DNA of 38,542 nucleotides from an archaeon (lineage in GTDB: Archaea > Micrarchaeota > Micrarchaeia > Anstonellales > Anstonellaceae), in the NCBI GenBank assembly GCA_020056635.1, contig JAGVHI010000025.1, positions 1-38,542 of the forward strand, given 5' to 3'. This document shows, in pieces, positions 1 through 38,542 of the stretch. The notes below the pieces were generated by a model that had not been told where the DNA came from, ran no database searches, and worked only from the letters and a program-made list of their open reading frames with translations. The number at the start of each line of letters is the position of its first letter. Within the stretch, counting starts at the first letter, position 1. Made by a program: the position numbers and the translations under genes.

Positions 1-16
1 CCCGGCAGCCGCATTT

Positions 17-1099
17 TCAGTTCTTTTTTGTTTCGTTTGCAATCATCTGCTCTATTTCTATATAGTCGGGATACATAGGCTCCAGTTCGTGCGCTTTGGC
101 TATATCCGCCTCATAGCCACGAATGTCCCCTGTTTTGTATTTCACATACCCGCGTAGCGCCCAACCCCCGGCGAATGTTGGGTCAACCTCAATGGCTTTG
201 TTGAAATCTGAACTCGCCCCTTGTTTATCCCCCATATCGTATCTATATTCGCCTCTAGTTACGTACCAAGCTGCGTTATCGGGTTCAATCTCAAGCGCTT
301 TTTCTATTTTGGCTAAGGCACCACCCATGTCCCCTTTAAACACTCTGCAGGAACTCAATTCAGCATAATGGAGTGCTTTCTCAGATGGGGGCTGATCTAC
401 TCCAGAATAATACCTTATCGCATAAAATGTCATTCCAAGAAGCAAAATTGCAAGAACTACTGCTATACCGGGTGAAATCAACGCAGATATGGCGGACTTG
501 ACATTTCCGAGCTTATGTAATGCTTGAATCGCAATGAAATTGTGACGGAGTGCCCAGACTACTGCAGCAGCCTGTATAAGAAACGCCACGATCAAGATAT
601 AGTCCCACTCATTGCAAAAATAATTAAAAAATCCGGAGATTCCTAAATATAAAAATGGGACTACAGACAAAAGGACCACAAACGGAAGCGTACTCGTTTG
701 CCAAAGCGCCGCACAATATGCATGCTCCTTGAATGTTCCCTTCCCCCCAAGCAATTTTGCCACTTCAAATCCTATCCCTGAAAAAATGAGCCAGCCGGCA
801 AGAAGGGCGATGCATGAGCCAAGTGCAAATGCCAGGAATGCAATAGGAATTATCGAGGTGCTCCTTTCGAATTCGCCAAGCGCAATTGAAATAATTATAG
901 TCAGTATGAAGCCAGTAACGGTGAAAACAAGCGGAAGCGTTACAATGTCTTTGGCCCCCTGCATCAAAGTGGCGTTCTTCTTCTCCTTGGCAAACGTTTC
1001 GCTCGGCTTTCGGAGGACATTGCACCAAACAGAAAATCTTTCACGCAAATAGGGGAATAGCCCGGCTTTTTTCACTTTTTCCTTTTTTCGTCCCTTCAT
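17..1099 (-). CDS. Yip1-like multi-TM membrane protein with C-terminal TPR repeats
   Basis: ORF 360 aa; N-terminal half has about 5 hydrophobic segments; C-terminal half has TPR-like units (ALAKIEKALEIEPDNAAWYVTRGEYRYDMGDKQGASSDFNKAIEVDPTFAGGWALRGYVKYKTGD). Confidence 0.75.
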   Translation of the reverse strand: MKGRKKEKVKKAGLFPYLRERFSVWCNVLRKPSETFAKEKKNATLMQGAKDIVTLPLVFTVTGFILTIIISIALGEFERSTSIIPIAFLAFALGSCIALLAGWLIFSGIGFEVAKLLGGKGTFKEHAYCAALWQTSTLPFVVLLSVVPFLYLGISGFFNYFCNEWDYILIVAFLIQAAAVVWALRHNFIAIQALHKLGNVKSAISALISPGIAVVLAILLLGMTFYAIRYYSGVDQPPSEKALHYAELSSCRVFKGDMGGALAKIEKALEIEPDNAAWYVTRGEYRYDMGDKQGASSDFNKAIEVDPTFAGGWALRGYVKYKTGDIRGYEADIAKAHELEPMYPDYIEIEQMIANETKKN

Positions 1100-1163
1100 G
1101 GACTAGCTTTCCAGGTTCTGAATTAAAGCCTTTCTTTTTATAGCCTGTTTTCACAATCAGCCT

Positions 1164-1589
1164 ATGCGTAATATCCGCCTCGTTTGCATTGGCAGAATAA
1201 AAGAGCGTTATTTGCAGGAAGGGATTGCGGAATACGAAAAGCGCCTGCACCCCTATTGCAAATTGGAGATTATCGAACTCAAGGATGAAGGAATTGAAAA
1301 AGAAGCAAAAAGGCTGGAGAAATACCTCTCCCCTGCCACGTTCATCCTCGATGCAAACGGGAAGGAGCTGGATTCAATCGAATTCTCAAATTTCATTAAG
1401 AGGCAGGAGGGGGGCGAACTTACTTTCATAATCGGGAGCGCGCAAGGGGTGGATGGGGGGCTGAAATCGCGCTCGCAGCTCATCTCACTCTCTAAAATGA
1501 CCTTCACGCACGAAATGTGCAGATTGTTCCTAATTGAACAGCTATACCGCTCATTCCAAATTCTCGCAAACCGGCCTTACCACAAATAG
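1164..1589 (+). CDS. rlmH: 23S rRNA (pseudouridine1915-N3)-methyltransferase RlmH (SPOUT family)
   Basis: 141 aa; RlmH hallmarks FIIGSAQGVDGG, LSKMTFTHEMCRLFLIEQLYRSFQILANRPYHK; TATA-like ctttttatag about 25 bp upstream. Confidence 0.93.
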   Translation: MRNIRLVCIGRIKERYLQEGIAEYEKRLHPYCKLEIIELKDEGIEKEAKRLEKYLSPATFILDANGKELDSIEFSNFIKRQEGGELTFIIGSAQGVDGGLKSRSQLISLSKMTFTHEMCRLFLIEQLYRSFQILANRPYHK

Positions 1590-1597
1590 GTGAGCAG

Positions 1598-1939
1598 ATG
1601 CTCCAAGCAAAAACAATAAGCGAAAAGCCAGGGAAGGATGACGGGTACCGCTTGCTCATTGCTTACGAATGGCCAGCAGGGAAATCCGCTTCCTTTGCAG
1701 ACGGATTCAACCCGTCCCTTGCCCCAAGCAAGGGAATTTATGGGGCATTGCTCTCCGGCAAGCTCAAGCGCGAGGAATTTGATGCAAAATACATGCTCGA
1801 ATTGGACTTGCAAAAGGAACGCTTGCTAAAACTAAAAAAACAGGCAAAGAAATTCCAAATAACGCTTGTTTGCCTGCCTGATTTGGAAGGGAAGAGCACT
1901 GGGGCAGCAATAATAAAAAAATGCGAATCTCTTCAGTAA
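1598..1939 (+). CDS. DUF488/YeaO-like small protein
   Basis: 113 aa; DDGYRLLIAYEWP...APS...FDAKYMLELDLQKERLLKLKKQAKKFQITLVCLPDLE...AAIIKKC resembles the DUF488 layout (GYR-W-P-PS-F-Y-EL-LL-L-TL). Confidence 0.5.
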   Translation: MLQAKTISEKPGKDDGYRLLIAYEWPAGKSASFADGFNPSLAPSKGIYGALLSGKLKREEFDAKYMLELDLQKERLLKLKKQAKKFQITLVCLPDLEGKSTGAAIIKKCESLQ

Positions 1940-1980
1940 AAAGGCTCATTCTTATTAATCCAGGCTAGGCAAATAACCCC

Positions 1981-2655
1981 ATGGCAAAACGCAACTTTTT
2001 CCTGCTCGTGCTATTGGCAATGCTGGTACTTTCGCCGGTTTTTGCATCCATCAAGGACATCTGCCCGGACAAGAACGGGCGGCAGGATGATTTTTGTATT
2101 TCGCAGAATGCTGCCGACATAGCCGACTGCAGGCTAATAGCGCAGAGCCCGGTTACGCGGGACAGCTGCTACAAGCGCCTTGCGCGCACCGCCAGTGACT
2201 GCTCCGAAATCCCTTCCCTTGAGGCACGGAGCGACTGCGTGGTCTACAAGCACTACGAAGCGCACAAGGGGAACATGGGCTCCTGCTCGCAAATCGAGCC
2301 CATGTATGAAAAGGAATGCTACCTTTTTTTCGCATCGCAGGACAGCCCGGGCGACCCGGATGCATGCGACCCGCTTCCGCCAGGTTACATAAAGGAATGC
2401 CAAAAGCAGGCGATACGCTACAACCTTGGCTTCAGCCCGAAAGAGGAGTACTGCAACACCATAAGCCCCAAATACCATGACGTCTGCATTGAAACTGTGA
2501 ACCAGCAGAAGGATTTCCTTGCAATGGCATTTGCCATTATTGGCGGCCTGGTCGCAGCAATAGCGGCCTTCGCCCTATTGCCGTTCTGCTGCATAGGCAT
2601 CGTTCTAATCGCAATAGTTGTAGCGGTTTACATGTATGCAACAAGGAAAAAATAA
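1981..2655 (+). CDS. Secreted, C-terminally membrane-anchored Cys-rich repeat protein
   Basis: 224 aa; signal peptide (MAKRNFFLLVLLAMLVLSPVFA), repeated C-x10-12-C units, C-terminal TM segment. Confidence 0.7.
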   Translation: MAKRNFFLLVLLAMLVLSPVFASIKDICPDKNGRQDDFCISQNAADIADCRLIAQSPVTRDSCYKRLARTASDCSEIPSLEARSDCVVYKHYEAHKGNMGSCSQIEPMYEKECYLFFASQDSPGDPDACDPLPPGYIKECQKQAIRYNLGFSPKEEYCNTISPKYHDVCIETVNQQKDFLAMAFAIIGGLVAAIAAFALLPFCCIGIVLIAIVVAVYMYATRKK

Positions 2656-2720
2656 GCCCGCAGGATGCAGGAATCACGTTAATAAACAACTGATCGCATA
2701 ATTTTTAGCACAGGGTCTAC

Positions 2721-3791
2721 ATGTCTGACATTACTATATCTGGGCAAGAATCGCAAAGAGAATTGGGGCAAGAGCCTATTTTATCCCCTGCGCTTCAGCA
2801 ACGGGCGCATGTGCCAGCCCCGCACCACTCCAAGGGCAAGCCAAGCCCATCCCGCCAGCCCATAATAAAATGCGAGAACATTTCGGTGTCCTACGGCAAC
2901 AAGGTTGCCCTTGATTCCGTTTCCTTTGACATATACGACGGCGAGGTGTTCGGGCTCCTTGGCTCGAACGGCGCGGGGAAGAGCACCCTCCTCTCCTGCC
3001 TTGCAAGGCTGAACCGGGGGTACAAGGGAAGCCTCACTGTGCTTGGGCACGAGATAAAAAAGCACCGCGAAACCACGGTGTCGCAAATAGCGCTGGTGCC
3101 GCAGGAGTTCTCTTTCTTCAGCAGCTTCACGGTTTACGAGAACCTGCGCTTCGCATGCTCCTGCTTCAACATAAAAGGGAAGGAGATGCAGGAGCGCATC
3201 AATTCCCTTATGGCGGACTACCAGCTCGAAGGGCTTGCAAAAATGCGGGCAAGCAGCCTATCTGGGGGGTACAAGCGCCTGCTCAATATCGCAATATCCG
3301 TGGTGAAAAAGCCCAAAATAATCCTGCTCGACGAGCCGACCGCAGGCCTTGATGTTGAGATGAGGCAGGAGATAAACGGGGCAATAAAGCGCTTCCGCGC
3401 CCAAGGCGCAACTGTCATCCTGACCACACACTACCTTGAGGACGTTGAAGACGTATGCGACAGGGTGGCGCTTCTCTCGCTTGGCAAGGTCGTTGCGTAC
3501 GGCACTATCGATGAACTGGTCGCAAAGCACGGCGGCCCGTACAACATCATCCTATCCGACATCTCCGCAGGCATGGACCGGCTTATCCGCTCAATCGAAA
3601 AGAGCAAGCTGTTCGTCAAGGCCATCCCGGGCGAGAACAAGCTCCATCTTGTCTGCCCGCAGGAAAGCATAGTCGAAGCGCTGAGCGAAATTTCAGCAAT
3701 CACCAGCTCAAACAGGGTGCGGATAGGCAAGATAGATGTGCGCGAGCCTTCACTGAACAAGGTGTTCCTCGGCACGGTGGGCTTGAAATGA
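2721..3791 (+). CDS. ABC transporter ATP-binding protein (ABC-2/CcmA type)
   Basis: 356 aa; Walker A GSNGAGKST, signature LSGGYKR, Walker B IILLDEPTAGLD, H-loop TTHYLEDVE; about 50-aa low-complexity N-terminal extension (start could lie further downstream). Confidence 0.9.
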   Translation: MSDITISGQESQRELGQEPILSPALQQRAHVPAPHHSKGKPSPSRQPIIKCENISVSYGNKVALDSVSFDIYDGEVFGLLGSNGAGKSTLLSCLARLNRGYKGSLTVLGHEIKKHRETTVSQIALVPQEFSFFSSFTVYENLRFACSCFNIKGKEMQERINSLMADYQLEGLAKMRASSLSGGYKRLLNIAISVVKKPKIILLDEPTAGLDVEMRQEINGAIKRFRAQGATVILTTHYLEDVEDVCDRVALLSLGKVVAYGTIDELVAKHGGPYNIILSDISAGMDRLIRSIEKSKLFVKAIPGENKLHLVCPQESIVEALSEISAITSSNRVRIGKIDVREPSLNKVFLGTVGLK

Positions 3792-5764
3792 GAATCATTG
3801 ACATGGCTGCTGCGGAATTGCGCCTTGTCTGGCGCATGGGCATGACATCTCTACTCGTGGTCACTTACCCCCTGATTGTGATGATGCTTCTTGGGCCCGC
3901 CTTCTCCTCATCGCTCCAGAAAACCGGCAACTACCCTATACTGGTGTACCAGAAGGATTCAGAGAGCGCGCAAACTGCGCAGGCTTTGTCGCAATTTCCC
4001 GGCTTCCGCGCAATCTGGGTCGATTCGGAGGAGGAGCTCAAGGCAAAAATCAGGTCCGGGGAGGTGCCGATAGGGGTGGTGCTAAGCTCCTCCGGCCATG
4101 AGAACCGCGCAGATTTCTACATCGACCCGCAGAAGGCGATGATGACCGACCAGATGATAATAACGCTTGAGGGCGCGCTTGCGGAGAGCAAGGGCAAGTC
4201 CGCAATCTCCTCGATTAGCGAGGTGAACGAGCGGATTGACCGCGCGTCTGGCCTCATACGCTCCGGGGCGTCCGAATTTTCCATGTACAAGGGGGAACTC
4301 CAGAGGAGCAAGGCTGACATAAACAGCCTCAGGCCCCAAATCTCGCAGCTACAGGACTCGCAGCTCACCCAGAAAGTAAACGACAACATGAATTCGCTCT
4401 CAAACTCCACCCTCATTGCCGGCGACATGCGCAACGCAGTGTCCCTCATCTCCAACAAAGTGTATGATATTGACACAACAATAAGCCAGATCGACTCTAG
4501 CATAGTTAAACTGACCAATTCCCAGAGCGAGGTTTCGAACTTCCATTACAAGCGCCAGAGCTACCTAAACAAGATAGACAGCACCGATGCCAAGCTTGCC
4601 AACTACCAAAGCAGGCTGAATACCGCAAGCTTCTATGCCAACCAGCTTGCATCAAGCTCCGATCCAAACGCCCGCTCGATCGGCATCTCGCTCCAATCCG
4701 AAATCTCATATATGCAATCAGACGTTTCGGGCGCAAGGAATGACCTTGCAAGCGCGCGCTACGACCTGCAGTCCATAAACACTCAGCAATACCTCTCAGA
4801 CATAAGCCAGTCAATTTCTGAACTTAGCCTCTACAAAAGCAAGCTGAATTCCGTTCGCAATGACATCACTTCATCCACCGGGGACTGGAACTACAAAATC
4901 ACCTCGTTCGAAAACGAATTGTCAAACGCGCGAAACAGGCTTTACCAGATGCAAAGCACCGCGCTCTATGCGGACAGCTTCTTTGCGGATGCAGACCAGG
5001 CGCTCTCATCCTTCTCAACCAGGCTTGACTCGTGGGGCAGGGGAATGGACGACTCTGAGAAGAACATAAATTCCGTGCTCGCCGACCTTGGTGCGATTCC
5101 CGGCTACACGCGCGGCGGAGCCCTGCTCCCTGTGAAGGTCTCCAAGAACGAGGTGATAAAGAACCCGAACCTCCTCAACGTGTTCTTCCCACTCATAGTG
5201 GGCATAGACATGCTCCTGGCATCGCTTCTCCTGCCCATGGTGACTGGGGTGGCGCTCAAATCGCAGGGGATGGACCGCCGCATCCGCGACTCCAAGCTGG
5301 GCGCATTCAATTTCATCATCGGCCGCTTCATCGGGAACTACATAATCAGCATGGTACAGGTGACAATTCTGGCTCTGACAGGGCTAATCCTTTTCGGCAT
5401 AGGCAACATACAAAGCCCGGCTGCAGCGTTGCTCGTGTTCATTTTCGTCCCTGCGGTTTTCACAGCGCTTGGCATGCTTCTTTCGCTCTTTGTGCAGAAG
5501 GAGAGCAGCGCAATCATGCTTTCTCTCCTGATAAGCATACCTAGCATATTCCTTGCAGGCGTGATTGTCCCGCTCGAGCTTCTTCCCTTCCCGTTTGACC
5601 TTTTCGGCCGCACGCTCCCCCTCCACTGGCTTGGGGACGCAATCTCAAAGACAATGGTCGTGGGCCTCGGAATAAGCTCGATACTCCTTAACCTGCTCTA
5701 CTTCATCCTCTTCATTTCCGGCTGCCTGTTCCTTTCAGTCATAATACGAAAGCTCCAGGAATGA
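3788..5764 (+). CDS. ABC-2 type permease with a large extracytoplasmic coiled-coil insert (YhgE/Pip-like layout)
   Basis: 658 aa; TM1 near N-terminus, about 400 aa Q/S/N/D-rich coiled-coil region, then about 5 TM helices at the C-terminus; 4-bp ATGA overlap with upstream ATPase gene. Confidence 0.8.
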   Translation: MRIIDMAAAELRLVWRMGMTSLLVVTYPLIVMMLLGPAFSSSLQKTGNYPILVYQKDSESAQTAQALSQFPGFRAIWVDSEEELKAKIRSGEVPIGVVLSSSGHENRADFYIDPQKAMMTDQMIITLEGALAESKGKSAISSISEVNERIDRASGLIRSGASEFSMYKGELQRSKADINSLRPQISQLQDSQLTQKVNDNMNSLSNSTLIAGDMRNAVSLISNKVYDIDTTISQIDSSIVKLTNSQSEVSNFHYKRQSYLNKIDSTDAKLANYQSRLNTASFYANQLASSSDPNARSIGISLQSEISYMQSDVSGARNDLASARYDLQSINTQQYLSDISQSISELSLYKSKLNSVRNDITSSTGDWNYKITSFENELSNARNRLYQMQSTALYADSFFADADQALSSFSTRLDSWGRGMDDSEKNINSVLADLGAIPGYTRGGALLPVKVSKNEVIKNPNLLNVFFPLIVGIDMLLASLLLPMVTGVALKSQGMDRRIRDSKLGAFNFIIGRFIGNYIISMVQVTILALTGLILFGIGNIQSPAAALLVFIFVPAVFTALGMLLSLFVQKESSAIMLSLLISIPSIFLAGVIVPLELLPFPFDLFGRTLPLHWLGDAISKTMVVGLGISSILLNLLYFILFISGCLFLSVIIRKLQE

Positions 5765-7359
5765 TTCAAATGCCCGAGCCGCTTGACACATTGGACAGGC
5801 GCTATCGCGCAGCATGCAAAGTGCTTTTCAAGCAGGAGGTCGGGCCGCTTTCGGAGTTCGTGCCTTACTTAGACGGGCTTATTGAGCCTAACATGCACCG
5901 CAAATCCTCCATTTCTGGGAAGGATGTGGCTTATTCGCTGCACGAATATTCAGAGGGCTCGAAATGGATTTCGTTCGACGAGATAGATTTCGGGAAGAAA
6001 TACGCCCCAATCGATGCTGGCGCAATAACCGGTCTCAACTCGTTGCTTGCAGCAATTTCCGGCAGGGTTTATTACACAGGAAACGTGATTTTGGGCAATT
6101 CGAAATTCGTAGAGAGCAGCTCAAATGTCACTGACAGTTTTTTCATGCACAACACCTCCCGGCTCTCAGACTGCAAATACTGCGCAAGCACCATAGTCGG
6201 AAGGCTGTGCGAGGACTCGTTCGGTGTTTACGGGCCTGGCGAAACAAACTATTGCATCCGGTGCACGCAAACTTACAGGGACAAGCGGTGCTTTGAGTGC
6301 TGGACATGCCAGAACTGCTCCGATTGCTACTATTCTTACAACCTTGATGCGTGCCAGGACTGCATTTTCTGCTTTAACCTGAAGGCAAAGAGATATTGCA
6401 TTGGGAACCTTCAGCTTGGGCCAGCTGATTACAATCTGATAAAGGAAAAATTGCTTGCTGAAATGGCAGCAGGGCTGAAGCGGGATAAAAAGCTTCCCTC
6501 GCTCATGGACATTATACAGAAAAGCCCGAAATCAAATCCTCCGCATGCAGGCGCGATAGAGGCTGCTGGAAGGATTGACAAGAACTCAATCGATGCCGAG
6601 TTTTCCAAAACCGCAAAGCTGCTTCTTGGAACGGAGCTTAGGGGGATGGACCTGCACAAGGATTGGCTTGAGAGGCACACGCACCCGGTAGAGGACAGGG
6701 CATCAATCGCAAGCGGCGAGAGGATCACAATGGCACCACGCCTTACTGCAATCCCTGAAATACCGCATGACCGGATTGTCACAATGGCCCAAGCAAGGGC
6801 GCTTGGAGAGCTCACGAAGATGGAACCTGCAGATGTGGAAAAAATTTCCCTTGCAAATGTGCACGAAAAACTCGGGAAGCTTGCTTTCCTGCCTGTCGCT
6901 TTCTACGAAGGGACCAATATGAATATTATAGAGGGCGCGACCTCTATTGATTCGTCAAGCTGCTACCGCTCCTCCGGGACAGTATACTCCAAGTTCTGCG
7001 CTTACATGTTCTACACCCGCAACGGGGAGAGGCTGTTCGGGTGCGAGCAGGTTTTCGACTCCTCATTCTGCATCAACTGCTATTATTCCAATAAGCTCAC
7101 CCGCTGCTTTGAGTGCGACTCGTGCAGGGGATGCGCAGACTGCCTGTTTTGCCACAACTGCGAGAATGTTCAGGATAGCATGTTTTGCTTCAACGTGAAG
7201 AACATGAAATACGCAATTGGGAATGCCGAGGTTGGAAGGGAGAACTACCTTGTGATAAAGAAAATGGTGCTTTCGGAGATCGGGGGAAAGCTGCAGAAGG
7301 AGCACGACCTCAAGCTCGACATTTACAACGCAGGCGTATTCCAGGGCGAAAAAACCTAG
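5761..7359 (+). CDS. Cys-rich, internally duplicated protein of unknown function (putative metal-binding solenoid)
   Basis: 532 aa; two related halves, each ending C-x2-C...FCFN.K...Y.IGN......Y..IK...L.E; about 28 Cys; ATGA overlap with the permease gene. Confidence 0.8.
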   Translation: MIQMPEPLDTLDRRYRAACKVLFKQEVGPLSEFVPYLDGLIEPNMHRKSSISGKDVAYSLHEYSEGSKWISFDEIDFGKKYAPIDAGAITGLNSLLAAISGRVYYTGNVILGNSKFVESSSNVTDSFFMHNTSRLSDCKYCASTIVGRLCEDSFGVYGPGETNYCIRCTQTYRDKRCFECWTCQNCSDCYYSYNLDACQDCIFCFNLKAKRYCIGNLQLGPADYNLIKEKLLAEMAAGLKRDKKLPSLMDIIQKSPKSNPPHAGAIEAAGRIDKNSIDAEFSKTAKLLLGTELRGMDLHKDWLERHTHPVEDRASIASGERITMAPRLTAIPEIPHDRIVTMAQARALGELTKMEPADVEKISLANVHEKLGKLAFLPVAFYEGTNMNIIEGATSIDSSSCYRSSGTVYSKFCAYMFYTRNGERLFGCEQVFDSSFCINCYYSNKLTRCFECDSCRGCADCLFCHNCENVQDSMFCFNVKNMKYAIGNAEVGRENYLVIKKMVLSEIGGKLQKEHDLKLDIYNAGVFQGEKT

Positions 7360-7405
7360 CACGAAGTGCAGGATATTTTTTGCAGTAGACTCTTTTTTCT
7401 TTTCC

Positions 7406-7438
7406 AGGGTTTTCTTTCTCGGAGAGAAAGAAAAGCCT
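7406..7438. repeat. Near-perfect inverted repeat (15-bp arms, 1 mismatch, 3-nt loop)
   Basis: agggttttctttctc-gga-gagaaagaaaagcct. Confidence 0.8.
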
Positions 7439-7494
7439 AACAAAAACCGAACAATTTAAATGAGTCGCATCCATCAAGAGATGCGGTGATTCTG

Positions 7495-9741
7495 ATGAAA
7501 CAAATTGCAATTCTTGCCGCAACATTCGCATTGGTCATAGCGCTTCTCTTTTCTGGCTGCACAGGCACTCAAGTTAACCCCCCAATAACTCCTCCAGCCG
7601 ATTCCGCTGGCATGAAATCATTCGGCTCTTGGGGCGAGGTCTCCTCTTTCCTAAGCTCCGCAAGCATGGGCGGGTACGGCGGCTATTATGGAGGCAGGGG
7701 AATCCTCATGGCAACTGGCGCACCGCAGGCTGCCATGGCTGAGGATGCTTCAAAATCAGCTTCCGACTATTCCACCACCAACATACAGGTCGAGGGAGTG
7801 GACGAGGCGGACATAATAAAGAACGATGGAAAGTACATCTATCTTGTTTCAGGCCCCAATTATTACTATGGCGGCGAGCAAAAGGGAAAGGTTCTGATAC
7901 TGAACGCATTCCCCCCAAGCGAAATGGGCAAGATTTCCGAAATTGAATTCGACGGCACCGCGTCAGAGCTCTTCATTTACAAGGACAAGCTAGTGGTTTT
8001 CGGCAATGAGTACCGGAAAGAGGAGATGCCCCCGGAACCGCCTTCAGCGGATGCGAAAATCGCAGCCCCAGGCATAATGCCACCTTACCCCTACTATTCG
8101 CAGAACTACGCATTCATGAAAATATACGACATCTCGGACCGCGCAAGCCCGAAGCTTGAGAAGGAAATTTCCTCGCGCGGAAGCTATGTGCAGTCCCGCA
8201 TGATTAGCGGGAAAGTATACTCAGTATTCCAGGATACGCCCTACTACCCGCGCCCCATGCCATTGTACGAAGTGGACGGGGTTAAGCGCGAAATCGCCCC
8301 CACAGACATCCGCTACTTCGATATCCCGGATGAGAACTACAACTATAACATATTCACGAGCATCAACCTTGACGACCTCTCCAAGGAGGAAACTCGCAAG
8401 ATAGTGCTAATGGGCTACTCGCAAACCCTATACGTTTCGCAGGAGAACATGTACATGACCTACACCAAATACTCCTACCCTATACTCTGGCCTGCATATG
8501 AGAAGGTGTACGGGCCGCTCCTCCCACTTGATGTGAAGAATGAAATTTCCAAGATAGACTCGCAGAACATTTCGGACTGGAGGAAGGACCGCCTCAAGAC
8601 TGCACAGGTTATGGCATACCTATACAATTATTCCGCTTCGGAGTCGCTGGATACTCCGGTTTCTGCAGACGTTCCAACTGCAAATTCGGAGCGCACGAGG
8701 CTGAACGATGAATTCGCAAAAGAGGCGCAGAAAATTTACGAGGAGCACAGCAAGCAGCGCGAGCAGACTGTGATAAACAAAATAGCCCTAAACGGCTTTG
8801 CATACGTTGGAAAGGCGGAAGTGCCAGGCCATGTGCTAAACCAGTTTTCAATGGACGAGCACAAGGGGAATTTGCGGATTGCAACCACTGTTGGCGAGCT
8901 ATTCGGCGGCTGGTGGGGCGGCAGGGTGCTGCAGGGAGAGGAAACCCCTCATGCAACCAACTCCGTATACGTGCTCGATTCCAGCCTCAACATAGTGGGC
9001 AGGCTCGAGGGGCTTGCGCCAAACGAGAAAATATACTCCGCCCGCTTCATGGGCGACCGCGCTTACCTTGTCACTTTCAAGAAAGTCGACCCGTTCTTCG
9101 TGCTAGACCTATCCGAACCCACAAACCCGCGCGTGCTTGGAAAGCTCAAGATTCCAGGCTACTCGGACTACCTTCACCCGTACGATGAGAACCATGTAAT
9201 CGGGCTTGGGAAGGGCGCAGTGGCCGCAGAGGAGGGCGATTTTGCCTGGTACCAGGGAGTCAAGCTCTCGCTATTCGATGTATCTGACCTGTCTAACCCG
9301 AAAGAGGTAGCCAAATACGAAATCGGAGACCGGGGGACTGACTCAAACGCTCTTTATGACCACAAGGCATTCCTTTTCTCAAAGGAGCGAAACCTGCTCG
9401 TAATCCCAATCCAGCTTGCGGAAATCGATGAGGGCAAGTACCCCGCAGGCGTGGAACCCAATACATACGGCGATTTCGTGTTCCAGGGGGCCTATGTATT
9501 TAGCATCACTCCGGAAGACGGATTTGGGCTCAAGGGGCGCATAACTCACGCAACAAGCGAGGATGCAGCACGGAGCGGCGAATACTACTGGTCGAACGCG
9601 CAGGTGAAGCGCAGCCTTTACATGGACAATTACCTGTACACGATATCAGACCGGTTTGTGAAAGCAAACGACCTAGGGACGCTGGATGAGATCGCACGCT
9701 TGCAGATATCCGAAGCAAGCCCAGAACCAAAGTACTACTGA
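7495..9741 (+). CDS. Secreted lipoprotein-like beta-propeller domain protein (PF09826/COG4880 type)
   Basis: ATG 7495 preceded by GGTGAT (the track start 7486 is GTG); lipobox-like LLFSGC; TTNIQVEGVDEADIIKNDGKYIYLVSG hallmark; long beta-rich protein. Confidence 0.88.
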   Translation: MKQIAILAATFALVIALLFSGCTGTQVNPPITPPADSAGMKSFGSWGEVSSFLSSASMGGYGGYYGGRGILMATGAPQAAMAEDASKSASDYSTTNIQVEGVDEADIIKNDGKYIYLVSGPNYYYGGEQKGKVLILNAFPPSEMGKISEIEFDGTASELFIYKDKLVVFGNEYRKEEMPPEPPSADAKIAAPGIMPPYPYYSQNYAFMKIYDISDRASPKLEKEISSRGSYVQSRMISGKVYSVFQDTPYYPRPMPLYEVDGVKREIAPTDIRYFDIPDENYNYNIFTSINLDDLSKEETRKIVLMGYSQTLYVSQENMYMTYTKYSYPILWPAYEKVYGPLLPLDVKNEISKIDSQNISDWRKDRLKTAQVMAYLYNYSASESLDTPVSADVPTANSERTRLNDEFAKEAQKIYEEHSKQREQTVINKIALNGFAYVGKAEVPGHVLNQFSMDEHKGNLRIATTVGELFGGWWGGRVLQGEETPHATNSVYVLDSSLNIVGRLEGLAPNEKIYSARFMGDRAYLVTFKKVDPFFVLDLSEPTNPRVLGKLKIPGYSDYLHPYDENHVIGLGKGAVAAEEGDFAWYQGVKLSLFDVSDLSNPKEVAKYEIGDRGTDSNALYDHKAFLFSKERNLLVIPIQLAEIDEGKYPAGVEPNTYGDFVFQGAYVFSITPEDGFGLKGRITHATSEDAARSGEYYWSNAQVKRSLYMDNYLYTISDRFVKANDLGTLDEIARLQISEASPEPKYY

Positions 9742-9754
9742 TAGGGTTCTTTTT

Positions 9755-11347
9755 TCATTTTTTTTCCTTTCCCCTAAGCAGCCTATGGTAACTGATTACG
9801 AACCTGTGCGCCTCATCCCGCGCATGCATTAGCACCTTGAGCCCGATATCGCTTCTCCCAAGCCTGATCGGTTCCATTCTCTCAGGATGGTAAATTTCCT
9901 CCTCCTCTTTTGCAAGTGAAATGCATGGAACCTCCACTCCACTCTCTCGCAATGCAGAGAGTGCAGCCCCAAGCTGCCCAGCTCCGCCATCTATTAGCAC
10001 CAAATCCGGCATCTTTCCCCCTTCCTCCTTCAGCCTCCCATATCTCCTTTTCACAACCTCATGCATGCATGCAAAATCATCCTGAGTTTCCACACTTCTA
10101 ATTCTGAATTTCCGGTAGCCAGATTTGTTCGGCTTCCCATTCACGAACTGAACCATGCTCCCCACTATGTTCGTGCCAAAAAGATTCGAAATGTCAAGGC
10201 ACTCAATAACCATCGGCACAACGGGAAGCGCAAGCTTCTCCTTCAAGTGCATAAGCGCTGGCTCCGCATGCCCGGATATCTCAGAATAGATGTTTTTCTT
10301 GAGCAGCTCGAGCAGTTTTTTCTTATCGCCGATTTGGGGAACGAGAATTTCAGCCTTCGCGCCTCTTTTTTCGGATAAAAATGCTTCCAGCGCCCCCCTC
10401 CCCTCAAGCTCCCGCTCCACAAAAATGAACCTCGGCACAGCCCCTTCTGAATAATACCTCGCTATGAATTCCGCAAGCGCATCCTCCTTCCCAGCAACCG
10501 AGAACTCGTATTTTTTCCTGTCCCGCACAACCCCTCGTATCACTTTGAAAATTTGCACCATCGCCTTTCCATTCTCCAAATGCATTGCAACAAAATCCTC
10601 ATCCACATACTCCCCAAGCTCGATTTTCTGCCTCACTTCCAGCCCCTCAAGTTTCCTGATGCTTTCGCGCAGCTGCATCGCGCGCTCGAAATTTGTGGCA
10701 TCAGCCGCTTTTTTCATCTCAACTCCCATATCAGAAACAACTTTTCCCAGCCCGCTTCTCCCTGAAAGGACCCCCTCAAGCTCGTGCACTGACTTCCCAT
10801 ACTCCTCTTTCGAAATGTTCCCGATGCACGGGGCTGAGCAGAACCCCAAATCGTACTGCAGGCACTTTTTCTTTGGCAATTTTTTGCAAATCCGCAGCTT
10901 GAACGCCTTCCGAAGCGTAGTGGCAACCAATACGTTTGCGGAGCCGGCAGTGAATGGCCCAAACAGCTTTCCAGGTTTTTTCACTCGCTTGCCCCTTCCC
11001 TTCCTCTCCAATGCCATTCTCGAAAACTGCTCGTCGGTAATCCTTATGTAAGTGAATTTCTCATTGTCCTTAAGGTCAATATTGTATTTCGGGTAATGCT
11101 CCTTAATCAGGTTGCTCTCTAGTATAAGCGCTTCTGCCTCATTATCAGTAATTACGAACTCAATTTCTGCAATTTCCGAAACAAGCTGGCTGGTTTTTTC
11201 ATTCAAATCGCTGCCTTGCGCGAAGTAGCTCTTCACCCTGTCCTTCAAGTTCTTCGCCTTCCCAATGTAAATTATCGCCCCGCTTTTATCTTTCATCAAA
11301 TAGCAGCCAGGCGAATCTGGAATGCGAATGGAAGAAATGTCAAACAT
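9755..11347 (-). CDS. uvrC: Excinuclease ABC subunit C, lacking the C-terminal HhH domain
   Basis: 530 aa; GIY-YIG nuclease PGCYLMKDKSGAIIYIGKAKNLKDRVKSYF; UVR motif; RNase H-like C-terminal nuclease (ECLDISN...LVLIDGGAGQL...ARDEAHRFVISYHR); stops at LLRGKEKK. Confidence 0.96.
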   Translation of the reverse strand: MFDISSIRIPDSPGCYLMKDKSGAIIYIGKAKNLKDRVKSYFAQGSDLNEKTSQLVSEIAEIEFVITDNEAEALILESNLIKEHYPKYNIDLKDNEKFTYIRITDEQFSRMALERKGRGKRVKKPGKLFGPFTAGSANVLVATTLRKAFKLRICKKLPKKKCLQYDLGFCSAPCIGNISKEEYGKSVHELEGVLSGRSGLGKVVSDMGVEMKKAADATNFERAMQLRESIRKLEGLEVRQKIELGEYVDEDFVAMHLENGKAMVQIFKVIRGVVRDRKKYEFSVAGKEDALAEFIARYYSEGAVPRFIFVERELEGRGALEAFLSEKRGAKAEILVPQIGDKKKLLELLKKNIYSEISGHAEPALMHLKEKLALPVVPMVIECLDISNLFGTNIVGSMVQFVNGKPNKSGYRKFRIRSVETQDDFACMHEVVKRRYGRLKEEGGKMPDLVLIDGGAGQLGAALSALRESGVEVPCISLAKEEEEIYHPERMEPIRLGRSDIGLKVLMHARDEAHRFVISYHRLLRGKEKK

Positions 11348-11445
11348 GGAAGAGTAACCGCAATGGAAATTTATTAGCGCATTCCCAAGAACTTTTATAT
11401 ATACCTGCCAATAAACTAATTATAACAATCCCCCTAGGTCTACAT

Positions 11446-12402
11446 ATGGTACAAACAATCCGAGAACCCACACGCCGTGCCCCCAGCGAAGTTCTTCGAA
11501 AGCTTAGGCGGGCCATGGAACCAGGCGGACGGCTGGAGGTGCTTGCAAACGAATTCAGGGCACTAAAGACTACTAAAGAGCAGCTCCAAATCATCCATTC
11601 CAGAATCAGCAGACAGGTCACGGCTGCGTCATTGCTCATATTTGGAGTTTCTTCAAGCGAAGAGGTCCAAGTCGAACTGGCAAAAATAATCCGCAACGAA
11701 GAGCTGGCGTTTGAGGCCTATTGCAGCGGCAATGTCACTTCTTTCGAGGCTGCTAAAATACTTCTCTTAAAAATCACGGATTTTGATAAAAGGGCTCACA
11801 TATCACGCCTTGCTGAGGCCAGAGCCAGGTTTCTGCAGCGCCTTTTGCAAGAAGAGCCGCTTGCAAGGGGTCAACCCGATGAAGCGCGCCGGTTGAATGA
11901 GGCTGCAATGCGCTTTGAATCCTTAGGTCATCGCGACAGGCTGCGATTCATAATGGACCTTAATGATTCCCCTCTTGCAGTCTATATTCTTATGAACTGC
12001 CACTTCATTTTAGGTAACGAGGCGCAGGAACTGCACAATAGGGTGACAGAGCCGCGGCATATGGCTTATCTGCTCATACGCAAAAGATTTTCTGCCGGAA
12101 GCTACATGCGAACAGGCGTTGCAAGCTGTCTCCATAATCAAGGGCTCATAGAAAAAGTCCTGCTTAAAGGGGTAGAACCTTGCGTCGAGTCGCCGCTGGC
12201 AAAGAACCTGACAGACCCGCATGCTGCAACACGGCTTCTGCTGAGCGGTCAAATCAGTGGCAAGCAGGCCCAATGCACACTTGCGAATCTCGTTCCTCCA
12301 AAGGATGCAGGTGCAGTTCTGAAAAAAGCACCTGATTTATGTGATAAGGCGCATGGGGTACTCAAATGGAAACGGAAAGGCTATGCGTCCAGTGAAAGTT
12401 AA
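11446..12402 (+). CDS. Hypothetical alpha-helical protein
   Basis: 318 aa ORF with TATA-like ttttatatata upstream and aggt near the start; no family recognised. Confidence 0.65.
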   Translation: MVQTIREPTRRAPSEVLRKLRRAMEPGGRLEVLANEFRALKTTKEQLQIIHSRISRQVTAASLLIFGVSSSEEVQVELAKIIRNEELAFEAYCSGNVTSFEAAKILLLKITDFDKRAHISRLAEARARFLQRLLQEEPLARGQPDEARRLNEAAMRFESLGHRDRLRFIMDLNDSPLAVYILMNCHFILGNEAQELHNRVTEPRHMAYLLIRKRFSAGSYMRTGVASCLHNQGLIEKVLLKGVEPCVESPLAKNLTDPHAATRLLLSGQISGKQAQCTLANLVPPKDAGAVLKKAPDLCDKAHGVLKWKRKGYASSES

Positions 12403-15215
12403 AGCACTTTCTTCAAATATTCCCCAGTATAACTTTCCTTATTCCGGGCAATCTGCTCAGGGGTCCCTTCTGCCACAATTTCCCCGCCATCATCCCCTCC
12501 CTCTGGCCCCAAATCCACAATCCAGTCCGCAGTTTTCACAACATCTAGATTGTGCTCAATCACAAGCACAGTATTCCCCTTTTCCACTAATCTTTGCAGC
12601 ACCTCGAGCAGCCTGCTCACATCCGCAAAATGCAACCCAGTGGTCGGCTCATCCAGTATATAGAAAGTTTTTCCAGTCCCGCGCTTCGAAAGTTCCGCAG
12701 CAAGCTTTACTCGCTGTGCTTCTCCCCCGGAAAGAGTGGTTGCAGCCTGCCCGAGCTTAATGTAGCCCAATCCCACATCGCTTATTGTTGAAAGTTTATT
12801 CTGTATGGACGGAATATTCTCAAAGAAAGAGAGCGCCTCCTCCACGCTCATGTTCAGCACATCTGAAATATTCTTCCCCTTGTAAAGTATCGCTAAAGTT
12901 TCATTGTCATACCTTTTCCCATTGCACTCCTCGCACGGTATATACACATCAGGGAGGAAATTCATTTCGATTTTGAGCACCCCATCCCCCTCGCACTTCT
13001 GGCACCGCCCTTTCTGCACATTGAACGAGAACTGCCCTGCCTCGTACCCCCGTGCCCTTGCTTCGGGCACCTGCGAAAACAGTTCTCTAATCGGTGTAAA
13101 CGCCCCAATATAAGTGGCAGGGTTCGACCTCGGGGTCCTGCCGATTGGCGACTGGTCAATGCAAATCACCTTGTCTATCTGCTCAAGCCCATCAATCCCC
13201 TTGTGCGCCCCTGGCCTCTCGCGCGAATTGTTCAGCTTCTGCATCAACGCCTTGTACAGAATTTCATTCACAAGCGTGCTCTTCCCGCTTCCCGAAACTC
13301 CAGTGATGCAGCACATCAACCCAAGCGGAATCCGCACATCTATTTTCTTCAGGTTGTTCTCGCTTGCGCCCCTCACCATGATTGACGCATCGCTTTTCCT
13401 TCTCCCTTTCGGCGCCTCTATCGCTTTCTCCCCTCTCAAATACGCAGCAGTAAGGGAGCTTTTGCTCTTGAGCACCTCTTCGAGCTCGCCCGCAGCAACC
13501 ACCTGCCCCCCATGCACCCCAGCGCCCGGCCCCATATCTATGAGGTAATCCGCATTCCTCATAGTCTCCTCATCATGCTCAACTACAATGAGCGTGTTCC
13601 CCAAATCCCGCAAATCCTTAAGCGTGTTTATCAATTTCTTGTTATCCCGCTGGTGCAGCCCGATGCTCGGCTCATCCAGCACATACAACACGCCTGTAAG
13701 GTTCGATCCAATCTGCGTTGCAAGCCTAATCCTCTGCGCTTCCCCGCCAGAGAGCGTACCCGAAATCCTATCCAGCGCGAGGTACCCAAGCCCGACATTG
13801 AGCAAAAACTCAAGCCTGCTTTTGATCTCCTTCAATATCGGTTTTGCAATCTGCTCCTCAGTTTTCGAAAGCTTGAGCGCCGTAAAGAACCCATACGCGG
13901 AATCAATCGACAGCCTAGTCGCGCCGATTATGCTCTTCCCATCAATTTTCACGCAAAGCGATTCAGGCTTTAACCTCTCCCCTTTGCAAGCCTCACACGG
14001 CCGCTCTCGCATGAACTTTGCAATCTCCTCTTTCCTCCATTCAGATTCAGTCTGCTTGTACAGCCTCTCGAGGTTCGGAATAACCCCCTCAAACTTCTTC
14101 TCTGTCTGCCAGTAGGATTCCGCATTCTTTGATTCGAATTTCATCTGCATGCTCTCATCAGAGCCGTACAGCACAGCATCAAGCTGTGTTTTGCTCATTT
14201 TCTCAATCTGCGTGTTCAGGTCAAACCCATATTTCTTCCCAACGAACTTTAGCATCTGCGTGTAATAGCCCTCAATCATCATCGTTCTCCACGGGGCAAT
14301 CGCCCCCTCCAGTATGCTTTTTTTCCTGTCCGGAATCACAAGCTCCGGGTCAAACTCCATTATTATCCCAAGCCCGTGGCAAGAGGCGCATGCCCCAAAC
14401 GGCGAATTGAACGAAAACATCCTTGGCTGCAAATCCCCAAGCGAAATTCCGCAGTCCGGGCACGCATTCTTCTGCGAAAACAGCAGCTCCTTCCCCTCAA
14501 ACTGCGCAAGCATCACTCCCTCGCCGCTCTCCCTCAATGCAGTCTGTATTGCATCGAATATCCTGCTCCTCTCCTCCCCCTTAACTACGACCCTGTCTAC
14601 AACTATCTCAATATTATGTTTCTTCTGCTTGTCCAAACTAGGCGTATACCCCTCAAGCTCAACCATCTCCCCATTCACCCTTGCGCGCGAGAACCCTTTC
14701 TTTTTCATCTCCTCGAACAGCTTCTCATACGTCCCTTTCTTCCCCCGCACAACAGGGGACAGTATAACCAGCTTCTTCCCATTTGCCTGCGAAAGCACTG
14801 TTTGCAAAATGCTCTCGCTTGTCTGGCTCGCAATCCTTTTGCCGCATTTCGGGCAGTGCGGCACCCCCACTCTCGCGTACAGCAGGCGCAAGTAATCATA
14901 AATTTCCGTAACAGTTCCTACCGTTGACCTCGGGTTCTTGCTTGTAGTCCTCTGCTCAATCGAAATGGCGGGCGAGAGCCCTTCAATCGCATCCACATCA
15001 GGCTTGTTCATAAGCCCCAAAAATTGCCTTGCATACGCTGAGAGCGATTCCACATACCTTCTCTGCCCCTCTGCGTAAATGGTATTGAACGCAAGCGAGC
15101 TCTTCCCGCTTCCAGATATTCCGGTTATTACAGTAAGGGTGTCCCTGGGTATCTCCAGCGACACATTCTTGAGGTTGTTCTCCCTCGCTCCCCTAATCAC
15201 TATCTTCTCCTGCAT
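12399..15215 (-). CDS. uvrA: Excinuclease ABC subunit A
   Basis: 938 aa; two ABC ATPase modules (GISGSGKSS; GVSGSGKST), LSGGEAQRIRLA twice, Zn-finger CQKCEGDG...CEECNG. Confidence 0.98.
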   Translation of the reverse strand: MQEKIVIRGARENNLKNVSLEIPRDTLTVITGISGSGKSSLAFNTIYAEGQRRYVESLSAYARQFLGLMNKPDVDAIEGLSPAISIEQRTTSKNPRSTVGTVTEIYDYLRLLYARVGVPHCPKCGKRIASQTSESILQTVLSQANGKKLVILSPVVRGKKGTYEKLFEEMKKKGFSRARVNGEMVELEGYTPSLDKQKKHNIEIVVDRVVVKGEERSRIFDAIQTALRESGEGVMLAQFEGKELLFSQKNACPDCGISLGDLQPRMFSFNSPFGACASCHGLGIIMEFDPELVIPDRKKSILEGAIAPWRTMMIEGYYTQMLKFVGKKYGFDLNTQIEKMSKTQLDAVLYGSDESMQMKFESKNAESYWQTEKKFEGVIPNLERLYKQTESEWRKEEIAKFMRERPCEACKGERLKPESLCVKIDGKSIIGATRLSIDSAYGFFTALKLSKTEEQIAKPILKEIKSRLEFLLNVGLGYLALDRISGTLSGGEAQRIRLATQIGSNLTGVLYVLDEPSIGLHQRDNKKLINTLKDLRDLGNTLIVVEHDEETMRNADYLIDMGPGAGVHGGQVVAAGELEEVLKSKSSLTAAYLRGEKAIEAPKGRRKSDASIMVRGASENNLKKIDVRIPLGLMCCITGVSGSGKSTLVNEILYKALMQKLNNSRERPGAHKGIDGLEQIDKVICIDQSPIGRTPRSNPATYIGAFTPIRELFSQVPEARARGYEAGQFSFNVQKGRCQKCEGDGVLKIEMNFLPDVYIPCEECNGKRYDNETLAILYKGKNISDVLNMSVEEALSFFENIPSIQNKLSTISDVGLGYIKLGQAATTLSGGEAQRVKLAAELSKRGTGKTFYILDEPTTGLHFADVSRLLEVLQRLVEKGNTVLVIEHNLDVVKTADWIVDLGPEGGDDGGEIVAEGTPEQIARNKESYTGEYLKKVL

Positions 15216-15321
15216 TAGAATTCGCCTGCTTCCCTTTCGCTTTCCTGCTTTAAATTGCTATTTCCAATAGCCAATTTCGGTTCCCTAAAATGGGCTATCC
15301 GCCGGAACTTCCGATTGCAAC

Positions 15322-15888
15322 TCAAAACTGCACTTTCGGGACTTTCTTCTCAGCTTCCTCGACCTTGAAATACTCCTTTTCCCTCATCCCCATTGCATTC
15401 GCAAAAACCATATCCGGCACGACCTGTATCCTGGTGTTGTACAGGTACACCGAATCGTTGTAAAGCTCGCGCCTGTTTGCAATCTGCCCCTCAAGCTCGC
15501 TTATCCTCCCCTGAAGCTGGAGGAAATTCTCATTTGCCCTAAGAGACGGGTAATTTTCCGCAACCGCAAAAAGCGTTTTGAGCGTGCCTGAAAGCGCCTC
15601 GCTCGCCTTTGCTTTCTCCCCGACCGTGCCTGCGCTCATCATCTGCGCCCTCATCTTGGTAACATTCTCAAAAACCTCTTTCTCGTGCTTTGCATACCCC
15701 TTTACCGTTTCCACTACATTGGGGATTTCATCATTCCGCTGCTTGAGCAGCACATCAATATTGGACCAGGCTTTCTCTATGCTGTTCTTGAGCGTAATAA
15801 GCCCGTTTATTATCGAAACTATGTAGAACAGCGCCACTCCGGCAACCAGCAGAACCCCGAACCCAAGCACAATTTCCAATGCAACCAT
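15322..15888 (-). CDS. lemA: LemA family protein
   Basis: 188 aa; N-terminal TM; LKNSIEKAWSNIDVLLKQRNDEIPNVVETVKGYAKHE...ENFLQLQGRISELEGQIANRRELYNDSVYLYNTRIQVVPD. Confidence 0.95.
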   Translation of the reverse strand: MVALEIVLGFGVLLVAGVALFYIVSIINGLITLKNSIEKAWSNIDVLLKQRNDEIPNVVETVKGYAKHEKEVFENVTKMRAQMMSAGTVGEKAKASEALSGTLKTLFAVAENYPSLRANENFLQLQGRISELEGQIANRRELYNDSVYLYNTRIQVVPDMVFANAMGMREKEYFKVEEAEKKVPKVQF

Positions 15889-16662
15889 CTATTTCACCCC
15901 TATCCTCCAAAGTATTATCCCAAGCCCTACGCAGGATGCCAGTATCCCTCCTCCAACCCAGAGCGGCACATCCGTAAACATCTTTCCAATTATTTCCTTT
16001 TCCGGGCTGTCAGAAATGTAAAAGAACTCCCCTCCCTTAGCCCCGATGTACGCATCCTTCACGCTCGGGTTCCCTGCAGGCTGCCCCTTTGCCGGCTGCA
16101 TTGTGCCAAACACGTACACCAAATCCCCGACTGCAAGGTATTTCTCCACCACTTTCAGCTTTTCCCTTGGGGTTATGATCCCCAGCACTTTTGCATACTG
16201 GTATTTCACCCCCCATGCATCGAATAGGTTCCTTACTCTCTCGGGAAGCGCGCTTTCATCCTGCCCCCCTGTTTCAAAAGTATAATCCGCAGGCATTTCC
16301 AGCTGCGCCTTGTCCGAATCCACAATCACGCTCCCAGTCTCATCCTCAAGCACAAATGTTATCCCTTTTATTTCGAATTTTATTCTCACCCACTTGCTGT
16401 GCTTCCCACTCTTCTGCCACCTGAATACTTCAGTGCAATAATACGTGCAGTCCGCCCCGTTTGCAGGGCTTTTTAGCGGCTCCACTGGCTTTACTTTCCC
16501 GTACACCTCTACCGCACCCATGGCAGCCGCAGCAATTTTCGAAGTAGGTGTATTGCAAATCTTCTGCCTAAACTGGTACCTCCTAATCCCGTTGTAAAGG
16601 AGCGCTAGCCCGCCTACGAAACCAACTATTCCCCATACTATGGGGTCGCCTTTGCCAGCCAC
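15889..16662 (-). CDS. GIDE/BAM-domain membrane protein (MULAN-like, no RING)
   Basis: 257 aa; two TM segments flanking a GIDE-like domain (VEPLKSPANGADCTYYCTEVFRW...VLEDETGSVIVDSDKAQLEMP...LAVGDLVYVFGTMQPA); immediately upstream of lemA. Confidence 0.8.
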   Translation of the reverse strand: MAGKGDPIVWGIVGFVGGLALLYNGIRRYQFRQKICNTPTSKIAAAAMGAVEVYGKVKPVEPLKSPANGADCTYYCTEVFRWQKSGKHSKWVRIKFEIKGITFVLEDETGSVIVDSDKAQLEMPADYTFETGGQDESALPERVRNLFDAWGVKYQYAKVLGIITPREKLKVVEKYLAVGDLVYVFGTMQPAKGQPAGNPSVKDAYIGAKGGEFFYISDSPEKEIIGKMFTDVPLWVGGGILASCVGLGIILWRIGVK

Positions 16663-16765
16663 GCACAGATTTTGAACCGCTAGTTTAAATTATTGCCGCA
16701 AAAACCAGCTGTATTTATATATCACTAATTGGCGAAATAAACCACTGAATAACTCAAGTGATGCG

Positions 16766-17206
16766 ATGGCACCAGATCCAAACTACACCCGCTACTCGGA
16801 TGCATTCGATGAGGCGCGAACGTCTATACTAAGGCATGAACCATTCGACAGGCTTGTTGCAATAGACGCCAAACTTGGGAAAACCCCTGCAATCATGAAG
16901 GACTATTACGTACTGGTCGATTTTTGGCTGATGGCTGCAAAAGCCCTTGAACAGGCCGGCGAAAACCCGCTGCCTGCTGTTGAAAAGGCGTTCGAGCGGC
17001 TAAACTGGATGCAGAATGGAACCAGCAGCCACCAGATGGCATTGTGGGCGCTCCAGAAATGCTCAAATGACATGCAGTTCCCGCGTCTCATGAAACTGGT
17101 TCGTGAGCGCCTTGAAATGCGGCTGCGCGCTCAAGCTGCGATGCAACCAGTAAACAGGCCAGGCGGCGGTTCCGGGCAATCTACCAGGCGGCAGATGCGC
17201 TATTAA
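16766..17206 (+). CDS. Hypothetical small helical protein
   Basis: 146 aa; TATA-like box upstream (tttatatatcac); no recognised family. Confidence 0.6.
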   Translation: MAPDPNYTRYSDAFDEARTSILRHEPFDRLVAIDAKLGKTPAIMKDYYVLVDFWLMAAKALEQAGENPLPAVEKAFERLNWMQNGTSSHQMALWALQKCSNDMQFPRLMKLVRERLEMRLRAQAAMQPVNRPGGGSGQSTRRQMRY

Positions 17207-17213
17207 GGCCAAT

Positions 17214-19181
17214 TCACTTTATCTTTGCCTTTTCCTTCTCCAGCATCGCTCTCCTTACATCATTTAGCTGCTCGCGGAACTTAATCGCATCCTCAAACTC
17301 CAATTCCTCAGCAGCTTTCCTCATTTTCGCCTCAAGCTCAATTGCAACTTTTTGCAAATCCGCCTTTGCCATATGCTTTTTCTCCCTAAGTTCCACCACG
17401 CGCTCGCCAATCGCCTTGTGTATTGTCCTCGGGGTAATCCCGTGCAATTTATTGAACTCAATCTGCACCCCTCTCCTCCGCTCAGTTTCTGAAATTGCAG
17501 TCTGCATGCCCCCTGTCATCCTATCTGCATACAATATTACTGTTCCATTCGAATTCCTCGCAGCCCTCCCAATAGTTTGAATGAGCGAGGTGTCATTCCT
17601 CAAGAACCCTTCCTTATCCGCATCCAGTATCGCAACCAGCGAAACTTCCGGTATATCCAGCCCTTCCCGAAGCAAGTTAATGCCCACTAAGCAATCAAAC
17701 TCCCCCAATCTCAGCTGCCTAATCAATTCCGTTCTCTGCAATGTTTCGATTTCTGAATGCAAATACCTCACTCTTATCTCCTCGTTTGCAAGGAACTCTG
17801 TCAAATCCTCCGCCATCCTCTTCGTAAGGGTAGTGACCAGCACCCTCTCATTTTTCGCAGCCCTGGCTTTCACTTCTACAATCAAATCCTTTACCTGCCC
17901 CTCGCTCTTCCGAACGATTACTTGCGGGTCAACCAGTCCTGTCGGGCGCACCAGTTGCTCCACTATTTGCCCAGAAACCCTGCGCTCATAATCAGAAGGA
18001 GTAGCTGAAACAAATATCACATTCTTCAAATGCTTTTCGAACTCCTCAAACTGCAGTGGCCTGTTGTCATAAGCTGACGGGAGCCTAAATCCATAATCAA
18101 TCAGATTCTTTTTCCTGGTCCTATCCCCATGGTACATCCCATGCAGCTGCGGAATGGTCACATGCGACTCATCTATCACAATCAGCCCATCCCTGGGCAA
18201 AAAATCCATCAATGAATAGGGCGGCTGCCCGGGCTGCCTTCCGTCAAAATGCCTTGAATAATTCTCAATCCCGCTGCAGAATCCCAATTCTTCTATCAGC
18301 TCAAGGTCGTAGTTGGTTCTAGTCCTCAGTCTGTGCGCTTCCAGCATTTCCAATTCCGGCAGCCTTTGCTCAAGCTCAATCCGTATGTCTTTCAACGCCC
18401 TTTCCTTTTCGCTCTCAGGAATAACATAATGCCTCGCAGGGAATATCCGCACAGCAGGGGGCTTTTCCACCACTTCCATTGTTTGCGGGTGGTGAATGCT
18501 CACGCTCTCCACCTCATCCCCATAAAGCGAAATCCGGACCACTTCAGTTGAATAGCCCGGTATTATCTCAACAGTATCCCCTTTAGCGCGAAACGCCCCG
18601 GGCTTCAATTCCAAATCATTCCTCTCATACTGCATGGACACGAATTTTGCAAGCATGCTCGAGCGGGCAATTTTCATACCTGGCGCAATCAAAAACGCCA
18701 TCTCATTCCATTCCTGGGGGGAGCCCAGCCCATATATACACGAAACAGTCGCAACAATAATAGTAGGGCCCGGAGTGAGCAAATTCGCAGTTGCCGCAAG
18801 CCGCATCCTCTCGATTTTCTCATTCACCTGCGCATCCTTCTCAATGTACGTGTCTGTTTGCGGTATGTAGCTCTCGGGCTGGTAGTAATCATAGTAAGAA
18901 ACGAAATAGCTCACCTTGTTTTTTGGGAAGAAATTCTTGAACTCGGAATACAGCTGCGCAGCCAGCGTTTTATTGTGCGAAATCACAAGCGTGCTCCTGT
19001 TGGTTTTCGCAATCACATTTGCAACCGTGTATGTTTTTCCCGAACCCGTAACCCCAAGCAATGTCTGCATGCCCCCTCTCTCCACGCCCCCTACAAGCTT
19101 CGCTATCGCTTCGGGCTGGTCGCCTGCAGGCGCAAAATCCGAATAAAGCTTGAACGAGTCCATGCGTGCCATCATTCTCAA
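17214..19181 (-). CDS. uvrB: Excinuclease ABC subunit B
   Basis: 655 aa; LLGVTGSGKTYTVANVIA, YYDYYQPESYIPQTDTYIEKD, helicase motifs, C-terminal UVR motif. True start may be Met7 at 19163 (MDSFKLYSDF), since a TATA-like gataaaagc sits about 14 bp upstream of 19181. Confidence 0.98.
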   Translation of the reverse strand: MRMMARMDSFKLYSDFAPAGDQPEAIAKLVGGVERGGMQTLLGVTGSGKTYTVANVIAKTNRSTLVISHNKTLAAQLYSEFKNFFPKNKVSYFVSYYDYYQPESYIPQTDTYIEKDAQVNEKIERMRLAATANLLTPGPTIIVATVSCIYGLGSPQEWNEMAFLIAPGMKIARSSMLAKFVSMQYERNDLELKPGAFRAKGDTVEIIPGYSTEVVRISLYGDEVESVSIHHPQTMEVVEKPPAVRIFPARHYVIPESEKERALKDIRIELEQRLPELEMLEAHRLRTRTNYDLELIEELGFCSGIENYSRHFDGRQPGQPPYSLMDFLPRDGLIVIDESHVTIPQLHGMYHGDRTRKKNLIDYGFRLPSAYDNRPLQFEEFEKHLKNVIFVSATPSDYERRVSGQIVEQLVRPTGLVDPQVIVRKSEGQVKDLIVEVKARAAKNERVLVTTLTKRMAEDLTEFLANEEIRVRYLHSEIETLQRTELIRQLRLGEFDCLVGINLLREGLDIPEVSLVAILDADKEGFLRNDTSLIQTIGRAARNSNGTVILYADRMTGGMQTAISETERRRGVQIEFNKLHGITPRTIHKAIGERVVELREKKHMAKADLQKVAIELEAKMRKAAEELEFEDAIKFREQLNDVRRAMLEKEKAKIK

Positions 19182-19216
19182 AAGAAGCTTTTATCGCTTC
19201 TCCCAGCTACCCTTCA

Positions 19217-19254
19217 GGCGTGCTGACCTCCCTCTAAAAACTGGTCATCACGCC
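19217..19254 (-). repeat. 12-bp inverted repeat (1 mismatch) overlapping the bud32 stop codon
   Basis: ggcgtgctgacc-[14 nt]-ggtcatcacgcc. Confidence 0.75.
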
Positions 19255-19835
19255 GCCCTTTCCATATACCTTGCGCGGGATTCAATCTCTTTTGCATGCT
19301 CGACAATTTTCCCGCTCCCTTTTGCTTTCAAGTAGCCAAAAATGAAATTTTTTGCAAGCTTCTCCCCCAATGCTTTCCTCATGGTCACGACATCAGTCGC
19401 CTTATCCTCAATATCCACTGAAAAAGCGCCCAACCCAAAATCAATCACAACCAGCCCGCCTTTTCCTGAATCCATTATGTTTGCTGGTGTGTAGTCCCCA
19501 TGCACCATGTTTGCGGAATGCATTTTCGCAAGCAATTCCCCTGCAATCCCCGCGCTCTTTGCACTCATTCCAACTCTTGCAAGTATGTCCCCCAGGATTT
19601 TGTTCATTGCAAAATGGGTTTTCCCAACCTCAAGCACGAACGGGCACGGCACCCCTGCCTCTTTTGCCCTCCTAAGCAGCCTTACTTCCCTTCCAGTCCT
19701 CGCTTTCCTCAGCTTCGCATCCAGCGCGTGGCTCCTGTATTTTTTCACAACCCTGTCTTTCACTACCGCATCGATCCCAGCTATCTTTTCCTCAAAAAGA
19801 ACCGCCTCGGCCCCCTGCAGCTTCTCATCCCTCAT
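19248..19835 (-). CDS. bud32: KEOPS-associated Ser/Thr kinase Bud32 (stand-alone)
   Basis: 195 aa; RIO/Bud32-like motifs KMHSANMVHGDYTPANIM, GGLVVIDFGLGAFSVDIEDKATDV. Confidence 0.93.
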   Translation of the reverse strand: MRDEKLQGAEAVLFEEKIAGIDAVVKDRVVKKYRSHALDAKLRKARTGREVRLLRRAKEAGVPCPFVLEVGKTHFAMNKILGDILARVGMSAKSAGIAGELLAKMHSANMVHGDYTPANIMDSGKGGLVVIDFGLGAFSVDIEDKATDVVTMRKALGEKLAKNFIFGYLKAKGSGKIVEHAKEIESRARYMERAA

Positions 19836-20468
19836 CTAGAGCCCCCCCAAAAGCAGCACTCCCCCGAAGCAAAATATGGTGAACGCTGCCCAAACCCTCC
19901 AATCCCAAGCCATCACCTTGCTCCCGTCCAGCGGGAATATCGGGAGCATGTTGAAGAACGCAAGGAAAAAATTGACCGTCACCCCAAGCATCGCAACCTT
20001 GACAAGAGCGCTCTCCGCCCCAAAGCCAGCCATCAGCCCCCCCACCACGAGCCCGAAAAACACGAATGCCAAAACCACATTCGTGACCGGGCCTGCAAGC
20101 GAAATCAGCCCGTACTGCTTCCTGTTTATCCTATATGCATGTATCATCACGGCCCCTGGCGCAAGGAACAGGAAAGGCGACCTTATCCCAAACAATTGGG
20201 GGAGGATTGCAAGCCCGAGCATGAGCATAAGGCCAGAAGGCCATGCCTCGTAGGCTGCCCTCGCCCCGTACCTTATTGCAACCAATTTGTGCGCAAGCTC
20301 ATGGAACACGAACCCAGAGCCAACTGTAATAGTGAATGCGGCAAGCCAGAACACGAACTCTCCTGACTTTACATCCAATCCCTGGTTGAAAAAAGTGAGC
20401 GATAGGGCTATTGCGACAACCGAAACGGCAATGTTCCCCAACTCGCGCTCGTCCAATTGCATTTTCAA
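19836..20468 (-). CDS. M50 family (site-2 protease-like) membrane metalloprotease
   Basis: 210 aa; FHELAHKLVAIRYGA (HExxH) and NMLPIFPLDGSKV motif; multiple TM segments. Confidence 0.9.
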   Translation of the reverse strand: MKMQLDERELGNIAVSVVAIALSLTFFNQGLDVKSGEFVFWLAAFTITVGSGFVFHELAHKLVAIRYGARAAYEAWPSGLMLMLGLAILPQLFGIRSPFLFLAPGAVMIHAYRINRKQYGLISLAGPVTNVVLAFVFFGLVVGGLMAGFGAESALVKVAMLGVTVNFFLAFFNMLPIFPLDGSKVMAWDWRVWAAFTIFCFGGVLLLGGL

Positions 20469-20477
20469 AACCCGAAT

Positions 20478-20867
20478 TCAAATCAGCTTAATCTGCGGCT
20501 GCTGTTTCTCCACCAACACTCTCGCCCTTGCAGGCGTAATCAGCCCTGCGTAGCTCTCGAGCATCGCATACGCTTCCCTCCCATCCGGGAGCGCAAGCCT
20601 TATTGCCTCATTCACCCGCTTGCTCTCAAGCGCAACCGCGGTCCGGATGGAAAATATCCCCGCATCCGAAACCAAAAGCACCATGTCCCCTGCTTTCACG
20701 CCCCGCACATTGGGGTACAGCATCGCAACCAGGAGCGAGACTCCCAAATCCGCAGCCGCAAGCCGCACAAGCAGCCCGAGTGTAATCTCCCCAGCAAACA
20801 CAGCAGCATAAATGAGCGCCCCCGCTGTGCAGATTGCAAACGCCTTTAGGAAAAGCCAAAGCCTCAT
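20478..20867 (-). CDS. Hypothetical protein, N-terminal TM segments plus small soluble domain
   Basis: 129 aa; two hydrophobic segments, then VRGVKAGDMVLLVSDAGIFSI...; same strand and close spacing as flanking genes. Confidence 0.6.
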   Translation of the reverse strand: MRLWLFLKAFAICTAGALIYAAVFAGEITLGLLVRLAAADLGVSLLVAMLYPNVRGVKAGDMVLLVSDAGIFSIRTAVALESKRVNEAIRLALPDGREAYAMLESYAGLITPARARVLVEKQQPQIKLI

Positions 20868-20911
20868 ATTCCAACCTTCCTCGCCCTTCCCTTAATAAAA
20901 TTGCCCAATCC

Positions 20912-23095
<2,184 letters not shown>

Positions 23096-23194
23096 TCAGC
23101 AGTAGAACTTCCCTCCCAAGCCTTAAAAAAGGGGTGGGATTTTAGGCGGCTACAGGCGTTTTTAACGCTTCCCCCACATATACAATCCGATGAT

Positions 23195-24133
23195 ATGCCG
23201 AGCCTGAACATCGCAATTCTTGGGGCAGATCCGCAAGAGCGTGCCTCTGCAGCCCAATCCATAGGGAAAAAGGGCACTGCTGACGATGTGGGGTTTTACC
23301 ACACTGTATACTCCGGAACAATAGTTTCCGTAGCTGAGCCGGCTGCTTACCCTGCCAAATTCCAATCGCTCCTGCAGGCAATCGCCCTCTCCGACCACAT
23401 CCTTGTTCTCGCAGGCCAGCCCACTCCCCAATTAGGCGAAATAATAATTGCGCTTGATTTGCTCGGGCGCGATGCAATATTCGTTTCAGAAAACGACCTC
23501 TCCCCTTTCCTTTCAGCCACTTCGCTAAAAGGTGCAAAAATATCCCCCTCGTTGCAGGAGGCAAAGGAGCACATTCTCTCGCAGCAAGCGTCCAATGTTC
23601 CAGGAAGCACGCAAATTCCGATAGACCATTGTTTTGAGGTAAAGGGCGTGGGCACGGTTGCACTCGGGCTTGTAAAGCGGGGTGGAGTGAAAGTTCATGA
23701 CACGCTCGTTTCCTACCCCTCTGGCACGGAAATACAGGTCCGCACAATCCAGCGCAACGACGTTGACGTGCAATCTGCAGAGTGCGGGGACCGGGTGGGC
23801 CTCTCGCTAAAAGGGGCGAAATCAGAGCAGGTTGAGCGCGGCTCAATATTCGCAGCCGAACCCATGAACGTTTCAAATGAAATCTCGTGTGAGCTCTCAG
23901 TTGCGAAATTCTCCAAAACCGCAATTTCAAATGGCATGGCGCTGCACGTTGGCTGCAATCTCCAATTCGAGCCTGCAAAAATCGAGTGCGCAGCTGAGAT
24001 AAAGCAGGGCTCAAAAGGGAATGCGAAGCTCATTTTGCAAAAGCCTGTTGCTTTCAATAATGGCGATAGGCTGCTGATTTGCGATTTGAATGCGAAAGGG
24101 CTGCGCGCAATCGCAGGCGCAAAGCCGCTCTAG
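23195..24133 (+). CDS. EF-Tu/SelB-like protein with degenerate G domain (pseudo-GTPase)
   Basis: 312 aa; domain II-like IDHCFEVKGVGTVALGLVKRGGVKVHDTL...VRTIQRNDVDVQSAECGDRVGLSLKG; N-terminal region lacks a GxxxxGK[ST], DxxG or NKxD. Confidence 0.8.
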   Translation: MPSLNIAILGADPQERASAAQSIGKKGTADDVGFYHTVYSGTIVSVAEPAAYPAKFQSLLQAIALSDHILVLAGQPTPQLGEIIIALDLLGRDAIFVSENDLSPFLSATSLKGAKISPSLQEAKEHILSQQASNVPGSTQIPIDHCFEVKGVGTVALGLVKRGGVKVHDTLVSYPSGTEIQVRTIQRNDVDVQSAECGDRVGLSLKGAKSEQVERGSIFAAEPMNVSNEISCELSVAKFSKTAISNGMALHVGCNLQFEPAKIECAAEIKQGSKGNAKLILQKPVAFNNGDRLLICDLNAKGLRAIAGAKPL

Positions 24134-24180
24134 GCTGCAATTAGCGTGCAATAGCGTCTGCAAAACCCGCTTGAGAATTC

Positions 24181-25506
24181 CTATTTTTTCAGCACCCGAA
24201 CCAGAATCGGCGGAACCACAAACGTAGTGAGCAATGCCATAGCTGAAATTATTGAATACTGCGCAACAGAGAGCACATTGGAGGTAAGCCCCAGGGATGC
24301 GATAATGAGCGCAACCTCCCCTCTTGGCACCATTCCCACCCCAACTGCGACTGCCTCTTTCAATTTCAATTTTGCCCAAAGTGCAGCGCCGGCGCACGCA
24401 ACAAATTTGGTTGCAAACGCAATCGCAGTGAGCGCAAGAATCGGGACCGCATACTGCCATAGCGCCCCAACATCCACAAGCAGCCCGAGCGAAATGAAAA
24501 ACACAGGCATGAACAGCAGCTCAAGCCCGTACGTCTTGTCCTCTATCTCCTTGATGTGCTTGCTCCGGTTGAGCACTATTCCGGCAAGGAACGCGCCCAC
24601 TATTGCGGAGAGCTTGATGAACTCCGCAACGTAGGCGTACATGAGCATGAGCGCAAGCACGAGCAGGAACCTTTTCGGGCTCATATCCTTCCTGTCAAGG
24701 TAATCCACGAAATATTTGCCTGCAAGCATGCTGCCTAGCAGGAACACTCCAGCTGAAAGGCCTGTTATCAAGAGCTGCCCGATTGCAAGCCCGCTATCCC
24801 CTGTCACGTTGAGCACAAATGAGAGCACGAGCAGGCCAAGCACATCATCAATCACCGCAGCCCCGATTATTATTTGCGCAAATCTTGCACCGATCAAATT
24901 AAGCTCCCGAAGCAGCGCAACCGTCACTCCCACGCTCGTGGCAGTCAGCGCGGCGCCAACGAACATGGAATAGGCAAAATCCCCCCCGCTCATGCTTGCA
25001 TACAAATACCCTGCAGCAAACGGCACAATTACCCCTGCAACTGCAACCACTATATTATCAAATGCGAATATCCCCTCGATTTTGTTGTGCAGCCCGACCT
25101 TGAACAGGAGAATCACCGCCCCGAGCTGCGCGAAAACATGTATGACCTCCTCGAACCGCAGTATGTGCGGCGGGGACGAAGGGACAGGGGCGCCAGCCAG
25201 CTTGAGCGCCCCCCACCCAACCTCAACCACGCTCGGGCTCATCAATATCCCAAGCACCATCAATATCATCACTGAAGGCTGCTTTAGGTAAACGACTGCC
25301 ACCTCGCCGAGCACCGCAAGCAGCAGCAGGAACACTATTTCGAAATAGATATGCTTTTCCGGGTCCACCTGCCCGAAAATGCTTGTGCGGACAACAGTCA
25401 TCACCAGGAGAAGGAAAACCGCAAGCATGGCGAACGGCGCAAGCCTCTCCAAGTCCTTCGGAATCCTGGAAATGTCCAGGCTCCCTGGGATATCGGCTAT
25501 CTTCAT
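24181..25506 (-). CDS. Cation:proton antiporter (CPA2/KefB-NapA type)
   Basis: 441 aa from ATG 25506 (MKIADIPGS...); about 12 TM; TATSVGVTVALLRELN...AAVIDDVLGLLVLSFV...VGAFLAGIVL...MVPRGEVALIIASLG. Upstream part of the 579-aa track ORF lacks protein-like character; TATA-like gatataaac lies 24-30 bp upstream of 25506. Confidence 0.93.
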   Translation of the reverse strand: MKIADIPGSLDISRIPKDLERLAPFAMLAVFLLLVMTVVRTSIFGQVDPEKHIYFEIVFLLLLAVLGEVAVVYLKQPSVMILMVLGILMSPSVVEVGWGALKLAGAPVPSSPPHILRFEEVIHVFAQLGAVILLFKVGLHNKIEGIFAFDNIVVAVAGVIVPFAAGYLYASMSGGDFAYSMFVGAALTATSVGVTVALLRELNLIGARFAQIIIGAAVIDDVLGLLVLSFVLNVTGDSGLAIGQLLITGLSAGVFLLGSMLAGKYFVDYLDRKDMSPKRFLLVLALMLMYAYVAEFIKLSAIVGAFLAGIVLNRSKHIKEIEDKTYGLELLFMPVFFISLGLLVDVGALWQYAVPILALTAIAFATKFVACAGAALWAKLKLKEAVAVGVGMVPRGEVALIIASLGLTSNVLSVAQYSIISAMALLTTFVVPPILVRVLKK

Positions 25507-25597
25507 GCATGTGAAAGCGCACCCGATGTTTATATCTGTTCGCAGGCGCGTTGGAGTTGGGGAAATGCATATAAATCGCGCAATTTGTAGCATGAAA

Positions 25598-25763
25598 CAG
25601 ATTTCATCTGCGGAAACGCAGGCGGAATCATTTGGCAACGGGCTTCGGATCCGCAAGGATTCCGGTATCGGCCGCATCCAAAAATGCAGCAGGCGCGGAG
25701 CCTGTACGGCATGATACTGGCCAGACCCACCAGCCCGTGCCAAACTCCGCAACCCTATCTGCG
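25598..25763 (+). ncRNA. Candidate structured RNA or structured 5' leader of the VOC gene
   Basis: TATA-like catataaat (25568-25576) about 26 bp upstream; 5-bp + 5-bp + 13-bp nested long-range helix enclosing a GNRA-capped hairpin and a second stem. Confidence 0.6.
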
Positions 25764-25799
25764 CATTAAACATTTGGATTAGATTGGAGGTTGATTTTG

Positions 25800-26180
25800 A
25801 TGGATGAGGTAGTGCATTTTGAGATTCCTGTGGACAAGCTTGCGCGCGCGAAGAAATTCTATTCAAGCGCTTTCGGCTGGAAGCTGGAGGATTATCCCCA
25901 GTTCGAGTATGTTGGGGCAATAACCACTCCGCGCGGAAAGGATCACAATCCCAAGGAGCCGGGCGCGATTAACGGCGGGATGGCAAAGCGGAACTCAGTG
26001 CTTAAATCCCCCACTGTGACCATAATGGTCAAGGACATAAATGCGTCGCTCAAGAAAGTGGTGAAATCCGGCGGAAAGGTCGCGATGAAAAAAGAGGCCA
26101 TAGGCGACATGGGCTTCATAGCCTACATAATTGACACGGAGCGGAACGTAATCGGGCTTTTCCAGGAAGCGAAAAAATAG
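25800..26180 (+). CDS. VOC/glyoxalase superfamily protein
   Basis: 126 aa from ATG 25800 with GGAGGT SD at 25786; VVHFEIPVDKLARAKKFYSSAFGWKLED...GAINGGM...DINASLKKVVKSGGKV...IDTERNVIGLFQ. Confidence 0.9.
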   Translation: MDEVVHFEIPVDKLARAKKFYSSAFGWKLEDYPQFEYVGAITTPRGKDHNPKEPGAINGGMAKRNSVLKSPTVTIMVKDINASLKKVVKSGGKVAMKKEAIGDMGFIAYIIDTERNVIGLFQEAKK

Positions 26181-26240
26181 CATGGGCCAAGCCAGGCTTC
26201 ACTCACACCTATTTTAAGCAAATCCCCGGATAATCCACAA

Positions 26241-27137
26241 GTGGAAAATGAACCCAGGGACAACCTCCGCGCCTCAAAAGCGGTGCTTGCTGCAAACGCA
26301 TTCCTTATTCTTGCCAAGCTAGTTGTTGCAATACTGACAGGCAGCATCGCAGCCATTGCGGTCCTTATCGATTCGCTGATGGACATGGTGGGCGCGCTTT
26401 TCCTCTATTTCGGGGTCAGGAAAGGGAGCGAGCCGCCAGATGTCAACCACCTTTACGGGCACAAGAAGTACGAAACAATCTCCTCAATCGCGCAGATTTC
26501 GCTCATTGCAATAGCCGCTTTCCTAATTGCAGCCGAAGCGCTCAACCGGTTTTCGCACCCGCGCGCACTTGACATCACGCTTGCAGACCTCGCAATCATG
26601 GCGGTTGCGGTCGCAGTGGACATTTGGGTCGTTTCCTACCTGAAAAAGCACGCAAACCTCGCAAGCCCTGCAATCCAGGCAAGCGTTGGCAACTATTCTT
26701 CAGACATACTGCAAAATTCCCTGGTTCTAGTCGGGCTGTTTGCAACAGGCGCCGGATTCCACATCGCCGACCCCATTGCCGCGCTCATTGTGGCATTTCT
26801 CATGTTCCGCGTGGTTTACTGGGTTGGGAAAGGGGCGTTTGGCGAGCTCACGGACATCGGCCCTCCAAAGGAGATGCTTGGGCGCTATGCACTCGCGCTT
26901 CGCAAGGTCCGTGGCGTCAAATCCTTCCACAAATTGCGCGCTCGCATTGTAGGCGGGGAAACGCTAATCGACGTGCACGTGCAGCTTTGGCCCGGGCTTT
27001 CAATCTCCCGCGCGCATGCAATCTGCGCCAGCGTGAAGCACACATTGATTGAAAAATTCCCTGAAGTGCGCGAAGTGCTCGTGCATCCGGAGCCCTATTC
27101 AGGGCCGCACAAGCGCGGGCCAAAATTCGGGAGCTAG
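26241..27137 (+). CDS. Cation diffusion facilitator family transporter (YiiP-like)
   Basis: 298 aa, GTG start; VLIDSLMDMVGALFLYFGVRKGSEPPDVNHLYGHKKYETI; TM5 NYSSDILQN; C-terminal CTD. Confidence 0.94.
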   Translation: MENEPRDNLRASKAVLAANAFLILAKLVVAILTGSIAAIAVLIDSLMDMVGALFLYFGVRKGSEPPDVNHLYGHKKYETISSIAQISLIAIAAFLIAAEALNRFSHPRALDITLADLAIMAVAVAVDIWVVSYLKKHANLASPAIQASVGNYSSDILQNSLVLVGLFATGAGFHIADPIAALIVAFLMFRVVYWVGKGAFGELTDIGPPKEMLGRYALALRKVRGVKSFHKLRARIVGGETLIDVHVQLWPGLSISRAHAICASVKHTLIEKFPEVREVLVHPEPYSGPHKRGPKFGS

Positions 27138-27185
27138 CTAATCCTTTTATGCAGTGCTCTCGAATTCCACTTGGGAGGTGCTCTA

Positions 27186-27491
27186 ATGGGCATACATCAT
27201 GAGTTCATGGACTTTGTGAAGAAATACCAGGTGCTTGGGCTTGCGGTCGCAGTCATAATCGGCACTGCAGCAACCAAGCTTGTGAGCTCGCTTGTGGCTG
27301 ACATAATCATGCCACTGATAAGCGTAATAGTCCCGGGCGGGGAATGGAGAACCGCCACGCTTGACATGGGGCCTGTGAAATTCCTGGTCGGGGATTTCGT
27401 GGGCGCAATAATCGATTTCCTCATCATAGCGCTTGTTGTTTTCACAATAGTGAAATTCATGATGAAGGAGGATGCGACAGCGAAGCGGTAA
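27186..27491 (+). CDS. mscL: Large-conductance mechanosensitive channel MscL
   Basis: GGAGGTGCT SD then ATG 27186; EFMDFVKKYQVLGLAVAVIIGTAATKLVSSLVADIIMPLI...VGAIIDFLIIALVVFTIVKFM. Confidence 0.93.
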   Translation: MGIHHEFMDFVKKYQVLGLAVAVIIGTAATKLVSSLVADIIMPLISVIVPGGEWRTATLDMGPVKFLVGDFVGAIIDFLIIALVVFTIVKFMMKEDATAKR

Positions 27492-27494
27492 ACC

Positions 27495-27526
27495 GGGGCA
27501 AAAGCCCCTCTTTTTATTTTCTTTTT
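27495..27526 (+). terminator. Hairpin + U-tract terminator downstream of mscL
   Basis: GGGGC-aaaa-GCCCC followed by tctttttattttcttttt. Confidence 0.7.
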
Positions 27527-27537
27527 CCAGCATGCCC

Positions 27538-28776
27538 CTACTCGTACCTTAGCGCTTCAACTGGCTCTACAGACGCAGCGTTCCTTGCAGGTATAAGGCC
27601 TGAAACAGCGCCCACTGCTACTGAGAACCCCAGCCCAAGCAGCACGAGCTCCAACGTTACGGCTGAGGGCAGCCCGAAGCTGGCCAATGCCGCGGATGCG
27701 AGGAATGAGAGCAGTATGCCAATCACCCCCCCGACCAGCCCTACCATGCTGGCCTCGAACAGGAACAGCTTCAAAATCATCCCTCTTCTTGCCCCGAGCG
27801 ATTTTAGCAGCCCGATATACCTTGTCTGCTCAAGCACGCTTGTGAACATCGCATTTGCAACCCCAATCCCCCCGACTATGAGCGAAATTGATGCGATTCC
27901 CCCAAGGAAAATCCCAAGCGTGTTTGTGATGCTCGATATCGTTGTTTGGATAGTGGTCGCGGTGGTGACTGTGAAATCCTGCGTGTCCGCGGTGACCCTA
28001 TGCAGCGACTGGAGCTTTGTTGCGAGGCTGCTTGCCACAGCATCCGGGTCGCTCCCTCCGGAGGCTATTACTACAACTGAACTTGCATATTTGGTCTGGT
28101 TCAGGAGTTTTTTTGCGGCTTTTTGCGAAATGAACACGTTTCTGTCCGACCCCCCGAAGCTCGACCCGGACTGGTTTAGCACCCCAACAACCCTAAACGT
28201 TGTGCCGTCTATTTTTATCCTCTGGCCAACCATGCTCTCATTGAACGTTTCTGCTTCTACAGAATAGCCCAGAACCACTGAGGTGAGGTCCCCTGTCCCA
28301 AGCGACTTTCCCTTCAAAATGCTGTTTGCCGAGCTTGCAGGGAATGCCGCAGGCTCAACTCCGATAACAGTGACCGAAGTGTTCTTGGTCTTGTAGCTTA
28401 TCCTTGCGTTCCCGGACAGCCTTGCATCCACCTTTGCAACCCCTTCGATGCTGCGCAGCGCATCCGCCTCGCGGAAAGTTATCTTGTTGCTAGTTGCGCT
28501 TCCGGTCTGAAATCCTCCGCCTGCTCCGGGCGGCCCGCCCGAAGGCGCCCCAAACCCGAACCTCTCAGCCCTTGCCGCGCCTGGGCTTATTGTAATCACG
28601 CTCGCCCCAAGCCCCCCAAGATTGCTCTTTATTTGCTGGTTTAGGCCGGTGCTAATCGAAATGAGCGATATGATTGAGCCCACGCCTATGACTATCCCAA
28701 GTATCGCAAGCCAGCTTCTAAGGCTCCTGTTGCGGATGGATTTGACCGCAAGCTTTGCTATCTCGCGGTTTTTCAT
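27538..28776 (-). CDS. MacB/FtsX-type ABC transporter permease
   Basis: 412 aa; N-terminal TM (RSLRSWLAILGIVIGVGSIISLISISTGL), MacB-like periplasmic domain, three C-terminal TM (SLIVGGIGVANAMFTSVLEQTRYIGLLKSLGARRGMIL). Confidence 0.92.
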   Translation of the reverse strand: MKNREIAKLAVKSIRNRSLRSWLAILGIVIGVGSIISLISISTGLNQQIKSNLGGLGASVITISPGAARAERFGFGAPSGGPPGAGGGFQTGSATSNKITFREADALRSIEGVAKVDARLSGNARISYKTKNTSVTVIGVEPAAFPASSANSILKGKSLGTGDLTSVVLGYSVEAETFNESMVGQRIKIDGTTFRVVGVLNQSGSSFGGSDRNVFISQKAAKKLLNQTKYASSVVVIASGGSDPDAVASSLATKLQSLHRVTADTQDFTVTTATTIQTTISSITNTLGIFLGGIASISLIVGGIGVANAMFTSVLEQTRYIGLLKSLGARRGMILKLFLFEASMVGLVGGVIGILLSFLASAALASFGLPSAVTLELVLLGLGFSVAVGAVSGLIPARNAASVEPVEALRYE

Positions 28777-30422
28777 TTCTGCTTCCTCCCCATCTTCGAT
28801 TCAGCATCATTGCCCTCAGCAGGCGGCTGATGCTGCAGTTTCCTCCCTTTCCACTTCCTATATGCAAAATAGCCAACCACAATCACAACCACTCCGCCAG
28901 CAACCAGGAACACCGGGTTGATGCCTGCTGCCTGCGCAGTTCCCTGCCCGGCTCTTCCGCCTCCTAGCAGGAAACCAAGCGGGTTGTTCCCCCCCCTGTT
29001 CGCAAACGAATTGCTGCTGTTCCCTGCGAACCCTGCCCCTGCCGCCCCACCCGTTCTAAATGTGCTGTTGCCTCCCAAGCCCTGCTGCAGCTGGAGAGTG
29101 TTCTTCACAATGTGCTCAAGGTTGTTGCTGTCCCTGAAGCGTATCTCAACATTCACGCTCCCGGATGCCCCCGTTGGAAGCGACAATGTGGCAGTGTCAT
29201 CCACGCTCAATGTCCCCACAAAGCTCTCGGATGTTGCGCCTGCTCCGGAGCTTGCAGACGCATAGACGCTCCTTACCTGCGAATTCCCTGTATTCGCAAT
29301 CTCTATCTGGCTGTTCTGCGTGTCTATGCGCACCGTGAGCTCGGGAGTCGCTTCCACCGCAATACCTGAATTGAAGGTCGCAGTCTGGCCAGTGCTTGTA
29401 GTCAGCTTGAGCGGCAGGGAATAATACCCTGCGCTTGCTGTTGAACCAACTCCTATCGTAACATCCATGTACGCGCTTTCGCCTGCAGGAATGGAATCAA
29501 AATATGCCTTCTGCATCCCGACCGGGGTGAAAACGTCTGTCGAATTGATATCCACGGTTGCGGACATGGGAATCGAGCCCGTATTCTCGATCCCGAGCTT
29601 GAATTTCACCTGTGAGCCTATCTCGACAGTCTCCTTTGGCACGAGCGAAAGCCGGTACTGCGTCGACGCATCCAGCACGCTTATCGGGCCCACATACAAT
29701 ATCTGCTCTGAAGGCTGCTTTAGCGAATCCTGGTATGTGAACACCACTGGCACGCTGTAAGTGCCGATTTCAGTCGAAGAGGACGATGCAAGCACTAGGG
29801 TGATATTCTTCCCTGAATTCTGGGGGATGCTCCCGACCGCCTGCTGCGTTGTCCCATAAAGCGAGAACGAGGAGTTGGAGGGCATTGTTATTACGAGGTT
29901 GTTCACCACGCCCCCAGTGTTCACCAGCTCCAGCCCGACGCTCAATTTTTCTCCAGGGGCTATGGATTGGCTCCCAATCGAACTGGTCCTTGCCTCAAGC
30001 GGGTTCTGCTGCAGCACGCTCATAGGGACCGAAATCGAGGTTTTTTTGCTTGAAGTGCCTGAGCCAGATGGCTTGTATGTATAATACACATCAACTGTCA
30101 TGAGCTGTATCGACCCGCCTGCTCCCTGCGATATTTCAAACGGCACTGAAACGCGGGCAGTGGAGCCTGCGCTTATGCTTCCAACCGAGACTGCCTGGCT
30201 CGCTCCCCTCGCGGTATAATATGCGGTTGCAGATTCTGCATCCGCATCCCCCGTATTCGAAAGTGTGAGCTGCAGATAGCCCAGCGAGCCAGCATACAAC
30301 TCAGATGGCGTAGTGGTGTAATTGGTGACCTGCAAAATAGGCTCGCTGCTGGTCGCTGCGAACGCAATCCCGCCTGCTGATGCAACAACAAGCATCATTG
30401 CAAAAATATTCCCGATTTTCAT
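28773..30422 (-). CDS. COG1361-like (S-layer/NEW3-type Ig-fold) exported membrane protein
   Basis: 549 aa; signal peptide; repeated Ig-like segments (LQLTLSNTGDADAES..., VGLELVNTGGVVNN..., KLGIENTGSIPMSA...), C-terminal TM; 4-bp overlaps with both neighbours. Confidence 0.82.
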   Translation of the reverse strand: MKIGNIFAMMLVVASAGGIAFAATSSEPILQVTNYTTTPSELYAGSLGYLQLTLSNTGDADAESATAYYTARGASQAVSVGSISAGSTARVSVPFEISQGAGGSIQLMTVDVYYTYKPSGSGTSSKKTSISVPMSVLQQNPLEARTSSIGSQSIAPGEKLSVGLELVNTGGVVNNLVITMPSNSSFSLYGTTQQAVGSIPQNSGKNITLVLASSSSTEIGTYSVPVVFTYQDSLKQPSEQILYVGPISVLDASTQYRLSLVPKETVEIGSQVKFKLGIENTGSIPMSATVDINSTDVFTPVGMQKAYFDSIPAGESAYMDVTIGVGSTASAGYYSLPLKLTTSTGQTATFNSGIAVEATPELTVRIDTQNSQIEIANTGNSQVRSVYASASSGAGATSESFVGTLSVDDTATLSLPTGASGSVNVEIRFRDSNNLEHIVKNTLQLQQGLGGNSTFRTGGAAGAGFAGNSSNSFANRGGNNPLGFLLGGGRAGQGTAQAAGINPVFLVAGGVVVIVVGYFAYRKWKGRKLQHQPPAEGNDAESKMGRKQK

Positions 30423-31144
30423 GCAACATCCCTCTTTTTTACAGTTTTTTTCTTTGCATCTGATTCGATTTTCCCATCCATTATGCTGATGACCCTATTG
30501 GTCTGTTCCGCAATCCTCGGGTCATGCGTGACGAATATGACTGTGATCCCAAGCTTGCGGCAAAGCCCTGTAATGTGCTCTATTATTTCCTTGCTCGATT
30601 TGGAATCGAGGTTCCCGGTGGGCTCGTCCGCAAGAAGTATTTTCGGCTCGTTCACAAGCGCGCGCGCAATCGCCACCCTCTGCTTCTGCCCGCCGGAAAG
30701 CTGCGACGGCCTGCTGTGCGACTTGTCCGTCAGCCCCACAGCATCAAGATTGCGCCGCACTATCCTATCACGCTCCCCTACTGGCACATCCCGAATCAAA
30801 AGCGGCAGCTCTACATTCTCAAAAACAGTCAGCGTTGGAGCGAGATTGAACGCCTGGAACACAAACCCTATGGTATCCCTTCTCGCATCAGCAAGCTGGT
30901 CCTGGCTCATTTTTGAAACTGCCTTCCCATCAAGGTAAACTTCCCCGCTTGTCGGCTTGTCAAGGCACCCGAGAATGTGCATCATTGTGCTTTTTCCGCT
31001 GCCTGAAGGGCCGATTATGGAAATCAGCTCGCCTTTTGATATCTTGAGGCTGACTCCATCCAGCGCAAGGAACGGAGCCTCGCCTTCGCTGTCATACTGC
31101 TTTGAAACATCCACTAGCTGCAGCACCGGTTCATCCATGCCCAT
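30419..31144 (-). CDS. LolD/MacB-type ABC transporter ATP-binding protein
   Basis: 241 aa; GPSGSGKST, LSGGQKQRVAIARALVNEPKILLADEPTGNLDSKS. Confidence 0.96.
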   Translation of the reverse strand: MGMDEPVLQLVDVSKQYDSEGEAPFLALDGVSLKISKGELISIIGPSGSGKSTMMHILGCLDKPTSGEVYLDGKAVSKMSQDQLADARRDTIGFVFQAFNLAPTLTVFENVELPLLIRDVPVGERDRIVRRNLDAVGLTDKSHSRPSQLSGGQKQRVAIARALVNEPKILLADEPTGNLDSKSSKEIIEHITGLCRKLGITVIFVTHDPRIAEQTNRVISIMDGKIESDAKKKTVKKRDVA

Positions 31145-31253
31145 CCAGCTACCCCTCTATTCCGCTATGCTTATATTCGATTCCCAAGCTGATGCCCAAA
31201 TTCCGCCCAAATCAAACTGCAGCAGTGCGAGCCAGCCGCCCCATCGCATTTGT

Positions 31254-31754
31254 TCATTCATTGCTCAATTTTGCGAATATCAGCAGCCCGAGCGCGGAAA
31301 ACAGCATGGGCACGTATGACAGCCTGCTTGCAATCCCGTACGGCCCAAGAAGCATGTGCACCACCGGCACAGTGGAGAGCGCGTAGAGCAGGAACGAGAA
31401 CAGGAACGCAACCAGCCCGAGCGTGAATTTCGAGCGCAGCCTGATGTAATCCCTCACATGCATGAACAGCAGGTATACTATGACTGCCAGGTTCACAAAT
31501 GAGAGCGCAAGCCTGATTATGAAGTATTCCCCGATCTCGTCTGCAATCCCCTCTTGCGGGCCAGGCTGCTGGTGCGGCATGAACCTTTGCTCGCCATCGC
31601 GCAGCACCGGGTCAAACCGCGGAAGCAGAAGCGAGGAGAAAACCATTATGCCTATGGCCAAGGCTATGAGCCCAATTGTGTATAGCGCAGCCGGAAACCC
31701 ATGATTCTGCCTGATGATTTTTTTCTCATTTTTTGCCTTTTTTGCCATGTGCAT
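31254..31754 (-). CDS. Four-TM membrane protein of unknown function
   Basis: Start MHMAKKAKNEKK at 31754 (or 31748); four hydrophobic segments; overlaps the 3' end of the wHTH gene. The remaining upstream part of the 214-aa track ORF is the wHTH gene in another frame. Confidence 0.75.
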   Translation of the reverse strand: MHMAKKAKNEKKIIRQNHGFPAALYTIGLIALAIGIMVFSSLLLPRFDPVLRDGEQRFMPHQQPGPQEGIADEIGEYFIIRLALSFVNLAVIVYLLFMHVRDYIRLRSKFTLGLVAFLFSFLLYALSTVPVVHMLLGPYGIASRLSYVPMLFSALGLLIFAKLSNE

Positions 31755-32028
31755 CCCCCCTAAGCTTCCCGAGCAATCCTTTCTGCGCAAGCACAATCTC
31801 CGAAACGAAATAAACCTGCCCGTAGCCGTTCCCGGAGCACTCCACCACTGAATTCCGCTCAAGCAGGTCCATATGGTGCGATACTGTTTTGTAATCAAGC
31901 CCTGCTGCTTTTGATAGCTGGTGCAAATTCATCGGCTTTTTTTGCAGTATGGAAAGAATCTGCACCCTTGTCGGCCCTCCCCTTGTCCCTTCAAGAAGCC
32001 AGAACAGCAGCCGCTCTATGGTTTCCAT
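31726..32028 (-). CDS. ArsR-like winged-helix transcriptional regulator
   Basis: 100 aa; GGPTRVQILSILQKKPMNLHQLSKAAGLDYKTVSHHMDLLERNSVVECSGNGYGQVYFVSE. Confidence 0.9.
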   Translation of the reverse strand: METIERLLFWLLEGTRGGPTRVQILSILQKKPMNLHQLSKAAGLDYKTVSHHMDLLERNSVVECSGNGYGQVYFVSEIVLAQKGLLGKLRGDAHGKKGKK

Positions 32029-32151
32029 GCACTCCCGATTGCTCTAGGGCCATCAAGGTTTAAATTGCTGCTTTGAATTCTGGCACAATTTTGGCATCAA
32101 TTCGGAAAATCTACTTATATAGGGCCAGCAGATCCTAATGCAGGTGATGTT

Positions 32152-32682
32152 ATGGATCTGAAAGTATTTGCAGCAGTTCTTGCAGTTTCGTTGCTTGTAT
32201 TTGCAGGGATTGCATTTGCAATGCCTGGCTGGAACCGGATGTTTGGCGGGGGCGGAATCGGGGTGCAGAATGGGACGGACGGAATGCCTATAGTGCACCG
32301 CATGCAGAACTGGAACGGGAGCGCGCCAGGGTGCGTGGGCTGGAATGGCACAGACAACATAACTGCACAATTCAATGAGTTCAGTGCTGCTGTCCAGAAC
32401 GGGAACTACGATGCCGCAAAGCAGCTCCACGAGTCCTATGGGTTTGGCGGGCCGCTTTTCGAAAAGCTGAACGAAACAACATTTGCGAAATACTCGCAAA
32501 TCCAAAAGCTCAAGGGCGAACTTCGCACTGAGCTTGGCATGAATCCAGGCGGGCCACAACTCGGCGGATTTGCCCGGGGCGTTAGGGCAGGTTCAGGATT
32601 CGGCTTTGGCCGCGGGATGCATAAATTCAGGGCAAACTCCGCTGCAGACGATGTCGATATGCCTGCAATTCCAGAGCAATGA
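32152..32682 (+). CDS. Secreted hypothetical protein
   Basis: 176 aa; signal peptide MDLKVFAAVLAVSLLVFAGIAFA; TATA-like cttatatag and GGTGAT SD upstream; Gly/Asn-rich. Confidence 0.75.
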   Translation: MDLKVFAAVLAVSLLVFAGIAFAMPGWNRMFGGGGIGVQNGTDGMPIVHRMQNWNGSAPGCVGWNGTDNITAQFNEFSAAVQNGNYDAAKQLHESYGFGGPLFEKLNETTFAKYSQIQKLKGELRTELGMNPGGPQLGGFARGVRAGSGFGFGRGMHKFRANSAADDVDMPAIPEQ

Positions 32683-32699
32683 TGGGCAGACCACCCATT

Positions 32700-32740
32700 A
32701 AATGGAGGGGAGGGCTATGTGGCCCTTCCTCCCATTTTTA
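32700..32740 (+). terminator. Hairpin + T-tract terminator-like element
   Basis: aatggaggggagggc-tatgt-ggcccttcctcccatttttat; long imperfect stem followed by TTTTT. Confidence 0.65.
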
Positions 32741-32782
32741 TAAGAACCAATAATGCAACGGATGATGTTTTAGGGTGTTTCA

Positions 32783-33217
32783 ATGGAAAAATGGGCGGAA
32801 CTCCTTGCACTTTTCTTCCTGGTGATCCTTATTGCGGCAATCATTTCGATTTCCGGATGCACATCAAATGACCAGGCCCAAACTTCGCCACCGGATGCAG
32901 GAAGCTATCAAATTAGTCAGCAGGACAACTCGGCGCAAAATAGTGGGAATCCCCAGATGGGCGGCGGGCCAAATGGAAGGTTTGGCAACCGCACTGGCGG
33001 CTTTCCAGGCAACCTGACCCAAGAGCAGCGCCAACAGATGTTTGCTGAGCGCACAAGGCTTGCAACAGCCGCATGCGAAAACAAGGCGGAGGGGGAATCC
33101 TGTGAAATGCAAAATCAAAGGGGGAACATGCCTGGGGCTTGCAAGACGCAGAACGGAACTTTGATGTGCAGTTTCGGTGACGGCGGCTTTAATAGCCCAA
33201 GGCGTGGCGGTCAATAG
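32783..33217 (+). CDS. Lipoprotein-like secreted protein with C-terminal 4-Cys motif
   Basis: 144 aa; hydrophobic N-terminus ending ISISGC; CENKAEGESCEMQNQRGNMPGACKTQNGTLMC. Confidence 0.75.
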   Translation: MEKWAELLALFFLVILIAAIISISGCTSNDQAQTSPPDAGSYQISQQDNSAQNSGNPQMGGGPNGRFGNRTGGFPGNLTQEQRQQMFAERTRLATAACENKAEGESCEMQNQRGNMPGACKTQNGTLMCSFGDGGFNSPRRGGQ

Positions 33218-33272
33218 TGTATTTACCCAGCTTTTCAGTTAAGCTTATTTTATCCCCTCACGTATCCGCCTT

Positions 33273-33662
33273 ATGGAAAAAACCATCCTTTTTGTCTGCA
33301 CGGAAAATTCCGCCCGGAGCCAGATGGCGGAAGCCTTCTTCAATGCCTTCAACACCAGCAGCTCGTATTCCGCAGCCAGCGCAGGCCTCTCCCCTGCAAA
33401 GCGCATAAAGCCTCTTGCAATCAAGGTCATGAAGGAAATGAACATGGATATTTCCCGCTCCAAGCCCAAGCTTCTCACGCCAGAAATGGCCCGCAGCGCG
33501 CACAGGATAATACTAATGGGCTGCCTCAAAAACTGCCCTCTCACTCCAGCGCGCAAAACAGTTGATTGGGGCCTGCGCTCCCCAGAGCACTCGATAAAAC
33601 GCTTCCGCACAGTGCGGGATGAAATAGAAAAAAAAGTAGCGGAGCTTTGCTCCTCACTCTAG
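33273..33662 (+). CDS. Arsenate reductase / low-molecular-weight tyrosine phosphatase family protein
   Basis: 129 aa; P-loop CTENSARS near N-terminus; MGCLKNCPLTPARKTVDWGLRSP. Confidence 0.9.
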   Translation: MEKTILFVCTENSARSQMAEAFFNAFNTSSSYSAASAGLSPAKRIKPLAIKVMKEMNMDISRSKPKLLTPEMARSAHRIILMGCLKNCPLTPARKTVDWGLRSPEHSIKRFRTVRDEIEKKVAELCSSL

Positions 33663-33675
33663 CAATAGCCCAAAC

Positions 33676-34266
33676 TCAAGTCCTTGCAATTTTCCTCATT
33701 GTAATTTTGAAGTTCAGCGCTTTCCCAGCCATCGGATGGTTGAAATCAATCGTGACGTTCTCGCTTCCCACCCTAGTCACGATTCCCCTCATCCCCTCCC
33801 CAGAAGAAAGTTCTGTGCCAACTTTCACGCCCTCAGGCACCTTATCTATTCCAATCTCGCCCACCAGCTCCTGCCTGTATTCCCCGTACGCATCCTTTGC
33901 AAGTATCCTAACATTTTTGCTTTCCCCTTCCTTCATCCCAACCACTCCAGAATCAAATCCCTTTATCATCTGCCCCATGCCCACTGTGAATTTGAGCGGC
34001 TCGTACGCAGGACGCAGCTCCAAGCCCGCTTTTTTCGCCTCAGCCTCAAGCGAAGTGTCAAACAGCGTCCCATTGTCGAACGTGCCAACATAATCCACTT
34101 CTACAATGTCCCCGCTTTTTGCCCCAATCCCGCCAGTTGAACTGCTATTCTCCAATTTCATCCCAATCTCCCCCGTTTTGTTTCCGGAAACTGCGCCGTT
34201 CTCCCCTGTTTGGGCGCACCCGAACAGCAGGATTCCTGCCAGCAATACTGCTAGTAACTTTTCCAT
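33676..34266 (-). CDS. FKBP-type peptidyl-prolyl isomerase, putative lipoprotein
   Basis: 196 aa; lipobox-like ILLFGC; GDIVEVDYVGTFDNGTLFDTS...FTVGMGQMIKGFDSGVVGMKEGESKNV. Confidence 0.93.
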   Translation of the reverse strand: MEKLLAVLLAGILLFGCAQTGENGAVSGNKTGEIGMKLENSSSTGGIGAKSGDIVEVDYVGTFDNGTLFDTSLEAEAKKAGLELRPAYEPLKFTVGMGQMIKGFDSGVVGMKEGESKNVRILAKDAYGEYRQELVGEIGIDKVPEGVKVGTELSSGEGMRGIVTRVGSENVTIDFNHPMAGKALNFKITMRKIART

Positions 34267-34412
34267 GCAGGGATGATTGGGTTGGAATGCTTATAAACAT
34301 CCGCCAAATCCTGCCCCCCGCGCACATAAAACAACCAAACCAATTCACCTCTTACAACCAATCCTGGCAGAGTCTTATAAACCTCGCAAAAATATATGCT
34401 CCAGGTGATCCT

Positions 34413-36368
34413 ATGGCAGAGCCCCACATCTCGGTCCTACTCAACGAAAACCGCATTTTCAAGCCAAGCAAGCAACTAGCAGAAAACTCGAACGTGAACA
34501 AGTGGATGGCTTCCCACGGCATAAGCTCATACGAGCAGCTGCTCAAGAAAAGCCAGGATATTGAGTGGTTCTGGGGAACCGTTTCAAAGGAATTTGTGGA
34601 GTGGTACTCCCCGCCGAAAAAAGTGCTCGATTGGAAGCTTCCCTACTCGAACTGGTTCGTGGGCGCAAAATACAACATAGTGCATGACGCATTGGACAGG
34701 CACGCGAGCCGCACCCCCAACAAGGTTGCTTATTATTTCGAGGGCGAGCCCGGGGACATGCGCGCAATCACATATAAGCAGCTCTCGGACGAAGTGAGCA
34801 GGCTTGCAAATGCGCTAAAGCGTCTCGGGCTAAAAAAGGGCGACCGGGTTTCAATCTACCTTCCGATGATTCTCGAGCTTCCAATTGCAATGCTTGCTTG
34901 CGCTAAAATCGGAGTGGCGCATTCCGTAGTATTCTCGGGATTCAGCTCGCTTGCGCTTGCGGACAGGATAAACGACTGCGGCGCGCGCATACTCATTACA
35001 TGCGACGCATTCTGGCGCAGGGGGAAAACTGTGCAGCTCAAAGTGCAGGCCGATGAAGGGGTCAGGCAAACGCAAACCATTGAGCACGTAATAGTTGTGC
35101 GCCGCACAGAGGAAAACGCCCCATGGGTGCAGGGCAGGGACCTAAATTACAAGGATTTGATTGCAACGGAAAGCCCGGCTTGCGAAACGGAAAAGATGGA
35201 CGCAAACGACCTCCTCTATATACTATACACTTCCGGCACTACCGGGAAGCCAAAAGGGGTGCTCCAGCGCCACGCGGGCTACGCTGTGAACATCGCGCTC
35301 ACGCTTTCCTGGGTATTCGACCTAAAGGATGGCGATATTTGGTGGGGCGCAGCAGATGCGGGCTGGGTGACCGGGCACAGCTACATAGTGTATGCGCCGC
35401 TCATGCTCGGCACGACCTCAATAATATACGAGGGCGCGCCTGACTGGCCAGAGGCAGACCGATGGTGGGACATAGTGCAGCGCTACAAGGTATCCGTGTT
35501 CTACACCTCGCCCACTGCAATCCGCATGTTCATGAAGCTCGGAACAGAGTGGGTGAAAAAGCATGATCTCTCAACGCTGCGCCTATTGGGTTCAGTAGGC
35601 GAGCCCATAAACCCCGAGGCATGGATTTGGTACCATGAGAACATAGGCGGAGGGCGCTGCCAGATAATGGACACCTGGTGGCAGACCGAAACAGGCGCAT
35701 TTGCGATCGCGCCACTTCCAATCGCTGACCTCAAGCCCGGCTCCGCAGTGCACCCTCTCCCTGGAATGGCTGCAGCAGTTTATGATGAGAGCGGCAAGCC
35801 CTCTCCAGCCGGGCAGGGCGGCAACCTGGTTCTCTTACGCCCCTGGCCGGCGATGCTTGGCGGGCTGTACAAGAACCCGGAAAAATACCAGGATACCTAC
35901 TGGGCAAAATACCCTGGCGTCTACCTCACAGGCGACATTGCGCGCGTTGATGAGAGCGGCTTTTATTGGGTGCAGGGCCGTGCGGACGACGTGCTCAAAA
36001 TAGCAGGCCACAGGCTGTCCAATTCCGAGCTCGAATCCTCGCTTGTGAGCCACGCTGCAGTGAGCGAAGCTGCTGTTGTGGGAAAGCCTCACGAGATAAA
36101 GGGCGAGAGCATAGTCGCCTTTGTAGTGCTCAAGCAAGGCTCCTCTCCCTCCGAACCTCTTAGAAAGGAGCTTCGCGAGCATGTTGCGCACGACATCGGG
36201 AAAATAGCGCAGCCGGATGAGCTTTATTTCGTGAACGACCTGCCAAAAACGCGCTCCGGAAAAATCATGCGCCGCGTGATACGCAAAAAAGTGGTTGGCG
36301 AGCCGGTAGGGGACATCTCAACGCTCATGAACCCTGAAGCGGTCGCTGAGCTGGACAACAAGACGTAG
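34413..36368 (+). CDS. acs: Acetyl-CoA synthetase (AMP-forming)
   Basis: About 651 aa from ATG 34413 with GGTGATC SD; YTSGTTGKPKGVLQRHAGY, WWGAADAGWVTGHSYIVYAPL, DTWWQTETGAFAIAPLP, VYLTGDIARVDESGFYWVQGRADDVLKIAGHR, TRSGKIMRRVIRK. Confidence 0.97.
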   Translation: MAEPHISVLLNENRIFKPSKQLAENSNVNKWMASHGISSYEQLLKKSQDIEWFWGTVSKEFVEWYSPPKKVLDWKLPYSNWFVGAKYNIVHDALDRHASRTPNKVAYYFEGEPGDMRAITYKQLSDEVSRLANALKRLGLKKGDRVSIYLPMILELPIAMLACAKIGVAHSVVFSGFSSLALADRINDCGARILITCDAFWRRGKTVQLKVQADEGVRQTQTIEHVIVVRRTEENAPWVQGRDLNYKDLIATESPACETEKMDANDLLYILYTSGTTGKPKGVLQRHAGYAVNIALTLSWVFDLKDGDIWWGAADAGWVTGHSYIVYAPLMLGTTSIIYEGAPDWPEADRWWDIVQRYKVSVFYTSPTAIRMFMKLGTEWVKKHDLSTLRLLGSVGEPINPEAWIWYHENIGGGRCQIMDTWWQTETGAFAIAPLPIADLKPGSAVHPLPGMAAAVYDESGKPSPAGQGGNLVLLRPWPAMLGGLYKNPEKYQDTYWAKYPGVYLTGDIARVDESGFYWVQGRADDVLKIAGHRLSNSELESSLVSHAAVSEAAVVGKPHEIKGESIVAFVVLKQGSSPSEPLRKELREHVAHDIGKIAQPDELYFVNDLPKTRSGKIMRRVIRKKVVGEPVGDISTLMNPEAVAELDNKT

Positions 36369-36432
36369 GGGGTGCGGCTTTTGCGCCGACATCTCCGAGC
36401 TGGACACAAGAAGTAAATTCAATTTGGCCAGG

Positions 36433-37374
36433 TTAAATTTTCCCTTGCAGGAAAAATAGGTAGCCTGCAACCAGCCCGAGCAATATTCCGAACACGATTA
36501 CTATTGCATACTTTTGTGCATAGAATGAGTATTTTGAGAGGGCCATGTCCCCTTTTGTGGCTGGCTTTTGCCCCTGCGCAAGCGTGGTTTGGGTTGCCGC
36601 CTGCACAGCAACTGCGGATTCTGCTTGCGATGGTGCTTTCTGGGCAACGGGCTGCACCGGTTGCGCGATTTGCGCCACTTGTGCGCCTGTGCTGGCGGAT
36701 GCAGTTGGTTGCGGCGCTTTTGCCGCTTCGGGAATTGCGCTTTTCTGAGCCGGCTTTCCCCCGAGCAGCTTCCCAAGATTCGCCCAGGGCGGCGCACCTG
36801 GCGCAGGCGAGCTTGGTGCCTTTGCCGTCTGCACGCCCGCAGGCGATGCAGGCATGCTGGTTTTGATTATTTCATGCGCTTCCTTTTCAGCCTCTCCAAC
36901 AGGCCCCCTCTGCTCAACCGCCCGAAAACCTCCTGTTAAATTGAACCCCTTTTCCGTAAGCGCAAGATTCACTTTCGCAGACCGCACATCGTAGTGCACG
37001 AACCCCTGCTTCTCAAGCTTGTGCAAATGGTACGCCAAATCCGAGCTTCGGATGTTCAGCGCCTCCTGCAACTTATCCAAGTCCCTAATCCCGCTTGCCA
37101 GCGTTTTCATTACCGCATTATCCAGCGCATCAACCGGGTCCTCATCCTTCCCAACCGCATTCTGCAGTATTGACGCCCCGGCCTCTGTTAAGCTGATTTT
37201 GCTGTTCCCCCCAATCGAGGATTCGATTTCAATATACCCCTTCACCTTCAGCGTCCCAAGCATGTTTGCAGACTCGAAAAACGAGGTGTTGATCATGGTG
37301 CCGAATTTCTCAACTGTCGAGTTTGCATCCATTTTCTGCATGACCACAAGGTCCAGGAAAGTTAAGTCGCTCAC
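36433..37374 (-). CDS. Membrane-anchored tandem winged-helix protein
   Basis: 313 aa, GTG start; two wHTH-like segments, Ala/Pro/Gln-rich linker, single C-terminal TM (YAIVIVFGILLGLVAGYLFFLQGKI). Confidence 0.8.
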   Translation of the reverse strand: MSDLTFLDLVVMQKMDANSTVEKFGTMINTSFFESANMLGTLKVKGYIEIESSIGGNSKISLTEAGASILQNAVGKDEDPVDALDNAVMKTLASGIRDLDKLQEALNIRSSDLAYHLHKLEKQGFVHYDVRSAKVNLALTEKGFNLTGGFRAVEQRGPVGEAEKEAHEIIKTSMPASPAGVQTAKAPSSPAPGAPPWANLGKLLGGKPAQKSAIPEAAKAPQPTASASTGAQVAQIAQPVQPVAQKAPSQAESAVAVQAATQTTLAQGQKPATKGDMALSKYSFYAQKYAIVIVFGILLGLVAGYLFFLQGKI

Positions 37375-37383
37375 GGCTACCTT

Positions 37384-37404
37384 TATTTAAACAACGTTTA
37401 AATA
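37384..37404. promoter_or_regulatory. Perfect 9-bp inverted repeat forming two TATA-like boxes in the divergent promoter
   Basis: TATTTAAAC-aac-GTTTAAATA between divergent starts 37374(-) and 37415(+). Confidence 0.75.
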
Positions 37405-37414
37405 GCTTACCCGT

Positions 37415-38542
37415 ATGAGGCTCCACTTCCTAGGCGCTGCGCGAGAGGTAGGCAGAAGCGCATTCCTGCTCGAAACCGACAAGCGGATATTGCTAGACCA
37501 CGGGCTCAAAATCAAGTCCGAGCACATGTACCCGCTTCCGCTCCCTTCCCCCGTCGACCTGGTGGTGATGTCCCACGGCCACTTGGACCATTGTGGCTTT
37601 CTCCCCGGTGTTTACGAAACATGCAAGCCGAGGACAGTTGGCACGAAATGCACGCACGAATTCACGAACCTGCTTCTTGAGGACTCGATTAAGCTTTCGC
37701 AGGAAACGCACTACAAGATGAAAAGCTACAAAACTGCGCTGCGCAGCATGTTCTCTGTCGATTACAACCATCCCTTTGTGCTCGGGCACAATACAATCAC
37801 ACTAACCGATGCGGGCCACATCCCTGGCTCCTCGATGGTCGAAATACTCCACGAGGGAAAGCGGCTGTTCTACACAGGCGATTTCAAGATGAGCAACACG
37901 CGCCTGCACTCCCCCGCCCGCCCCCCTGAGCATCCCCCAACTGCACTCATAATTGAGAGCACCTATTACAACAAGGAGCACCCGCCCCGCGCTGAGGTGG
38001 AGCGCGCGCTCTACAGGGAAGCAATCGCAATCACCGAATCAGGCGGCACTCTCCTGCTCCCCTCATTTGCGGTCGGCCGCTCGCAGGAGCTCATCTCCGT
38101 ATTGCGGCACTTCGACCCAAACATGCCCATCTACATAGATGGGATGGCGCGGAAAGCATGCGAAATAGTCTCGCGCAACGCAGAATTCGTAAAGGACCCT
38201 GAAGGCTACAAAAAGGCGTTTTCCTCAGTCACCTACTCGCGCGGCAAGCCCGGGAAAAAGAGCGCAATGAAAGACCCTGCGGTGATAGTTTCAACCGCAG
38301 GCATGCTTGAAGGAGGCCCGGCGCTCGGCTACCTAATGCACCTCAATTCCGAATCCAAGGTGATTTTCACAGGCTTCTGCCTTGAGAACACCAATGGCTG
38401 GAGGCTGCTCAACAACAAGCCCCTAACCATCGATGGGATTGAGAAGAAATTCGAGGTGCCAGTCGAATACCTTGACTTTTCAGCGCACGCCGGCAGGCAG
38501 GACATGTTCGAGTTCATAAAAAAGGCAAACCCCGAGAAAATA
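37415..38542 (+). CDS. Beta-CASP metallo-beta-lactamase ribonuclease (aCPSF2-like), truncated by window end
   Basis: Own translation from ATG 37415, open to the last base (376 codons): MRLHFLGAAREVGRSAFLLET...VVMSHGHLDHCGFLPG...LTDAGHIPGSSMVEI...FYTGDF...LIIESTYYN...GGTLLLPSFAVGRSQEL...VSTAGMLEGGPALGYL. Absent from the ORF track because there is no in-window stop. Confidence 0.94.
   Translation, partial: MRLHFLGAAREVGRSAFLLETDKRILLDHGLKIKSEHMYPLPLPSPVDLVVMSHGHLDHCGFLPGVYETCKPRTVGTKCTHEFTNLLLEDSIKLSQETHYKMKSYKTALRSMFSVDYNHPFVLGHNTITLTDAGHIPGSSMVEILHEGKRLFYTGDFKMSNTRLHSPARPPEHPPTALIIESTYYNKEHPPRAEVERALYREAIAITESGGTLLLPSFAVGRSQELISVLRHFDPNMPIYIDGMARKACEIVSRNAEFVKDPEGYKKAFSSVTYSRGKPGKKSAMKDPAVIVSTAGMLEGGPALGYLMHLNSESKVIFTGFCLENTNGWRLLNNKPLTIDGIEKKFEVPVEYLDFSAHAGRQDMFEFIKKANPEKI

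Follow-up and report, generated by a model that had tools for sequence, protein, structure and literature searches.

The intergenic DNA between the divergent genes of a Na+/H+ exchanger (minus strand) and a VOC protein (plus strand) in a micrarchaeal genome holds a compact, unusually foldable stretch, the best explanation of which, at a probability of roughly one half, is that it is transcribed as the structured 5' leader (~200 nt) of the VOC mRNA and is most likely a lineage-specific element acting in cis. The stretch is real as a sequence feature, and it is probably transcribed as a leader of VOC. The leader role is built on three computed properties, namely the excess of folding, the match to a promoter and the absence of a second promoter or a terminator, from which we infer transcription and a regulatory effect. 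As a candidate, the stretch is an orphan and belongs to a known kind of element rather than to a demonstrated new class of RNA. The window, which is the whole 38,542-nt stretch of DNA that was analysed, is contig C6 among the 27 contigs of an archaeal genome of 1.10 Mb (78.8% complete) that is placed in Ca. Micrarchaeota by the relatives of its antiporter, and the genomes compared include no other representative of its genus. The VOC gene is followed on its 3' side by the gene of a CDF transporter and then by MscL (Table 1).

Table 1. Features of the locus in window coordinates; p is the pair probability in the thermodynamic ensemble.
Feature	Position	Strand	Evidence
Na+/H+ antiporter gene	24181-25506	-	Na_H_Exchanger PF00999
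TATA box of the antiporter gene	25528-25537	-	10.1 bits, learned matrix
TATA box GCATATAAAT, predicted promoter of the structured transcript	25567-25576	+	best plus-strand site in 25440-25800
Predicted structured 5' leader of VOC mRNA	25598-25799	+	TATA spacing, fold excess
5' hairpin, 12 bp, two single-base bulges, GAAA loop	25600-25629	+	p 0.94-0.998
Alternative outer helices 25617-25621/25759-25763 and 25622-25626/25746-25750, disfavoured	25617-25763	+	p 0.0 and 0.06
Core domain closed by 13-bp one-bulge helix 25631-25644/25732-25744	25631-25744	+	p 1.0
GCAA-capped stem AUCC/GGAU within the core	25649-25660	+	p 0.97
Inner stem 25662-25673/25708-25720 with hairpins 25674-25687 and 25689-25705	25662-25720	+	p 0.94-1.0
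Shine-Dalgarno-like GGAGGT of VOC	25786-25791	+	sequence; unhidden by the fold
VOC (glyoxalase/bleomycin-resistance-like) gene, predicted to be served by the leader	25800-26180	+	PF22677 and PF00903 above cut-off
Separate TATA box of the CDF gene	26209-26218	+	10.7 bits; starts at -32 from the GTG at 26241

The excess of folding was evaluated by comparing minimum free energies with those of 1500 dinucleotide-preserving shuffles. The energy of 25598-25765 is -73.5 kcal/mol, against -53.7 +/- 4.1 kcal/mol for the shuffled controls (z -4.9, 0 of 1500 shuffles as stable), in agreement with the initial annotation, which had expected such an excess, and the core at 25629-25746 on its own gives z -4.4, again with 0 of 1500. 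The end points of both of these stretches were picked post hoc, and tiling of the window serves as the control: among 1828 tiles of 168 nt covering both strands, the tile nearest the stretch ranks first, with a refined z of -4.2. In a coarser 150-nt scan the rank of the region falls to 15th of 512, which implies that the folding signal needs the whole domain. The plus strand is better folded than the minus strand (z -3.7 vs -2.3), and the GC content of 0.59 in 25598-25765, compared with 0.46 and 0.29 in the two flanks, makes the stretch a GC island with the TATA box at one edge and the VOC start region at the other. The contention that the long-range pairing is improbable by chance is sound for the fold as a whole, which is unusual, but not for the length of the 13-bp helix taken alone, which is unremarkable, since chance alone predicts about 0.5 stems of such a kind in a window, against 2 observed. 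The runner-up tile, at 29191-29358 on the plus strand (refined z -4.1), is antisense to the gene of a 549-aa secreted-type protein.

All of the sequence elements on which the originally proposed structure was based are present at their coordinates, and the thermodynamic ensemble retains its inner part while replacing its outer part. The 13-bp one-bulge helix and the CAGGC hairpin both form with p 1.0 and the inner GUAUC/GAUAC stem with p 0.96, while of the GCAA-capped stem the AUCC/GGAU pairs are kept and the outer CGG/CCG pairs reach only about 0.3. The long-range helices CGCAG/CTGCG and GCGGA/TCCGC that were supposed to enclose the core, and the small CAGAT hairpin that was supposed to precede them (p 0.0), lose because the local hairpin at 25600-25629 is preferred; forcing both outer helices costs about 5.4 kcal/mol relative to the fold that contains this hairpin.

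Promoters were scored with a 10-base TATA matrix trained on the sequence upstream of 16 genes of the window and of 17 VOC or CDF orthologues, a training set that included orthologue sequences and from which the window's own VOC gene was left out. The TATA-like box noticed at the outset ahead of the stretch scores 10.4 bits with this matrix, and sites of at least 10 bits occur at only 0.16 per kb on the plus strand. The spacing found in local genes that have a box about 31 nt ahead of the start codon puts the predicted transcription start near 25598, 31 nt past the start of the box and two bases ahead of the first helix. The learned matrix finds no promoter near the VOC start, where the best site, around ATTAAACAT, scores 1.3 bits, and no plus-strand terminator-like site was found between the stretch and VOC by a scan that covers archaeal terminators poorly. 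The Shine-Dalgarno sequence GGAGGT lies 8 nt upstream of the VOC ATG, and its presence is what a leadered message should show. The initial annotation had offered a leader of VOC, perhaps shared with the CDF gene, as one of its readings; the strong TATA box, the missing promoter near VOC, the Shine-Dalgarno sequence and the uninterrupted plus strand favour the first part of this proposal, while the second part is unsupported, because the CDF gene has its own TATA box, and so the leader most likely serves VOC alone.

Taken as a structured leader, the stretch would work as follows. Transcription would start near 25598 from the TATA box, the RNA would form the 5' hairpin and the compact branched domain at 25631-25744, the transcript would continue without a terminator through the Shine-Dalgarno sequence into VOC, and the leader would then act in cis, its most likely role being in the stability or the translation of the VOC message. 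By computation, the stretch has the sense position between promoter and start codon that marks a cis-regulatory leader, and a stability beyond that given by its composition. It resembles riboswitches and other structured cis-regulatory leaders in this position, in its compact branched fold and in the Shine-Dalgarno sequence downstream, and it differs from riboswitches in that neither a ligand nor a switch is supported and the Shine-Dalgarno sequence is unhidden. The fluoride (crcB) riboswitch RF01734 is known from both bacteria and archaea (PMC2864571), and two examples are found on the minus strand of a related micrarchaeon (L039; 116-185 and 355-427, 49.5 and 34.1 bits) in a region divergent from the orthologous antiporter gene, so that structured leaders do occur in the lineage. 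The stretch itself, unlike these, has no match to RF01734 and no conservation found in relatives. A full-text literature search found no paper containing both “Micrarchaeota” and “riboswitch”, and the regulatory RNAs of DPANN archaea have seemingly been little studied.

Searches for relatives of the stretch returned only the stretch itself. The window contains no match to Rfam release 15 at the family gathering scores, and at E values up to 10 the region yields only a chance-level alignment to a nematode snoRNA, which falls inside VOC. The core was also cast as a covariance model (R1), which in 301 genomes of the phylum and the retrieved loci found its own sequence only; it was built from one sequence, and models of that sort overlook distant relatives. 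BLAST over the same 301 genomes gave no copy but only fragments of about 20-40 nt, none of the relatives keeps the antiporter-VOC-CDF gene order, there is no second copy in the available part of the genome, a search of the genome contigs with the VOC protein gave no match, and neither did a plasmid search. Several recurring or isolated matches were rejected. Those at query positions 125-148 in relatives reflect a likeness to 16S rRNA (GCAGCAGGCGCG) that was put down to chance; the 16S 515F site lies nearby at two of the loci, and others carry the same archaeal 16S sequence. The covariance model finds nothing at the 18-mer matches in viral contigs, a phage match at E 0.02 is attributed to chance, and a 40-nt match in genome G104 lies at a locus without a model match, where one reverse frame is open across it.

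A serious rival to the cis-acting leader, possible though doubtful, is that the RNA has no function, the stretch being inserted GC-rich DNA or an old inverted repeat that came to lie between the promoter and VOC, giving a passive long leader with an accidental fold. The stretch is known from one genome only, and the VOC orthologues across the phylum (41-57% identity) have a TATA box 38-60 nt upstream of the ATG in 11 of 11 scored cases (weak, at 5.1-7.0 bits, in 4 of the 11), a difference that would fit an addition of about 190 nt here; the genes of the lineage likewise mostly have a TATA box 30-45 nt ahead of the start codon. It follows from the orthologue promoters that long leaders are not characteristic of the VOC family. 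Two direct copies of the 7-base sequence ATCTGCG, at 25606 and 25757, bracket the stretch, but a flanking repeat of this kind arises in 11% of shuffles. A second tile of the window also reaches z -4.1; the fold excess of the stretch is in the far tail of the shuffles. The stretch is, moreover, single-copy, and there is no transposase nearby. It resembles MITE-like elements in being a long imperfect inverted repeat with a 7-base flanking direct repeat, and it differs from them in its copy number and in having a flanking repeat within chance expectation, so that the several copies, terminal inverted repeats and target duplication of such families were not found together. Should the leader instead prove real and conserved in the genus, the lineage, with its mostly short promoter-to-gene distances, would have in it a rare example of a large structured leader.

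A further reading, judged improbable, is that VOC is transcribed on its own and the stretch yields an independent small RNA of about 170 nt (25598 to ~25765). Such an RNA would have its own TATA box and a first helix that begins two bases past the predicted start, and the GC island stops at 25765, where it would end; against this, the plus strand has no terminator-like site after the stretch, subject to the poor coverage of archaeal terminators noted above, and the weakness of the TATA-like site ahead of VOC would leave that gene without a promoter. The established archaeal RNAs of this general form, SRP RNA (RF01857) and RNase P RNA (RF00373), are likewise GC-rich, branched and provided with a TATA box, but the stretch matches neither model, and relatives carry ordinary copies of both. 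The identification of the stretch as RNase P RNA, an idea suggested by the absence of that RNA from the genome, was ruled out by the lack of any model match at E values up to 10. The archaeal RNase P RNA model has no match in this genome, at 78.8% completeness, compared with strong matches in 17 of 19 relatives, and the SRP RNA match of the genome is weak and split, on another contig (C17:15419-15610).

There is only a slim chance that the stretch represents a new archaeal class of riboswitch or regulatory RNA, so far confined to one Micrarchaeota lineage, that controls the VOC enzyme through mutual exclusion of the 5' hairpin and the outer helices. The two ATCTGCG copies could constitute a switch design by swapping partners with CGCAG. 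A two-state switch acting on the Shine-Dalgarno sequence is nevertheless unsupported, as the repeat is of a kind seen in 11% of shuffles, the alternative fold lies about 5 kcal/mol higher in energy and the Shine-Dalgarno sequence is no more hidden than in shuffles: its mean unpaired probability exceeds the shuffled-leader mean in 6 of the 7 lengths tested, mostly within about one standard deviation. The simplest regulatory mechanism is therefore missing, since the Shine-Dalgarno sequence is not sequestered. A high accessibility of this sequence in one calculation depended on the point at which the RNA was cut.

It is least likely of all, and very unlikely in itself, that the region codes or once coded for protein: the open plus-strand frame 25379-25714, largely antisense to the antiporter start, has a DruA-like match to PF14236 (E 1.8e-4 over 111 aa, 0.019 with the part before 25508 removed), but this match was judged spurious, as its score of 21 bits is below the family cut-off of 27 and part of it comes from sequence antisense to the conserved N-terminus of the antiporter. 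NCBIfam and PADLOC give no match, phmmer reports a weak resemblance of this segment to ribosomal protein L37 (E 0.07), and among 10 spurious frames one matched another family at E 0.003. DruA was found in 0 of 59 relatives, a silence equalled in the control genomes, and the in-frame ATG at 25592 precedes the predicted transcript start.

Intergenic palindromic repeats were observed at two of the related loci, in L039 at about 400-700 (GCATCAGACCG...CGGTCTGATGC) and in L040 upstream of the antiporter orthologue (TTTCCTAGGAAA elements), and may represent a family of repeats in these genomes.
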